From positions 1 through 64,000 of the forward strand of contig NZ_CP094242.1 of NCBI RefSeq assembly GCF_022749515.1: DNA of 64,000 bases. The letters are read 5' to 3'. Positions 1-64,000 of this stretch are shown here, piece after piece. How positions within the stretch are numbered: the first letter of the stretch is position 1; each line of letters starts with the position of its first letter. The notes beneath the pieces were generated by a model. The model was not told the origin of the DNA and did not search any database. It was given only the letters and a program-made list of their open reading frames with translations. Made by a program: the position numbers and the translations under genes. Origin of the DNA: Morococcus cerebrosus (GTDB taxonomy: Bacteria; Pseudomonadota; Gammaproteobacteria; Burkholderiales; Neisseriaceae).

Positions 1-261
1 TACCAACACACCAAAATAGCCAAAGCCTTGAAGGCGAAAACCTATTTTTGCCGCCCTTACCATTCTTGGGAGAAAGGGCTGAATGAGAACACCAATGGAC
101 TCATCCGGCAATATTTCCCCAAACAAACCGATTTCCGAAACATCAGCGATCGGGAGATACGCAGGGTTCAAGATGAGTTGAACCACCGGCCGAGAAAAAC
201 ACTTGGCTACGAAACGCCAAGTGTTTTATTCTTAAATCTGTTCCAACCACTGGTACCCTAG
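1..261 (+). CDS. IS30-family transposase, C-terminal part
   Basis: The last 86 codons of an IS1655-like transposase, reading from YQHTKIAKAL to the stop at 259-261. It carries the last catalytic Glu region (SWEKGLNENTNG), the third acidic residue of the DDE integrase fold. It has QYFPKQ where the copy at 36682 has QYFLKQ, so it matches the copy at 38021 better. The N-terminal part lies left of the window. Confidence 0.9.
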   Translation, partial: YQHTKIAKALKAKTYFCRPYHSWEKGLNENTNGLIRQYFPKQTDFRNISDREIRRVQDELNHRPRKTLGYETPSVLFLNLFQPLVP

Positions 262-287
262 TGTTGCACTTGAAATCCGAATCCAAG
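1..287 (+). mobile_element. IS1655-like element (IS30 family), right end only
   Basis: The right-hand 287 bp of an insertion sequence cut by the window edge. It matches the last 287 bp of the complete copy at 36594-37673 apart from a few bases. It ends in the same AATCCAAG terminus and is followed by GTC (288-290), the trinucleotide duplicated at the other copies. The insertion point is inside a DUS, of which GTCGTCTGAA remains on the right. Confidence 0.9.
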
Positions 288-907
288 GTCGTCTGAAACC
301 TGAATCGGGTTTTCAGACGATCATTTATGCAATGAAAGTTGGCTTGGGAAAACTCAAGTAACGTGGGCTTTGCCTGTGAATTTGCCGTTTGCCAATCTAA
401 ATCCGTTAGCTGTACCTGTTATTTATATCGTGGGCAAAGCCCACGCTACGGATGGCTGTCAGACCGCTTGTCCCTTCCCCAGCTGGCGGGGGAAGGTTAG
501 GATGGGGGTGGCTTTGTGGGTTTGGGCAAAATCGAATTTGTGTAGCCCATAGAGCCACCCTCTCCCCAGCCCTCTCCTGCCGGACGGGAGAGGGGGCGTG
601 TTGCAGGTAAAAAAGAGATCGTCTGAAAACTTTGAGATTTGAGTTTTAGAAAAACTTGTTCATGCTCATTTTCAGACGACCTCGTTTATTCAATCAAAAC
701 AGGTTTGGGATAACCGAAGTAGCGTGGGCTTTGCCCACGAAATCTGCTGTTTAACTATCTGAATTAGGTGGTTGTCTTTTCATTTCTATCAAATTTGCTT
801 TCATCTCGTGGGCAAAGCCCACGCTACGGGAGAGGGGCAGGTTGAGGGTACAAATTAAGGTCGTCTGAAAATTTTCAGACGACCTTGTTTTATATAAACC
901 AACGCGT
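288..907. repeat. Gene-free repeat block between the IS and mutS
   Basis: No gene is visible. The block is built of nested repeats. A DUS inverted pair lies at 287-322 and another at 856-886. GTGGGCTTTGCCCAC palindromes lie near 363, 430, 724 and 808. CTCTCCC-type inverted repeats lie at 470-600. The part from about 360 to 828 is a diverged copy of 48002-48467 with the sub-repeats in the same order, so it is one composite dispersed repeat. Confidence 0.8.
856..886 (-). terminator. DUS inverted-repeat terminator of mutS
   Basis: Two facing DUS copies, AAGGTCGTCTGAAA and its complement, form a hairpin about 20 bp behind the mutS stop codon. Paired DUS acting as transcription terminators are well known in Neisseria. 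Confidence 0.75.
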
Positions 908-3541
908 TTATTCTCCGCCTTCAACACCTTCAACAATCTGTTTGAGGCGGTACAGTGCGTCTAGGGCTTCACGGGGGGTGAGGTCGTCGGGGCGGATTTG
1001 GTTTAGGGCTTCGGCGAGTGCGTGGTGGGCGGGGTTGGTTTCTTGGCTTGCGGCGGTTTGGGGGTCGATGTCCGCCGTTTCGTTGGGGCTAAACCCGCTG
1101 TATTCGTTTTCAGACGACAGGGTGCTGAAGATGTCCAACTGCGGGCGGACGGCGGCGGCTTGGGCTTCGAGTTCGTCCAGATGTTTTTGGGCGGCTTTGA
1201 GGGCGCGGTTGGGCAGGCCGGCGAGTTTGGCGACGGCGATGCCGTAGCTTTTGCTGGCGGGGCCGGGTTCGATATGGTGGAGAAAGACGATGTCTTGTCC
1301 TTGTTCGAGTGCGGAGAGGTGCATGTTGACTGCGGTTGCGTGGGCTTCGGGCAGTTTGGTCAGCTCGAAATAGTGGGTGGCGAAGAGGCTGAAGGATTTG
1401 TTTTTTTGCAGCAGGTGTTCGGCAATGGCGTGCGCGAGGGCGAGGCCGTCGAAGGTGGAGGTGCCGCGTCCGACTTCGTCCATGAGGACGAGGGATTGGT
1501 CGGTGGCGTGGTGGAGGATGTAGGCGGTTTCGCTCATTTCGACCATGAAGGTGGAGCGGTTGGAGGCGAGGTCGTCGGAGGCGCCGATGCGGGTGAAGAT
1601 TTGGTCGATGGGTCCGATTTGGGCGGCATCGGCGGGGACGAAGCTGCCGGTGTGCGCCATGAGGACGATGTGGGCGACTTGGCGCATGTAGGTGGATTTG
1701 CCGCCCATGTTGGGGCCGGTCAGGAGCATGAGGCGGTGTTTGTGGTCGAGGCGGGTGTGATTGGCGGTGAAATGGCGCACTTGCTGCTCGACGACGGGAT
1801 GGCGGCCGTTTTCGATATGGATGACGGGGTAGTCGGCGAACTCGGGGCAGACGAAGCTGCGTTCGGCGGCGGTGGCGGCGAAGGTGGAGAGTACGTCGAG
1901 GGCGGCGGCTGCTTTGGCGGCTTTTTGAAGCTGGGGAAGGGTCGTCTGAATGTCTTTGAGGAGGGCTTCAAACAGGCGTTTTTCCAATGCCAATGCTTGC
2001 TCTTGCGCGGTCAGGACTTTGTCTTCGAAGGTTTTGAGTTCGGGGGTGATGAAGCGTTCGGCGTTTTTTAGGGTCTGGCGGCGTTGGTAGTCGGCGGGGG
2101 CTTGTTCGGCTTGGACTTTGGATAGCTCGATGTAGAAGCCGTGGACGCGGTTGAACTCGACTTTGAGGGTGGAGAGGCCGGTGCGTTCGCGTTCACGCGC
2201 TTCGAGGTCGAGCAGGAATTCGTCGCCGTGGTTTTGGATGTGGCGCAACTCGTCGAGTTCTGTGGAATAGCCTTGGTTGATGACGCCGCCGTCTTTGAGC
2301 CAGACGGCAGGTTCGGGCATCACGGCAGCTTTGAGGGTTTCGGCGACGGGCAGGGTTTCGGGGAAAACGGCTTTGAGGGTTTCTAAGAGACTGCTGCCCT
2401 CGGCGGACCATTCGATTTCGGACAGGGCAAACAGGCTGTCGCGCAGGGCGGCGAGGTCGCGCGGGCGGGCGTTGCCGACGGCGATGCGGGCGGCGATGCG
2501 TTCGATGTCCGCGATGTTTTTCAGACGACCTTGCAGGGTTTCGTATTGCGAACCCAGCGCGGCAACGGCTTCTTGGCGGGCGCGGATGTGGGCGCGGCTG
2601 CGCAGGGGGTGGTGCAGCCAGAGTGCCAGAAGGCGGCTGCCCATATGGGTGGCGCAGCCATCGAGTATGGAAAACAGGGTCGGCGATTTTTTGCCGGAGA
2701 GGGTTTGCGTGATTTCGAGATTGCGGCGCGTGGCGGCGTCCATGCCGATATATTGGCTGTCGGTTTCGAGCGAAATGCCATCTAAGTGTTGCGGCATCAG
2801 GTTTTGCGTCAGGCGGATGTAGTTCAGCAGCGCGCCCGCCGCACCGACGGCGGCTTCGTGTTCCTTGCCGTCCAAACCGAAGCCGTGCAAGTCTTGGCAG
2901 CCAAAGTATTCGGTCAACAATTTCGCGCCCGCGTCGGCGGCAAACTGCCATGAGTTCAGGCGCGTGATGTTGGCAGAGGTCGTCTGAAAACCACTAGGCA
3001 GGCTTTTGCCTTCGGGCAACAGGATTTCCGCCGCCTGCAAACGCGCCAGCTCGTCGGCGAGTTTGTCCACCGTCGTCAGCTTGGTTTTGAATTCGCCGCT
3101 TTGCAAAGATGCCCACGCGATGGCGATGTGTTTTTTATCCGCGTTCACCGCCACAATGCGGTTGGTTTCCTTGTCTTCCAAAAACGCCGCGTCGGTCAGC
3201 GTGCCGGGCGTAACGATGCGCACGACTTTGCGCTCCACCGGCCCTTTGCCCGCGCCGACTTCGCCCACCTGCTCGCACACTGCCACGCTTTTGCCCATCT
3301 TCACCAGCCGCGCCAGATACTGCTCCGCCGCGTGAAACGGCACGCCCGCCATCTTAATCGGCACGCCGTCCATCTGCCCGCGCGTGGTCAGGGTGATGTC
3401 CAACAGCTTCGCCGCTTCCACCGCGTCATCCAAAAACAGCTCGTAAAAATCGCCCATGCGGTAAAACACCAGCTTGTCGGCGTGCTGCGATTTGATGGCG
3501 AGATACTGCTGCATCATCGGGGAAACGGCGGATTTGCTCAT
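908..3541 (-). CDS. mutS: DNA mismatch repair ATPase MutS
   Basis: Recognises base mismatches and small loops and recruits MutL during replication repair. The 877-residue product has the usual MutS length and order. The N-terminal mismatch-binding domain has the Phe-Tyr-Glu contact motif at about residues 32-34 (GDFYELF). Connector, core and clamp domains follow, then the C-terminal ABC-type ATPase with Walker [10 protein letters not shown] and the [12 protein letters not shown] signature. An upstream in-frame TTG would add five residues. The ATG at 3541 is preferred because AAGG lies at ribosome-binding distance. The tail encodes DUS-type peptides (e.g. STLSSENEY from a DUS). It stands alone, with DUS hairpins on both sides. 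In Neisseria, loss of mutS raises phase-variation rates, which is relevant to the C tract at 5341. Confidence 0.97.
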
Positions 3542-3578
3542 GGGAATGCCTTGCAAAACGGAAAAGCCTTATTGTAGC

Positions 3579-3624
3579 AAAAGGTCGTCTGAAACCATAA
3601 AACAAGGTTTCAGACGACCTTTTG
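3579..3624 (-). terminator. DUS inverted-repeat terminator behind the effector-like gene
   Basis: An AAAGGTCGTCTGAAA arm and its complement form a hairpin 15 bp downstream of the stop at 3639. It also separates the operon from mutS. Confidence 0.7.
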
Positions 3625-3638
3625 CTACCTTCGTTACA

Positions 3639-4739
3639 TCAGGATAAAACCATCCCGCGCGATTGGGATTGCGCCAACTGCCTTTGTTGCGTTTCATATT
3701 CAAACTGTTGTTCCGTTTGCTTACTTTGAGCCACGCTCTCTGCAACCGGGGTCTGTGCTGCTATATGTGGATCCACAATGGCAACGTCTAATTTCAGTGT
3801 ATCATGGATAACGTGGAGTTTGCCGTCCATTTTGCCAATAATGTCTGCATCGACCATTTTCTTTTTGTGCATGGAGGCAGTAATGAAGGCTGCGGTATTT
3901 TCGAACTCCGTGGAAGACTGGGCAATGTTTTCCCTTTGGTTGAATTCGGTAAGCAGGGTTCTGGCTTTTTCATGTAAAGCTTGCAACTCGGGAGTAAAGC
4001 CGTCTATTGCCTGTGCGTATTGATACGGCTGTTCGCGTTTATTTTCGCTCATAAAAAATGGCCTAATAATGGAAATGTTGCGTACCCATTCTTGTGCCAA
4101 CTGTTTATCGATTTCACTAACTTTATGCTTGGTATTTATCGCAAAATTGGAAGTTTGATACTCATGGTCAGAAATTACGCTACCACCTCGGTTTTTATAG
4201 TAATAGCCGTCAGAATAGTCCGATACTTTCGTTGATAAATCGTTACTAACCGCCAAAGCGTCCACATAATCACCTTGCGTTTTCATAATACGCTGCCAAG
4301 CTGCTTCTTGAGCGTGTTTACCTCCTTCGTAATTTCCAATCAACCGCATAGGTACTTCTAGAGTCCAGTTGTTTAAGCTCAAACTATGTTTTTTAAATAC
4401 CTCTCCGTGAAATTTCCGGGCTTGCTCAAAACTAATATCTGAACGATTCTCTCCTTTTTTAATATTTTGTTCTAAAGCGTCCAAATAACCTTTAGCCATA
4501 TCAACACGTATGCCATTCAGCTCTTCCTTACTAAACTGTTTACCCGAAGTATTCTTCATAAACAAAATAGCAGCTCTTCCTGTAACTGTATCGGCGGCAG
4601 CAACACCTTTTGCCCAGCCTGCGTAATCGTATCCCTTATCCAATAGTTCGGTATAGACTTTGACCACACCGGTAATACCATTCTGATTAATTTGTTTCCT
4701 ATATCGGTCAATATCTTGTGAAGAAAGAACTGCACGCAT
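3639..4739 (-). CDS. Putative antibacterial effector with XVIPCD-like C-terminus
   Basis: 366 residues, no signal peptide and no membrane segment, so probably cytoplasmic or exported by a dedicated machine. The N-terminal half (1-165) is a helical domain with conserved-looking YDYAGWAKGVAAAD and NNWTLEVPMRLIG segments. The last ~85 residues (279-366) contain a DGKLHVI strand, a VDPHIAAQTPVAESVAQS segment and a Gln-rich tail. That layout resembles XVIPCD, the C-terminal signal of effectors of bacteria-killing type IV secretion systems of Xanthomonas type. The start codon is two bases after the stop of the upstream lipoprotein gene, so the pair is probably translationally coupled. A predicted periplasmic lipoprotein directly upstream is what an effector/immunity pair would show. 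The enzymatic activity is not recognisable. The effector reading is inference from gene order and C-terminal pattern. Confidence 0.5.
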   Translation of the reverse strand: MRAVLSSQDIDRYRKQINQNGITGVVKVYTELLDKGYDYAGWAKGVAAADTVTGRAAILFMKNTSGKQFSKEELNGIRVDMAKGYLDALEQNIKKGENRSDISFEQARKFHGEVFKKHSLSLNNWTLEVPMRLIGNYEGGKHAQEAAWQRIMKTQGDYVDALAVSNDLSTKVSDYSDGYYYKNRGGSVISDHEYQTSNFAINTKHKVSEIDKQLAQEWVRNISIIRPFFMSENKREQPYQYAQAIDGFTPELQALHEKARTLLTEFNQRENIAQSSTEFENTAAFITASMHKKKMVDADIIGKMDGKLHVIHDTLKLDVAIVDPHIAAQTPVAESVAQSKQTEQQFEYETQQRQLAQSQSRGMVLS

Positions 4740-4741
4740 GA

Positions 4742-5638
4742 TTATTTACTCCTATTGCTTGATGATTGAATGTTAACTGGATCATTTTCTGCCGTGTGTG
4801 TAAATCCAAGGATTATGTCTGCTGACTGTTTTTCCAGTTTTTGCCAGTCATATAACCTTTGACGGCTGTAAAGTAAATCTATTGTAACTTGGATACCGTT
4901 CATCAATTTGAAGCGATGGCGACATGGGGGATTAGGTACATCTTTGTTAGAGCACTTGATATAGCTTCGGACATGACCGCTTTTATCTCTTGCGATAAAC
5001 AAATCATCAGATTCAAAGTTTTCAAAACGGTACGGTTTACCGGTTTTTGGATCGGTACCAGGAACGATATACCGTTGCAATCCATATAGGGTTTCTGAAA
5101 TTTTGACATAATGGTAAGACGGCAGCTCAGGTTTCTTTTCCAAATCCCTATTTAAAAACGTATCTAAAAAATCAGGACGATTCATAATCTCATTGTTACT
5201 CTCTATTCCAACTAACACCCAAGGCGAAGCAGGCTGATTTTCTTCTTCGTAGAAATCTCCGTCATTACGGGTATCCCTAATCTTTCCCGTATTATGGTTC
5301 ATATAAAACCCCATAGATGTAATTTTAGAATCGTAGGTGCGGGGGGGGGCTTGGTAGTCTCCCCATTCTTTGGCAAACGGTGAGGGGGTATCTGCATACA
5401 TCACATCCTGCACTGTATAATCCACCATGTGGACACGTGCACCACCCAAAGTGCCGATAATATCAGGAGCATCATAAACCGGTGGTAATGCACCTCTAAC
5501 TTTGTAATTGGGAGGTAGAGGGTTGATTTTACTTTTTTCTTTCGGATATTTGGATGGCTGCGGGCAAGCAGACAGTGAAATAACGGAAAACAAAAGAAGA
5601 AGCTGGAAAATTAAGCGGTTCATCTGGATAAGGGTCAT
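4742..5638 (-). CDS. Lipoprotein, candidate immunity partner, with 9-C tract
   Basis: 298 residues with a lipoprotein signal: a hydrophobic stretch, then lipobox LSAC with Cys25, then a Pro/Lys-rich linker. No family recognised. The ATG at 5638 has AAGGAAA upstream; a second ATG five codons in would also leave a signal peptide. A run of nine C on the coding strand (5341-5349) encodes Ala97-Pro-Pro-Arg. A one-base slip would truncate the protein near residue 100 and uncouple the downstream gene. Paired with the effector-like gene it could be a periplasmic inhibitor; that role is inferred from position only. No homology was checked. Confidence 0.6.
   Translation of the reverse strand: MTLIQMNRLIFQLLLLFSVISLSACPQPSKYPKEKSKINPLPPNYKVRGALPPVYDAPDIIGTLGGARVHMVDYTVQDVMYADTPSPFAKEWGDYQAPPRTYDSKITSMGFYMNHNTGKIRDTRNDGDFYEEENQPASPWVLVGIESNNEIMNRPDFLDTFLNRDLEKKPELPSYHYVKISETLYGLQRYIVPGTDPKTGKPYRFENFESDDLFIARDKSGHVRSYIKCSNKDVPNPPCRHRFKLMNGIQVTIDLLYSRQRLYDWQKLEKQSADIILGFTHTAENDPVNIQSSSNRSK
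5341..5349 (-). repeat. Homopolymeric C(9) tract in coding sequence
   Basis: Nine G on the + strand, nine C in the lipoprotein reading frame. Tracts of this length in Neisseria genes are typical slipped-strand phase-variation sites. In this sequence the frame is ON. Confidence 0.8.
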
Positions 5639-5965
5639 GTTTGTTTCCTTATAGATAGAGGGGTAAATAAAAAGTCGTCTGAAAAATAGTCATAAACAGC
5701 TTTTTGTCCTTTCAAAGCTTACCTAAGAATGCTAAAAAGATGATTCAAAAAATAGGATATTTTTCTTCAAAGCGCACAACAGAGTTTGAATTTTACTGAT
5801 GCCAACCGCGCCTAATCAAGTTAACAGCACATCATGATAATTAGTTGAGTAGCTTGCCCTGCATATTATTTCCTTATACTATAAACGGCAGCCAATCAAA
5901 GGTCGTCTGAAACCTTGTTTTAGAGTTTCAGACGACCTTTTTGCCTTTACTTCAATCCAATGATT
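5639..5965. other. Intergenic region upstream of the lipoprotein gene
   Basis: No gene seen. It holds a single DUS at about 5673-5684, AT-rich sequence likely to contain the promoter of the lipoprotein/effector operon (minus strand), and a DUS inverted pair at 5898-5940 that probably terminates ftsX transcription. Confidence 0.6.
5898..5940 (-). terminator. DUS inverted-repeat terminator of ftsEX
   Basis: Facing DUS arms (AAAGGTCGTCTGAAA and complement) lie 26 bp downstream of the ftsX stop codon, with a run of T just outside. Confidence 0.7.
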
Positions 5966-6883
5966 TTATTTCTTTGCCCTAAAGCCCAGCAGATGCTGCG
6001 TGGTGGCAAGCCATGCTCCGAAGACGCCTAGGGCGATGACGAAGCCAAACACCAGCGAAACTTCGCTGAAATAGAAGAAACGCCAGCCGATGTTAAGCCC
6101 GTAGGGTTTGAAGATGGCATCTACCAACGGGCGCACGGCGGAGAGCAGCCAGCCGCACAGTCCCAAGCTGACGGCGGCGGAGAAGATACTCTGCCACATG
6201 GCTTGATAGAGGAAGGGGCGGCGGATGAACGATGCGGGCGCACCGAGCAGCTTGGTGATTTCAATTTCTTCTTTGCGGCTGAGGATTTGCAGACGGATGG
6301 TGTTGTGCGCGACAAGGACGAACGCCATACCCAGCGTCAGTGAAAGAAACCATAAAATTTTGCGGATGAACTCGTTGATTTGATACAGCGTTTGCACCCA
6401 TTCGGTGTCCATGGTGGCGGATTCGACCATGGGTAGCTTGATCATATCCTGATAAATCGCCTGCATTTGTGCGGGCGGCGTAGCGGGATCGGGCGTTACG
6501 ATAAATGCGTCGGGCAAGGGGTTGCCGTCGAGCATGGAAACGAGGTTTTGGTCGAGGTTGGATTGCAGCTCTTCCAAGCCTTCCTGCTTGCTGATGAAAC
6601 GGATTTTGTTGAGGCGGGCATCGCGTTCCAACAGGTTGCGGACAGTATCGCTGTCGGCTTTGGAAGCGTCGGTTTCCATATAGAGCGTGATTTGCGGCGA
6701 CTCGTTGAGCTTGCCTAAAACGCTTTGTCCGCTTTGGATGCCTAAATACATGAAAAGCGGCAGGGTCATGGCAACGGCGAGCATCAGGAGGGTGAGCAGC
6801 GTGCCGACGGGTTGGCGCAGGAGCTGTTTGAGCGCAGTGCGCGCGGATTCGACGTGCAGCGAGACGTAGTGGATGATGCTCAT
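5966..6883 (-). CDS. ftsX: Cell division membrane protein FtsX
   Basis: Membrane partner of FtsE in the divisome. The FtsEX complex controls peptidoglycan hydrolases and supports constriction. 305 residues, with a short cytoplasmic N-terminus, one membrane segment at about 25-48, a large periplasmic loop (about 50-170), then three further membrane segments. That is the standard FtsX topology. Its ATG overlaps the TGA of ftsE in an ATGA arrangement, showing tight coupling. It lies in its normal operon order, ftsE-ftsX. Confidence 0.95.
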   Translation of the reverse strand: MSIIHYVSLHVESARTALKQLLRQPVGTLLTLLMLAVAMTLPLFMYLGIQSGQSVLGKLNESPQITLYMETDASKADSDTVRNLLERDARLNKIRFISKQEGLEELQSNLDQNLVSMLDGNPLPDAFIVTPDPATPPAQMQAIYQDMIKLPMVESATMDTEWVQTLYQINEFIRKILWFLSLTLGMAFVLVAHNTIRLQILSRKEEIEITKLLGAPASFIRRPFLYQAMWQSIFSAAVSLGLCGWLLSAVRPLVDAIFKPYGLNIGWRFFYFSEVSLVFGFVIALGVFGAWLATTQHLLGFRAKK

Positions 6884-7530
6884 GCGAGTCGTCCTTTCGA
6901 GAGGCGCAGGATGCGGTGGCCGTAGTCTGCCATGAGGGTTTCGTCATGGGCGGCGACGATGACGGTGGTTCCTGCTTCGTGGAAGGTTTTGAACAATTCC
7001 ATGATGTCGAGCGCGTAGGCGCGGTCGAGGTTGGCGGAGGGTTCGTCGGCAATCAGGAGGCTGGGTTGGTGGACGACGGCGCGGGCGATACACAAGCGTT
7101 GCTGTTCTCCGCCTGAGAGTGTTACGGGATCGTCCAATTCGCGGCCTTTCAAGCCGACTTTTTCAATGGCGATGCGGGCGCGTTCTTCGGCTTTGCGCGG
7201 CTGATAACCGATAATCCGCAGCGGTAGGATGACGTTTTGCAGGACGTTGCGGTCATAGAGGATTTTGTGGTCTTGGAACACGATGCCGATATGTTGGCGC
7301 ATGAAGCCGATTTGGTTGTCGCTCAATTCGCCCAAGTCTTGGTTGTTGAACCACACTTTGCCTTTGCTGGGTTTGGTAATACCGGAAATCAGCTTGAGGA
7401 TGGTGGACTTGCCGGAGCCGGAATGGCCGGCGATAAATATCATTTCGCCTTTTTTGATTTGGAAGCTGACGTTTTTCAGGGCTTCAAAACCGCCGGGATA
7501 GGTTTTGGAAACTTGCTCGAAACGGATCAT
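6880..7530 (-). CDS. ftsE: Cell division ATP-binding protein FtsE
   Basis: ABC-type ATPase of the FtsEX complex on the inner face of the cytoplasmic membrane. 216 residues, typical for FtsE. Walker A is GHSGSGKST (35-43), followed by the LSGGEQQR signature and Walker B LLIADEP. An in-frame extension of 13 codons exists upstream. The ATG at 7530 is preferred because AGGAATACC precedes it and the protein then starts MIRFEQVSKTYPGG as in other FtsE. A perfect DnaA-box 9-mer lies 32 bp upstream of this start. Confidence 0.96.
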   Translation of the reverse strand: MIRFEQVSKTYPGGFEALKNVSFQIKKGEMIFIAGHSGSGKSTILKLISGITKPSKGKVWFNNQDLGELSDNQIGFMRQHIGIVFQDHKILYDRNVLQNVILPLRIIGYQPRKAEERARIAIEKVGLKGRELDDPVTLSGGEQQRLCIARAVVHQPSLLIADEPSANLDRAYALDIMELFKTFHEAGTTVIVAAHDETLMADYGHRILRLSKGRLA

Positions 7531-7863
7531 AAGGTATTCCTGGAAAGGGGTCAGAACAAACTTATCCACAGCTAATCCACAAAAGGATGCGCTATCGGAG
7601 ATAGGTCGTCTGAAAAATAGGATATGTGCCGAATTATAAAGATTTCGGCGTTTTTTTGATAGTTTGCTCAGATATGGACGGCGGTAGGCAAAGCGTCGGA
7701 CTGACGGCTTTACAACACAATATTACAAGTGTGATTGTCGCGTTTGCAAAATGCTTAAATACTTATCCACATGTCGAAAAGTCGTCTGAAAAGGATTTCG
7801 GCGTTTCAATCAAACCCGCCGTATCCGTTTTCAGACGACCTTCCACATCGGTTTCAGCCCGAC
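7531..7863. other. Intergenic region upstream of ftsE with two DnaA-box 9-mers
   Basis: No gene seen. TTATCCACA occurs perfectly at 7562-7570 and 7763-7771 on the same strand. A single DUS lies at about 7603-7614 and an inverted DUS pair at 7781-7842 follows the thioredoxin gene. The ftsE promoter must lie here on the minus strand. Confidence 0.65.
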
Positions 7864-8346
7864 TTATTTACATTTCTCTTTAGCCGCATTGACGGCGGCG
7901 GTCAGGCTTTTTTCGTTGACTTCGCCGGTGATGGTTTGTTTGTAGCCGCATTTCGGGGCTTCGACGACGGTGAACGGCAATACGCCGACGTTGTTACCGT
8001 AAGACTTCATGAAATTGCGGCTGTCCGCGCCGGTATAACGCCAAACATGATAGCTGACGGGGGTTTGTTTCAAGAATCTGCCGATGTTGTCGGAAGTATC
8101 CAACGCGATACCGACCATATCGACGCTGCCTTTTTTCTGCGCTTTGTACCAAGCGGACATGGCGGGCATTTCCTTACGGCACGGGCCGCACCAAGTCGCC
8201 CACAGGTTCACCACGCGCACGGGGGCTTTAAGCGATTGCAGGCTTTGCGGCTTGTTGTCGTTCCAGCCTGCCAGCGGGTCGGCGGCAAACGCAGGGGCAG
8301 ACAGGGCGGCAGTCATCAAAACAGAGGCAAGCAATAATTTTTTCAT
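7864..8346 (-). CDS. Periplasmic thioredoxin-family (TlpA/ResA-like) protein
   Basis: Thiol-disulfide oxidoreductase expected in the periplasm. 160 residues from the ATG at 8346, with signal peptide ending ...SAPAFA-A, then a thioredoxin fold with the active site WCGPC (Cys53, Cys56). A conserved cis-Pro region follows (VLPFTVVEAP). Two more cysteines (in APKCGYK and the C-terminal KEKCK) could form a structural disulfide. Two further in-frame ATGs lie just upstream. The third is chosen because it starts a clean signal peptide (MKKLLLASV) and has AAGGATGGAA before it. Likely role: reducing partner in cytochrome c maturation or disulfide repair; the substrate cannot be told. Confidence 0.85.
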   Translation of the reverse strand: MKKLLLASVLMTAALSAPAFAADPLAGWNDNKPQSLQSLKAPVRVVNLWATWCGPCRKEMPAMSAWYKAQKKGSVDMVGIALDTSDNIGRFLKQTPVSYHVWRYTGADSRNFMKSYGNNVGVLPFTVVEAPKCGYKQTITGEVNEKSLTAAVNAAKEKCK

Positions 8347-8534
8347 AAGTTCCATCCTTTGCATCAATCAGATGAACGCATTGTAACCCCTTTCAGCGTG
8401 CTGTCTATGGAGAAAATGAAGATGTTGGATTTTAGCGGTAAAAAATGACGATTATTGGGTGATAAGTTGAGGAAATCGCCAAGGCAGCCGATAATAAAGC
8501 CCATCAGCAAAATCTAAAAACATTGGAGAACCCT

Positions 8535-8894
8535 ATGTCGTCTGAATTCACGCTCTACCACAATCCGCGTTGCAGCAAATCGCGCGCCGCTTTCGACCTG
8601 CTCGAAGCGCGCGGCATCAAAGTCGAAGTCGTCAAATACCTCGACACCCCGCCCGACTTGGCGACACTGAAAGACATTTTCGCTAAGCTGGGCTTGGCGT
8701 CCGTACGCGGCATGATGCGCGTCAAAGACGACTTGTACAAAGAACTCGGTTTGGACAAGCCTGACCTCGACAACCAAGCCCTGCTCGAAGCCATCGCCGC
8801 CCACCCTGCCCTGCTCGAACGCCCCATCCTGACCACACAGGACAAAGCCGCCATCGGCAGACCGCTCGAAAACATCGAAGCCCTGTTGGACTGA
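8535..8894 (+). CDS. ArsC-family (arsenate reductase-like) protein
   Basis: 119 residues, glutaredoxin-coupled ArsC fold. The N-terminus has HNPRCSKS with the single catalytic Cys13, and RPILTTQDKAAIGRP near the C-terminus fits the family. It may be an arsenate reductase or a YffB/Spx-like relative. No ars operon genes lie around it, so arsenic resistance is not supported by context. GGAG precedes the ATG at 8535. The start codon overlaps a DUS core (GTCGTCTGAA, 8537-8546), which encodes Ser-Ser-Glu. Confidence 0.85.
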   Translation: MSSEFTLYHNPRCSKSRAAFDLLEARGIKVEVVKYLDTPPDLATLKDIFAKLGLASVRGMMRVKDDLYKELGLDKPDLDNQALLEAIAAHPALLERPILTTQDKAAIGRPLENIEALLD

Positions 8895-8916
8895 AGCGCG
8901 GGAAGGCCGTCCCTAC

Positions 8917-9588
8917 ATGATTTCCCTGTTCCGCAGCCGCAACGGCTTGCGCTACTACCTTTTTCGCGGCATAGGCCTGAGTATCCTGCTGGTACTTGGC
9001 ATATTCGGCGAGGGCGCATGGCAGGTGTACCACACCGGCTCGCAGCCCCTGCCCGGTCATGTCCGCGCCGATGCCGCCCTCGTGCTCGGCGCCGCTGCAT
9101 GGGACAAACGACCCTCGCCCGTTTTCCGCGAACGCATCAACCACGCCATCACCCTCTACCAAAGCCACCGCGTTGAAAAAATCGTCTTCACCGGCGGCAC
9201 ATCCAAAAAAGGCTACATGACCGAAGCCGAAGTCGGTCGGCGCTACGCCCTCAAGCAAGGCATACCCGCGCACAACATCCTCTTTGAAAACACCTCGCGC
9301 AATACCTACGAAAATATCCGCAACATCCGCCCGATATTGCGCGCCGAGGGCATCGGAAGCATCATCATCGTCAGCGACCCCTACCACCTCGCCCGCGCCC
9401 TCGAAATCGCCTCCGACCTCGACATCGAAGCCTATATCTCCGCCACGCCGACCACGCGGTTCGACCAAAGCAAGGAAAAAAACAAATTCCTGCTTCAAGA
9501 AAGCTACGCCCTCTTCCTCTACCGCATCGGCAAATGGAGCGAAAACTTTTGGGACTGGCTGACAATGAGTAAAACAGAGGACGAATAA
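8917..9588 (+). CDS. YdcF/SanA-family (DUF218) membrane-anchored protein
   Basis: 223 residues. One N-terminal membrane segment (about 15-35) is followed by a DUF218 domain with ADAALVLGAAAW, FTGGTSKKGYMTEAEV, ENTSRNTYEN and IIIVSDPYHLARAL. These are the conserved blocks of the SanA/ElyC/YdcF group, linked to envelope barrier function. It starts 22 bp after the ArsC-family gene and is probably cotranscribed. The substrate of the family is uncertain. Confidence 0.85.
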   Translation: MISLFRSRNGLRYYLFRGIGLSILLVLGIFGEGAWQVYHTGSQPLPGHVRADAALVLGAAAWDKRPSPVFRERINHAITLYQSHRVEKIVFTGGTSKKGYMTEAEVGRRYALKQGIPAHNILFENTSRNTYENIRNIRPILRAEGIGSIIIVSDPYHLARALEIASDLDIEAYISATPTTRFDQSKEKNKFLLQESYALFLYRIGKWSENFWDWLTMSKTEDE

Positions 9589-9598
9589 ATGAAAAAAA

Positions 9599-9641
9599 GA
9601 TCGTCTGAAAACCGTTGAAATTCAGATTTCAGACGACCTCA
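9599..9641 (+). terminator. DUS inverted-repeat terminator
   Basis: AGATCGTCTGAAAA faces TTTCAGACGACCTC directly behind the YdcF-family stop codon. The first arm has a one-base change from the DUS. Confidence 0.65.
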
Positions 9642-9681
9642 AGAAGACTACAATCAGTGTTATTCATAAAGGTTAACCATC

Positions 9682-10218
9682 ATGAAACACATATTTCAAA
9701 CTATCCTGACCGCCGCCTTAATCCCTTTTCTTGCCTCATGCGGCTTCTCAACAGGCAAACACCGTCCAACGGCCAAAACCCACGCTTCTGCCCGAAAAGT
9801 CCAACCCGTCCGCATCAGCAATATCGATCACACCCAAGGTTCGCAAGAGCTGATGTTGCACAGCATGGGCCTTATCGGTACGCCGTACAAATGGGGCGGC
9901 AGCACTACTTCTACCGGTTTTGATTGCAGCGGCATGATTCAATTTGTCTATAAAAACGCCCTCGGTGTCAGCCTGCCGCGCACCGCCCGCGATATGGCGG
10001 CGGCCAGCCGTAAAATCCCCGACAGCCGCCTTAAGGCAGGCGATCTCGTTTTCTTCAACACAGGCGGCGCGAACAAATATTCGCACGTCGGCCTATACAT
10101 CGGCAACGGTGAATTCATCCATGCACCAAGCAGCGGCAAAACCATTAAAACCGAAAAACTTTCCAGCCCGTTTTACGCGAAGAATTATCTAGGCGCGCAT
10201 ACCTTCTTTACCGACTGA
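9682..10218 (+). CDS. NlpC/P60-family lipoprotein endopeptidase
   Basis: 178 residues. Lipoprotein signal with lipobox LASC (Cys20), a basic linker, then an NlpC/P60 cysteine peptidase domain. The catalytic set is visible: Cys82 in FDCSGM, His135 in SHVGLYI and the third polar residue His147 in FIHAPS. Such Spr/NlpC enzymes cut murein cross-links or peptide stems from the outer-membrane side. RBS AAAGGTTAACC lies before the ATG. It stands alone between a DUS hairpin and an IS-derived repeat. Confidence 0.93.
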   Translation: MKHIFQTILTAALIPFLASCGFSTGKHRPTAKTHASARKVQPVRISNIDHTQGSQELMLHSMGLIGTPYKWGGSTTSTGFDCSGMIQFVYKNALGVSLPRTARDMAAASRKIPDSRLKAGDLVFFNTGGANKYSHVGLYIGNGEFIHAPSSGKTIKTEKLSSPFYAKNYLGAHTFFTD

Positions 10219-10600
10219 AAAACAGCAAACCAGCAATCGGTATAAAGATCCGTTTGGTTTTTGATACGGTGAGACCTTTGCAAAAATAGTCTGTTAACAA
10301 AATTTGACGCATAAAAATGTGCTAAAAAATTTTCAATTGGCTAAAACCTTTTTGATATTGAGAAACAAAGTAGAAGCAATCAGGGAGGTTCTTCATTTTG
10401 AAAATGGTATTGAGCATAAAATTTTAATAACTCATGTTATTGCAAAGATCTCACGGTATCTATTATCTCGGTCATTCCCGCGTACGAATGATGAACTAAG
10501 CAGTCGGCTATATCGTCAATCCAAATCGGAAATGCTGATAAAAAAGGTCGTCTGAAACCAGATTTACGGTTTCAGACGACCTTTGTCTGTTTAAAAAAGA
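10219..10600. other. Intergenic region with MITE-like element and DUS hairpin
   Basis: No gene seen. The MITE-like repeat is at 10271-10452. A degenerate dRS3 (ATTCCCGCGTACGAAT) starts near 10473. A DUS inverted pair at 10543-10584 terminates the outer-membrane protein gene on the minus strand. Confidence 0.7.
10271..10452. mobile_element. MITE-like element with IS1106-type ends
   Basis: 182 bp bounded by GAGACCTTTGCAA and its near-perfect complement TTGCAAAGATCTC, the same termini as the complete IS at 53293-54522. It is flanked by ACGGT on both sides (10266-10270 and 10453-10457), a likely 5-bp target duplication. The interior is AT-rich and non-coding, so it would need a transposase in trans. 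Confidence 0.75.
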
Positions 10601-11137
10601 TTATTTGAAGCGGTAGCCGACAGTAGCCATGTAGCTGTTGTTGTGGACTTTCAAATTGTCTTTTTTATAACGGGTTTGCTCCCATTCGGCGCCGACTTCG
10701 ACATTCGGTGCAACGGCGTATTTCGCGCCCACGCCGTAGCCGAGGCCGTTCATATTGTTGCGTTTCGCGCCCAAATTGTCGAAGCGGCCGTAGTGGTAGC
10801 CGACCTTACCGTAAGCCAGCGCATTGTCGGTCAGGCGGTAGCCTTGGACGTAGGAAACGTTGGCATCGACTTTTTGTTTCGCATTGCCCGCGATTTTGCG
10901 GTGCAGCGGTTTGACACCGGCTTCAACGCCGCCAATCCAGTTGCTTTGTCCGAATTGTGTGTTGTAGCTGCCGCGTACGGCAACGTCGCCTTTGGTTTTT
11001 TCGTTCAGATTGACATTGCGCACATCACTTTTGGTTGCGCCCGCGCCGACTTCCAAGCCTGCGCCGGTAAAAGAACCGTCAGCGAAAGTGATGGCGGAAG
11101 CGGTAGCCAATAAAACAGTCAGTAAGGTTTTTTTCAT
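10601..11137 (-). CDS. Small outer-membrane beta-barrel protein (opacity/NspA type)
   Basis: 178 residues with signal peptide cut after ...ITFA. The mature part is rich in alternating aromatic/hydrophobic strands (VAVRGSYNTQF, GLGYGVGAKYAV, NSYMATVGYRFK), as in eight-strand barrels of the Opa/NspA porin group. It ends YRFK; the aromatic residue near the C-terminus fits the barrel-assembly signal. No phase-variable pentamer repeats like those of true opa genes are present. The exact family is unsure. Confidence 0.75.
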   Translation of the reverse strand: MKKTLLTVLLATASAITFADGSFTGAGLEVGAGATKSDVRNVNLNEKTKGDVAVRGSYNTQFGQSNWIGGVEAGVKPLHRKIAGNAKQKVDANVSYVQGYRLTDNALAYGKVGYHYGRFDNLGAKRNNMNGLGYGVGAKYAVAPNVEVGAEWEQTRYKKDNLKVHNNSYMATVGYRFK

Positions 11138-11548
11138 GATAATGCTCCTTCACGGATAAACAGGAAGCGTGTTTCTGCTTCCGACGAATCCAGTATCGGA
11201 TGCTTGCGGATGAGCCGCAACCGCCTTTGCCGAGGCGTTACCCATCTTCTCAAGTGCTTAACGTTTGTAATTCATTGAAACGGCTGAATTTGTATCGCCA
11301 GAAATGTCGAGGTGTGCGATTTATAATTTGCGTAAAGTGCGATGAAAAGTATGAAGATTTATGAACCTTGCTGTGTGAAGAGAGGTGCGTTTGGCAGCGG
11401 AGGCGGAGTGCGGGAAAAATGATAAAGGCTTAAATGGCAGTTTACATTGGTCGGTGTGGCTTTATTGCCATAAGCGCGACAAAGGTCGTCTGAAAACCGG
11501 GTTTTTTGGGGTTTTCAGACGACCTTTGTTTTGCCTGAAATTGGGTGT
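11138..11548. other. Intergenic region between outer-membrane protein gene and pilU
   Basis: No convincing gene. The left part should carry the minus-strand promoter of the outer-membrane protein gene. A DUS inverted pair at 11481-11528 ends the pilTU unit. Confidence 0.6.
11481..11528 (-). terminator. DUS inverted-repeat terminator of pilU
   Basis: AAAGGTCGTCTGAAAA and its complement flank a G/T-rich loop about 20 bp behind the pilU stop. Confidence 0.7.
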
Positions 11549-12781
11549 TTACGAAATCAGGTTCAAATCGCTGATGCGGTCGTAGAGGCGGTCGGGGTCG
11601 TTGCCTTCTTCGTGCATTTGGATGCGTAGGCGCAGGTCGTTGGTGGAAACGGCTTGACGCAGGGCTTCGTCGTATTCGATTTGACCTTGGATGTAGAGTT
11701 CGAACAGGTGTTGGTCGAAGGTCTGCATGCCGTCTGTGCCGGAGCGCATCATGAGTTCACGGATTTCCATGAGTTCGCCTTTGAAAATCAAATCCTGCAT
11801 GGCGGGCGTGTTGAGCAGCAGGTCGACGACGGCGGTACGCTGGCTGCGGTTTTTCTTGATGGCGAGGCGTTGGCCGATGATGCCGGTCAGGTTGAGTGCC
11901 AAATCCATGAGGACTTGTTTGCGTCGGTCTTCTTGGTAGAAGTTGATGATACGCTCGATGGTTTGGGCGGCGGTGTTGGCGTGGATGGTGAAGACGCACA
12001 AGTGGCCGGTTTGGGCAAGCTGGAGGGCGTATTCCATACTGGCTTCGCTGCGCACCTCGCCGATACAGACGACGTCGGGTGCTTGACGCATCGCGCTTTG
12101 GACGGCGATTTTCCAGTCGTTGGTGTCGATGCCGACTTCGCGCTGGGTGAAGATGCTGCGGCGGGGTTTGTAGATGAATTCGATCGGGTCTTCGATGGTG
12201 ACGATGTGGCCGGGCATTTTGTGGTTGCGGTAGTCGAGCATGGATGCCATGGTGGTCGATTTACCGGAACCGGTCGGGCCGGCAAGGATCAGCAGGCCGC
12301 GCGGGGAAAGGGAGAGGTCTTTGAGTTTGGCGGGCAGGCCGAGACTCTCCATTTCGGGGATTTCTTGGTTGATGCGGCGCAAGACCATGCCGACGCGGCC
12401 TTGTTCGTGGTAGGCGTTGACACGGTAACGGGTGTCGCTGCGGGATTGGACGGAGTAGTTGAGTTCCCATTCGCGGTTGAAGGTCTCAAGCTGCTCGGGG
12501 TTCATGGTGGATTCGACGATGGCGGCTGTGTCTTCGCCGGTCAGGGCTTTGTGCGGGACGGGGGTCAGGGTGCCGCTGACTTTGACGGCAGGCGGGAAAC
12601 CTGCGCTGATGAAGATGTCAGATGCGCCGCGTTTTTCTGCTTCAACGCACATGCGGTCGAGCAGGGGATGGAGGTGTGTGCCGATTTCGGCGGGGGTGGG
12701 AATATGCGGCGGTTGGTTTTTTTGCGAATAGGCTTGCACCATTTCGCTGAGTAAGTCGTGTAAAGGGGTTGTTTCGCTCAT
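11549..12781 (-). CDS. pilU: Type IV pilus retraction ATPase paralog PilU
   Basis: Cytoplasmic hexameric ATPase that assists PilT in pilus retraction. 410 residues, longer than PilT by an N-terminal extension of about 45. Walker A is GPTGSGKST (168-176), with the Asp box in GHIVTIEDPIEF and Walker B/His boxes in VVCIGEVRSEASM and GHLCVFTIHANTA. It follows pilT, 169 bp downstream, with a DUS inverted pair between (12861-12921), so transcription may be partly uncoupled. Retraction drives DNA uptake and twitching, consistent with the DUS-rich genome. Confidence 0.95.
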   Translation of the reverse strand: MSETTPLHDLLSEMVQAYSQKNQPPHIPTPAEIGTHLHPLLDRMCVEAEKRGASDIFISAGFPPAVKVSGTLTPVPHKALTGEDTAAIVESTMNPEQLETFNREWELNYSVQSRSDTRYRVNAYHEQGRVGMVLRRINQEIPEMESLGLPAKLKDLSLSPRGLLILAGPTGSGKSTTMASMLDYRNHKMPGHIVTIEDPIEFIYKPRRSIFTQREVGIDTNDWKIAVQSAMRQAPDVVCIGEVRSEASMEYALQLAQTGHLCVFTIHANTAAQTIERIINFYQEDRRKQVLMDLALNLTGIIGQRLAIKKNRSQRTAVVDLLLNTPAMQDLIFKGELMEIRELMMRSGTDGMQTFDQHLFELYIQGQIEYDEALRQAVSTNDLRLRIQMHEEGNDPDRLYDRISDLNLIS

Positions 12782-12860
12782 TTTGTGTACTCTTTATCAG
12801 TAAGTGAATATTGAGACCGGCGGGCGGTTTGTTTGTTATTGGGTGTTGCCTGCCTTGCGG

Positions 12861-12921
12861 AGGTCGTCTGAAAACGGGAAACGGGTTTCCCCGTTGTGTA
12901 AACTGCGTTTTCAGACGACCT
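12861..12921. terminator. DUS inverted pair between pilT and pilU
   Basis: GAGGTCGTCTGAAAAC and the complement GTTTTCAGACGACCTG face each other around a GC-rich loop. It may attenuate read-through from pilT into pilU. Confidence 0.55.
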
Positions 12922-12950
12922 GGTCTGTTCCCGATAATGGAATGTGTTTA

Positions 12951-13997
12951 TCAGACGATGGTCATGCTGTCGCTGTTTTGCGCTTTGCTGCGGGCTACGT
13001 CGGGGCTGATGGTACCTTGGCGGACGAGGGTTTGCAGCGCCTGGTCGAGGGTTTGCATGCCGTGTGATTGACCGGTTTGCAGCGCGGAGTTGATTTGGGC
13101 GATTTTGTTTTCGCGGATCAGGTTGCGCACTGCGGGGGTGGAAATGAGGATTTCGTGTGCAGCGACACGGCCGTTGCCGTCGCGGGTTTTCAGCAGGGTT
13201 TGCGAAATAACCGCGCGCAGGGATTCGGACAGCATCGAACGCACCATCTCTTTTTCGCCGGCAGGGAATACGTCGACGATACGGTCCACGGTTTTGGCGG
13301 CGCCAGTGGTGTGCAGCGTGCCGAATACCAAGTGGCCGGTTTCGGCGGCAGTCAGCGCGAGGCCGATGGTTTCGGGGTCGCGCATCTCACCCACGAGGAT
13401 CACGTCGGGGTCTTCACGCAATGCGGAACGCAGGGCGTTGGCGAAGCTGTGGGTGTGTTGGTGCAGCTCGCGCTGGTTGACGAGGGCTTTTTTACTTTGG
13501 TGGACGAACTCGATCGGGTCTTCGATGGTGAGGATGTGTGCGGGTTGGGTTTCGTTGATGTAGTTGATCATCGCCGCCAGCGTGGTGGATTTACCGGAAC
13601 CGGTCGGGCCGGTTACCAATACCAAGCCGCGCGGGTTGTCGGCGATTTTTTGGAAAATACGCGGGGCGCGCAGGTCTTCCAGCGTCAATACGGCGCTCGG
13701 AATGGTACGGAAGACGGCGGCAGGGCCGCGGTTGGAGGTAAATGCGTTGACACGGAAGCGGGCGACGTTGGGCAGCTCGAAGGAGAAGTCCACTTCCAAA
13801 TCTTGTTGGAACAGTTTGCGCTGGTGGTCGTTCATGACCGAAGTAACCATGTTGCCGACTTCTTCGGCGGACATTTCGGGCAGGTTGATGCGGCGGATGT
13901 CGCCGTGAACGCGGATCATGGGGGACATTCCGGCGCTTAAGTGAAGGTCGGAAGCTTTGTTTTTAACGCCGAAAGCGAGTAAGTCGGTAATCTGCAT
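12951..13997 (-). CDS. pilT: Type IV pilus retraction ATPase PilT
   Basis: Hexameric motor that depolymerises type IV pili, needed for twitching and transformation. 348 residues, standard length. An N-terminal PAS-like domain (1-100) is followed by the RecA-like domain with Walker A GPTGSGKST (130-138), the Asp box HILTIEDPIEFVH, Walker B VILVGEMRDPETI and the His box GHLVFGTLHTTGA. The conserved C-terminal AIRNLIRE-type region is present as AVRNLIRENK. Divergent from yggS, as in other neisseriae. Confidence 0.97.
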   Translation of the reverse strand: MQITDLLAFGVKNKASDLHLSAGMSPMIRVHGDIRRINLPEMSAEEVGNMVTSVMNDHQRKLFQQDLEVDFSFELPNVARFRVNAFTSNRGPAAVFRTIPSAVLTLEDLRAPRIFQKIADNPRGLVLVTGPTGSGKSTTLAAMINYINETQPAHILTIEDPIEFVHQSKKALVNQRELHQHTHSFANALRSALREDPDVILVGEMRDPETIGLALTAAETGHLVFGTLHTTGAAKTVDRIVDVFPAGEKEMVRSMLSESLRAVISQTLLKTRDGNGRVAAHEILISTPAVRNLIRENKIAQINSALQTGQSHGMQTLDQALQTLVRQGTISPDVARSKAQNSDSMTIV

Positions 13998-14176
13998 AAT
14001 GTGGCCTTGTTTTAGTTTAGAATAATGAGGCGGAACCCGATTTAAAATGCGGATGCGGAATGCCGGGCATTTCCCTGTTCAGGTTCCGATAAATTGTATT
14101 ATTTTAAATACATAAACCGTTCAGACCAAGTAAAATTTTCAAAATCGCTGTAATTGATGTAATAAAGGAAGAAATC
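13998..14176. promoter_or_regulatory. Divergent promoter region pilT / yggS
   Basis: 179 bp between two divergent starts. The AT-rich core at about 14090-14160 is where both promoters should lie. AAAGGAAGAAATC precedes the yggS ATG as a good ribosome site. No operator was recognised. Confidence 0.5.
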
Positions 14177-14884
14177 ATGTCGGTATTGCAACAAAATTAT
14201 GCGGAGGTGTGCCGCCGCATTGCCGAAGCCGAGCAAAAGGCGGGCAGACAGGCGGGTGAAGTGTGTCTGATTGCCGTCAGCAAAACCTTCCCTTCAGACG
14301 ACATCCGCGAGGTATATGCCGCAGGGCAGCGCGATTTCGGTGAGAACTATATTCAGGAGTGGTACGAAAAAACGGAAACGCTCGCAGATTTGCCCGACAT
14401 CGTTTGGCACGTCATCGGCGATGTGCAGTCGAACAAGACCAAATTTGTCGCCGAACGCGCGCATTGGGTGCATACGATAGGTCGTCTGAAAACCGCCCGC
14501 CGCTTGAGCGAACAGCGTCCGTCCGAAATGCCGCCTTTGCAGGTGTGCATCGAAGTCAATATCGCGGGCGAGGAGGCGAAACACGGCGTTGCGCCCGATG
14601 AGGCGGTCGCGCTGGCGGTGGAAGTGGCGAAGTTGCCGAATGTGGTTGTACGCGGATTGATGTGTGTCGCCAAAGCCGACAGCGATGATGAAGCATTGCG
14701 CGTTCAGTTCCAAACCATGCAGAAACTGCTTGCCGGCCTGAACGCGGCGGGTGTCCACGCGGATGTATTGTCTATGGGCATGTCCGGCGATATGCCTGTG
14801 GCGGTCGCGTGCGGCGCAACGCATGTGCGTATCGGCAGCGCGATTTTCGGCAGGCGGGAGCAAAAAGGGAAAGATGGTCAATGA
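14177..14884 (+). CDS. PLP homeostasis protein YggS/PROSC family
   Basis: 235 residues. A single-domain alanine-racemase-like barrel that binds pyridoxal phosphate and balances B6 and amino/keto-acid pools; no catalytic activity is needed. The PLP lysine is Lys36 in LIAVSKTFP, and the phosphate-binding end is SMGMSGD followed by VRIGSAIFG. A DUS read in frame gives PSDDIRE, and a second gives GRLKTAR. First gene of a cluster with a lipoprotein, proC and yggT, as in many proteobacteria. Confidence 0.94.
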   Translation: MSVLQQNYAEVCRRIAEAEQKAGRQAGEVCLIAVSKTFPSDDIREVYAAGQRDFGENYIQEWYEKTETLADLPDIVWHVIGDVQSNKTKFVAERAHWVHTIGRLKTARRLSEQRPSEMPPLQVCIEVNIAGEEAKHGVAPDEAVALAVEVAKLPNVVVRGLMCVAKADSDDEALRVQFQTMQKLLAGLNAAGVHADVLSMGMSGDMPVAVACGATHVRIGSAIFGRREQKGKDGQ

Positions 14885-15276
14885 AACAGATTATCTCGGT
14901 CTTTTTGCTGGGTTTGACCTTAACGGGTTGTCGGTTGATGGGCTGGTATCAATGTGAGTCCTTATCGGGCTGGTGTAAGCCCAAAAAGCCGGCAGCAATA
15001 GATTTTTGGGAAATTAAAGGCGAGCCGCCGCCTTCTATCGAGGATTTCCGCGGAACACGTTTGGCAGACGGGAGTTATTCTGTTGACGATAATGCTTACC
15101 GTACCGCAGCTAATGATTATTTCATGAGGAAAATCAAAAAGTTTGAAGCTTGCGGACTGGATTGGCACACCCGCGATAAACGCCCTTTGGCGGAAACTTT
15201 CAAACAAGAAGGATTGGATTGTTTGGAAAAACAGGGTTTATACCGAACATCGTTGCCCGAAAGCGTCCGTTGGTAA
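14881..15276 (+). CDS. Small lipoprotein of unknown function
   Basis: 131 residues. The ATG overlaps the yggS TGA (ATGA), so it is coupled. Lipobox LTGC (Cys17) follows a short hydrophobic signal. The mature part has five more cysteines, including CESLSGWC, and a central IEDFRGTRLADGSY segment. No family recognised. A DUS pair follows at 15278-15330. Confidence 0.8.
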   Translation: MKQIISVFLLGLTLTGCRLMGWYQCESLSGWCKPKKPAAIDFWEIKGEPPPSIEDFRGTRLADGSYSVDDNAYRTAANDYFMRKIKKFEACGLDWHTRDKRPLAETFKQEGLDCLEKQGLYRTSLPESVRW

Positions 15277-15277
15277 A

Positions 15278-15330
15278 AAGGTCGTCTGAAATTTTTCCGG
15301 TTGGGTGGAAACGGCATTTCAGACGACCTC
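15278..15330 (+). terminator. DUS inverted-repeat terminator behind yggS unit
   Basis: AAAGGTCGTCTGAAAT and the complement ATTTCAGACGACCTC surround a GC-rich loop, immediately after the lipoprotein stop. Confidence 0.65.
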
Positions 15331-15366
15331 AGCAAATGTATCTCATTTAAAAAATTAAGGAAATTT

Positions 15367-16164
15367 ATGAACATCTACTTTTTAGGCGGCGGCAATATGG
15401 CAGCTGCCATTGCGGGCGGATTGGTCAAGCAGGGCGGATACCGCATCCACATCGCCAACCGCGGCGCGGAAAAACGCGAGCGTTTGGCAAAGGAATTGAA
15501 TGTCGAAGTTTCCGAATCCCTGCCCGAACTGCTTTCAGACGACGTTTTGATTCTTGCCGTCAAGCCGCAGGACATGGAAGCCGCGTGCCGCAACGTTCGT
15601 GTCAACGGCGCATTGGTGCTATCCGTCGCTGCCGGTTTGTCTATTGATACCCTCAGCCGCTACCTTGGCGGAACGCGCCGCATCGTCCGTACCATGCCCA
15701 ATACGCCGGGAAAAATCGGTTTGGGCGTATCCGGTATGTTTGCCGAATCGGAAGTGTCCGAAGCCGACCGTGCCGCCGCCGACCGGATTATGCGTTCCGT
15801 CGGTTTAACCGTTTGGTTGGATGAAGAAGACAAGTTGCACAACATTACCGGCATCAGCGGCAGCGGCCCCGCCTACGTCTTTTACCTGCTTAGCGCGCTG
15901 CAAGCCGCCGCTCAGGCGCAAGGGTTCAGCGAAGAAGATGCCCGCGCCCTCAGTCTCGCCACGTTTAAAGGTGCAGTCGCCTTGGCAGAGCAAAGCGGCG
16001 AAGACTTCGCGCAATTGCAGCAAAACGTTACTTCCAAAGGCGGAACCACCCATGAAGCCATCGAAACGTTCAAATCATGCCACGTTACCGAAGCCATTGC
16101 CCAAGGCGTTGAAGCCTGCGTCAAGCGTTCGCAGGAAATGGCACAACAATATAAGGTCGTCTGA
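15367..16164 (+). CDS. proC: Pyrroline-5-carboxylate reductase
   Basis: Last step of proline synthesis, NAD(P)H reduction of pyrroline-5-carboxylate. 265 residues. Rossmann motif FLGGGNMAAAI at the N-terminus, RTMPNTPGKIG-type substrate block, and the C-terminal helical dimer domain with GISGSGPAYVF and VTSKGGTTHEAI. The ATG at 15367 is chosen over an upstream in-frame ATG because TTAAGGAAATTT precedes it and the Rossmann fold then starts at residue 1. The stop codon TGA and the last two Val codons are supplied by a DUS (GTC GTC TGA). Confidence 0.96.
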   Translation: MNIYFLGGGNMAAAIAGGLVKQGGYRIHIANRGAEKRERLAKELNVEVSESLPELLSDDVLILAVKPQDMEAACRNVRVNGALVLSVAAGLSIDTLSRYLGGTRRIVRTMPNTPGKIGLGVSGMFAESEVSEADRAAADRIMRSVGLTVWLDEEDKLHNITGISGSGPAYVFYLLSALQAAAQAQGFSEEDARALSLATFKGAVALAEQSGEDFAQLQQNVTSKGGTTHEAIETFKSCHVTEAIAQGVEACVKRSQEMAQQYKVV

Positions 16165-16166
16165 AA

Positions 16167-16721
16167 ATGCGCGGAGATTTATTGATATTGCTTGCCGACG
16201 GCATCGTTATCCTGTGTTTGGCACGCCTCTTCCTGCAAGCGGCGGGATTGAGTGAAAATCATGCGCTCTTGGCGTTCAGCAAGCGATCAACCGATTGGCT
16301 GGTCAACCCGCTGCATAAAATTCTGCCGGTTAAAAAATACGACCCCGCCTGCCTGTTGTCAGGACTGTTGTTATATTACATCGCATTCACCTTCATCACT
16401 TTAGTAGCGCAGCCTACCGCATTCAGCGCAAAAATCATCATCGCCAATTTTATACTGGCAGTATTGAATACGATTAAATCAGCGGCTTATGTGTTGTTGA
16501 TAGGGTTGTTTATCCGCATGGCGCTCAGTATTAAAGATCCCTATTCCCAACTTTCCGTCGCGCTGGAAAGGATATATCGCCCCATACTTTCTCCCGTACA
16601 GTTCTTAAAGTACGGACGCTACGATTTTTCAGGTAGTATATTGGCATTATTACTGTGGATCTGGTTAAGCAGTCTATCGCCCCAAATTACTCGCCAAATT
16701 AACTTGTGGCTACTGCAATAG
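16167..16721 (+). CDS. YggT-family integral membrane protein
   Basis: 184 residues with two YggT repeats, each with paired hydrophobic helices (about 1-25, 60-85, 90-120, 155-180). It starts two bases after the proC stop, the usual proC-yggT order. Family members are implicated in osmotic tolerance and membrane organisation; the biochemical role is unknown. Confidence 0.88.
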   Translation: MRGDLLILLADGIVILCLARLFLQAAGLSENHALLAFSKRSTDWLVNPLHKILPVKKYDPACLLSGLLLYYIAFTFITLVAQPTAFSAKIIIANFILAVLNTIKSAAYVLLIGLFIRMALSIKDPYSQLSVALERIYRPILSPVQFLKYGRYDFSGSILALLLWIWLSSLSPQITRQINLWLLQ

Positions 16722-16914
16722 ACAGCGAGTTCATTAAGAATTTGCAGTATGACGTAAGCAAAATGCAAAAAAGTGAAAATCAAAAACACGACTGTGAAAA
16801 CATGGTATCATGCCGCCATTTCCAAACGGGCTTGAGAAAAGAAGTCCTAAGAAATCAATAAAATAAACCACTTGAGTAGCATTTTGTTTCCCGCAATAGA
16901 TTGAAAGAAAAATT

Positions 16915-17331
16915 ATGGCAAAGCTGACAGAACAAGACATTTTGAATTGGGACGGCCCGGAAGAAGACTACATGAATAGTGACCAGTTGGCATTCTTCCG
17001 CGAACTGCTGGTAAAAATGCAAGACGAACTGATTGAAAACGCATCTGCCACCACCGGCCACCTGCAAGAACACGAATCGGCTCCCGATCCTGCCGACCGC
17101 GCTACTCAAGAAGAAGAGTACGCGCTGGAACTACGCACCCGCGACCGTGAGCGCAAACTTCTAGGTAAAGTACAAGCAACCATCCGCAGTATCGACGAAG
17201 GCGATTATGGCTTCTGCGCGGATACCGGCGAGCCCATCGGCCTCAAACGCCTCCTTGCCCGCCCGACTGCGACACTTTCCGTGGAAGCACAAGAACGTCG
17301 CGAACGCATGAAAAAACAGTTTGCCGACTAA
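16915..17331 (+). CDS. dksA: RNA polymerase-binding transcription factor DksA
   Basis: Binds the RNA polymerase secondary channel and, with ppGpp, represses rRNA promoters. 138 residues. The coiled-coil tip has the acidic pair Asp58/Asp61 and Ala63 in DPADRATQEEE. The zinc-finger region keeps only one of four cysteines (Cys101); the others are Thr104, Ser122 and Ala125. So it is probably a zinc-independent DksA, like the Cys-poor paralogs of Pseudomonas. It lies directly upstream of the rRNA operon it would control. A DUS hairpin terminator follows. Confidence 0.93.
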   Translation: MAKLTEQDILNWDGPEEDYMNSDQLAFFRELLVKMQDELIENASATTGHLQEHESAPDPADRATQEEEYALELRTRDRERKLLGKVQATIRSIDEGDYGFCADTGEPIGLKRLLARPTATLSVEAQERRERMKKQFAD

Positions 17332-17374
17332 GTATAACGAAATCGGCTAATTGAATTAGACAGTAAGAAAATGA

Positions 17375-17408
17375 AAAGGTCGTCTGAAAGGGATTTCAGA
17401 CGACCTTT
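17375..17408 (+). terminator. DUS inverted-repeat terminator of dksA
   Basis: AAAAGGTCGTCTGAAA and its complement with a 4-bp loop, 44 bp behind dksA. Confidence 0.75.
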
Positions 17409-17606
17409 GCTGTTTTTGATTTGAAATAAAAGTCTTTGTATTTCAGGTTGTTGTTAGGTTTTTTGGAATTTTTTGCGGTTTTGGGGGTTGACGGTTTTTG
17501 AGGGGAGGGGTATAGTTCGGTTCTTCGCTGCTTTGGCGGTGATTGAACGAACAGATAAGTATATCACAGTTGGTCTGATTTTTCGAGGTTTTAAGAAAAG
17601 TTTTGA

Positions 17607-17634
17607 TTGACAACGAGATGAAATGCTTTATAAT
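17607..17634 (+). promoter_or_regulatory. rRNA operon promoter
   Basis: Consensus -35 TTGACA at 17607-17612 and -10 TATAAT at 17629-17634 with a 16-bp spacer. boxA begins 8 bp further on. Confidence 0.85.
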
Positions 17635-17777
17635 TCGTTTTTGCTCTTTAACAAAACAGATTACCGATAAGTGTGAGTGCGACAGCCTCACACTGTTTGA
17701 AAGACAGACAAGATGATGTTTTAGACATTGTCCTGTTGGTTTCTTTGAAGCAGACCAGAAGTTAAAAAGTTAGAGAT

Positions 17778-19322
<1,545 letters not shown>

Positions 19323-19420
19323 GAGAAAGAAGAGGCTGTCGTATTCACACTTATCGGTAAACTGTAGAAGATGCGGAAAAATGCTTGAGTGAAGACAAGA
19401 TTCGCTTAAGAAGAGAATCC

Positions 19421-19497
<77 letters not shown>

Positions 19498-19502
19498 AGA
19501 AC

Positions 19503-19578
19503 GGGGGCATAGCTCAGTTGGTAGAGCACCTGCTTTGCAAGCAGGGGGTCATCGGTTCGATCCCGTTTGCCTCCACCA
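19503..19578 (+). tRNA. tRNA-Ala (UGC)
   Basis: 76 nt including an encoded CCA. Anticodon TGC in TTTGCAAGC, T-loop GGTTCGATCCC. Follows tRNA-Ile by five bases. Confidence 0.98.
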
Positions 19579-20010
19579 ATACTTTCCAAATCAAAGCGAG
19601 TTAAAAGGCAGTGTAACTGCTTTCTTTTTTTCTAAAGAGAAGTCTGCTGACGAATCAGTTTGACGGAAAAAGAAAGGCTGCTATAATAATCAGCTCATTT
19701 TGATTTGCGAAGTAAATAGCAATATTGAACGCATCGATCTTTAACAAATTGGAAAGCCGAAATCAACAAACAAAGACAATGTGTCTGTTTTTGATGATTG
19801 ACCGATTGCAAACGGTCAGTTGTCTCCTGAACAGGAAAAGAAAAACAGGTACAGTATTTGGGTGATGATTGTATCGACTTAATCCCGAAAGACAAAAGGC
19901 GGGATTAAGACACAACAAGCAGTAAGCTTTATCAGAGTAGGAAATTCAAGTTTGATGTTCTAGTCAACGGAATATCAGGCAAAGTCAGAGAAGTTCTTGA
20001 AATGATAGAG
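19579..20010 (+). other. rRNA spacer between tRNA-Ala and 23S
   Basis: No gene. A second boxA-like site ATCTTTAACAAATTGG lies at 19737-19752. The 5' arm of the 23S processing stem starts at 19991 and pairs with 22892-22916. Confidence 0.75.
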
Positions 20011-22900
<2,890 letters not shown>

Positions 22901-22994
22901 ATCATTTGAAGAACTTCAAATAAAAAGCTTACTGACTGATTCAGTCATCACCGAATATATTGATTAAGGCTTTGCCGATTTGTACAGTTTAAGT

Positions 22995-23107
22995 TTGGCG
23001 GCCATAGCGAGTTGGTCCCACGCCTTCCCATCCCGAACAGGACCGTGAAACGACTCAGCGCCGATGATAGTGTGGTTCTTCCATGCGAAAGTAGGTCACT
23101 GCCAAAC
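22995..23107 (+). rRNA. rrf: 5S ribosomal RNA
   Basis: About 113 nt, from TTGGCGGCCATAGCGAG to the complementary GGTCACTGCCAAAC. It carries the conserved CCCATCCCGAACAGG loop. Confidence 0.96.
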
Positions 23108-23117
23108 ACCTATTCTA

Positions 23118-23146
23118 AGCCCCCGACAGATGTCGGGGGCTTTTAC
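23118..23146 (+). terminator. Rho-independent terminator of the rRNA operon
   Basis: Perfect stem AGCCCCCGACA / TGTCGGGGGCT followed by TTTT, 12 bp after 5S. Confidence 0.95.
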
Positions 23147-23554
23147 TTTGTATCGTTTCGGTTTGGCGAACATCATTACCCTGTATGGCGGCGGTGAGGT
23201 GGAGTGGGGTAATATAGTGGATTAACTTTAAACCAGTACGGCGTTGCCTCGCCTTGCCGTACTATCTGTACTGTCTGCGGCTTCGTCGCCTTGTCCTGAT
23301 TTAAATTTAATCCACTATATTCCGGATGATCCGGTTGCAGAAGGATGGGCTTTATTGATGTGGGAGGAGGCCGCTCCGGAATTGAAGTAAGTTGGGGAAT
23401 GTTGCAGAATAAATACATTTGGGGATAGTAAAGTTGGAAATATTTAAAATTGTTTGAATTAAAATAATGTAAAGTATATGATAATAAAATATTTAGTGGT
23501 AACGCCTCCACGGCGGTGCCGTCCATATTAACGAAATGATAGGAAAACGCCCTT
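23147..23554. other. Region between 5S and comEA
   Basis: Holds a Correia element (23213-23319). Right after it is a coding-looking tail: a frame from 23326 reads [20 protein letters not shown] then Lys and a stop at 23392. It has no start of its own and looks like the end of a lost gene. The rest, 23393-23554, is AT-rich and should contain the comEA promoter. Confidence 0.5.
23213..23319. repeat. Correia repeat element (CREE/NEMIS), 107 bp
   Basis: TATAGTGGATTAAC at the left and its complement at the right, with the typical GTACGGCG and CTGTCTGCGGCTTCGTCG core. The short, internally deleted class. Confidence 0.95.
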
Positions 23555-23854
23555 ATGAAAAAATTCCTCTTTGCCGCACTCTCCGTTCTGACCGCCTCGC
23601 TGTCGCTGGCAGCCGTCAACATCAATACCGCTTCCCCGTCCGAATTGGAAGCCCTGCCCGGCATCGGTCCGGCCAAAGCGAAAGCCATTGCGGACTACCG
23701 TCAGCAGCATGGTGCCTTCAAATCAGTGGAAGAGCTCAAAAACGTTAAAGGCATCGGCGAGGGTATCTTCTCCAAACTGAAGACCGAAGCAACCGTCGCT
23801 CCCGCACCTGCCAACCCAAAAGCTAAAAACGCCGTCCCATTATCTAAAAAATAA
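23555..23854 (+). CDS. comEA: ComEA-like DNA-binding competence protein
   Basis: Periplasmic DNA receptor that ratchets incoming DNA during transformation. 99 residues: signal peptide (1-19, ...LSLA-A), then a helix-hairpin-helix pair ([20 protein letters not shown] and [13 protein letters not shown]), then an Ala/Pro/Lys tail. In gonococci, comE copies are known to follow each rRNA operon, and the same linkage is seen here. Confidence 0.93.
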
Positions 23855-24288
23855 ACCTATCCACGTATTCGTGAAATTGCAGGTGAATACGATGGCCAAA
23901 CTAAAAAACGTCCAATTCCGGAAGGGAGCGGGCGTTTTTGTTTGTTGAACCGATCTTATTCCCGTCGCTCAGAGTGGGACAGGACAATGTACCGTTTCGG
24001 CAATTCCTGCAATATTGTGACTTACTCCTTGCGGCCTTAAACGCGTGGTAGATGGTGACACGGCTGACTTGGTAACGACGGGCCAGGGAGGTGACGCTTT
24101 CCTTTTCCTGTGTGTAGGCCTGTCAAATGGCTTGGCGGTGGTGCGGGGTGAAGCAGGTGTTTTTGTGCATGTTCCTGTTTCAGTATTTTCCTGAAAATAC
24201 TGTAAACAACGCTACTGTTTTCTACATGTAAGGATTGCAGGCTTGCCTAGAAAAATTCATCGTCAGGGTGTGGATGAATAGTTTTCTC
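23855..24288. other. Region between comEA and the SWIM gene
   Basis: A terminator-like stem (AAAAACG ... CGTTTTT, 23904-23940) follows comEA. A broken transposase start lies at 24025-24170. No intact gene seen. Confidence 0.6.
24025..24170 (-). pseudogene. IS481-type transposase N-terminus, relic
   Basis: From the ATG at 24170 the minus strand reads MHKNTCFTPHHRQAI, a TGA where Trp is expected, then QAYTQEKESVTSLARRYQVS and VTIYHAFKA. That is the helix-turn-helix start of IS481-like transposases. The homology stops near 24025 and no catalytic domain follows, so it is a dead fragment. Confidence 0.65.
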
Positions 24289-25794
24289 CTAAAACCCCGC
24301 CCGATCCAATTCTTCCAGCAACGCAGGTCGGCGCGGTTTTTCGCTATATCGTTCCCTGATTTCGTCGGCAAAGTCTTCCATCGCCTGCCGTTGTGCGGAA
24401 TATTGGCGGCGGAGGGTCTTTAATTGGTTCAAGAGCTGGCGGTATTGCTTACGGTTGCTTGCCTTATTGATTTCAACCGCAAAGATTTTCAGGTAGCAAG
24501 CTACGATTTGATCGTGATACGGCTCGGGGAAAGACGGGGCAAAACGTTCCATCATGTACAACGAAAGGTGTTGCTGCAATAGGGCGAGCAGCCGGTCGAA
24601 TTCCTGTTCATGCTCGAATATTTCAGCTTGCAGCGAATATTGACCCGACAAACGCGCAAGCAGGCGGTTGAATTCATGCGGCCATTCGGCGGCGGGAAAC
24701 GTGGCTTTCCATGCTTCATAATGCGGCAATGAAAGGCTGGTGGAAAACGCCAAATCCGCTGCGATTTCGCGGACATTTTTACCGGTTTCCTTCAATACAT
24801 CAAACAATTGCAGCTTCCATTTGTGCGCTGTGCCGAGCGTTCCCTCAGCTTTGGCAATCTTGATTCCTTCACGCAAGAGGCGTTCCGCTTCCGCCCAATC
24901 TTGCTGCCCGACAGCTTGTTCTACCGCGATTTGTCTGAATTGCGGCAGGTGCAGATGTCGTCTGAAATAATCCTGCGCGGCAGCAGTATCGCCTTTCGCC
25001 TGCAAAACCTGCCACTCCTCGAATGCCCAAAATTCATGTTCCCAACCCGACTCGGTAGCAGCCAAACGTTTAGCCACATAATCTTGCCACGCCTGCCATT
25101 CGCCGCGCAGCCGCCAGATTCGGGCGCGGATTTGGTAGATTTTATTGCCTGCCTCAGAGGAATCAAAATAGCGGTTGTCGTCCAAACATTTGTCTAAAAA
25201 ATTGATCAAACGCTTTGGGACGTTTTCCATGACCGCCTCTTCCAACAGGTCGAGTGCCATATACATAGCATCGCCCAACATACCGTCCGAATCGTCCGCC
25301 TTTTCAAAAGCATCCTGCAAACGCGGTATCAACAGAGGCAAAGCCTGCTGCAACGCCGCCGGCCCCTCCTGCGCCACATCTTCCAACCAGTTTTGCAGCC
25401 TGAAGCCCAAATCAGCAGCTTCGTAGTAATCATAATATCGGGTTCGGGAAAAGATTTTGGAGAGCTGCTGCCGATACGGATTGCCGCCCTTTTTAGGCTG
25501 CTGCGCGTCGGTTTCGTCCGGCTGCCCGTCCGGTGTTTGAGCACGCACCGCATACCACAACGCCGCCATATGTTTGCACGCCCCGCCATAAGGGCAATCG
25601 CAGCCCCCGTCCTTAATGTACAAATCACTATCCAGCTTCAGCCATACCGAATAGTTTTCCGAACCGCACACCTCCGCCCGATAACGCCCGGCGGAAGTTT
25701 TTTGGATATTGCGAACCTTGCCCTGCTGAAAATACAGCAGACCGCGTTCGGCGATATGGGGCGGAAATAGGCGGGGTAGATAGATACCGGACAT
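24289..25794 (-). CDS. SWIM zinc-finger domain protein
   Basis: 501 residues. A SWIM-type zinc motif CxCx5CxH is formed by Cys65, Cys67, Cys73 and His75 (GGCDCPYGGACKHMAALW). A long alpha-helical, TPR-like region with many Trp/Leu repeats follows (about 130-480). SWIM proteins of this layout are often near SNF2 helicases or of unknown role; here no partner helicase is adjacent. It stands alone, with a DUS hairpin upstream at 25891-25926. Confidence 0.85.
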   Translation of the reverse strand: MSGIYLPRLFPPHIAERGLLYFQQGKVRNIQKTSAGRYRAEVCGSENYSVWLKLDSDLYIKDGGCDCPYGGACKHMAALWYAVRAQTPDGQPDETDAQQPKKGGNPYRQQLSKIFSRTRYYDYYEAADLGFRLQNWLEDVAQEGPAALQQALPLLIPRLQDAFEKADDSDGMLGDAMYMALDLLEEAVMENVPKRLINFLDKCLDDNRYFDSSEAGNKIYQIRARIWRLRGEWQAWQDYVAKRLAATESGWEHEFWAFEEWQVLQAKGDTAAAQDYFRRHLHLPQFRQIAVEQAVGQQDWAEAERLLREGIKIAKAEGTLGTAHKWKLQLFDVLKETGKNVREIAADLAFSTSLSLPHYEAWKATFPAAEWPHEFNRLLARLSGQYSLQAEIFEHEQEFDRLLALLQQHLSLYMMERFAPSFPEPYHDQIVACYLKIFAVEINKASNRKQYRQLLNQLKTLRRQYSAQRQAMEDFADEIRERYSEKPRRPALLEELDRAGF

Positions 25795-26082
25795 GGTTTG
25801 CTTCCAAGAAGTTGTTGAAACATGGGAAGTTTACTGGTTCGGGCGATGTTTGGGGAGAGGGTGGAGGGAAGATTTGTTTGGCAAAGAGGCAAAAGGCCGT
25901 CTGAAAATGGGTTTCAGACGACCTTTGGTTTGGGTGGAAAGGGAAGTAGTTTAGAAAGACCGAGTGTGTGCGTGCCGCACACACGCTATACACGAAATTC
26001 AAAGTTTTACGTGATTACAGATTGTAAATCTAAAAGGTGTACATAAATGGATAATGGCTTATAATTTTTGAATATTGAAAAA
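25795..26082. other. Intergenic region with mixed-dialect DUS hairpin
   Basis: The hairpin at 25891-25926 has one arm AAGGCCGTCTGAAAA (AG-DUS) and one arm of the AGGTCGTCTGAA type. A GTGTGCGTGCCGCACACAC palindrome lies near 25967, a relative of repeats found inside hrpA near 29935-29995. No gene. Confidence 0.6.
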
Positions 26083-26718
26083 TTAATCCTGTGGGAAATG
26101 TTGCAGTTGGATGACGTGATGATGAACTTTATAAGGTAATCCTGATGTACTGTGAGTATGTGTAGTTGTTAAACTCAGTCCTGCTCTATCTTCGTGAGCA
26201 TCTAAAAATGTCAGCCCTTCTATCTCTGTGCTTTCAGACAGGATTCTTTCCCTCCATTCATTTAAAACAGCAGTGGCTTTCTTTTTAGAAGATTTATTAA
26301 CAATGTAAATGAACAAGCCTCCTTCTGAGCATGTAGGGCTACCACTTGCATATCTATTTATTAATTGATGAAAACCTTTCAGAGAATAGGCTGTTCCATC
26401 ACTTAATTTAGCTTCTCCTAGCCATAAATACCGTTTTAATTCAATATGAATATCAACATGACCACCTGCATGGTTATCGTGAGTTACCTTAAAAAGTGTA
26501 TGCTCAAATCTCCCTTTAAGATACATAACCAAATTAAATGAAATTAGATCTTCACTTTGGTTGCATAGCATATCTTTATGCTTTTCCAGCTCAATAATCC
26601 CATTAATGATTTCCTCATTAATCAGATTGTAGAATATTGCCTTGTCTCTTTGTGCAATTAAACATTTTGCTTCAAATGAATCATCCTTCTGCAAATCATA
26701 AAGAGTGAAATTTTCCAT
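26083..26718 (-). CDS. Putative PD-(D/E)XK nuclease, third gene of AT-rich operon
   Basis: 211 residues, soluble. A nuclease-type core is visible: Glu56 in an N-terminal helix, then Asp89 in GGHVDIHIE, then Glu102-x-Lys104 in LWLGEAKL, followed by a helix with Gln118 and Tyr123 (GFHQLINRY). The spacing E-x32-D-x12-E-x-K suits PD-(D/E)XK enzymes. The C-terminal part is His-rich (TTTHTHSTSG, YKVHHHVIQLQH). Its ATG overlaps the TAA of the middle gene by one base. By eye it is far more AT-rich than its neighbours, suggesting acquisition. A defence or DNA-processing role is inferred from the fold and context; the specificity is unknown. Confidence 0.6.
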   Translation of the reverse strand: MENFTLYDLQKDDSFEAKCLIAQRDKAIFYNLINEEIINGIIELEKHKDMLCNQSEDLISFNLVMYLKGRFEHTLFKVTHDNHAGGHVDIHIELKRYLWLGEAKLSDGTAYSLKGFHQLINRYASGSPTCSEGGLFIYIVNKSSKKKATAVLNEWRERILSESTEIEGLTFLDAHEDRAGLSLTTTHTHSTSGLPYKVHHHVIQLQHFPQD

Positions 26719-27149
26719 TAAGTGTTACCTCTCTTCTTCAATTGAATTGAAAGTTCACTTAATGTAAAAGTAATATATAAAAGATTAGGATTAAACTTAG
26801 ATTGGATATTTCCATTATCAAGCGTAATATATCCGCTTTCTTGAATATCAGCTAACTCTTCTTCCGTTAGTTCAATAGGCTCATCACTATACTCATCAAC
26901 ATATCGATAAATAGGTTCTAACAAATGCCATTGTGTACCGCATAAAAAGAAGAAAATATCTACAATAACATTTTTGTCGGATTCTTGCGTAATTTCTGCA
27001 ATGCGTTTTGGAGTAATATTTCTTAATAGTTCTAGCTTTGTAGATTGAATATAAGACACAAGTGAAAGCAGCCGCACTCTTTGCGTATCAGTCAAAGAGT
27101 TAGCTCCCTTTATTTCTTCAATAATTGAGGAAAAGGTATGTGCTTTCAT
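26718..27149 (-). CDS. Unknown protein, second gene of AT-rich operon
   Basis: 143 residues, mostly helical and acidic, with SLTDTQRVRLLSLVSYIQ, VIVDIFFFLCGTQWHLLEPI and an acidic ELTEEELADIQESGYI stretch. No signal peptide and no clear membrane span. No family recognised. It begins 12 bp after the upstream gene and overlaps the downstream nuclease-like gene by one base, so the three products are probably made together, perhaps as a complex. Confidence 0.6.
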   Translation of the reverse strand: MKAHTFSSIIEEIKGANSLTDTQRVRLLSLVSYIQSTKLELLRNITPKRIAEITQESDKNVIVDIFFFLCGTQWHLLEPIYRYVDEYSDEPIELTEEELADIQESGYITLDNGNIQSKFNPNLLYITFTLSELSIQLKKRGNT

Positions 27150-27161
27150 AGCAAATAATAT

Positions 27162-28280
27162 CTAAGCTAAATCAAAAATCTTTTGGGTAAGCATATCTAA
27201 ATCTTCTTGGCAAGCACAATCATCAATTTCAACAATATAACATGCTGATACCCTTGCCGTACCTTCCAAAAAACTTTTATAGCCTAAAGAGGCTGTTGGT
27301 TCAAATAATTCAGTAGTTGATATAGAAGTCCATTTCTTTTCAATAGCATGAAGCTCTGTTCTTGATTGGATAGCTTCCATTCCACTCATATGATAAGGTT
27401 CAAGTCTTAAATCTTCTCTATTATTCCTTCTATCTAATTTTTCATGTTTTACTGAACCTGAATCAGTGTAATGGCTAAAACTTGTTACTCTTCCTCCTTC
27501 TTCGCTATATAAAGAGCGAATTGCATTACCAATATTTTTCTTTCTAGCACTTTTTAAATTAGGATATATATTAACCAAATATTTAAATAAAGAATCTGAT
27601 AAGTAATCCATATCACTTTGGCTGGTTATTGCTGTTGCATCGCTAAATAGTGTAAGCAATTTTGCCTCTTTATCAAAAGTAAAATAACTTATCAATTGTT
27701 TAAAATCCTGCCTGATTGCAATAACTTCATCATATAAACCTACATCAAATTGAAGAAAGTAATCTTGAACATCTTCTGGTGCTTCTCCTAAAATAAATTC
27801 TTTTCGTTTACGAAAAGATTTACGTCCGCATACCCAAAACTTACTTGTATGACCTTCATCATTAAATTCATCCGAAATGCAAAATAATTGAGTACTTTGA
27901 GTTTCCAGAATCTGTCTAGGTAGCAAATTTGGAAAATTTCTAGCATATTCAGTATTGGAATGTTTTTGAATTTCTTCTTTAAGCTTGATTTCAAATTCAT
28001 TCAATTCTTGATCTGAAAGAGTTGAAATATCAAAAAATACAACAGCTTTCTTGCCAAAATTCAAACTTCTATTATATTCAGCTTCAAGAACTTTTTTTAT
28101 TTTGTTAAGTATTGGGTTGTGGTCTAACAATTCGCTTACTTTTTCTTTTAAGCTAGACCATGATTGCACTCTGAAAATACCGTTGCTAAATAAAATTCGG
28201 CTTAATTTGCGGATAGAATAATCACGTTCTTGCAAAAAACCAATTAAAGTTAAAATGTCTTTTTTTGTTTCATCTATCAT
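27162..28280 (-). CDS. Unknown protein, first gene of AT-rich operon
   Basis: 372 residues, soluble. The N-terminus (DILTLIGFLQERDYSIRKLS) looks like a small helical, possibly DNA-binding, segment. The middle has a GKKAVVFFDISTLSDQE strand and an ARKKNIGNAIRSLYSEEGG helix. The C-terminus has paired cysteines (IDDCACQEDLD). No known domain recognised. AGAGGA precedes the ATG at 8 bp. It could be a sensor or effector partner of the nuclease-like protein. Strong AT bias sets it apart from hrpA and the SWIM gene on either side. Confidence 0.6.
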   Translation of the reverse strand: MIDETKKDILTLIGFLQERDYSIRKLSRILFSNGIFRVQSWSSLKEKVSELLDHNPILNKIKKVLEAEYNRSLNFGKKAVVFFDISTLSDQELNEFEIKLKEEIQKHSNTEYARNFPNLLPRQILETQSTQLFCISDEFNDEGHTSKFWVCGRKSFRKRKEFILGEAPEDVQDYFLQFDVGLYDEVIAIRQDFKQLISYFTFDKEAKLLTLFSDATAITSQSDMDYLSDSLFKYLVNIYPNLKSARKKNIGNAIRSLYSEEGGRVTSFSHYTDSGSVKHEKLDRRNNREDLRLEPYHMSGMEAIQSRTELHAIEKKWTSISTTELFEPTASLGYKSFLEGTARVSACYIVEIDDCACQEDLDMLTQKIFDLA

Positions 28281-28368
28281 ATTCAGTATCCTCTGTAGTT
28301 TATGAAATTATCACATTTTACTCTTTACATTAGGAATAATGGAAGGAATATTTTCAGGTAGCCTTCAT
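28281..28368 (-). promoter_or_regulatory. Promoter region of the AT-rich operon
   Basis: 88 bp between the hrpA stop and the first operon start. On the minus strand an extended -10-like TGTGATAAT lies about 35 bp before the ATG. A DUS of the Eikenella dialect (complement of AGGCTACCTGAA) is exact at 28353-28364. Confidence 0.5.
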
Positions 28369-31300
28369 TTATTTCACCCCCTCCCACACCTTCAACAACC
28401 TCTTCAGCGACATCGGATACGGCGTCTTCAATTCCTGCGCGAACAGCGATACCCTCAATTCTTCAATCATCCATTTAAACGCGGCGAGGTCGTCTGAAAC
28501 GGGTAGTCCTTGTTTCACCAAGCTGTCGGTTTTTTCCTGCCACATCTGTTCCAATTCCTGTATGTCGGCTTCGCGGGCTGCGTCGCGGGCGGGGTTGCTG
28601 CTGTATTTTTCGAGGCGCAGGGTCATGGCTTTGAGGTAGATGGGGAGGCGCGGCCATTGTGCCCACGGGGTATGGCTGGCGAAGCCGGGAGCGAGCAGGG
28701 TTTGCAGGCGTAGTCTTAGAAGATGGGTCAATGGATGTTTGCCGAGTTTGCTATTCAGTTCGGCGTAGGCGGCTGCGGTTTCCTGTAAGTAGCGGCTGAG
28801 GGCTTCTTTGACGGCGGGCAGGCGGCTGCGGGCGCGTTTGATTTGTTCTTTGAAGGCTTTTTCGTTGCGCGGCAGCTCGTCTTCGCCGATAAAGGCGCGG
28901 TCGCAGACGGCTTGGGTGAGGTCGTCGCGCAGGGTGTCGGCGTTGATGTGTTTGAGCAACATGGCGGCTTGGGTGAAGCCTTGGATACCTTTGTTCAGGT
29001 CTTTAACTTGTTCTTTTAGTTGTAGTTTCATGAGTTCGATCACGCCTAATCTGTGGGCTTGTTCGGCGGCGACAGACGTGTCGAACAGGCGCAGGGCGAT
29101 GCGGCCGTCTTTTTCTTTTTGTAGGCCGAGGTAGCCGGTGAGTTGTTGTTTGCCGCGTGCGAATTTGATGGATTCGGGCAGGGTGCCGATGTCCCATGTG
29201 GTGACGTTGTCGCGCTCGAATTCTTGGGTGTTGTCGCGGAAGGTGGTGGCGGCGGCTTTGCCAAGTTGTTGTTGGATTTGGATTAAATCGCGCCCCATGG
29301 CTAATTCTTGTCCGCCGTCGTCGATGATGCGGAGGTTGAAATAGCAGTGTTCGGGCAGCCTGAACGCGGCCCATTCGTCTTGGTTGATTTGCTCCAGTAT
29401 GCGGATGTCGCCTGCGGTTTTGGCGATGGCTTGGGCGAGTTGGGGCAGGATGGGGGCGTTGCGGTCGGGGTTTTGGCTTAAAAATTGGGTGATGAATTCG
29501 GGCACGGGCACGCAGATGCGGCGGATTTGCTTAGGCAGTGCTTTGATTTGTAACTGGATTTTTTCGCGTATCATGCCGGGCACGAGCCATTCGAGGGCGG
29601 CGGGGCTGATGCGGTTGAGCACGGTGAGCGGCAGGGTGAGGGTAACGCCGTCGAGCGGGTGGTGTGGCTCGAAGCGGTAGCTGAGTTTGAATTTGCCGTC
29701 TGCGGTTTGCCAGTGTTTGGGGAATTGTTCTTCGGTGATGTGCGCGGCGGCGTGCTGCATGAGGTCGTCGCGGCTGAGGAACAGCAGGCGCGGGTTGTCG
29801 CGCTCGGCGGTTTTGAGCCAGGCTTGGAAGGTGCGGATGTCGGCAAGGGGGAGGGGTTTCAGACGGCCTTTTGGGGGTGCAGGCTGCTTTTTGGGTTTGG
29901 GGTCGTCTGAAACATTTTGTAGGGTGTGTGAACTCGGTTCACGCACGCGGTTGCCCGTATCTTTGGAATCCGTGTGCGTGGCTTGCGCCACACATTCTAC
30001 GTTGTGCTTTTGAGATTTTAGGACATCTGTTGCATCCGCTCGTGCCAATAAGATGAGTTCGCCGGCAGTCTCAGCATCGAGATAGTGTACCAAGCCGGCT
30101 TCGTCAAATTGCGCCATTACGCCGCTTTGTAATGTCGCCCATTCTTCGGCGGAACCGATGGACGGGTCGCATTGCTGCTCGGCAATCAAGGCAACGATTT
30201 TGCCGTGCCATTGTTTGCTGTCGATAGTTACACGGTCACCCAGCAGTATTGGTTGACCGTCGGCGTAGCATAGGGAGTTTTCAGGTAGCCTTTGGGCTTT
30301 GGGGTCGTCTGAAACCGTTGAAGCGGCGGCACTCTGTTCCCTCTCCTGTGGGAGAGGGTTAGGGAGAGGGCTTGCTGTGGTTGCGGAAAAGTTGGTTTGG
30401 GCGGCAACTGTTTTGCCCTCTCCCCGGCCCTCCCCCGCGGGGGAGGGGGTAGTTTGTGCGACCGCATCAATGCTGTCGGTTTGCAAAATCATGCGGTAAT
30501 TGATTAAAACCGAGCCGTTTCGCTGAATTTGGTTTTGGTGTTGCAGTATAAATCCCTGTTTCTTAAAAAAGGGCAATGCGGCTGCGGACACATCTGCCGT
30601 TACCGTTTTATCTGCATCCGCCTGCGGCAAAACGGCAGACAACAGCGCGGAAGCGACGCCTTGCCGCTGGTGGACAGGGTCGGTAAATAGGCAGTCCAAA
30701 TGATTTTGCTCGGGCAGGTATTCGATAAAGCCGAGGATACGGTCATTTTGCGCTGCCAATCGGATACAGCTGCGTCCAATCCGTTTTTGCCAAAAGGCGG
30801 CATTGTCCGCGCCCTGTATCCATGCGGCTTTTTCGCTGTCGCTATAATAGCTTGCTTCAATGTGCAGGACGGCGCGGCGGAATAGTTCGGCAATTTGGGC
30901 TGCATCATTATGTGTGGCGGGGCGTATACGGAATGTTGCTATGGACGATTTCAGACTGCCTGAAACCGTTGAAACTGCGGTACTCTGTTCCCTCTCCTGT
31001 GGGAGAGGGTTAGGGAGAGGGTTTGCTACGGCTGCGGAAAAGTTGGTTTGTGCGGGAACTGTTTTGCCCTCTCCCCAGCCCTCCTTCGCAGGGGAGGGGG
31101 CAGTTTGCTGGGCGTCGTAGGTTGGGTTGCCAAACCCAACGGTTTTTGCGGTTGCGGCGGGTGTTGGGTTTTCAACCCAACCTACGGTGTTGCCGTGATT
31201 TTCATTTTGGCGAGACGCGTTACGCTCGTTTTGGCAAAACTCGTTGCGCTCATTTTCAGACGATCTCCCGGCTTTGTCAGATTCAATAATCCGTACGGAA

Positions 31301-32568
31301 TCTTCACTTCCCCAAACGCTGCCTTGCGCGTCTTTCCACGCCGTTTCGGGCAGCCGTTCGTGATAAAACGCAAACAGCGCTTCATTATCGACCAGCACGT
31401 CTTGCTTGCGCGATTTGTGTTCGAGTTCGGTAATTTCCTTAATCAGCTTTTTGTTGTGGACAAAAAATTCCGCTTTCAAATCGCATTCCTGCGCCACCAG
31501 TGCGCTGCGGATAAAGATTTCGCGTGCTTCTTCGGGGGCGATTCTGCCGTAGGACACGGGGCGACGCGGCAAGACGGTCAGGCCGTAGAGCGTTACCCGT
31601 TCGCTGGCGATGACTTCGCCGCGTTTTTGTTCCCAGTGCGGTTCGAAATAGTGGTAGCGGACGAGGTGCGGTGCTTCCTGCTCGATCCATTCGGGCTGGA
31701 TGGCGGCTACATCGCGCGCATAAAGCCTTGTCGTTTCAACGAGTTCTGCCGCCATCACCCATTTGGGTTTGGCTTTGAACAGGGTGGAGGCGGGGAAAAG
31801 GTGGAAGCGGCTGCCGCGCGCACCGGTGTAGTCGTTGCCGTCGGGCGATTTCATGCCGACGTTGGCGATGAGGCCGGTGAGCAGGGCGCGGTGGATTTGT
31901 TCGTAGCCCGCTTCTTTGGCGGCACGGATTTGGGCGCGGTGTTGCTTCTTATCCAGTTGTTTTTGTTTGAGTTTGGCGGATAAGTCTTGGTCGCCCGCAT
32001 TTTCAGACGACGTGAGCTGCCTGACTTCGGGAGGTCGTCTGAAAGCGACTTCCTTGGTGGTCAAACCCATTTCAATCGCGGTTTGGGCAAGCTGGTGGTG
32101 CAGCTCGCGCCATTCGCGCATCCGCAGGTGCGACAGGAAATATTGGCGGCACCATTGCACCAACTGTTTGTTGGACAAGCCTTTATCACGCTCGCGCTGG
32201 AAGCTGTCCCAAATGTTCAGGTAGGCAAGAAAATCGGACTGCTTGTCGGTAAAACGTTCGTGTGCCTTGGCTGCGGCATCGCGCGCTTCCAGCGGCCGCT
32301 CGCGCGGGTCTTGAATCGACAGCGCGGACGCAATCACCAATATTTCCGCCATGCAGTCGTGCTTCTTCGCCGCCAGCAAAATGCGTGCGATTTTCGGGTC
32401 GATGGGCAGGCGCGCCATTTGTTCGCCGAGTTTGGTCAGGCGGTAGCGGGGAGGGGCGACGATATTGCCCGAAACGTTTTGAAGGTCGTCTGAAACGGTT
32501 TTGTCGTTTGTCGGATTGTGTCGGGCATGAATGCCCGAGCCGCGTGCTTGATTTTTAGTGTTTTGCAT
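28369..32568 (-). CDS. hrpA: HrpA helicase, C-terminal part, with captured domains
   Basis: 1399 residues in one frame. Residues 38-425 are the normal HrpA continuation after the helicase core (RYRLTKLGEQMARLPIDPK onward), and residues 905-1399 are the normal C-terminus (FEPHHPLDGVTLTLPLTVLN etc). Between them lie about 475 foreign residues. These are translated DUS and CTCTCC repeats, a GNAT domain (545-695), a second repeat block, and a small domain (766-845). The first ~37 residues are also repeat-derived (TVSDDLQ is a DUS in frame). It has no helicase motifs I-VI, which are on the separate N-terminal frame at 35127-36521. It may be a non-functional remnant or one half of a two-chain protein. 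That the long frame stays open argues for some selection, or for recent origin. Confidence 0.85.
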   Translation of the reverse strand: MQNTKNQARGSGIHARHNPTNDKTVSDDLQNVSGNIVAPPRYRLTKLGEQMARLPIDPKIARILLAAKKHDCMAEILVIASALSIQDPRERPLEARDAAAKAHERFTDKQSDFLAYLNIWDSFQRERDKGLSNKQLVQWCRQYFLSHLRMREWRELHHQLAQTAIEMGLTTKEVAFRRPPEVRQLTSSENAGDQDLSAKLKQKQLDKKQHRAQIRAAKEAGYEQIHRALLTGLIANVGMKSPDGNDYTGARGSRFHLFPASTLFKAKPKWVMAAELVETTRLYARDVAAIQPEWIEQEAPHLVRYHYFEPHWEQKRGEVIASERVTLYGLTVLPRRPVSYGRIAPEEAREIFIRSALVAQECDLKAEFFVHNKKLIKEITELEHKSRKQDVLVDNEALFAFYHERLPETAWKDAQGSVWGSEDSVRIIESDKAGRSSENERNEFCQNERNASRQNENHGNTVGWVENPTPAATAKTVGFGNPTYDAQQTAPSPAKEGWGEGKTVPAQTNFSAAVANPLPNPLPQEREQSTAVSTVSGSLKSSIATFRIRPATHNDAAQIAELFRRAVLHIEASYYSDSEKAAWIQGADNAAFWQKRIGRSCIRLAAQNDRILGFIEYLPEQNHLDCLFTDPVHQRQGVASALLSAVLPQADADKTVTADVSAAALPFFKKQGFILQHQNQIQRNGSVLINYRMILQTDSIDAVAQTTPSPAGEGRGEGKTVAAQTNFSATTASPLPNPLPQEREQSAAASTVSDDPKAQRLPENSLCYADGQPILLGDRVTIDSKQWHGKIVALIAEQQCDPSIGSAEEWATLQSGVMAQFDEAGLVHYLDAETAGELILLARADATDVLKSQKHNVECVAQATHTDSKDTGNRVREPSSHTLQNVSDDPKPKKQPAPPKGRLKPLPLADIRTFQAWLKTAERDNPRLLFLSRDDLMQHAAAHITEEQFPKHWQTADGKFKLSYRFEPHHPLDGVTLTLPLTVLNRISPAALEWLVPGMIREKIQLQIKALPKQIRRICVPVPEFITQFLSQNPDRNAPILPQLAQAIAKTAGDIRILEQINQDEWAAFRLPEHCYFNLRIIDDGGQELAMGRDLIQIQQQLGKAAATTFRDNTQEFERDNVTTWDIGTLPESIKFARGKQQLTGYLGLQKEKDGRIALRLFDTSVAAEQAHRLGVIELMKLQLKEQVKDLNKGIQGFTQAAMLLKHINADTLRDDLTQAVCDRAFIGEDELPRNEKAFKEQIKRARSRLPAVKEALSRYLQETAAAYAELNSKLGKHPLTHLLRLRLQTLLAPGFASHTPWAQWPRLPIYLKAMTLRLEKYSSNPARDAAREADIQELEQMWQEKTDSLVKQGLPVSDDLAAFKWMIEELRVSLFAQELKTPYPMSLKRLLKVWEGVK
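30034..30273 (-). other. Captured small domain inside hrpA
   Basis: Residues 766-845 of the hrpA C-part (ADGQPILLGDRVTIDS ... SGVMAQFDEAGLVHY). It reads like a free-standing short protein of about 80 residues with a GDRV start and an EEWATLQSGVM core. Not part of HrpA. Bounded by an Eikenella-type DUS at 30280-30291. Confidence 0.55.
30310..30456. repeat. 147-bp direct repeat, copy 1, inside hrpA
   Basis: GAAACCGTTGAA followed by two CTCTCC-type inverted repeats. It matches 30961-31107 at an offset of 651 bp with scattered changes. Translated as PSPAGEGRGEG ... PLPNPLPQEREQ. Confidence 0.85.
30484..30936 (-). other. Captured GNAT acetyltransferase inside hrpA
   Basis: Residues 545-695 of the hrpA C-part form a complete GNAT fold. 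FRIRPATHNDAAQIAELF is the N-terminal strand-helix, FTDPVHQRQGVASALL is motif A with the acetyl-CoA loop QRQGVA, and ALPFFKKQGF is motif B. The codon where an initiator Met is expected (TFRIR preceded by Ile-Ala) is ATA, so it now lacks its own start. It lies between the 147-bp direct repeats. Confidence 0.8.
30961..31107. repeat. 147-bp direct repeat, copy 2, inside hrpA
   Basis: Second copy of the repeat at 30310-30456, on the other side of the GNAT cassette. Translated as PSPAKEGWGEG ... PLPNPLPQEREQ. Confidence 0.85.
32482..32524. repeat. 43-bp direct repeat, copy 1
   Basis: AGGTCGTCTGAAACGG to TTGTGTCGGG. It differs from 34308-34350 at one base. The two copies flank the phosphoethanolamine-transferase-like gene. 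This copy is translated inside the hrpA C-part. Confidence 0.9.
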
Positions 32569-32636
32569 AGTCTTGTAGGTCAGGCATTGATGCCCGACGT
32601 GGTCTCAATTTATATTGTTTGTAGGTTTGCGCCGCC

Positions 32637-34211
32637 TTATTGCGGATAAACATATTCCGCTTTGCCGTTGCGGATGTTCAGGCTGCCCGCATCGCCTGTA
32701 ATCAGGTTGCCCGTTACCGAGCCTTCGGTGCAGCCTGAAACCTTCATATCGTAGCCCAGCGTGTGAATAAGGAAAGTTGAAAGCTGCTGGTGGAAGGCAA
32801 TTTCGCAAGGCGCAAAGGCTTGGTTGGCGGATTGCTGCAGAGCGGCATCAGGGCTGTATAACACTAGCGGTACGATGTAGCTGTCGGGATGTACCGTGCC
32901 TTGGTTGAAGGTGTCTTGGTGCACATACTGCCCGTGGTCTGAGGTATAGACAAACAACCAGTTGTTTTCAGGCTGTTTTTGCAGCTGCTGGAACACGGTT
33001 TGGATCATTTGGTCGGTTTTGTGGATGGTGCTGTCGTATTTGTCCACGATATTGGCTTCGCCGAACACCTTATCCTGCTGCTGCAACAGCGCGCCGTATG
33101 GAACGTGCGAACCGCGTTGGTGCAACACAATAAAATGCTTGCCCTGCTGCAAATTGATTTTATCGAACAACGGCAGCAGCTTATCGTCGGGCATATTGTC
33201 TCCGTTGCGGTAGCCGAGTTGAGTCGGCTGAATCAGATGGTCGATCCACTTTTTGCCGATCAGGTTCAAAATCGCCATCTCGTTTTCCGCCTGCGCGCTG
33301 TAAAAATACGTTTCGTACCCCTGCTCTTTGGCGAGTCGGAACATATTGGTATCGCCGCTGCTGATTTGTTTGTAGCCGTTGGCATGCGGTATGGCATTGA
33401 AAAAGCTGGGCAGGGACACCGCCGTCATCAAAGCGGCAGAATAGCTTTGTTTCACAATCGGCTTAAAGTCGGCTTGCGACAGTTGGGTCAAAAACGGCGA
33501 AGTTTCGCGTCCGTAGCCAAACAGTTTCAAATGCGCCGCGCTTTCGCTTTCTCCCATGATGAGGATGATATTTTGAATACTGCCCTGTCCGGTTTTGCTT
33601 GGTGCGGGCTGTTTGAACACAGGAATCTTGCTTAAATCAAACAATTGATACGGCAATACGCGCCCGACAAAATAGCCGAAGCTGAAATAATTGGCTTTGA
33701 CGCGGCTGTATGTCGGTTTGGGCGAAATACCGTGTTCCTGCGTCGTACTGAATGAACGCCCAAAAATCAGCAACATCGCCGCAGCGAACAATATATCGGC
33801 GGCAAAATGCGTCTTACGGCGGAACTTGGCAAGGCTGCTAAACAGCACGACTTCCGCCACACCCCACAACGCAGGCAGCCACAACTTATCAAACATCGAC
33901 GCCCCCGCGCTGCCGACTTCAGTAATCTCTTTCAGCATCAACCAATAGTTAATGCCCGTCATCCAGCTTTGATAAACCGCGTAATGCACATTATTGGCAA
34001 TGATGCTGAACGCGAAAAACAACGCAATCAGCAGCCGCGAAGTTTTATAACGCGCAAACAGATACAGCGCAGCAATCACAAATGTCAGCGCAAACGTTTC
34101 CGCCATTTTTGCTGCCGGCAGAGTTTCAATCCCGAATACAAAGCGATAGGCGATTTCGCTGGCAGTAAGTAGGGATGAATACAGAAAGAGAACGAAAAGG
34201 GATTTTTTCAT
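32637..34211 (-). CDS. Lipooligosaccharide phosphoethanolamine transferase-like protein
   Basis: 524 residues from the ATG at 34211 (an upstream in-frame extension of 16 codons is less likely). N-terminal part with about five membrane helices (to ~160), then a periplasmic sulfatase-fold domain. The nucleophile region is GESESAAHLKLFGYGRETSP (from residue 220). The metal site includes SDHG at 424-427 and an HPDSYIVPLVLYSP block. The closest recollection is the Lpt3/Lpt6 group that decorates neisserial LOS heptose, rather than lipid A EptA. The gene sits inside a split hrpA between 43-bp direct repeats, in the same orientation as hrpA. No good ribosome site is seen. Confidence 0.75.
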   Translation of the reverse strand: MKKSLFVLFLYSSLLTASEIAYRFVFGIETLPAAKMAETFALTFVIAALYLFARYKTSRLLIALFFAFSIIANNVHYAVYQSWMTGINYWLMLKEITEVGSAGASMFDKLWLPALWGVAEVVLFSSLAKFRRKTHFAADILFAAAMLLIFGRSFSTTQEHGISPKPTYSRVKANYFSFGYFVGRVLPYQLFDLSKIPVFKQPAPSKTGQGSIQNIILIMGESESAAHLKLFGYGRETSPFLTQLSQADFKPIVKQSYSAALMTAVSLPSFFNAIPHANGYKQISSGDTNMFRLAKEQGYETYFYSAQAENEMAILNLIGKKWIDHLIQPTQLGYRNGDNMPDDKLLPLFDKINLQQGKHFIVLHQRGSHVPYGALLQQQDKVFGEANIVDKYDSTIHKTDQMIQTVFQQLQKQPENNWLFVYTSDHGQYVHQDTFNQGTVHPDSYIVPLVLYSPDAALQQSANQAFAPCEIAFHQQLSTFLIHTLGYDMKVSGCTEGSVTGNLITGDAGSLNIRNGKAEYVYPQ

Positions 34212-34307
34212 AATAGGAAGTTCACAATAAAAGTTGCAGGCAGGGTTAGGGCTCGGCAACGGTATTCTTCAGCAGCTATCTGTTTACAGATTGTTTTTTA
34301 AAAAACG

Positions 34308-34350
34308 AGGTCGTCTGAAACGGTTTTGTTGTTTGTCGGATTGTGTCGGG
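34308..34350. repeat. 43-bp direct repeat, copy 2
   Basis: Matches 32482-32524 except T for C at one position. It lies just upstream of the transferase gene and begins with a DUS. Confidence 0.9.
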
Positions 34351-34370
34351 TATTTGTGCCCGACAAAAAA

Positions 34371-35039
34371 TTAGGAGTTAGCTTTTTTGTCATCTTCCCA
34401 ATATGGCAATATGTCTTCACGCAAATAAAAGGAACGTTGCAATATGGAAAAACACCAAAAAGATATTATAAAAAATAAAAAATATATAACCATGCCTAAT
34501 AAAATATTATTTTCTGCAACGGAATTCAGTATTATAACGATATCTATCAATATGGATTTACTAGACTTTCCAAAGCAACCTAGGATCGAAAAAATGAGAA
34601 TTCCCCATGTTGCAGAAAAAATAAAGTTTATTTTTTGTAAATTTGCTTTTTCTTCTTGATAAGCACTCCATAATACAGAATTATTTTCTTTCACTGCTTT
34701 TCTTCTTAATCGGTACAATGATTTTCTATAATCTGTATTTTCGTTTTCAAACATATAAATATTAAATTTTGATAGAATAGTTAAGATAACAGAAAAATAA
34801 ATTCCTTGAATAATAGGAACAATTACAGAAAAAATAAAAGAGAAAAGGATAACAGATTCAAAAATGCTGTATAGGTCTAAATTTTTCTGTTTATTTAAAA
34901 GTGCTGTAATAGAAAATCCATGTCTTAAATTTAAATACATATCGAAAAATGAAATTATCAGCAATGATGCCAAAAACCATTCGAGTCTCATCAATCTCTG
35001 TAATAATCCGTTGCTGAGTTTTTCTAAAATATCGCTCAT
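34371..35039 (-). CDS. AT-rich membrane protein of unknown function
   Basis: 222 residues. About four hydrophobic helices (near 20-40, 58-88, 140-158, 178-200) with a charged central loop (ENTDYRKSLYRLRRKAVKEN). No family recognised. Its base composition is much more AT-rich than hrpA or the transferase, like the operon at 26083-28280. It lies between the two halves of hrpA, 87 bp from the stop of the N-terminal half. It may be an immunity-type membrane protein; nothing proves this. Confidence 0.65.
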   Translation of the reverse strand: MSDILEKLSNGLLQRLMRLEWFLASLLIISFFDMYLNLRHGFSITALLNKQKNLDLYSIFESVILFSFIFSVIVPIIQGIYFSVILTILSKFNIYMFENENTDYRKSLYRLRRKAVKENNSVLWSAYQEEKANLQKINFIFSATWGILIFSILGCFGKSSKSILIDIVIILNSVAENNILLGMVIYFLFFIISFWCFSILQRSFYLREDILPYWEDDKKANS

Positions 35040-35126
35040 TTATTATTCCTTCAATGTTTGTATGATAAAGTAATTATGCTATCGTTCCCCGATTTTCGTT
35101 AGACATCAATGCCCGTCCTATGCTTT

Positions 35127-36521
35127 TCAGACGACCTCCACCGCCCCCAATTCCAGCAACACCTGAAAACCATCATTGATATACCGCGAATCGGGCATTT
35201 CTAAAAACGGGAATGCCGCCACGTCGCCGAATTTCAACGCTGCCATGCGCAGAATGACGGCGGCGAGGTTGCTGCGGACGATTTCCGGGTCGGTGAATTC
35301 GGGGCGGCTGTTGAAATCTTCTTCTGAAAACAGTCGGATACATACGCCTGCGGAGACGCGGCCGCAGCGGCCGGAACGTTGGCGGGCGGCGGCTTGGGAG
35401 ATTTTTTCGACATGAAGCTGCTCCACTTTCGCCCGTGCGGAATAGCGTTTAACGCGCGCGAGGCCGGTGTCGATGACGTATTTGATGCCCGGCACGGTGA
35501 GCGAGGTTTCGGCGACGTTGGTTGCCAGCACGATGCGGCGTTTTGCGCCTGAAGGGTGGAAGATTTTGTGCTGTTCGGCGTGCGACAGGCGTGCGAACAG
35601 GGGCAGGATTTCGTCGTTGCGGCGCAGCGTGGATTTGCGCAGGGCTTCGGCGGCTTCGCGGATTTCGCGCTCGCCCGGCAGGAATACCAAGATATCGCCT
35701 TCGCCGTAGCGTGCCAATTCGTCGGCTGCATCGACAATCGCGTCGGTCAGCTCGACTTCTGCGTCGTCTTCGTCTTTGCTGGTCAGCGGTTGGTAGAGGA
35801 TTTCGACGGGATAGGTGCGCCCGCTCACTTCTAAAACAGGCGCGCCGTTAAAGTGTTGGGAGAAGCGTTCTGCGTCTATCGTTGCCGAGGTGATGATGAC
35901 TTTCAAATCGGGGCGGCGCGGCAGGAGCTGTTTCAGGTAGCCCAAGAGGAAGTCGATGTTCAGGCTGCGTTCGTGTGCTTCGTCGATGATAATCGTGTCG
36001 TAGGCGGCGAGATAACGGTCGGTTTGCGTTTCCGCCAGCAGGATGCCGTCGGTCATCAGCTTGACGCAGGCATCGCGCGAGGTGTGGTCGGTGAAGCGCA
36101 CCTTATAGCCGACCGCGCTGCCGATTTCCGATTTCAGCTCTTCGGCAATCCGCTCTGCCACCGAACGCGCGGCTAAACGGCGCGGCTGGGTATGCCCGAT
36201 CAGCCCCGCCGCCCCGCGCTCGAGTTCCAAACAAATCTTGGGCAACTGCGTGGTTTTGCCCGAACCGGTTTCGCCGCAAATAATCGTTACCTGATTTTCG
36301 GCAATGACTTTTTTGATTTCTTCGAGTTTCTCGTGAACGGGCAGGGTGTTGTCGAACTCGGGTTTGGGTAGTTTGGACAGGCGTTGCAGATAGAGGTCGT
36401 GCGATTTTCGGTATTTTTCTTCGACTTTGGACAAACCGCCGTATTTGTTGGGATTTTTGAAGGCGGAACGTAGGAAGTGGCGGTCTTTGGAGAGGGTTTG
36501 GGAGAGGTCGGGATGGGGCAT
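35127..36521 (-). CDS. hrpA: HrpA helicase, N-terminal part (split gene)
   Basis: DEAH-box RNA helicase core. 464 residues: Walker A GETGSGKTT (83-91), motif Ia TQPRRLAA, DEAH at 180-183, SAT at 212-214, motif V ATNVAETSLTVPGI and motif VI QRSGRCGR. The full protein is normally about 1300 residues. Here the frame stops after ELGAVEVV because GTC GTC TGA belongs to a DUS that marks the edge of inserted DNA. The next native residues are found only at 32455 and below, in the 1399-residue frame. ATPase and unwinding motifs are complete, but the ratchet and OB domains are missing. Confidence 0.93.
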   Translation of the reverse strand: MPHPDLSQTLSKDRHFLRSAFKNPNKYGGLSKVEEKYRKSHDLYLQRLSKLPKPEFDNTLPVHEKLEEIKKVIAENQVTIICGETGSGKTTQLPKICLELERGAAGLIGHTQPRRLAARSVAERIAEELKSEIGSAVGYKVRFTDHTSRDACVKLMTDGILLAETQTDRYLAAYDTIIIDEAHERSLNIDFLLGYLKQLLPRRPDLKVIITSATIDAERFSQHFNGAPVLEVSGRTYPVEILYQPLTSKDEDDAEVELTDAIVDAADELARYGEGDILVFLPGEREIREAAEALRKSTLRRNDEILPLFARLSHAEQHKIFHPSGAKRRIVLATNVAETSLTVPGIKYVIDTGLARVKRYSARAKVEQLHVEKISQAAARQRSGRCGRVSAGVCIRLFSEEDFNSRPEFTDPEIVRSNLAAVILRMAALKFGDVAAFPFLEMPDSRYINDGFQVLLELGAVEVV

Positions 36522-36566
36522 GGCGTTGGAAAAATTTCAAATAAAACAAAGGGAGTGATTATAGCA

Positions 36567-36593
36567 AAGGTCGTCTGAAAATTTTCAGACGAC
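36567..36593. terminator. DUS hairpin of hrpA cut by an IS
   Basis: AAAGGTCGTCTGAAAATTTT followed by CAGACGAC. The right arm is then broken by the IS and resumes as GACCTTTGC at 37674. In intact form it was a perfect DUS inverted pair upstream of hrpA. Confidence 0.8.
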
Positions 36594-37673
36594 GGCGGAT
36601 TCGCATTTGAAGTGCAACTTTCCATAACAGAAAAAGGCCAGTATGCGGTAGCATACGGCCTTTCCTGCAAGAAAGATTGCCATGAGCTACACACAACTGA
36701 CCCAAGACGAACGATACCATATCCAATACCTGTCCCGCCACTGCACCATCGCCGAAATCGCCAAACAGCTCAACCGCCACAAAAGCACCATCAGCCGAGA
36801 AATCAAGCGGCACTGCATCCAAGGACAGCAATACAGCGCCGATAAAGCCCAACGGCAAAACCGGCTGACCAAACAGCACCGGCGAAAACCCTATAAGCTC
36901 GATTCGCAGCTGGTTCAACACATCGACACCCTTATCCGCCGCAAACTCAGTCCCGAACAAGTATGTGCCTACCTGCATAAACACCACGGGATCACACTCC
37001 ATCACAGCACCGTTTACCGCTACCTCCGCCAAGACAAAAGCAACGGCGGCACTTTGTGGCAACACCTCAGAATATGCAGCAAACCCTACCGCAAACGCTA
37101 CGGCAGCACATGGACCAGAGGCAAAGTGCCCGACCGCGTCGGCATAGAAAACCGACCTGCTATCGTCGACCAGAAAACCCGCATCGGCGATTGGGAGGCC
37201 GACACCATCGTCGGCAAAAATCAGAAAAGCGCGTTATTGACCTTGGTCGAACGCACTACCCGCTACACCATCATCTGCAAATTAAAGAACTTAAAAGCCG
37301 AAGACACTGCCCGGGCGGCCATTAGGGTATTAAAGGCATATAAAGCCAGAGTCCACACCATCACCATGGATAACGGCAAAGAGTTCTACCAACACACCAA
37401 AATAGCCAAAGCCTTGAAGGCGAAAACCTATTTTTGCCGCCCTTACCATTCTTGGGAGAAAGGGCTGAATGAGAACACCAATGGACTCATCCGGCAATAT
37501 TTCCTCAAACAAACCGATTTCCGAAACATCAGCGATCGGGAGATACGCAGGGTTCAAGATGAGTTGAACCACCGGCCGAGAAAAACACTTGGCTACGAAA
37601 CGCCAAGTGTTTTATTCTTAAATCTGTTCCAACCACTGGTACCCTAGTGTTGCACTTGAAATCCGAATCCAAG
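36594..37673 (+). mobile_element. IS1655-like element, complete copy (IS30 family)
   Basis: 1080 bp. Termini GGCGGATTCGCATTTG and (complement) CTTGGATTCGGATTTC are imperfect inverted repeats, matching over GGATTCG-ATTT-AAGTGCAAC. A 3-bp duplication GAC flanks it (36591-36593 and 37674-37676). A strong stem-loop (36634-36662) lies just before the transposase start. Confidence 0.92.
36682..37647 (+). CDS. IS1655-like transposase (IS30 family)
   Basis: 321 residues. The N-terminal helix-turn-helix (RYHIQYLSRHCTIAEIAKQL, from residue 11) binds the ends. The DDE integrase core has Asp in IGDWEADTIVG, Asp in HTITMDNGKEF and Glu in SWEKGLNENTNG. The reading frame is intact. It differs from the copy at 38021 at a few residues (SADKAQRQN versus SAEKAQKQS, QYFLKQ versus QYFPKQ), so the two are not a fresh duplication of each other. 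Confidence 0.95.
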   Translation: MSYTQLTQDERYHIQYLSRHCTIAEIAKQLNRHKSTISREIKRHCIQGQQYSADKAQRQNRLTKQHRRKPYKLDSQLVQHIDTLIRRKLSPEQVCAYLHKHHGITLHHSTVYRYLRQDKSNGGTLWQHLRICSKPYRKRYGSTWTRGKVPDRVGIENRPAIVDQKTRIGDWEADTIVGKNQKSALLTLVERTTRYTIICKLKNLKAEDTARAAIRVLKAYKARVHTITMDNGKEFYQHTKIAKALKAKTYFCRPYHSWEKGLNENTNGLIRQYFLKQTDFRNISDREIRRVQDELNHRPRKTLGYETPSVLFLNLFQPLVP

Positions 37674-37994
37674 GACCTTTGCCATTTCGGAAAGATTAAG
37701 GATGATCTGCAACGTAAGCCTAGAGGCTTGAAACCTTGGCAATCTTTAAATATTTCTTAAAAAGCGGAGGTCTGGATTCCCGCCTGCGCGGGAATGACGG
37801 TGTGAGGGATTGGGTTTGGTGCGATATAAAAGGCTGGGTAAAGACGGAAATTGAGAGTCTTGAAATTCGATCAATCTTTAAACATTCCTAAAAAGCTAGG
37901 TGCGGATTCCTTCCTGCACGGGCATGACGATATGGGGGCTGATTCAGATTCGATAAAAAGGTCGTCTGAAAACCAACTTCGGTTTTCAGACGAC
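37674..37994. repeat. dRS3-bearing tandem repeat between two facing IS copies
   Basis: No gene. Two diverged units of about 130 bp: AATCTTTAAATATTTCTTAA then GGATTCCCGCCTGCGCGGGA, and AATCTTTAAACATTCC then GGATTCCTTCCTGCACGGGC. The first carries the dRS3 core ATTCCCGCCTGCGCGGGAAT at 37778-37797. A DUS inverted pair at 37957-37996 ends in the next IS. Confidence 0.75.
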
Positions 37995-39074
37995 CTTGGA
38001 TTCGGATTTCAAGTGCAACACTAGGGTACCAGTGGTTGGAACAGATTTAAGAATAAAACACTTGGCGTTTCGTAGCCAAGTGTTTTTCTCGGCCGGTGGT
38101 TCAACTCATCTTGAACCCTGCGTATCTCCCGATCGCTGATGTTTCGGAAATCGGTTTGTTTGGGGAAATATTGCCGGATGAGTCCATTGGTGTTCTCATT
38201 CAGCCCTTTTTCCCAAGAATGGTAAGGGCGGCAAAAATAGGTTTTCGCCTTCAATGCTTTGGCTATTTTGGTGTGTTGGTAGAACTCTTTGCCGTTATCC
38301 ATGGTGATGGTGTGGACTCTGGCTTTATATGCCTTTAATACCCTAATGGCCGCCCGGGCAGTGTCTTCGGCTTTTAAGTTCTTTAATTTGCAGATGATGG
38401 TGTAGCGGGTAGTGCGTTCGACCAAGGTCAATAACGCGCTTTTCTGATTTTTGCCGACGATGGTGTCGGCCTCCCAATCGCCGATGCGGGTTTTCCGGTC
38501 GACGATAGCAGGTCGGTTCTCTATGCCGACGCGGTCGGGCACTTTGCCTCTGGTCCATGTGCTGCCGTAGCGTTTGCGGTAGGGTTTGCTGCATATTCTG
38601 AGGTGTTGCCACAAAGTGCCGCCGTTGCTTTTGTCTTGGCGAAGGTAGCGGTAAATGGTGCTGTGATGGAGTGTGATCCCGTGGTGTTTATGCAGGTAGG
38701 CACATACTTGTTCGGGACTGAGTTTGCGGCGGATAAGGGTGTCGATGTGTTGAACCAGCTGCGAATCGAGCTTATAGGGTTTTCGCCGGTGCTGTTTGGT
38801 CAGCCGGCTTTGCTTCTGTGCTTTTTCGGCGCTGTATTGCTGTCCTTGGATGCAGTGCCGCTTGATTTCGCGGCTGATGGTGCTTTTGTGGCGGTTGAGC
38901 TGTTTGGCGATTTCGGCGATGGTGCAGTGGCGGGACAGGTATTGGATATGGTATCGTTCGTCTTGGGTCAGTTGTGTGTAGCTCATGGCAATCTTTCTTG
39001 CAGGACAGGCCGTATGCTACCGCATACTGGCCTTTTTCTGTTATGGAAAGTTGCACTTCAAATGCGAATCCGCC
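37995..39074 (-). mobile_element. IS1655-like element, complete inverted copy
   Basis: 1080 bp with the same ends as the copy at 36594, in the opposite orientation, flanked by GAC (37992-37994 and 39075-39077). Again the insertion lies inside the GACGACC part of a DUS. Confidence 0.92.
38021..38986 (-). CDS. IS1655-like transposase (IS30 family)
   Basis: 321 residues, intact, with the same HTH and DDE features as the copy at 36682. It agrees with the partial copy at 1-261 at the residues that can be compared (QYFPKQTDF). The transposase of this copy and that of the 36682 copy face each other across 321 bp. Confidence 0.95.
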   Translation of the reverse strand: MSYTQLTQDERYHIQYLSRHCTIAEIAKQLNRHKSTISREIKRHCIQGQQYSAEKAQKQSRLTKQHRRKPYKLDSQLVQHIDTLIRRKLSPEQVCAYLHKHHGITLHHSTIYRYLRQDKSNGGTLWQHLRICSKPYRKRYGSTWTRGKVPDRVGIENRPAIVDRKTRIGDWEADTIVGKNQKSALLTLVERTTRYTIICKLKNLKAEDTARAAIRVLKAYKARVHTITMDNGKEFYQHTKIAKALKAKTYFCRPYHSWEKGLNENTNGLIRQYFPKQTDFRNISDREIRRVQDELNHRPRKTLGYETPSVLFLNLFQPLVP

Positions 39075-39101
39075 GACCTTTTAGTTTATAGAGAACCCTG
39101 T

Positions 39102-40889
39102 TTACGCCTGCTCTATCGGGCTGTCTTCTTCCTGCCGCTCTTCTTCGTGTTCCGCGCTGTTGAGTAATTTCAACAGCTTTTCGGTTTTTTCCGAGTCTTC
39201 GCTGCGGAGGATTTTGGCGGTTTCGGTTTCGAGCAGGGCGGTGTTGCTGTGCAGGATGATGTTTTTGACGGGGAGCAGGTTGTTGGGGTTCATGGAGAAT
39301 CGGCGCAGCCCCATACCCAGCAGCATCCGCGTGTAGGTGGTGTCGCCTGCCATTTCGCCGCATATGGAGACGCTTTTTTCCATACGGTTGGCGGTGCGGA
39401 TGATGTGTTGCAGCATTTTGAGGACGGCGGGGTGGCCGGGCTGGTAGAGGTGGCTGACGCTGTCGTCGCCACGATCGACCGATAAGATGTATTGAATCAG
39501 GTCGTTGGTGCCGATGGAGATGAAATCGACGAGTTTGAGGATGCTGCCGACGGTCAGGGCGGCCGACGGGATTTCAATCATGCAGCCGACGCTGACCGTG
39601 CCGAAGGTTTCGCCGCGTTCGGTGAGCTGGCGTTGGGCGGTGTCGAGGTGGATCAGGCATTGGCGCACTTCGGACAAGGAGGTAATCATCGGCCACATCA
39701 TGCGCACGGGGCCGTGAACGGCTGCGCGGAGGATAGCGCGCATTTGGGTGCGGAACATGACCGGTTCGGCGAGGCACAGGCGGATGCCGGTGAGTCCGAG
39801 CGCGGGGTTGAGGCTGCCGTTGGGGGTGGAATTTTGACCGAACCAGCGGGGATTTTTGTCCACGCCCAAATCGACGGTGCGGATGGTGATGCTTTTGCCT
39901 TTCATTTTTTTCACAATCGCGCTGTACACTTCGTACTGCTCGTCTTCGGTCGGCATGGTGTCGCGGTTGAGATAGAGGAATTCGCTGCGGAAGAGTCCGA
40001 CGCCGTCTGCGCCGAAGTTGTGCAGGGCTTTGATGTCTTCGGCGGATTCGATGTTGGCGAGCAGCTCGATGTTGATGCCGTCGGCGGTGGTGGCGGCAGT
40101 TTTTTTGAGCTTGTTGAGTTCGCGCTTGTGGAGGCGGTATTCGCGGGCGAGGCGGCGGTATTCGTTGAGGACGACTTCGTCCGGATCGATGATGAGGACG
40201 CCGTTGATGCCGTCAACGATGACGGTTTCGTTTTCGGTAATGAGCCTGCGGGCGTTGTGCAGCCCGATGACGGAAGGGATGTCGAGGCTGCGGCCTAAGA
40301 TGGCAGTGTGGCTGGTCGGGCCGCCGACATCGGTAACAAAGGCGGTGATGCGCTGCTCTTTAAAGAGGACGGTGTCGGCGGGGGAGAGGTCGTGGGCGAT
40401 CAGGATGGTGTCTTCAAACAAGCCTTCGTTGAGGTTTAAGTCGTTGCTTTGGCCGACGAGGTTGTTGTGGATGCGGCGGACGACTTGCAGCATGTCTTGT
40501 TTGCGTTCGCGCAGGTAGTCGTCTTCGATGTTGTCGAACTGGGCGGCGAGTTTGTCGCTTTGCTGTTTCAATGCCCATTCGGCGTTGATTTTCTGTTCTT
40601 TCAAAATATCGACGGGTTCGCGCGAGAGGGTTACGTCGGTCAGCAGCATGAGGTGCAGCGAAATAAACGCGCCCAATTCGGTCGGGGCGTTTTCGGGAAT
40701 CGCGCTGCGAAGCTGTTCCAACTCTTTGCGCGTGGCTTTGATGGCGGCATCGAAACGGGCGGCTTCGGCGTCGATGAGGTCGTCTGAAACGTCGTATTGC
40801 GGCACTTCCGCCGTCCCGCGCGTAATCAGGTGGGCTTGTCCGATGGCGATGCCTTTGCCCGCGGCGACACCGTGCAGCACGATACTCAT
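39102..40889 (-). CDS. ptsI: PTS enzyme I, PEP-protein phosphotransferase
   Basis: Transfers phosphate from PEP to HPr. 595 residues. The N-terminal domain carries the phospho-His194 in GGPTSHTAILGR. The C-terminal PEP-binding barrel has GADGVGLFRSEFLYL and SIGTNDLIQYILSVDRG and the catalytic Cys in SICGEMAGD. The tail is acidic (EHEEERQEEDSPIEQ). Its ATG overlaps the ptsH TAA by one base. A DUS read in frame encodes VSDDL near residue 35. The IS1655-like copy ends 28 bp behind its stop, so a DUS terminator there has been disrupted. Confidence 0.97.
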   Translation of the reverse strand: MSIVLHGVAAGKGIAIGQAHLITRGTAEVPQYDVSDDLIDAEAARFDAAIKATRKELEQLRSAIPENAPTELGAFISLHLMLLTDVTLSREPVDILKEQKINAEWALKQQSDKLAAQFDNIEDDYLRERKQDMLQVVRRIHNNLVGQSNDLNLNEGLFEDTILIAHDLSPADTVLFKEQRITAFVTDVGGPTSHTAILGRSLDIPSVIGLHNARRLITENETVIVDGINGVLIIDPDEVVLNEYRRLAREYRLHKRELNKLKKTAATTADGINIELLANIESAEDIKALHNFGADGVGLFRSEFLYLNRDTMPTEDEQYEVYSAIVKKMKGKSITIRTVDLGVDKNPRWFGQNSTPNGSLNPALGLTGIRLCLAEPVMFRTQMRAILRAAVHGPVRMMWPMITSLSEVRQCLIHLDTAQRQLTERGETFGTVSVGCMIEIPSAALTVGSILKLVDFISIGTNDLIQYILSVDRGDDSVSHLYQPGHPAVLKMLQHIIRTANRMEKSVSICGEMAGDTTYTRMLLGMGLRRFSMNPNNLLPVKNIILHSNTALLETETAKILRSEDSEKTEKLLKLLNSAEHEEERQEEDSPIEQA

Positions 40890-41158
40890 TATTCGCCCTC
40901 GCCGAAGTAGTCGTTGATTAAGTCGGTCAATGCCTTCATAGCGGCGACTTCGTCCAAGCCGTCGGTTTCCAGCTCGATGATCGTGCCTTTGGCGGCGGCG
41001 AGCATCATTAAGCCCATGATACTTTTGCCATTAACGCGGCTTCCGTTTTTCGTTACCCAGACTTCGCTTTGAAACTGAGACGCGGTTTGGGTGAATTTGC
41101 TGGAAGCGCGGGCGTGGAGTCCGAGTTTGTTGATGATTTCGATTTGTTGTTTTTGCAT
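40889..41158 (-). CDS. ptsH: PTS phosphocarrier protein HPr
   Basis: 89 residues. Phospho-acceptor His15 in KLGLHARASS and the regulatory Ser46 in GKSIMGLM are both present. Start at 41158; in-frame codons upstream do not look like HPr. Lies between EIIA and ptsI in one operon on the minus strand. Confidence 0.96.
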   Translation of the reverse strand: MQKQQIEIINKLGLHARASSKFTQTASQFQSEVWVTKNGSRVNGKSIMGLMMLAAAKGTIIELETDGLDEVAAMKALTDLINDYFGEGE

Positions 41159-41205
41159 GTTCGGCTTTCGGGTGTGCGGGGTCGTCTGAAAACGTGTCGG
41201 TCGGG

Positions 41206-41643
41206 TTAGACGGCTTCGGCGTGCTGTTTGCACACCAAATCTTCCGGTTCGGCGGTGATGGCGAAAATGCCTTTGACGGCGGCTTCCCTGACCGTTTCAG
41301 TAAAGGCGGCGAGGTCTTCCGCCATGGGCGAGTATTGGGTCGCTTTAATCATCATCGGCGCATTCAGTCCGGTCAGGATGGCGGATTTGCCCGCGCGAAC
41401 CAGTCTGCGGGCAGCGTTGCACGGCGTCGCGCCGAAGATGTCGGTCATAATCAATACGCCGTGGTTTTCAGGAAACTCTTGCAGCGCGGCGATGGCGTTG
41501 TTGATGATGTCGTTTTGGTCTTCGTCAGGCTCTACGCCGAGGATGCGGATGTTTTCCGGCATTCCCGTGGGGAAGAAATGATGGGTCAGGCTGCGGTAGG
41601 CTTCGCCTACTGCCTCGTGGGTAATGATTAAAAGGTTGATCAT
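41206..41643 (-). CDS. PTS EIIA component, mannose/fructose (ManX) type
   Basis: 145 residues. Active His9 in LLIITHEAVGEA and Asp68 in VLIMTDIFGATPCN fit EIIA of the mannose family. AGGGAACAC precedes the ATG. No EIIB or EIIC gene is present nearby, so the EIIA-HPr-EI set probably serves regulation rather than sugar import, as proposed for other neisseriae. Confidence 0.92.
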   Translation of the reverse strand: MINLLIITHEAVGEAYRSLTHHFFPTGMPENIRILGVEPDEDQNDIINNAIAALQEFPENHGVLIMTDIFGATPCNAARRLVRAGKSAILTGLNAPMMIKATQYSPMAEDLAAFTETVREAAVKGIFAITAEPEDLVCKQHAEAV

Positions 41644-41727
41644 AATGTGTTCCCTGATGATTTTATTCGGCCGGTGTGGGCGAAAGTATCGTCCGTTCAC
41701 CCGCCACATAGCGCGATATGGTGGCAC

Positions 41728-41763
41728 AAAGGTCGTCTGAAAAGGTTTTCAGACGACCTTTTT
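41728..41763. terminator. DUS inverted pair between EIIA gene and hpt
   Basis: AAAGGTCGTCTGAAAA and its complement with T runs outside. It terminates hpt (minus strand, stop 11 bp away). Confidence 0.7.
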
Positions 41764-41773
41764 TAATCTTGTC

Positions 41774-42337
41774 TCAGCCTTGGTTGAGCGCGTAAATCTC
41801 GCCCAAATTGCGCCAGCAGCCCGCTGCATCCATACCGTAGCCGAAGACGTAGCGGTTGGGAACATCCATTCCGACATAATCCGCCTTGGTTGGTTTTTCC
41901 TTGTCGATCAACTTGTTGGCAAACACAGCCGCACGGCAGCTCGCTGCCCCCATTTCCAAAAGCTTGGATTGAATCGCCGACATCGTGTGCCCCTCGTCCA
42001 AAATATCGTCCAATACGACCACATGACGGCCCCGAATCTGCTCCGGGTCGGGCATACGTTTCCAGTTGAACGCGCCGCCCGCCAGTTTGTCGCCGTAACG
42101 GGAAACATGAACATAATCAAAGTCCAACGGAAAGCGCAACAGCGGCAGCAACTGCCCCGTAAACACCACCGCCCCGCCCATTACAGGCAGCAGGAGCGGA
42201 TATTTATCCCCCAAGTCGCGCGTAATCTCGTCCGCCACTTTTTGCAGCGCGGCACGGCATTGGTCTTGGTCGAACAAAAGCTCGGCATTATCAAGCATGG
42301 CTTGGGTTTCAAGGCGTTTGGTCTTTAAATCGATCAT
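41774..42337 (-). CDS. hpt: Hypoxanthine-guanine phosphoribosyltransferase
   Basis: Purine salvage: converts hypoxanthine/guanine and PRPP to IMP/GMP. 187 residues. PRPP-binding motif VVVLDDILDEGHT (106-118), LPVMGGAVVFTGQL for the pyrophosphate loop, and ADYVGMDVPNRYVFGYG for purine specificity. Confidence 0.94.
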   Translation of the reverse strand: MIDLKTKRLETQAMLDNAELLFDQDQCRAALQKVADEITRDLGDKYPLLLPVMGGAVVFTGQLLPLLRFPLDFDYVHVSRYGDKLAGGAFNWKRMPDPEQIRGRHVVVLDDILDEGHTMSAIQSKLLEMGAASCRAAVFANKLIDKEKPTKADYVGMDVPNRYVFGYGMDAAGCWRNLGEIYALNQG

Positions 42338-42681
42338 GGTAAACAGGGAAAATCAGTTGAGAAAAAGGAAATTATAAACCCAAATCGCGCTGAGGTCGTC
42401 TGAAAGCAGGCTTTAAAGTTGCAGAAGAACAGTTTGTTTTGCCGGAATCCGTATAAGCCTGCCAAATTTAGCCTAAGTCAGAAAATTCTGTAATTTCCCA
42501 CCAGTTGTTTGGCTTTAGGAGTAGAATGCCAAAATATTAATTTGTATCATGATTTACGGCTTAAGTATCTCAACGTAGGATTTTACCCTACAAATTTCAG
42601 ACAACGTTTGGATGAAATTTTGTAATTTTCCAACAAAGCCGTATACCATTTATCAACGGATTGACCGAAAGGACGCTTCAC
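42338..42681. promoter_or_regulatory. Divergent region hpt / pyk
   Basis: 344 bp without a gene. A single DUS lies at about 42393. The interior is AT-rich with an imperfect inverted repeat CGTAGGATTTTACCCTACA at 42574-42592, a possible operator for pyk. GAAAGGACGC precedes the pyk start. Confidence 0.5.
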
Positions 42682-44154
42682 ATGAGTAATGCAAAACGCG
42701 ATGTAACCCGCATCAGCCACAACACCAAAATCGTCGCTACGTTGGGGCCGGGCAGCAACAATGTCCAGTTGTTGGAAGACATGATCCGTGTAGGCGGTCT
42801 GAATGTCGTCCGTTTCAACTTCAGCCACGGCACGCCTGAATTCCATCAGGAAAACGCCCGCATCGTGCGTGAAGCAGCAAAACGCGCGGGACAGGAAATC
42901 GCCATCCTCGCCGACTTGCAAGGTCCAAAAATCCGTGTCGGCAAAATCGCCGGCGGCAGCATCGAATTGAACAAAGGCGAAACGCTGGTTCTTGATGCCG
43001 CACTCGAAGGCGAAGGCACGCGCGACGCGGTCGGTTTGGACTACCGCGACCTGCCTAATGATGTCGTTGCAGGCGATGTTTTGTGGTTGGACGACGGCTT
43101 GCTGACTTTGACCGTAGAATCCGTTGAAGGCAGTAAGATTGTTACTAAAGTTGAAAACAGCCATGTGTTGAAAAGCAACAAAGGCATCAATAAACGCGGC
43201 GGCGGTTTATCCGCAGGCGCGTTGACCGAGAAAGACTTCCGCGACCTGAAAACCGCGATTGCCATCGGTTGCGACTACCTCGCCATCAGCTTTGTGAAAT
43301 CCGCCGAAGATTTGCACACTGCCCGCGCCAAAGTCGAAGAAGAAATGAAAGGCAGTACTGCCGTTCGCCCCGGTTTGGTTTCCAAAATCGAACGTGTGGA
43401 AGCGATTGAAAACTTGGACGAAATCATCCTCGCCAGCGACGGTATCATGGTAGCGCGCGGCGACTTGGCGGTCGAAGTCGGACACGCAGCCGTCCCCGCC
43501 CTGCAAAAACGCATGATCCGCCGCGCACGCGAGTTGCGCCGCTTCAGCATTACGGCAACCCAAATGATGGAGTCCATGATCACCAACCCCGTACCGACCC
43601 GCGCGGAAGTCAGTGACGTGGCAAACGCGGTATTGGACGGTACCGATGCGGTGATGTGTTCCGCCGAAACCGCCGTCGGCGCGTATCCGTTTGAAACCGT
43701 CAGCCAAATGGCGATTATTTGCGCCGCTGCGGAAAAAGAACAAGATTCGCTCAACGGCGTTGCCGAACAGGTCGATTATCCCGAAGCCGTCAGCACCAAC
43801 TTGGCGATTGCCGGCGGCGCGGTCAGCGTGGCGCGCGCGGTTCACGCCAAAGCCATCGTCGCCCTGACCGAAAGCGGTTCGACCGCCTTCGAAGTCAGCC
43901 GCCACAACATCACCTTGCCGATTTTCGCGCTGACCCCGAGCATTTCCGCCCAACGCCGTATGGCGATGTACCGCGGCGTGCGCCCGCTGATTTTAGCGAC
44001 CAGCACCGACCACGATACCGCGCTGAACGAAGTGGAAGCCATGTTGGTCGAACATAAAATCTTAAGCTCCGGCGACCAATACATCATCACCAGCGGTTCG
44101 CAAATGCGCGAATCCGGTTCGACCAATACGCTGGAAGTGTTGCGCGTTAAATAA
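42682..44154 (+). CDS. pyk: Pyruvate kinase
   Basis: PEP plus ADP to pyruvate plus ATP. 490 residues. TKIVATLGPGS start, NFSHGTPEFH, the ADLQGPKIRVG block, catalytic Lys region FVKSAEDLH, the metal site VARGDLAVEVG and RPLILATSTD in the C-terminal regulatory domain. ATG at 42682 is chosen over one seven codons upstream because MSNAKRDVTR is followed at the right distance by the barrel and has GAAAGGACG upstream. Confidence 0.96.
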   Translation: MSNAKRDVTRISHNTKIVATLGPGSNNVQLLEDMIRVGGLNVVRFNFSHGTPEFHQENARIVREAAKRAGQEIAILADLQGPKIRVGKIAGGSIELNKGETLVLDAALEGEGTRDAVGLDYRDLPNDVVAGDVLWLDDGLLTLTVESVEGSKIVTKVENSHVLKSNKGINKRGGGLSAGALTEKDFRDLKTAIAIGCDYLAISFVKSAEDLHTARAKVEEEMKGSTAVRPGLVSKIERVEAIENLDEIILASDGIMVARGDLAVEVGHAAVPALQKRMIRRARELRRFSITATQMMESMITNPVPTRAEVSDVANAVLDGTDAVMCSAETAVGAYPFETVSQMAIICAAAEKEQDSLNGVAEQVDYPEAVSTNLAIAGGAVSVARAVHAKAIVALTESGSTAFEVSRHNITLPIFALTPSISAQRRMAMYRGVRPLILATSTDHDTALNEVEAMLVEHKILSSGDQYIITSGSQMRESGSTNTLEVLRVK

Positions 44155-44180
44155 TCGACACGCAAACGGCAGATAAACAA

Positions 44181-44224
44181 GAGGTCGTCTGAAAACTTGG
44201 AAACGGGTTTTCAGACGACCTTTT
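44181..44224 (+). terminator. DUS inverted-repeat terminator of pyk
   Basis: GAGGTCGTCTGAAAAC faces its complement, 27 bp behind pyk, ending in TTTT. Confidence 0.7.
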
Positions 44225-44306
44225 CGCAATATGCCGTGACGTCATGCGGAATGCGGAGCGGATGGCTTGCGGGAGCGGGTTATTGCCTGATGCTCAATGC
44301 AGATGC

Positions 44307-44945
44307 TTAATACAGCAGTTTTTTGCGGGGTATTTCGATTGTACCGACCTGTTTCAGTAGGCTGACGTCCAAATCCGTCTGCGAGGTGCAGGCATCGCCG
44401 AAAACATTTTCACAGTCGGCGTCCACGCGGACGATTCCGCCGAATTCTCCTGCTTTGGCAAGGGTATGGATGTCGGCGAAAATACCTGCGTAAATTTCGT
44501 CTGCCGCCAGCATGTCCGCTCCTTCGGCAAATACCGGCAGCCGTGCCAGCGCGGCGGCGACAGCCGAAGCAGAAGGGTGGTCAGAAATAGCGGTGGCTTT
44601 CAGGCGGATGTTTTTCGCCATGCCTTTGCCGTGATTGCGGATAACGAAGGCAATCATGCCGGGTTTGTCTTCTACCGGACGGATGGCGGCATGCAGGACG
44701 GGGTGGACGCTTTCACGCTGTATCAGTTTTTCCCGATGCTGCATTTCGCTTTTTGCCTTGATTCTGACTGAGACGACAGCCCACGCAAGCCAAACCAGCG
44801 CGATGGCGGCAAATGCCGTGATGACAGGGGTAAGGTCGGCGAGATAGTCTTGGGGGTTAAACCAGACGCAGGCGGTTAGAAAACCGGCAAAAAACATCAA
44901 AATGTATAAAGCCGGTGCAAAACGGCTGAGGACGGATGCGTGCAT
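44307..44945 (-). CDS. Membrane protein of unknown function
   Basis: 212 residues: two N-terminal membrane helices (about 10-30 and 38-62), then a soluble region with a predicted beta-rich fold (FVIRNHGKGMAKNIRLKATA) and two cysteines (DADCENVFGDAC). No family recognised. Divergent from the next gene, with two perfect palindromes between them. Confidence 0.65.
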   Translation of the reverse strand: MHASVLSRFAPALYILMFFAGFLTACVWFNPQDYLADLTPVITAFAAIALVWLAWAVVSVRIKAKSEMQHREKLIQRESVHPVLHAAIRPVEDKPGMIAFVIRNHGKGMAKNIRLKATAISDHPSASAVAAALARLPVFAEGADMLAADEIYAGIFADIHTLAKAGEFGGIVRVDADCENVFGDACTSQTDLDVSLLKQVGTIEIPRKKLLY

Positions 44946-45167
44946 AAAGATTCCTGTCGGTGGCAGAATAAGGTCGTCTGAAAGCGCTGTGCGGTATTGT
45001 CTTAAGACAATATAATTGTAACGTAAACCATATGGTTTAACACGCCCGAATAACGAACGGCATAATCGGAAGAGGGACGGCGACGCTATTGCCTCCCGCC
45101 GCCCGCTGCTTTACCATAAGCCGCTTTCGGTAAAAATGCCGCCACCACTTCCCATCACACAACTGCC
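44946..45167. promoter_or_regulatory. Divergent region with paired 16-bp palindromes
   Basis: ATTGTCTTAAGACAAT (44996-45011) and TAAACCATATGGTTTA (45024-45039) are perfect palindromes 12 bp apart. A TATAAT lies at 45011-45016 between them. This looks like an operator/promoter region for the divergent membrane-protein genes. A lone DUS lies at about 44971. Confidence 0.6.
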
Positions 45168-45695
45168 ATGAAAAAACTGATCACCTCGTTGCCTATTTTC
45201 ATTGTTTTGGCCGACATGGTTTACGGCTTTGTCCTCAATATCTCGCAAGGGCTTAATTTGCAGCAAAGCACGCCTTCTGACGGCGGACTTGCCGTTACCC
45301 CCGACATTGCGTTCAACAGCCTGCAAATTATTGCCAACGGCGGCATGATGGTTATTATCGGCTTCGGACTGCTGACTCTGCTCCAACTTAACGGTACGGT
45401 TTTAAAACGCCGTATCCTGCCCATCGGCATTTTCCGCACGTTGGGGCTGCTGGCGGTATTGGCATTCAGCGTGCCGTCGCTGTGGGAATGGGGCAATGCG
45501 CTGATTTCCGCTGCGGCAGGGCATCCCGTGTTCAATTTCGGCAACCCGCGCTATTTGGTCAGCGCATTTTGTATGCCGCTGCTTGCCTTATTGTGTCTGA
45601 AGCGGCTGTACGATTGGTACAGGCTGCACCGGTTGCCGCAGGCGGATACAGCCGTGCCTGCCGCATCACAGGAACTGGATAGAAAGGTCGTCTGA
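45168..45695 (+). CDS. Membrane protein of unknown function (DUF2975-like layout)
   Basis: 175 residues with four hydrophobic helices (about 5-25, 58-80, 88-112, 125-145), a short loop between helices 1 and 2 (LNLQQSTPSDGG) and a C-terminal cytoplasmic tail. Topology resembles DUF2975 proteins, but the family assignment is weak. The last codons and the stop (AAG GTC GTC TGA) come from a DUS, whose partner at 45709 forms a hairpin. Confidence 0.6.
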   Translation: MKKLITSLPIFIVLADMVYGFVLNISQGLNLQQSTPSDGGLAVTPDIAFNSLQIIANGGMMVIIGFGLLTLLQLNGTVLKRRILPIGIFRTLGLLAVLAFSVPSLWEWGNALISAAAGHPVFNFGNPRYLVSAFCMPLLALLCLKRLYDWYRLHRLPQADTAVPAASQELDRKVV

Positions 45696-46057
45696 AAATC
45701 CTTTTTCGGTTTTTCAGACGACCGGTTTTCACAGGTTTAGGGAGATAAAGAATATCGGAAAATAGCAAGGGAAAGATACTTAAACCTAATGATATATAAC
45801 ATGAATTTGTGAGATGAGCCCCTCTTTTCCTGATGGCGGGTCGTGCATCGGAGGCTAATCGCGAAATGCAGCGAAACGTTGCCCGCAAAAAATGTTCCAA
45901 CCTATTGTCCGATTCAAGATTAGATTGATGTGTCTTCAGGCAAGGCCGATACTGCGGTTTGACTGATTTTGAAGCATTGCATTATTTAAAAAGGTCGTCT
46001 GAAAACCCTTGTTTCAGGTTTTCAGACGACCTTTTGTCTTGTTTCAAACCGCTTCCA
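45696..46057. other. Intergenic region before fabF
   Basis: No gene seen. A DUS inverted pair overlaps its left edge (45683-45723) and another at 45989-46034 terminates fabF on the minus strand. The middle is unstructured, with no frame that looks real. Confidence 0.6.
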
Positions 46058-47305
46058 TCAGTCTTTGAAACGTTTGAACACCAGCGTACCGTTGGTGCCG
46101 CCGAAGCCGAAGGAATTGGAGATGGCAACGTCGATTTTCGCGTCGCGCGCTTCGTTGGCGCAGTAGTCCAAATCGCAGCCCGCTTCGATGTCTTGTTCGA
46201 AGATGTTGATGGTCGGCGGGGATTTTTGCTCGTGTACCGCCAACACGCTGTACAGCGCTTCCACGCCGCCTGCCGCGCCGAGCAAGTGGCCGGTCATGGA
46301 TTTGGTGGAGTTGACGATGACTTTGCGGGCATGGTCGCCCAGCGCGCGTTTGAGCGCTTTGGTTTCGTTGGCATCGCCCAACGGAGTGGACGTACCGTGT
46401 GCGTTGACATAATCGACGTCTTCGGGATTCAGTCCGGCATCTTTCAACGCACGGGTAACCGCCAACGCAGGGCCTTCTTCGTTCGGAGCGGTAATGTGGT
46501 AAGCATCGGAACTCATGCCGAAACCGACGATTTCGGCGTAAATTTTCGCGCCGCGTTTTTTGGCGTGTTCCAATTCTTCCAACACCAACACGCCCGCACC
46601 TTCGCCGATAACGAAGCCGTCGCGGCCTTTGTCCCACGGACGGGAAGCGGTGGCGGGATCGTCGTTGCGGGTAGAGAGGGCTTTCATCGCAGCAAAGCCG
46701 CCCACGCCCAAAGTGCTGATCGCGCCTTCGGCACCGCCTGCAATCATCACGTCCGCGTCGCCGTATTTAATCAGTCGGGCGGAGTCGCCGATGGAGTGCG
46801 CGCCGGTGGTACAGGCGGAAACCATGCCGTAGCTGGGGCCGCGGTAGCCTTTGAGGATGGTAACGTGGCCCGCAATCAGGTTGATCAACGAACCGGGGAT
46901 AAAGAAAGGATTGATTTTACGCGCGCCGCCTTCGATAACGGCTTTACCGGTGGCTTCGATGCTGGGCAGGCCGCCGATGCCGGAGCCGATGTTCACGCCG
47001 ACGCGGTCTTTATTGAGGCTTTCCAATTCGTCCAAACCGGCATCGCTGATGGCTTGCAGCGCGGCGGCGATGCCGTAGTGGATGAACACGTCCATGCGGC
47101 GGGCTTCTTTGGCGCTGATGTATTGGCCGATGTCGAAGTCGCGCACTTCGCCGGCGATTTGGCTGTTGATGTCGGATGCGTCAAAGCGGGTAATCCGGCC
47201 GATGCCGCTTTTGCCTGCGAGCAGGTTGCTCCATGCGGTGGCGACGTCGTTGCCGACCGGTGATACTTGGCCGAGGCCTGTGATGACTACTCTTCTCTGA
47301 CTCAT
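46058..47305 (-). CDS. fabF: 3-oxoacyl-ACP synthase II (KASII)
   Basis: Condenses malonyl-ACP with acyl-ACP in fatty-acid elongation. 415 residues. Catalytic Cys165 in SACTTGAHSI, His303 in NAHGTSTPLGD, Lys335 and His340 in KSMTGHLLGAAGG, and the C-terminal NSFGFGGTNGTLVF. Lies downstream of acpP in the usual order. Confidence 0.97.
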   Translation of the reverse strand: MSQRRVVITGLGQVSPVGNDVATAWSNLLAGKSGIGRITRFDASDINSQIAGEVRDFDIGQYISAKEARRMDVFIHYGIAAALQAISDAGLDELESLNKDRVGVNIGSGIGGLPSIEATGKAVIEGGARKINPFFIPGSLINLIAGHVTILKGYRGPSYGMVSACTTGAHSIGDSARLIKYGDADVMIAGGAEGAISTLGVGGFAAMKALSTRNDDPATASRPWDKGRDGFVIGEGAGVLVLEELEHAKKRGAKIYAEIVGFGMSSDAYHITAPNEEGPALAVTRALKDAGLNPEDVDYVNAHGTSTPLGDANETKALKRALGDHARKVIVNSTKSMTGHLLGAAGGVEALYSVLAVHEQKSPPTINIFEQDIEAGCDLDYCANEARDAKIDVAISNSFGFGGTNGTLVFKRFKD

Positions 47306-47480
47306 GATAATCTCGCTGTTGGTTTTCGGTAGGATGCGGCAAGATGCCGTCTGAAAATGATAATAGCGGTTCGGAATCGGATTCCTGGCGGCTATTATAA
47401 CGGATTTTGCCCCACATATATAAGGTAACAGCCTCTATTGCGCTAACGCAGCAGAGGCTGGGGATGTTTGGTGCGGCCGA
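47306..47480 (-). other. acpP-fabF spacer with hairpin and AT-DUS
   Basis: A stem CAGCCTCT / AGAGGCTG (47428-47460) behind acpP may terminate or attenuate. The only exact meningococcal-type DUS noticed in the window, ATGCCGTCTGAA, lies at 47344-47355. Confidence 0.6.
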
Positions 47481-47717
47481 TTAGCCGTTGTGGGCGTTGA
47501 TGTAGTCGATAGCCAGTTGTACGGTAGTGATTTTTTCGGCTTCTTCATCGGGGATTTCGCAACCGAAAGCTTCTTCCAAAGCCATAACCAATTCTACGGT
47601 GTCCAAAGAATCTGCACCCAGGTCGTCTTGGAAGGAAGATTCATTTTTGACTTCGGCTTCGCTTACGCCCAGTTGTTCAGCAACAATTTTCTTAACTTGT
47701 TGTTCGATGTTTGACAT
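47481..47717 (-). CDS. acpP: Acyl carrier protein
   Basis: 78 residues, acidic. Phosphopantetheine attachment Ser37 in [13 protein letters not shown]. Carries growing fatty acyl chains for FabF and other enzymes. Confidence 0.97.
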
Positions 47718-48652
47718 ATCAGTCGTTCCTTTTGCCTTGCGGCGGGTTGTTTAAGAGAAATAAATTCGTCGGTATTGTACCGAGTTCGGATAGAGTTTTC
47801 CATCTAAACCTGCATTCTAACACAGATTATTCTGGAAAAACCTGTTGTTGTGCATATTAGCATAGCCTGATTTTAACCTACAAGCGGGAATTTGTTTTTC
47901 TTTGGTATCAATAAGTTAATAAGCGGAAAGGTCGTCTGAAAACTGATTTCCCCGTTTCAGACGACCTTTTTATGAGATTAATGGGGGCTTGGAAGTTAAT
48001 GAGTAGCGTGGGCCTCGTCCGCAAGCCTGTTGTCCACAATTTGAATTTAGCGGTTATTCTTGCATTTATATCGTGGGTAGAACCCACGCTACTCGTTGTT
48101 GCAACGGAACTTGTCCCTTCCCCCGTCCGGCGGGGGAAGGTTGGGATTGGGGTGGCTTTTGGAGTTTAGGTCAAATCAAATTCGTACAGTCCGCAGAGCC
48201 ACCCTCTCCCCAGCCCTCTCACGCGAGACGGGAGAGGGGGCGGGTTGCAGGCAAAAATAAGGTCGTCTGAAAACTTTGGGATTTGGGTGTTAGGGAAACA
48301 CGTTCACGTTCATTTTCAGACGACCTTTTATTCAATCAAGGCAGATTTGGGATAACCCAAGTAGCGTGGGCTTTGCCCACGAAATCCACCATCCAACAAC
48401 TAAATCCGACAACAGTCACATAGACTTTCATTTTGGCATTCATCTCGTGGGTAAAGCCCACGTTACGGCTTGCTGTAACGGCAACTTTGCCCTTCCTTCA
48501 TCTAACGGAGGAAATTTGCGTACGTATGCTAATATATTGCGAGAATTGTGCCTGTCAGATTTAGCCGTAATGGCAAGGCATTATTTCATTACTCAAAAAT
48601 TCTCTATGAATTAGATATTTAAAATAAAATATTAAAATTTTAGGATACGCAC
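47718..48652. repeat. Large gene-free repeat block
   Basis: Contains a DUS pair (47927-47969), GTGGG palindromes near 48005, 48075, 48365 and 48449, CTCTCC/CCTTCCC inverted repeats (48110-48250), and a second DUS pair (48259-48327). 48002-48467 is the second copy of the composite repeat at 360-828. The acpP promoter should lie near 47720-47900, and the promoter of the DUF389 gene near 48520-48640. Confidence 0.8.
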
Positions 48653-50104
48653 ATGCAAGATCAGGAAGAAAGTAAAAATCAGGAAATACAAGAAAAGCAG
48701 GAACAAGAAGACAAGGGTGCCATGACCAAGTTGCAAGATGTGTTCAATCTTGCGCATGACCAAGCTCATCCCGATAAGATCGATGCCACTATCCGTACCA
48801 ATACTCGGGTGTCCGGAACGAATATGTGGGTATTGATGTTTGCCATTGCTGTGGCGAGTATCGGTCTAAATGTAAACAGCACGGCGGTAGTGATCGGAGC
48901 GATGTTGATTTCCCCGTTGATGGGGCCGATCGTCGGTATGGGTTACGGTTTGGCGGTGGGCGATACTGCGCTGATCCGCCAAGCGGTGCGCAATATTATG
49001 GTATTCGTCGCCATCAGTTTGGTTACTGCTACACTGTATTTTCTATTAACCCCGCTTAAAGAGGCGCAAAGCGAGCTTTTGGCGCGTACTCAGCCGACCC
49101 TTTGGGATGTGTTGATTGCCTTCTTCGGCGGTAGTGCGGGCATTGTGGCGCTGACCCGAAAAGAAGGAGGCAATGCCATACCGGGTGTGGCGATTGCGAC
49201 CGCATTGATGCCGCCCCTGTGTACTGCGGGCTACGGACTGGCACATGGCAACTGGCAATATTTTTTCGGCGCTTCATATCTTTTTGCCATCAACTGCGTG
49301 TTCATAGCTTTTTCGACCTTGTTGTTTTCCAAACTGCTCAAGCTGCCGCGCAGGGGGTTGGTAACGGAATCCAAACGCCGGTTGCAAAGTATCATGATTA
49401 CTGTTGTCGTGTTGGCTGTGATGATTCCGAGCGGCTATATGGCATCAGGACTGGTGCGCCAGGAACTGTTCAACACAAAAGCCAATGCCGCGATCACCGC
49501 CGCGCAGCAGCAGGAAAGTTTTTTTGTTCTTCGTAAGGTATTGAACTACAAGGAAAATAAAGTCGGTCTGATTGTCAACGGAACGGGTAATGCCGAGAAA
49601 ATCATCGCCCTGTTGGAAAAAAGCCTTAATGCGTCGGGGGTAAAAGAGCCGGAGGTGAACGTGGTTTATGCGGGAGGGGATGGTGCCAAAATCGAAGAAT
49701 TGCTGGCAAGCCGAAACAATCCGGTTCAGCAGCAAAATGAACTGAAAGAGCAGCAGGCCTATATCGATACCGTGCTTGCGGGCAAAACTGCCGATACCGC
49801 CGGTGCTGACGATGCAGCGGTACTCAAGGAATTAAAAGCCCAATATCCGGAAGCGGAAAAAATCGTTGTCGGACGCGGCTTGGTTTGGGAGAAAGCGCAA
49901 ACAGAGCCTGTTTCCGAGCAGCCTGAAAGCGGCAAAAATACTAAATCGAAAACAGGCGAACATGACGATATTGTCGTGGTTTTGCTCGAATTTAAGGAGT
50001 CTTTGCCTGCCAAAGACCGCGAACGCTTACAGGCGTGGTTGAACCAGCGTTATGAGGGTAAGGCCGTGCGCATGTTTGTGAACACTCAAGTTTCAGACAT
50101 ATAA
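48653..50104 (+). CDS. DUF389-family membrane protein
   Basis: 483 residues. A Gln/Glu-rich N-terminus (1-30), then a DUF389 core with about six membrane helices (55-260; GAMLISPLMGPIVGMGYGLA, PGVAIATALMPPLCTAGYG). A large soluble C-terminal part follows (270-483), with a mixed alpha/beta region and a low-complexity linker (PVSEQPESGKNTKSK). Function of the family is unknown. Confidence 0.85.
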   Translation: MQDQEESKNQEIQEKQEQEDKGAMTKLQDVFNLAHDQAHPDKIDATIRTNTRVSGTNMWVLMFAIAVASIGLNVNSTAVVIGAMLISPLMGPIVGMGYGLAVGDTALIRQAVRNIMVFVAISLVTATLYFLLTPLKEAQSELLARTQPTLWDVLIAFFGGSAGIVALTRKEGGNAIPGVAIATALMPPLCTAGYGLAHGNWQYFFGASYLFAINCVFIAFSTLLFSKLLKLPRRGLVTESKRRLQSIMITVVVLAVMIPSGYMASGLVRQELFNTKANAAITAAQQQESFFVLRKVLNYKENKVGLIVNGTGNAEKIIALLEKSLNASGVKEPEVNVVYAGGDGAKIEELLASRNNPVQQQNELKEQQAYIDTVLAGKTADTAGADDAAVLKELKAQYPEAEKIVVGRGLVWEKAQTEPVSEQPESGKNTKSKTGEHDDIVVVLLEFKESLPAKDRERLQAWLNQRYEGKAVRMFVNTQVSDI

Positions 50105-50157
50105 CCCGTTTCACGAATACTCCGCCTGTCGGCTTTATCCGTTTTCAGGAAATAATT

Positions 50158-52053
50158 TTATTCTTTAACGACCAAATCCGCCTCAAACATGCCCCTTAAG
50201 GCGTTGGAGAGGCGGATTTCTTCGGCGTGTTCCAGCATGTCGCGGGTGATGTGCGTTTCGATGACTGCGTCCGCGCCCAAGTAGGTTTGCGGCTGTTGCA
50301 ACACGGCTTGGCGCATGACGCCGTTGAGGATGTCCAAATCCAGAGACGGGGTAAGCCATTGCCCTTGGTATTTGACGAATACGTTGCTTCTGCCGCCTTC
50401 GAGCAGGAGGCCGTCTGAATTGAAAAACAGGCTGTCGAACGCGCCTTGTGTTTCGGCGGTTTGCCATGCTTGGTCGTAGAGGGCGCGGCGGGTGGTTTTG
50501 AAGCGGCGCAGGTAGTCGCGGCGCGGGAGGGGTTGCGGGGCGGGGATGACACGCTGCGGGGCGGGCAGTTCGGCGGTGGCGGCATGGCTGAGGATGAGGC
50601 CGTCTGAAACGAGTTCGGCTTTCAGGCGGAAGAGGCCGTCGGGCAAGTTGGCGATGTATTGCCGGATTCGGGTTTCGCAGTCGTCGGGCAGGGGCAGGTT
50701 GAGGGCTTGGGCGGAGGTTTTCAGACGACCTAAATGCAGGTCGAGCAGGCGGCATTGCCTGTTTTCTACGCGCATGGTTTCGAAGATGCCGAAGGCGGGG
50801 CGCAATTCGTTGAGGAAACGGGCTTTCCAGCCGCATTCCCGATATTCGGCGGCGGGGTCGCTGTCGATGACGATGCCGGAACCGACGCCGTACACCCCTT
50901 GATAGAGTGGATGAACTTGAAACCGGTACGGCGTTTCCCTGCCTTGCCGTGTCTGCGGCTTCGTCGCCTTGTCCTGATTTAAATTTAATCCACTATCTAG
51001 GTCGTCTGAAACTGAGTTAGAAACGGGTTTGAGCAGCAAGGTGCGGATGACGACGTTGAATATGCCTTCAAATCCCAGTCCACCTTCACATGGATTCAGG
51101 TAGCCGATGCTGCCGGTGTACAGGCCGCGCGGTTCGGCTTCGAGCGATTCGATAATCTGCATACTCATGCGTTTGGGGGCACCGGTGATGCTGCCGCAGG
51201 GGAAGGCGGCGCGGAGGATGTCGGCGGCGGTAATGTGCGGCAGGGCTTGGGCTTGGATGGTGCTGGTCATCTGCCAGACGCTGCCGAAACGGGATACTTT
51301 AAACGGCTCGGGTACGCATACTTTACCGGTTTGGGCGATTTTGCCGAGGTCGTTGCGCAACAAATCGACAATCATCACGTTTTCAGCGCGGTTTTTCGGG
51401 TCGGCTTGCAACTCAGCGGCGCGGCGTTCGTCTTGCCCGTCGCCCAAAATCGGCGCGGTGCCTTTCATCGGTTCGGTGCTGATGGTGCCGTCCGCACCGA
51501 TTTTGAGGAAGAGTTCGGGCGAGAAACACAGTGTCCACGCGGATTTCCCTGCCGCATCGGGCAGGTGGGACAAGACGGCATAGGGGACGGGTTGGCGCAG
51601 GCGGCGATAGAGGCTGACGGGGTTGCCGTAGGCTTGCAGGTGCAGGCGGGTGGTGTAGTTGATTTGATAGGTGTCGCCGCGCCGGATGGCTTCGTGGATT
51701 TGGCGGATGTGATCGAGGTAATCGGCTTCGGATACGGAGGATTGCGGCGTGGAAATACCGGCGGGGAGGTCGTCTGAATTTTGGGCAAGCCAGCTTTCGG
51801 CATCGATGTCGGCGCAGTCGGCAAACCAGTGCAGGGCAAGATTGCCGCCGCGTTCGGACTCAATCCCCATCAGCGGCAAACCGAATTCGTAGTCTGCAAA
51901 CAACACAGCATGCAGCCCTTTTTGCCAGCCCTTTTGCAGCGTATCGTCCAGCGAATCCAGTTCGTTATGATGGAAAAGGTGGCTTTCCACATGATTTTGA
52001 TAGAGTTTTGCGCGGCCGCTTACGGCATCGTCAAACAGGGCGAAATAGGGCAT
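50158..52053 (-). CDS. pabB: Aminodeoxychorismate synthase I fused to class IV lyase (PabB-PabC)
   Basis: 631 residues. The N-terminal chorismate-binding domain (to ~345) has the DTYQINYT, STEPMKGTAP and GSITGAPK motifs and makes aminodeoxychorismate. The C-terminal aminotransferase-class-IV domain (~400-631) with FETMRVENRQ and LLLEGGRSNVFV releases p-aminobenzoate for folate. The fusion is common in proteobacteria. The join near residues 350-395 contains an in-frame Correia element plus DUS ([20 protein letters not shown] onward). Start at 52053 (MPYFALFDD); codons further upstream look non-coding. Confidence 0.92.
   Translation of the reverse strand: MPYFALFDDAVSGRAKLYQNHVESHLFHHNELDSLDDTLQKGWQKGLHAVLFADYEFGLPLMGIESERGGNLALHWFADCADIDAESWLAQNSDDLPAGISTPQSSVSEADYLDHIRQIHEAIRRGDTYQINYTTRLHLQAYGNPVSLYRRLRQPVPYAVLSHLPDAAGKSAWTLCFSPELFLKIGADGTISTEPMKGTAPILGDGQDERRAAELQADPKNRAENVMIVDLLRNDLGKIAQTGKVCVPEPFKVSRFGSVWQMTSTIQAQALPHITAADILRAAFPCGSITGAPKRMSMQIIESLEAEPRGLYTGSIGYLNPCEGGLGFEGIFNVVIRTLLLKPVSNSVSDDLDSGLNLNQDKATKPQTRQGRETPYRFQVHPLYQGVYGVGSGIVIDSDPAAEYRECGWKARFLNELRPAFGIFETMRVENRQCRLLDLHLGRLKTSAQALNLPLPDDCETRIRQYIANLPDGLFRLKAELVSDGLILSHAATAELPAPQRVIPAPQPLPRRDYLRRFKTTRRALYDQAWQTAETQGAFDSLFFNSDGLLLEGGRSNVFVKYQGQWLTPSLDLDILNGVMRQAVLQQPQTYLGADAVIETHITRDMLEHAEEIRLSNALRGMFEADLVVKE
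50903..50997. repeat. Correia element inside pabB
   Basis: About 95 bp with ends TAGAGTGGATGAAC and TTAATCCACTATC and the usual CTGCGGCTTCGTCGCCTTGT core. Read through in frame in the pabB-pabC gene. A DUS abuts it at 51000-51011. Confidence 0.9.
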
Positions 52054-52219
52054 GGCTGTGGTGCAAATAGCCTGATTATACGCTGTTTTTACACAAATTA
52101 GCAGACCGCGCCGAAAAAAATGGCGCAGTGTAATTTTATGTAGTCCGCTGAGGGGCAAAGGAGTAGAATCAAACCATACCACACCATATCATTTCAAACT
52201 TAATCAATAAGGAGACCCT

Positions 52220-53149
52220 ATGGCAGATCATCAGTTAGAACCGTTCGAAAACGTTGAATTGGGCGAAAAGCAAGACCAGTTGCAAGTTTTCGAAAAAGCC
52301 GTTTTGGAACACGAAGGACGCGGTACGGACGAAGATTCCGGCAGCGCACCGCTTCCCGCCAATTACCCCTACAAACAACGTATGCGCCGCGCCGCATACG
52401 AAAAAGAAAAACAAAAGCTGCAAATCGAATTGCTGAAAGTGCAAAGCTGGGTCAAAGACTCTGGCCAACGCATCGTCAGCCTGTTTGAAGGCCGCGACGC
52501 CGCAGGCAAGGGCGGTACCATCAAACGCTTTATGGAACATTTGAACCCGCGCGGCGCGCGCGTCGTCGCACTGGAAAAACCGACTACCACCGAACGCGGC
52601 CAATGGTATTTCCAACGCTACATCCAAAACCTGCCGACCGCGGGCGAAATGGTCTTCTTCGACCGCTCATGGTACAACCGCGCCGGCGTAGAGCGCGTGA
52701 TGGGTTTCTGCGAACCCAACGAATACCTGCTCTTCATGCGCCAAACCCCTGAATTGGAACGTATGCTCGTCGCCAGCGGCATCCACCTCTTCAAATTCTG
52801 GTTCTCCGTATCCCGCGAAGAACAACTGCGCCGCTTCATCTCCCGTCGCGACGACCCCCTGAAACACTGGAAACTTTCCCCCGTGGACATCCAGTCGCTC
52901 GACCGTTGGGACGACTACACCGAAGCCAAAAACGCCATGTTCTTCCACACCCACACCGGCGACGCGCCTTGGGTCATCATCCGTTCCGACGACAAAAAAC
53001 GCGCCCGCCTCAACTGTATCCGCTATTTCCTGCATCAGTTGGACTACCCGGGCAAAGACGTGAAAGCCATCGGCAAAGTGGACGAAAAAATCGTCCTCGT
53101 CCCCGATACGCGCTACAAAGAGAAAACCGTCGATATCGGTCATGACTGA
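52220..53149 (+). CDS. ppk2: Polyphosphate kinase 2 family protein
   Basis: Transfers phosphate between polyphosphate and nucleotides. 309 residues. Walker [10 protein letters not shown] (91-99), Asp148 in the Walker B block [17 protein letters not shown], and a lid region with [30 protein letters not shown] precedes the ATG. Divergent from pabB. Confidence 0.94.
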
Positions 53150-53176
53150 TTGAGCGGTCAGCCGTTTGAGCAGTAA

Positions 53177-53222
53177 AAAGGTCGTCTGAAAACCTGAAAT
53201 ATAGGTTTTCAGACGACCTTTT
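53177..53222 (+). terminator. DUS inverted-repeat terminator of ppk2
   Basis: AAAAGGTCGTCTGAAAACC faces its complement and is followed by TTTT, 28 bp behind ppk2. Confidence 0.75.
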
Positions 53223-53292
53223 GTCGTGTGGTAAAGGTCTTGGATACGGGTTGTCCTAAAAGACAGGCTGACCACCGAAACCGACCAAGCCT

Positions 53293-54522
53293 GAGACCTT
53301 TGCAAAATTCCTTTTCCCCCGACAACCGAAACCCCAAACACAGGTTTTCGGCTGTTTTCGGCTGTTTCCGCCCCCAATCACTCCTTAATTCTACCCAAAT
53401 ACCCCCTTAATCCTCCCCGGATACCCGATAATCAGGCATCCGGGCCGCCTTTTAGGCTGCAACAGGCACACTTAGCCTGTTGGCCGCTTTCAACAGGTTC
53501 AAACACATCGCCTTCAGATGGCTTTGCGCACTCACTTTGAGCAGACCAAAATAGGCTGCCCGGGCGTAGCGGAATTTACGGTGCAGCGTACCGAAGCTTT
53601 GTTCGACCACATAACGGGTCTTCGACAAATATCGGTTGCGTTTGGTTTGCGCTTCCGTCAGCGGACGGTTGCGGCAGGCTTTGCGCATAATGCCGTCTAA
53701 CAACTGATGCTCTTTCAGATGTTGCCGGTTTTCCTTGCTGTCGTAGCCTTTGTCGGCATAGACGGTCGTACCTTCGGCAATGCCTTCCAACAAAGGGGAC
53801 AGATGGTTGCACTCATGGGTATTGGCAGGAGTGATGTGCAGTTTCTCGATATAGCCTTCCTCATCGGTACGGGTATGTTGTTTGTAACCGAGTTTGTAGA
53901 GGCCGTTTTTCTTTGTCCAACGGGCATCTTTGTCCTTACTCGGTGTGGTTTGGCCGCTGACTTGTCCTTCCTCGTCGACTTCTATGGCCTGACGCTGTTT
54001 GCTGCCGGCGGTCTGAATAATGGTGGCGTCAATGACGGCGGCGGATGCTTTCTCTACTTTTAGGTTTTTTTCGGTCAGTTGGCGGTTAATCAGTTCCAGC
54101 AATTCGGACAGGGTGTCGTCTTGCGCCAGCCAGTTGCGGTAGCGGCATAAGGTGCTGTAATCGGGGATGCTCAGTTCGTCAAAACGGCAAAATAGGTTGA
54201 AATCGATGCGGGTGATGAGACTGTGTTCGAGTTCGGGATCGGAGAGGCTGTGCCATTGTCCGAGCAGGACGGCTTTGAACATGGACAACAGTGGATAGGC
54301 GGGACGGCCGCGGTGGTCTCGAAGGTAACGGGCTCTTTGACGATTCAGGTATTGTTCGATCGGTTGCCAATCAATCACCTGATCCAACTTCAATAATGGG
54401 AAGCGGTCGATGTGTTTGGCGATCATGGCTTGTGCGGTTTGCCGGAAGAAGGTGCTCATGGGAAATCCCCTAAATGTCTTGATGGGAATTTAGGGGATTT
54501 TGGGGAATTTTGCAAAGGTCTC
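53293..54522 (-). mobile_element. IS1106-like element (IS5 family), complete
   Basis: 1230 bp with terminal inverted repeats GAGACCTTTGCAAAATTCC. Flanked by AGCCT on both sides (53288-53292 and 54523-54527). It interrupts a TonB-dependent receptor frame. Confidence 0.92.
53452..54459 (-). CDS. IS1106-like transposase (IS5 family)
   Basis: 335 residues, intact. Catalytic Asp in VIDATIIQTAG, Asp in YADKGYDSKEN and Glu in YVVEQSFGTLHRK. N-terminal domain starts MSTFFRQTAQAMIAKHIDRF, as in neisserial IS1106 relatives. Confidence 0.95.
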   Translation of the reverse strand: MSTFFRQTAQAMIAKHIDRFPLLKLDQVIDWQPIEQYLNRQRARYLRDHRGRPAYPLLSMFKAVLLGQWHSLSDPELEHSLITRIDFNLFCRFDELSIPDYSTLCRYRNWLAQDDTLSELLELINRQLTEKNLKVEKASAAVIDATIIQTAGSKQRQAIEVDEEGQVSGQTTPSKDKDARWTKKNGLYKLGYKQHTRTDEEGYIEKLHITPANTHECNHLSPLLEGIAEGTTVYADKGYDSKENRQHLKEHQLLDGIMRKACRNRPLTEAQTKRNRYLSKTRYVVEQSFGTLHRKFRYARAAYFGLLKVSAQSHLKAMCLNLLKAANRLSVPVAA

Positions 54523-55345
54523 AGCCTATCTCAACGCCAATCCCGACGGCACGGCAACCCGCTTCAACGATTCCGCGCTCACGCCCAGCCTGCGCCTAAG
54601 CGTACCGATGGGAGAACAGTTCACCGGTTTCGCCACCTATTCACAAGGCTTCCGCACGCCGCCGTTTGACAGCGCGACCATGGCGTTTGCCAACACGACC
54701 TACGGCTATGCCGTCATCCCGAATGCGAATCTCAAATCCGAACGCTCCAACAGCTTCGAATTGGGCATGAAGTTCAAAAACGAACGCGCCCGCGCGCAAG
54801 TTACCGCGTTCTACAACCGTTATCGAAACTTCATCGACCGCACTGAAGTCGGCACCGCCTCCATAGGCGGCCGCCCGATTATCCAGTACCAATATCAAAA
54901 TCTGGATAGGGTCAAAACCTACGGCGCGGAAGCCTCCGCCGCCTACAAATTCCTGCCGGGCTGGCAGGTTTCCGGCAGCATCGCTTGGATGCGCGGCAAG
55001 CAGCAAGACGGCACGCCGCTGGACTCCGCCTACCCGCTAAACGGCGTTTTGGGATTAGACTACGCACAAGAAAAATGGGGCGTCGATACCAAACTGCGCT
55101 GGTCGAAAAAACACAGCCGCGTCAGCAGCGACAGTGTTTTCCAAGCGCCGGGCTACGGCGTATGGGATGTCGGCGCGTGGTACAAGCCGTCTAAAAACGT
55201 CGAAATCGGCGCGAACATTTACAACATCGGCAACAAAAAATACTGGCAACACGCAGACGTCGCCGGCATGAGCCGCTCAAGCGTGATGGACTTGTACACC
55301 GAAACCGGCCGCAATTTCGCCGCCCGCGTGCAGCTTAAGTTTTAA
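54523..55345 (+). pseudogene. TonB-dependent hemoglobin/heme receptor, C-terminal remnant
   Basis: About 273 residues of a TonB-receptor barrel after the IS: YLNANPDGTATRFNDSA, GFATYSQGFRTPPFD, YNRYRNFIDR, VWDVGAWYKPSKNVEIGANI, YNIGNKKYW and the terminal QLKF with the C-terminal Phe. The plug and most of the barrel are missing. If the IS and one AGCCT are removed, the frame continues left as RLTTETDQA, but only for some 50 bp before the ppk2 terminator. So the 5' part was already lost. Similar to the hemoglobin/transferrin-type receptors (HmbR group), and it lies next to hutWX. Confidence 0.8.
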
Positions 55346-55457
55346 CATGAACCCAAGAGGTCGTCTGAAAACAAGCCATGAGTTGAATGCCTCATCACTA
55401 AGGCCAAAAGCAAACCAAACCTTTGATTTTTCAGACGACCTCAAGCTATTCCACCAA

Positions 55458-55612
55458 TATAGTGGATTAACTAAATCAGGACAAGGCGACGAAGCCGCAG
55501 ACAGTACAGATAGCACGGAACCGATTCACTTGGTGCTTCAGCACCTTAGAGAATCGTTCTCTTTGAGCTAAGGCGAGGCAACGCCGTACTGGTTTAAAGT
55601 TAATTCACTATA
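55458..55612. repeat. Correia element, full-length class (155 bp)
   Basis: TATAGTGGATTAAC and its complement as ends. It keeps the internal segment (TTCACTTGGTGCTTCAGCAC) missing from the 107-bp copies. This class is known to carry an IHF-binding site. Confidence 0.93.
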
Positions 55613-55700
55613 TTTATTCACCTGCCGACACTGTTCATGTTCCGTTTTCCCGCTCCATCATCCTTGACACTGCCTGATGACAGTGATTTAATTTCCTAAT

Positions 55701-55719
55701 ATGATTAATAATCATTTTT
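55701..55719. promoter_or_regulatory. Possible Fur box before hutWX
   Basis: ATGATTAATAATCATTTTT matches 12 of 19 positions of the Fur consensus, with ATCATT intact. It lies 9 bp before the start codon. Iron control is expected for a heme-use gene. Weak on sequence alone. Confidence 0.35.
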
Positions 55720-55727
55720 AATCAAAT

Positions 55728-57548
55728 ATGGAAAAGCAGATCGTTTGGACACCGCGCCAATCCGCGCCCAAAGCCTTTCCCGAACGGCAGGCTCTGATGC
55801 CGATATGGGGTGGCATACCGATTCCCCGTCCGCAATGGCAAAATATTTGGCGGCAGAAGCTCCCCCATGCCGCCGATTCCGACGCGCTCGCCTATCTGCA
55901 CATTCCCTTCTGCGCCAACCACTGCGTGTTCTGCGGCTTCTACCGCAACGCATGGAAAGAGAGTTACAGCAGCGTTTACACCGACAAAATCATCGAAGAA
56001 ATGGCGGCGGAAGCCGAAATCCGTCAGGGCAACGGCAAAATCCGCGCCGTCTATTTCGGCGGCGGCACGCCCACCGCGCTGCAAACCCCGGACCTCGCCA
56101 GACTCATCCGTGCCTGTTACCAATACCTGCCGATTGCCGACGACTGCGAGTTCACCATCGAAGGCCGCATGAGCCATTTCGACATCGAAAAAGCCCGAGC
56201 CTGCATCGAAGCGGGCGCTAACCGCATTTCCATCGGCGTGCAAACTTTCGACACCGCCATCCGCCGCCGCCTCGGCCGCAAACACGGCGGCGACGAAGCC
56301 TTTGCCTATCTGGAAAAATTGTGTGAAATCAATGCTGTTATCGTTGTCGATTTGATGTTCGGCCTGCCCAACCAAACCGACGCCGTTTGGAAAAACGACC
56401 TCGAACGCGCCACCGCCCTGCCTTTGTCCGGACTCGACACCTACGCCTTCAACCTCTATCCCATGCTGCCCATCAACCGCATGGTGGAAAAAGGCGCATT
56501 TCCCGCCCCACCCGGTTTCGACGTTCAGGCCGACCAATACGCCTACGCCGTCGAAACACTGGCGCAAAAAGGCTGGAACCAAGTCAGCAACAGCCATTTC
56601 GCCTATCCCGGCCGCGGCGAACGCAACCGCTACAACACGCTGGTCAAATCCAATATCCCTTGCTGGGCGTTCGGCTCCGGCGCAGGTGGCAACCTCGGCG
56701 GCTTCAGCTATCAGGTGCAGGGCGATTTGGATAGCTACCTCGCCACGCCGACAGGCGAAAAAAACATCGCCTTCATGAGCGGCCACAGCCCGAACAAAAC
56801 CCTGCTCGGACAAGTGCAGCACGACATGGAAACAGGTCGTCTGAATCCCTCGCTGTTTGACGGCAACGCCGCCGCGCAGAAACTGATTGCCCAATGGCAG
56901 GCAATGCAGCTCTTTGAAGAACAAGGTTCAGACGGCCTCATCCGCCTGAACACCAGCGGCCGCTACTGGTCGCCTACTCTCATCCGCAAACTCATGCTCA
57001 CCCTTCCGACCCAAGAAAAGGATCAAACCATGCAAAAACTTTCATCCGAACAACAAATCATGTTGCGCCAATCATTGGAAAAAAATCCCGGCCAAGTGCT
57101 CGAAATGCTTGCCGCGCAAAACCAATGCAATTTTGAAGACGTCATCCGCTGCCTGCCCGAAAACTGCATCCGCCAAACCGAAGGCAGCCGCATCGTCGAA
57201 ATCCTCCAAGCCGTCGCCGCTTGGGACGAAGCCGTCACCTTCATCGCCCACACCCCCGACGCCATCGTCGAAGTTATCGGCAAACTGCCCGGCGGCAAAG
57301 TCGGCCGTGGCTTCTACAACTTCGACCACCCCGAAACCGACGGCGGCGTACACGGTCATATCTATTACGAAAACTGCGCTGCCATCTACCTTTTGGAACG
57401 CCCGTTTATGGGCAAAGCCACCTGTTCGCTCAACTTCATCAACCGCAACGGCGGCGCCATGTTCAAAATCTTCGTCGGCCGCGACGAAGCAGGCGAACTG
57501 AAACAACACCAAATCGAAGCCATGAGAAAACTGTTTGATGCGGCTTAA
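55728..57548 (+). CDS. HutW-HutX fusion: radical SAM heme enzyme with heme carrier
   Basis: 606 residues, two proteins in one frame. Residues 1-430 are HutW/ChuW, a radical SAM enzyme that opens heme under anaerobic conditions. The FeS cysteines are Cys62, Cys66, Cys69 in PFCANHCVFCGFY, then YFGGGTPTAL and NRISIGVQTFD. Residues ~435-606 are HutX/ChuX, a cytosolic heme carrier (CLPENCIRQTEGSRIVEIL, GGKVGRGFYNF, SLNFINRNGGAMFKIFVGRD). At the junction an ATG (57030) has AAAGGATCAAACC before it, so HutX might also be made alone. Next to a heme-receptor remnant. The ribosome site of the first ATG is poor. Confidence 0.87.
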   Translation: MEKQIVWTPRQSAPKAFPERQALMPIWGGIPIPRPQWQNIWRQKLPHAADSDALAYLHIPFCANHCVFCGFYRNAWKESYSSVYTDKIIEEMAAEAEIRQGNGKIRAVYFGGGTPTALQTPDLARLIRACYQYLPIADDCEFTIEGRMSHFDIEKARACIEAGANRISIGVQTFDTAIRRRLGRKHGGDEAFAYLEKLCEINAVIVVDLMFGLPNQTDAVWKNDLERATALPLSGLDTYAFNLYPMLPINRMVEKGAFPAPPGFDVQADQYAYAVETLAQKGWNQVSNSHFAYPGRGERNRYNTLVKSNIPCWAFGSGAGGNLGGFSYQVQGDLDSYLATPTGEKNIAFMSGHSPNKTLLGQVQHDMETGRLNPSLFDGNAAAQKLIAQWQAMQLFEEQGSDGLIRLNTSGRYWSPTLIRKLMLTLPTQEKDQTMQKLSSEQQIMLRQSLEKNPGQVLEMLAAQNQCNFEDVIRCLPENCIRQTEGSRIVEILQAVAAWDEAVTFIAHTPDAIVEVIGKLPGGKVGRGFYNFDHPETDGGVHGHIYYENCAAIYLLERPFMGKATCSLNFINRNGGAMFKIFVGRDEAGELKQHQIEAMRKLFDAA

Positions 57549-58335
57549 ACAGGTTTCAGACGACCTTTGCCTGAAGCCGATAGAAATTGCCGCATTCCTG
57601 CACAAACAAAATCTTTCGGCATCGTAAATAGCCGATGAAATTCGACAGGCTGCCTGCAAGATTGGCGTTTGCCACAAAGTAAGCTCGCGCTTACCGCCCT
57701 CTCCCTAACCCTCTCCCACGGGGAGAGGGGATAGAGGATACTGAAATCCAACCATTTTTGGCTTCTCTGCCACTTGGAGTTTACCCGCCACCCCATCCCC
57801 TCTCCCCGTGGGAGAGGGCTAGGGAGAGGGCAAAGCACAAACCAGTAAGTCAATTCCGCGGGCAAAACCCATGCTACGACTGAAATCCAACCATTTTTGG
57901 CTTCTCTGTCGCTTGGATTCTCCCTACCAACCCATCCCCTCTCCCCGTGGGAGAGGGTCAGGGAGAGGGCACGACCCCAAACCGGTAAGTTAATTCCGCA
58001 GACAAAACCCATGCTACGGCTATTGTTATAGTGGATTAAATTTAAATCAGGACAAGGCGACGAAGCCGCAGACAGTACAGATAGTACGGCAAGGCGAGGT
58101 AACGCCGTACTGGTTTAAAGTTAATCCACTATATAAAACTCGTTTTGCCTGTTTTTCAGACAATCTCAGTTCTGTCGCAAGAGAAAACCGAAAAAAGGCA
58201 GCGTGGGCTTTGCCCACGACCACGCAGCATCAAACACAACAAAGTCGTCTGAAAATCAACCAGCCTGTCCCAACCACTCAACAAAGTAAACAGATTATTG
58301 AACCCCTAACCATCCAACACACAAAGGAGCTCCCC
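57549..58335. repeat. Gene-free repeat block after hutWX
   Basis: Single DUS at about 57555. Tandem 139-bp units begin at 57741 and 57880 (CTGAAATCCAACCATTTTTG ... CATGCTACGAC), each with a CTCTCCC inverted repeat; a partial related unit precedes them. Correia element at 58027-58133. A GTGGGC palindrome lies at 58203 and a DUS at about 58243. No gene. Confidence 0.8.
58027..58133. repeat. Correia element, 107 bp
   Basis: TATAGTGGATTAAAT to TTAATCCACTATA. Same short class as at 23213, opposite orientation. Confidence 0.94.
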
Positions 58336-58956
58336 ATGCAACTCATCTTCGGTGCCAACGGCTCGTCCGGCCGCGCGTTCATCAGCACACTCACCCATCC
58401 TGCCGACACCGTCGCCGTATTAAGAAAGCCGCCTGAAGACTCGTTCTTTAGCGAACACCGCATTCAGACGGCCACCGCCGACGCGCTCGATGCCGACGCG
58501 CTCGACAAAGTGTTCGCACAATACCGCCCCGACAGCGTCATCAGCTTCGTTGGCGGCAAAAACGAACAAGGTATACGCAGCGACGCACTGGGCAACATCA
58601 ACATCATTGCCGCCACCCAGGCTACCAACCCGCAAGCCCGTTTCATCCTGATTACCAGCATGGGCTGCGGCGAACAATGGGACATGATGAGCGAACCCTT
58701 CAAACAAGCCCTCGGCGAAGCCGTCCGCGCCAAAACCGAAGCCGAAATCTACCTCAAACAAAGCAGCCTGAACTGGACCATCCTCCGCCCCTGCGGATTG
58801 GACAACAGCGAAGACAACCGCCACATCCTGACCGACCACCCCGACGGCATCCCTAAAAACTACATGAGCCGAAACGGACTCGCCGCCGCCGTCGCCGCCG
58901 TCCTGCAAGACCCCGAAAGCATCGGTAAGGTTTACACCGTCGGTTCAGGCAGTTAA
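58336..58956 (+). CDS. NAD(P)-binding SDR/NmrA-like protein
   Basis: 206 residues. An atypical short-chain dehydrogenase: dinucleotide loop FGANGSSGRAF at the N-terminus, SFVGGKN strand, ITSMGCGEQW and TILRPCGLDN at the substrate side. Probably an NADPH-binding reductase or redox sensor; the substrate is unknown. AAAGGAG precedes the ATG at 58336. Confidence 0.85.
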   Translation: MQLIFGANGSSGRAFISTLTHPADTVAVLRKPPEDSFFSEHRIQTATADALDADALDKVFAQYRPDSVISFVGGKNEQGIRSDALGNINIIAATQATNPQARFILITSMGCGEQWDMMSEPFKQALGEAVRAKTEAEIYLKQSSLNWTILRPCGLDNSEDNRHILTDHPDGIPKNYMSRNGLAAAVAAVLQDPESIGKVYTVGSGS

Positions 58957-59342
58957 CACAGCGCCCATAGCCAAACAGGTCGTCTGAAAAGGTTTCAGAC
59001 GACCTGTTTGGCGCATGACTGATTCGATAGGTAACAATATATCCGCTTATGACTTGGTAGAGATGAGCGGCAGAAGTTTATCGGCACATTCAAGAAACAA
59101 GTTATCTTGAGGATAAAGCGGATTGGGCAGATAGAGCGGGCGATAGCAAGAAATATCGACATTGTCATTCCCGCGCGGGCGGATATTTGGAGGTTTGAGA
59201 TTACGGCAATCTTCATAATTTTTTGAAAAACTCAGGATCAGACTCACGCTGATTAGGAATGACGGTACGGCGTTGCTTATTCAAATTTTTATAAAAAACG
59301 TCGTCTGAAATTTTCAGACGACGTTTTGTTGTCGGCAATCGA
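58957..59342. other. Intergenic region with DUS pairs and dRS3-like site
   Basis: Palindromic DUS pairs at 58972-59010 and 59295-59327; the latter uses ACGTCGTCTGAA arms. A degenerate dRS3 (ATTCCCGCGCGGGCGG) lies near 59166. A minus-strand frame 59047-59247 encodes YRPLYLPNPLYPQDNLFLEC but has no clear family or start; it may be the end of a lost gene. Confidence 0.5.
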
Positions 59343-60623
59343 TCAATATTTATTGATATTGCTGTGGATATTGTATTGGTTGTGTTCCGTATCGTGGGAA
59401 TCTTGCGGCTCGTTGCGGACGTGCGGTTTGTCGTCAGACATGTTGTCCAAGTCGCGGCCGGGTTCGGATACGGTGTCGCCGATGTTGATGCTGGTCAGGT
59501 TTTCCAAAATGATGGCGGACGAGAGATGTTCGCCGGTGCGGTATACCATGGCCAATGCGGTTTCTTCGGCAGGGATGGAAACATATTTAACGATGTTCTT
59601 ACGGCCTTTTTTGCCTTCTTCCAAATCGACTTTCACTTGGCGGTCGCGTTTGTAAATGCTCAAGACCGTGCCTTTGTCCAAGCCGTCGGCGGAACCTTTG
59701 TTCAGGGTAACGGTTTGGAATTGTCCGGCTTCGTGTACGCCGTCGAGGATGGAGATGACTTTACCGTCGATGTGTTGCGTCGGCGCGTGCGGCATGATTT
59801 GGAAAGGCTCGGTTTCGCCGTCCATTTTCAGCAGGAAATCGCCTTTGCGGATTTCGGAAACGGCTTCTTCCACAATCATAGGCTGCGCGGTTTGGGTCGG
59901 CACTTTCGCCAGCGGGTGCAGGCGGGTGTAGTATTCGCCGTCTTTCAGGTATTTGCGGTCTTCGTCAGAAGCAGAGTCCAGCGCGCTGTTGGTGTAGGGC
60001 AGGGTGCTGACGATACCGCTGAAGACGACTTCTTGACCGAGGTATTTACGGGTATCGGGATCGGTCAGGTCTTTGACGGCGCGGTAAACCAGATAGCGGC
60101 CGGGTTCGGTAACCCCGTAGGCGTACACGCGTTCGCCTTTGCTGTACATGATGCGGTTGTCAGGACCGTCGATCAGGCGCGGTGCGTCTTGGGTCTTCAT
60201 TTGGTCGATGAACTGCGGATGTTGCATGAACATGCGGTAGAAGTTCACGTTGACGGTTTGGATGCCGTAGCCTGAAGAGGTTTCGCGGACGCGCGGGCTG
60301 AGTTTGATGACCGGAATGCCGTCATTGCCTGCGGAGCCGTTTTCGAAGCCCAGTTGCGGGCGGCCGTTGACGTAGCGCAAAACCAACACCTGACCCGGAT
60401 AAATCAGATGCGGATTGCGGATTTCGCCGCGGTTTGCGCCCCAAAGGCGGTTCCACTGCCACGGGCTGTACAGATATTTGCCGGAGATGCCCCAGAGTGT
60501 GTCGCCGTTTTTCACGACGTAGCGTTGCGGCGCATCGGGGCGCACTTTTAATGAAGCTGCTTGAGCGTGGGCGGAAATTGCCATGCCCGCGACACAAAGC
60601 AGGGTTATAATACGTTGTTGCAT
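59343..60623 (-). CDS. LysM-domain envelope protein
   Basis: 426 residues. Signal peptide (1-22, ...AHAQA-A), one LysM domain (about 34-82, YVVKNGDTLWGISGKYL ... GQVLVLRY) for peptidoglycan binding, then a long region without known enzyme motif and a His/Asn-rich tail (EHNQYNIHSNINKY). Stands alone, divergent from def. Neisserial homologs of this size are described only as LysM proteins. Confidence 0.88.
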   Translation of the reverse strand: MQQRIITLLCVAGMAISAHAQAASLKVRPDAPQRYVVKNGDTLWGISGKYLYSPWQWNRLWGANRGEIRNPHLIYPGQVLVLRYVNGRPQLGFENGSAGNDGIPVIKLSPRVRETSSGYGIQTVNVNFYRMFMQHPQFIDQMKTQDAPRLIDGPDNRIMYSKGERVYAYGVTEPGRYLVYRAVKDLTDPDTRKYLGQEVVFSGIVSTLPYTNSALDSASDEDRKYLKDGEYYTRLHPLAKVPTQTAQPMIVEEAVSEIRKGDFLLKMDGETEPFQIMPHAPTQHIDGKVISILDGVHEAGQFQTVTLNKGSADGLDKGTVLSIYKRDRQVKVDLEEGKKGRKNIVKYVSIPAEETALAMVYRTGEHLSSAIILENLTSINIGDTVSEPGRDLDNMSDDKPHVRNEPQDSHDTEHNQYNIHSNINKY

Positions 60624-60905
60624 AACCGTTCCCCTTGAAATTGATTCGGTTTGTCTTTAAATGATAAACGGAGAAAATGAAATGGCCGGGAGTTTGCAAA
60701 AAAACCGCCGTCCCCCTTTAAAAAACGTCAATAGGCGTTTCGTGCGCATTGAACAGAAATTCATTGACGCATATTTTATCATTGAATGTTAGTGTCATCA
60801 CGGGAATTGTGAAGACAGGCGCAAAATTTGTATGAAAACACACACAATCTGCTGCCGGACGCGTTTGAATGCGCGTCCCAAGTATTGAAAAACGAAGAGA
60901 AAATT
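60624..60905. promoter_or_regulatory. Divergent region LysM gene / def
   Basis: 282 bp. No DUS pair. It carries both promoters. An in-frame leftward extension of def (from 60828) lacks coding character, so the def start is taken at 60906. Confidence 0.5.
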
Positions 60906-61409
60906 ATGGCTTTACTGAATATCCTGCAATATCCCGACGAGCGTCTGCACACCGTGGCGAAGCCTGTCGAGCAAGTCGATGAGCGCATCCAAAAGCTGGT
61001 TGCCGATATGTTTGAAACCATGTACGAAGCGCGCGGCATCGGGCTGGCGGCGACGCAGGTCGATGTGCACGAGCGCGTCGTCGTGATGGATTTGACCGAA
61101 GACCGCAGCGAGCCGCGCGTGTTCATCAACCCCGTCATTGTTGAAAAAGACGGCGAAACCACTTACGAAGAAGGCTGCCTGTCCGTGCCGGGCATTTACG
61201 ACACCGTTACCCGCGCCGAGCGCGTCAAGGTTGAGGCTTTGAACGAAAAAGGCGAGAAATTCACGCTGGAGGCGGACGGGCTGTTGGCGATTTGCGTGCA
61301 GCACGAGTTGGATCACCTGATGGGCATCGTTTTTGTCGAACGCCTGTCGCAGCTCAAACAGGGTCGGATTAAGACCAAACTGAAAAAACGTCAGAAACAC
61401 ACCATCTAA
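60906..61409 (+). CDS. def: Peptide deformylase
   Basis: Removes the formyl group from nascent proteins. 167 residues with the three motifs: GIGLAATQ (44-51), EEGCLSVP with metal-binding Cys91, and QHELDHL with His133, Glu134, His137. First gene of def-fmt, with DUS sequences between. Confidence 0.97.
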
Positions 61410-61429
61410 AAGCCGAATGATACGGTCGA

Positions 61430-61493
61430 ACAGGTCGTCTGAAAGAGGGGAAGCGGCAGCAAGCCGTTGTTTTTCAAACTTTCAGACGACCTG
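61430..61493. terminator. DUS inverted pair between def and fmt
   Basis: AACAGGTCGTCTGAAAG faces CTTTCAGACGACCTGT. A further lone DUS lies at 61519-61530. Confidence 0.6.
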
Positions 61494-61554
61494 TCGCAAT
61501 GTTTGCCGTTGCGCTATATAGGTCGTCTGAAACCCATTTCCAAGGAGTTTCCCC

Positions 61555-62481
61555 ATGAAAGTCATCTTTGCCGGTACGCCCGATTTTGCCGCTGCCGCCT
61601 TAAAAGCCATAGCCGCCGCCGGTTTTGAAATCCCGCTGGTGTTGACCCAGCCCGACCGTCCTAAAGGACGCGGGATGCAGCTTGCCCCGTCTCCCGTGAA
61701 GCAGGCCGCATTGGAGTTGGGTTTGCGCGTGGCGCAGCCTGAAAAACTGCGCAACAACGCCGAAGCCCTGCAAATGCTCAAAGAGGTTGAAGCCGACGTG
61801 ATGGTCGTTGCCGCCTACGGACTGATTCTGCCGCAAGACGTGTTGGATACGCCGAAACACGGCTGCCTCAACATCCACGCCTCGCTGCTACCCCGTTGGC
61901 GCGGCGCGGCGCCGATTCAGCGGGCGATTGAAGCGGGCGATGCCGAAACGGGCGTGTGCATCATGCAGATGGACATTGGTTTGGACACCGGCGATGTGGT
62001 CAGCGAACACCGTTACGCCATTCAACCGACCGATACGGCGAATGAAGTACACGATGCGCTGATGAATCTCGGTGCGGCGGCGATTGTTGCTGATTTGCAA
62101 CAATTAAAAACAGAAGGCCGTCTGAAAAGCGTCAAACAGCCTGAAGAAGGCGTGACTTATGCACAAAAATTAAGCAAAGAAGAAGCGCGTGTCGATTGGA
62201 ACGAAAGCGCGGCAGTGATTGAACGCAAAATCCGCGCCTTCAACCCCGTCCCCGCTGCATGGGTGGAATATCAAGGCAAGCCGATGAAAATCTGGCGGGC
62301 TGAAGTAGTCGCGCAACAAGGCAGGGCGGGCGAAGTGTTGTCTTGCTCGGCTGACGGCTTGGTTGTCGCCTGTGGCGAGAACGCGCTGAAGATTACCGAA
62401 TTGCAGCCTTCGGGCAGCAAACGGATGCCGATTGCGGCGTTTGCGGCAGGGCATAAGATTGAGGTTGGGACGGTTTTATAG
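61555..62481 (+). CDS. fmt: Methionyl-tRNA formyltransferase
   Basis: Formylates initiator Met-tRNA. 308 residues. Folate-site residues Asn106, His108 and Asp144 are in NIHASLLPRWRGAAPI and IGLDTGDV. C-terminal tRNA-binding domain ends with a KRMPIAAF region. An in-frame AG-DUS encodes EGRLKSV. Confidence 0.96.
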   Translation: MKVIFAGTPDFAAAALKAIAAAGFEIPLVLTQPDRPKGRGMQLAPSPVKQAALELGLRVAQPEKLRNNAEALQMLKEVEADVMVVAAYGLILPQDVLDTPKHGCLNIHASLLPRWRGAAPIQRAIEAGDAETGVCIMQMDIGLDTGDVVSEHRYAIQPTDTANEVHDALMNLGAAAIVADLQQLKTEGRLKSVKQPEEGVTYAQKLSKEEARVDWNESAAVIERKIRAFNPVPAAWVEYQGKPMKIWRAEVVAQQGRAGEVLSCSADGLVVACGENALKITELQPSGSKRMPIAAFAAGHKIEVGTVL

Positions 62482-62814
62482 AAGCCGTTTCGTAAACTAA
62501 TTTAGAGCCAGCCCATCCCCCATTTCTTAGCTGCCATGCCTTCCCCGCCTACGCGAGAATGAGCTATGGCGGGAATCCATTGGAAAATCCAAGAAACGGA
62601 TGCTCGAAAAGCGTTGTTGAAGTTCAAAGATGGATTCCCGCCTGCGCGGGAATGACGGTTGGCGGTAGGTGCTGTATCAAAAAACAGCGGGCCGGTTATC
62701 AATTTTCAGACGACCTTTCTTCTGATGATTCAGAGGTCGTCTGAAAATATCGGGCAGGGAAACGTTTGGTTTTGTTGAACTGACGACAAGATTCCCCACG
62801 TTTAGGAGCAGATC
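62482..62814. other. Intergenic region with dRS3-type repeats
   Basis: A perfect dRS3 (ATTCCCGCCTGCGCGGGAAT) at 62635-62654 and a diverged inverted partner near 62550-62580. DUS arms at 62702-62713 and 62733-62745 face away from the centre of the pair. No gene. Confidence 0.65.
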
Positions 62815-63336
62815 ATGGCAGTGTTTGAAGTAGTCGAAGGCGATATTACAAAACTTGAAGTCGATGCCATCGTGAACGCCGCCAATTCCTCGTTGTTGGG
62901 CGGCGGAGGCGTGGACGGCGCGATTCACCGCGCGGCGGGACGGGAATTGTTGGAAGCGTGCAGAAAGTTGAACGGCTGCCGCACGGGCGAAGCGAAAATC
63001 ACCCAAGGCTACCGGCTGCCGGCGAAATTTGTGATTCACACCGTCGGGCCGGTTTGGTTCGGCGGACACCGCAGCGAAGCGGTCAAGCTGGCGGAGGCGT
63101 ATCAAAATTCCCTGCTGTTGGCGCAAGAACACGGCATCCGCAGCATCGCCTTCCCCTGTATCAGCACGGGCGTGTACCGTTTCCCCGCCGACTTGGCTGC
63201 CGAGACTGCTTTGGCGATTTTGAAAAAAACCTTGCCGCAGTGTCCGTCTGTCGAAAAAATCATTTTCTGTTGCTATTCGCCGCAGGATGCCGAACGCTAT
63301 CGGGCATTGTTGGAACGGGACGGGGCGGTCGTCTGA
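62815..63336 (+). CDS. Macrodomain protein (O-acetyl-ADP-ribose deacetylase, YmdB-like)
   Basis: 173 residues, a single macrodomain. NAANSSLLGGGGVDGAIH binds ADP-ribose; CISTGVYRFP is the second loop. Acts on acetylated ADP-ribose or ADP-ribosylated targets. The C-terminus Val-Val-stop is given by a DUS. Confidence 0.92.
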   Translation: MAVFEVVEGDITKLEVDAIVNAANSSLLGGGGVDGAIHRAAGRELLEACRKLNGCRTGEAKITQGYRLPAKFVIHTVGPVWFGGHRSEAVKLAEAYQNSLLLAQEHGIRSIAFPCISTGVYRFPADLAAETALAILKKTLPQCPSVEKIIFCCYSPQDAERYRALLERDGAVV

Positions 63337-63467
63337 AATTCCCGAATCAGGCAAAACGGCAGATTAAATGTTTTTCAGACGACCTTAGGCAAGCTTGGGG
63401 TCGTCTGAAAACAGAAAAGCCGGACAGACAGTCCGGCTTCCTATAAGAATCCATTATCAAGAATCGA
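63337..63467 (-). terminator. Terminator and DUS behind the PepSY gene
   Basis: On the minus strand a perfect stem AAGCCGGAC / GTCCGGCTT (63417-63439) is followed by TTTTCTGTTTT, an intrinsic terminator. DUS at 63399-63410, and a DUS pair at 63328-63386 behind the macrodomain gene. Confidence 0.8.
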
Positions 63468-63752
63468 TTAATCGTCGCAGTGGTTGTCGGTGTCCACTTT
63501 GATGACGCGGCCGCTTTGTGAGGAAACGTCGACATCGTATTCGGTACAGCCTCTGCGGATTTCGATTTCCCAGCGTCCGTCGCTGTGGTCGATGTCGGTA
63601 ACGCGGCCGCCGCCGACGCGTTTCTTGGCGATTTTGACGGCTTGCGCTTGGGAGATGGCGCGGGAATGTTTGTGCGGTGCCGCCGCGGCGGTCAGGCTGC
63701 CGGAAACGAGTGCGGCGGAAACGGCAAGCAGGGAGAGGGCGCGCAAAGTCAT
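63468..63752 (-). CDS. Small periplasmic PepSY-domain protein
   Basis: 94 residues. Signal peptide (to about residue 25), then one PepSY domain (ISQAQAVKIAKKRV ... WEIEIRRGCTEYDVDV). Two cysteines, in RRGCTEY and DNHCDD, could pair. PepSY domains bind or inhibit peptidases. AAGGATTCATC precedes the ATG. Confidence 0.88.
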   Translation of the reverse strand: MTLRALSLLAVSAALVSGSLTAAAAPHKHSRAISQAQAVKIAKKRVGGGRVTDIDHSDGRWEIEIRRGCTEYDVDVSSQSGRVIKVDTDNHCDD

Positions 63753-63924
63753 GATGAATCCTTATGTGTGTTGAAAAGAACGGACTATATGGATATTGTC
63801 ATGAGCGGGCAATCGGATTAACACAATTTGAATTTTGCCCCGAACACCGCCCGAACCGCTTGTAAGGCGTTTACATTTTTAACGAACAAATCGAACCGAA
63901 GCAGGTATTTAAGGAATTGAATTT

Positions 63925-64000
63925 ATGAGTATGTCCCTCGCCCAAAAACTCGCCGCCGACAGCATTGCGGCGGTCGCCGAAGGGCACAACCTTCAGGATG
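63925..64000 (+). CDS. rsmB: Probable 16S rRNA cytosine methyltransferase RsmB, start only
   Basis: The first 25 codons (MSMSLAQKLAADSIAAVAEG, then HNLQD) before the window ends. It matches the expected N-terminus of neisserial RsmB/Sun, which often follows def-fmt. AAGGA lies 9 bp before the ATG. The assignment rests on a short piece and gene order. Confidence 0.6.
   Translation, partial: MSMSLAQKLAADSIAAVAEGHNLQD

Follow-up and report, generated by a model that had tools for sequence, protein, structure and literature searches.

How a conserved helicase gene comes to lie in two pieces with unrelated genes between them, and what has become of the pieces, is the question raised by hrpA in the window, i.e., the 64,000-nt stretch of Morococcus cerebrosus contig NZ_CP094242.1 analyzed here. 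The original prediction placed the helicase motifs on a 464-aa frame and the rest of HrpA on a 1399-aa frame, separated by two foreign genes, and the follow-up confirmed this arrangement (Table 1). Each half singly exceeds the cut-off of the HrpA model TIGR01967 (762.6 and 762.8 bits; cut-off, 722.75). Motifs I (GETGSGKTTQ), II (DEAH), III (SAT), and VI (QRSGRCGR) are intact on the motor half, and a family-model search found HA2_C, the OB fold, and DUF3418 on the second frame. The intervening genes (222 and 540 aa) are unrelated to hrpA. The shorter one was without any match in the family-model search; the sulfatase-family gene weakly resembles phosphoethanolamine transferases, with scores far below the cut-offs of those models, and according to clustering it has homologues in the same gap of nine further genomes of the genus (one of them, G014, with the gene in two pieces) and of L002.

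Table 1. Features of the split hrpA locus in the window
Feature	Position	Strand	Details or basis
hrpA 5' half: RecA1-RecA2 motor and initial winged-helix part	35127..36521	(-)	464 aa; HrpA model positions 16-466 of 1284
DNA uptake sequence AGGTCGTCTGAAA at left junction	35125..35137	(-)	read from sequence
TGA within left-junction uptake sequence, stop codon of motor half	35127-35129	(-)	read from sequence
Cargo gene 1	34371..35039	(-)	222 aa, hydrophobic-looking
Scar between cargo genes: partial second copy of the C-terminal-half leader, 91%	34308..34363	(-)	repeat search
Cargo gene 2, sulfatase family	32637..34259	(-)	540 aa; PF00884 (Sulfatase), E 1.6e-45
hrpA 3' half: remaining winged helix, ratchet, OB fold, hypervariable linker, DUF3418	28369..32568	(-)	1399 aa; domain and HrpA model matches
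Start codon ATGCAAAAC and 43-aa leader of C-terminal half	32440..32568	(-)	ATGCA conservation across split rows
Uptake sequence within leader, inverted relative to the left-junction one	32483..32495	(+)	sequence reading, repeat search
In-frame hypervariable linker, OB region to DUF3418	29857..31341	(-)	495 aa, 1485 nt; row comparison
Linker repeat CCCTCTCCCTAACCCTCTCCC, upstream copy	31001..31021	(-)	repeat search
GNAT acetyltransferase domain in linker	30484..30852	(-)	PF13673, E 5.5e-16, aa 573-695
Linker repeat CCCTCTCCCTAACCCTCTCCC, downstream copy	30350..30370	(-)	repeat search
Second small domain in linker, limits approximate	30030..30290	(-)	resembles one in the G004 mfd linker (by eye)

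A fusion of the halves by read-through or frameshifting is ruled out because a stop codon and complete genes intervene. Uptake sequences do border the gap as predicted, but the left one is not read through, since its TGA ends the motor half, and survival of the gap inserts by read-through was not borne out. The C-terminal half is instead a separate gene with a mostly conserved start: of 35 split rows, 32 have ATGCA as one of the first three ATGs in frame.

The capture had been regarded as an event in one strain, but the split is common to 34 of the 43 readable genomes of the genus (presumably Neisseria), always at the same site inside the winged-helix domain, which we take from DEAH structures to be the turn of the wing. 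The comparison comprised 46 hrpA rows, without G030 (no match) and G031 and G033 (fragments). An intact hrpA is present in the other nine readable genomes and in 75 of 79 loci from outside the genus. The assignment to Neisseria is based on L002 (Neisseria viridiae, 94%), which is among the best 80 of at least 584 matches, and on the uptake sequences. On an hrpA tree of 46 rows, the split requires three changes, compared with a shuffled mean of 10.0 (0 of 500 shuffles were as low). The uninterrupted gene is basal on both trees, which are quick trees lacking L003 (first) and L002 (second), and the refutation named in advance, a long HrpA as the ancestral form, does not hold. The three changes could also mean that the split spread laterally while some intact alleles were retained, because the foreign tract expected in intact genes nested in the split clade is weak in G002 (pS of 0.40 at the cut versus 0.15, in a segment that is not its most different one) and absent around the cut in G036.

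With respect to the fate of the pieces, assembly of the two polypeptides in trans is the reading that we prefer. That the motor and the C-terminal half have diverged in role and do separate jobs without assembling is rather unlikely. Such a division would suit G012, in which the halves are physically uncoupled (on opposite strands, some 31 kb from each other), and the bare motor would be a plausible ATPase; however, the intact G036 protein is close to the halves of G000 (dN of 0.014, 0.006, and 0.018), and no segment exhibits a noticeable shift in constraint. The separation in G012 and the C-terminal half of G020, which lacks an in-frame ATG (run of C), suggest that a few genomes may be without a functional pair.

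The idea that hrpA is a repeated landing site was supported by the 33 contiguous split loci of the genus, whose gaps (0.9 to 10.5 kb) carry cargo that differs between species, while the motor and C-terminal half are conserved. Known or candidate defense families occur, directly or via a cluster mate, in the gaps of 16 of these loci, and include restriction-modification, Mokosh, PARIS-like, DarTG, retron, SoFic, GmrSD-type, PtuA-type, and TIR genes. Ten PADLOC system types are represented, the candidates PDC-S01, PDC-S35, and PDC-M01 among them. Several distinct defense systems are thus found at one conserved site, as in a core defense hotspot. The other 17 loci, including the window, had no defense match among the scanned open reading frames (ORFs): the 33 loci hold 80 gap ORFs of at least 60 aa, for which the PADLOC scan covered 35 representatives (30 + 5), and outside the scan and its clusters lay five G007 genes (109-263 aa), single genes of G006 (164 aa) and G045 (283 aa), and short ORFs of up to 110 aa, except a 95-aa gene of G020; the gaps of G012, G048, and G082 were also outside the scan. 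As a control for enrichment over the rest of the genome, confined to one genome, 44 other ORFs of the window matched 7 PADLOC models (at most 9 members; best, 1e-32). The identity of the cargo is decoupled from that of the flanks, e.g., 92.6% for the retron versus 84-86% for hrpA and 71-72% for MkoA versus 93-97%. Transposase genes are present in the gaps of G004 (IS200-like) and G010 (a cluster mate). By eye, a gene like the IS200-like transposase of G004 was also seen in the gap of G082, and a different transposase in that of G048.

Uptake-type motifs are concentrated at the gap edges (5.9 per kb, versus 0.51 in the gap interior and 0 in the motor half), and GTCTGA occurs between 15 nt before and 30 nt after the left junction in 21 of the 33 split loci. 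Leftover hrpA fragments lie within four of the 33 gaps, including that of the window. The clearest trace of transfer was found in another genus, where G082 has a split hrpA and its sister G065 an intact one. The two differ at 67 of 243 nt in codons 421-501 and at 186 of 3684 nt elsewhere (p 2e-27), and synonymous divergence is likewise raised over some 75 codons flanking the cut (pS of 0.70 versus 0.19). Five control sister pairs gave p values of 0.07-0.75 in the same test; in one of them, G015/G043, the segment over the cut was the second most different (p 0.16). The concentration of divergence around the cut indicates that the split in G082 was imported together with foreign hrpA arms. The donor of the tract was not found, the nearest row having 71.6% identity. 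Locally faster change was rejected as its cause because synonymous sites rise strongly and G036/G000 exhibit no such rise. A classical mobile element that created the site and fills it by means of its own integrase or transposase is improbable: the transposase genes named above would fit it, but the 33 gaps share no recombinase among the clusters and families scanned, and both ends of the imported G082 tract fall inside hrpA.

Both halves are under purifying selection resembling that on the intact gene. The median dN/dS values in split rows are 0.118 (motor), 0.089 (winged helix to OB), and 0.198 (DUF3418), and those in intact rows are 0.096, 0.093, and 0.217 (calculated without G042 and L002; in the intact set, to which L004 and L027 belong, only 16, 21, and 28 of 55 pairs fell within the dS window). 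Decay of hrpA into a pseudogene whose open frames are mere leftovers is therefore very improbable, since such values (0.09-0.20) are near those of intact genes, motifs I to III do not vary among the 45 rows that have data, motif VI is retained as QR[SA]GRCGR in 46 of 46, and the start codon is mostly conserved. The dispensability of hrpA in other bacteria counts for decay, as do broken C-terminal halves in G042 and G022, whose assemblies are 85% complete and in 140 contigs, respectively. That distant pieces were joined by an assembly error, named in advance as a possible refutation, or by an accident in this strain was rejected: nothing was found in its favor, 33 further genomes of the genus are split, many of them in one contig, and the genome of the window is a single 2.57-Mb contig in which the motor half is matched once.

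About 475 further foreign residues had been predicted in frame within the second half. A 495-aa in-frame linker with a GNAT domain and repeats is indeed present, but it represents a linker that is hypervariable throughout the genus and belongs to a different process. Its length is 1485 nt in the window compared with 354 nt in G036, a near relative, 27-1917 nt across the genus, and 18 nt in L004 and in Snodgrassella (L027), and it is a multiple of three in 44 of 46 rows. Similar in-frame repeats occur in mfd. A reversed-pattern control for the linker repeat was weak because the repeat is almost the same when read backwards. The insert is a genus-wide growth, sometimes with an acetyltransferase domain, by a milder process separate from the gap cassettes. 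Rickettsia palindromic elements, i.e., small repeats kept in frame within proteins, offer a parallel to the growth of this linker and to that in mfd, but not to the gap cassettes.

Overall, it is probable that the locus is a cassette site and defense hotspot like a minimal mobile element (MME), located within a core gene that has been split and survives as a two-piece helicase. Ancestrally, hrpA would have been a single gene. A cassette that entered the winged-helix domain early in one clade would have supplied a stop codon on the left, in the window within the uptake sequence, and a start codon with a short leader on the right. The halves have since been retained as separate genes, most likely because their products still come together as one helicase. 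The content of the gap has turned over repeatedly: transformation, the presumed vehicle, would bring in a cassette flanked by hrpA arms, and recombination in these arms, which provide homology in relatives, would swap or add cargo. Anti-phage defense genes are present in about half of the loci. An intact hrpA can become split when the whole unit is transferred, and a split one may be mended by an incoming intact allele. The split cassette site presumably confers a selective benefit.

About as likely as not is a bolder version, in which HrpA in this clade would be an obligate two-subunit helicase derived from gene fission, and the fission allele a transmissible, uptake-driven defense cassette that would split the intact core gene of a new host nondestructively and reversibly. 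If true, the cut in hrpA would thus be a lasting harbor for defense cassettes with built-in homology arms shared between species. To our knowledge, gene fission is usually viewed as rare and one-way; here, within one bacterial family, a core enzyme was split, both parts were retained, the split was passed on at least once, and it may have been repaired, with defense genes as frequent passengers. The locus would offer biochemists a natural split DEAH helicase, the gap is a place to seek new neisserial defense systems (17 of 33 loci had no defense match in the scanned part), and the whole may serve as a test case for naturally competent bacteria that move cassettes by homology alone.

A split HrpA helicase in Neisseria was not found in the literature listings searched, nor was the locus among the term matches in PMC3082526, PMC2784325, PMC3898611, PMC8627216, PMC1097732, PMC5383966, PMC1538595, PMC4176332, and PMC7606547; the site may be listed in the MME catalogue (Snyder et al. 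2007) or in Snyder et al. 2004. In the excerpts available, NMB1368 is tabulated as a putative RNA helicase (PMC5383966), a putative DNA helicase is given as island cargo (PMC8627216), and the meningococcal "HrpA" is a two-partner-secretion protein, not the helicase (PMC9072670). The DEAH-box HrpA of Escherichia coli, which according to passages of two papers that cite Campbell et al. (PMC13159725, PMC11633108) rescues collided ribosomes, belongs to the same family as the split hrpA. It is, however, one chain in the solved structures (PDB 6zww, 6zwx, and 9gft), whereas two genes, an extra leader, and an expanded linker are found here; the cut corresponds to position 475 of chain 6zwx_A.

Variable defense systems at one site are also a feature of cDHS1 and cDHS2 of Pseudomonas aeruginosa (PMC10250203, in the part consulted). 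Those sites lie between separate core genes, whereas the hrpA site, with gaps of 0.9-10.5 kb, lies inside a core enzyme. The MMEs of Neisseria are described, in the sections available, as varied whole-gene cassettes, often restriction-modification genes, that are exchanged between conserved flanks by homologous recombination (PMC3082526, PMC3898611, and PMC8627216). The hrpA gap shares with them different whole-gene cassettes between conserved flanks (33 loci) and the lack of a transfer mechanism of its own: no recombinase is shared by the cargo sets scanned, and transposase-like genes are present in G004, G010, G048, and G082. Homologous recombination in the flanks is indicated by G082, more weakly by the reverse case of G002, and not by G036. 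In contrast to the two flanking genes of an MME, the flanks of the hrpA gap are halves of one ancestral gene and are separate only through the split; entry of the element splits the gene, and the split itself is inherited and transmissible.

In the window, hrpA is present as two frames, a 5' motor half and a 3' C half, separated by a gene of 222 aa without a family match and a 540-aa sulfatase-family gene. The motor half is matched once in this one-contig genome. The left edge of the gap, i.e., the cargo-bearing DNA between the halves, reads GAGGTCGTCTGAAAA, where the motor half terminates at a TGA supplied by an uptake sequence. At the right edge, a start codon ATGCAAAAC and a 43-aa leader precede the native sequence; the leader carries another uptake sequence in inverted orientation. 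Two near-identical transposases, which we take to be IS30-like, lie just upstream of hrpA in opposite orientations. Just beyond its 3' end, three genes had no Pfam, NCBIfam or PADLOC match; the 211-aa gene has a nuclease-like pattern by eye.

Features of the hrpA region in the window
Feature	Position	Strand	Size or remark
HrpA motor frame	36521-35127	minus	464 aa
Rest of HrpA (C half)	32568-28369	minus	1399-aa frame
Partial duplicate of the C-half leader	34308-34363		91% like 32483-32538; between the cargo genes
Three genes beyond the hrpA 3' end	26083-28280		211, 143, 372 aa
Transposase	36682-37647	plus	321 aa
Transposase	38021-38986	minus	321 aa

In relatives with an undivided hrpA, the protein runs straight from motor residue 461 into the sequence that corresponds to residue 43 or 44 of the C half. 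The cut lies inside the winged helix, since the Pfam domain HA2_N spans residues 455-479 of the intact proteins of genomes G036 and G002; at the C-half start of the split genome G013, HA2_N positions 15-29 alone match, below the cut-off. From DEAH structures, the cut is presumably the turn of the wing hairpin. Its equivalent in Escherichia coli HrpA is position 475 of the 6zwx chain.

hrpA was matched in 45 of the 46 genus genomes, and the 43 readable ones comprise 34 split and nine intact (G002, G015, G017, G029, G032, G034, G036, G038, and G043) genomes. Of the split genomes, 33 have a contiguous locus; in G012 the two halves are on opposite strands of a single contig, separated by about 31 kb. 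Neisseria viridiae contig L002 is likewise split, and 75 of the 79 other loci (best 80 of at least 584 matches) carry one HrpA frame of at least 1100 aa; the remaining four among the matches listed reach the contig end (L003, L049) or have shorter frames (L051, L077). Beyond the genus, 36 of 37 family genomes matched, with frames of at least 1290 aa in 31, frames of 939 and 778 aa in G052 and G057, and split-length motor frames in G048, G049 (no C half in the fetched stretch), and G082. Some intact proteins have a motor enlarged by in-frame sequence, with about 100 extra aa in G034 (L141, residue about 229) and fewer in G038 and G054.

Both halves are kept, judging from pairwise comparisons with dS between 0.05 and 1.2. 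In split rows (522-528 pairs), median dN/dS is 0.118 for the motor, 0.089 from winged helix to OB region, and 0.198 for DUF3418; the intact rows (16-28 pairs) give 0.096, 0.093, and 0.217. Helicase motifs I, II, and III are identical in all 45 rows with data, and motif VI reads QRSGRCGR in 36 rows and QRAGRCGR in 10. Of 35 split rows, 25 have ATGCA as the first in-frame ATG of their C half, and in 32 it ranks among the first three; G006, G035, and G020 deviate. No in-frame ATG remains in G020, apparently due to a run of C in the leader (L130 near 5055) that seems to move the start out of frame and may represent either phase variation or an error in sequencing; a similar run in G011 is in frame. 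According to two reports, E. coli HrpA rescues collided ribosomes (PMC13159725, PMC11633108). Since constraint is similar and the intact G036 protein is nearly identical to the halves of the split genome G000 (dN 0.014, 0.006, and 0.018), we infer that the neisserial halves probably form one helicase.

The in-frame insert of the C half, which the original prediction had taken for foreign sequence like that of the gap, is instead linker growth common in the genus, a process distinct from that of the gap because the growth is genus-wide and the same repeats occur in mfd. Between the OB region and DUF3418, L004 and L027 have a linker of 18 nt, and linkers in the genus range from 27 to 1917 nt. 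The length is divisible by 3 in 44 of 46 rows; in the other two, G022 and G042, the C-half frame is broken. A GNAT-like stretch is present in the linkers of G000, G018, G026, G004, G012, and G020. Of six mfd genes (named by eye; L155-L160, from G000, G019, G026, G039, G012, and G004), five have one linker that contains the GEGWGEG / PLPQEREQ-type repeats in frame; at this place, the mfd of G004 contains another kind of repeat together with a small domain resembling that of the HrpA linker.

The gap ranges from 0.9 to 10.5 kb. PADLOC was run on 35 representatives of 80 gap ORFs from the 33 contiguous loci, a locus being counted if its cargo or a cluster mate thereof (G025, G041, and G045) had a specific match. 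Defence cargo was found in 16 of the 33: restriction-modification in G005 (HindVP), G008 (LlaMI), G016 (NgoBV), G024 (BpuJI), and G011 (D12 methylase, its neighbour without a match), a GmrSD-type system in G021, Mokosh in G040, G041, and G045, AriAB, which we equate with PARIS, in G006, DarTG in G009, type VI retron RT and HTH in G020 and G025, SoFic in G003, PtuA/PDC-M01 in G044, and TIR/PDC-S35 in G001. G004 was left out, with a weak cold-shock match alone. The other 17 loci, including the window, hold sulfatase-family, PIN-domain, hydrolase-like, or unknown genes, and the gap of G007 has apparently metabolic and regulatory ones (by eye). In a control on 44 other window ORFs, seven PADLOC models matched (best 1e-32, in at most 9 members), apparently through generic cross-matching. 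Cargo without matches (L112-L152) includes genes of 228-238 aa in G014/G022/G026, 271 aa in G035, and 400 aa in G042; these and a PIN-domain gene common to G010/G018/G019/G039 are, by position alone, candidates for unrecognised defence genes.

Sequence identities show cargo moving independently of the flanking hrpA. The retron RTs of G020 and G025 share 92.6% identity versus 84-86% for hrpA, and MkoA of G041 is 71-72% identical to that of G040 or G045 versus 93-97% for hrpA; the remaining pairs are intermediate, several sulfatase pairs being near the identity of their flanks. Uptake-type motifs are concentrated at the gap edges, defined as the 200 nt that follow the motor plus 60 nt upstream of the C half and its first 140 nt: 78 were counted there in 13,200 nt, against 47 in the gap interior (91,493 nt) and 0 in the motor half (44,979 nt). 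They occur at 19 of 33 left and 28 of 33 right edges. Four of 33 loci bear scars: the leader copy in the window, a 394-nt C-head piece in G024 (76% like its own C head) ahead of the same sulfatase gene as in the window, and, in G005 and G045, a C-head fragment with a motor-tail fragment after it. Such scars would reflect cassettes added alongside older ones. Short matches in six further loci were taken for common repeats. Because G011 (L122:8753-8953) and G028 (L138:7445-7699) carry a second partial copy of the 3' tail downstream of hrpA, another landing site may exist at its 3' end.

With respect to ancestry, quick trees without bootstrap place the intact form at the base, with the intact G002 and G036 nested in the split clade, and the split takes three changes on 46 rows (0 of 500 shuffles as low) and four on 59 rows, because G082, from another genus, is split and its sister G065 intact. 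Two re-fusions would fit, as would a split that spread laterally while some lineages retained their intact alleles, so that these counts do not tell gain from loss. Between G082 and G065, codons 421-501 differ at 67 of 243 nt versus 186 of 3684 elsewhere (p 2e-27), and the pS of 0.70 at codons 426-500 (pN 0.178) versus 0.191 elsewhere (pN 0.010) argues that the segment around the cut is foreign and not merely relaxed. The split is thus transmissible; the donor is absent from the compared set (best match 71.6%). Five control sister pairs gave p 0.07-0.75, although in one of them, G015/G043, a window over the cut ranks second most different. As to re-fusion, the intact G002, from the other subclade, differs from G041 at 21 of 183 nt in codons 441-501 versus 181 of 3783 elsewhere (p 3e-4; p 0.02 against G045), and this weaker tract (pS 0.40 vs 0.15) is as expected if an intact allele had been imported. 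Re-fusion is less secure, because G002 reaches its greatest difference in another part of the gene and G036 has no divergent tract around the cut.

In the parts of the literature on minimal mobile elements (MMEs), hotspots, and neisserial HrpA that were covered, with the 2007 MME catalogue outside this scope, no site of this kind, inside a core gene with both halves persisting, was found. Overall, the gap in hrpA behaves like an MME and like a defence hotspot.
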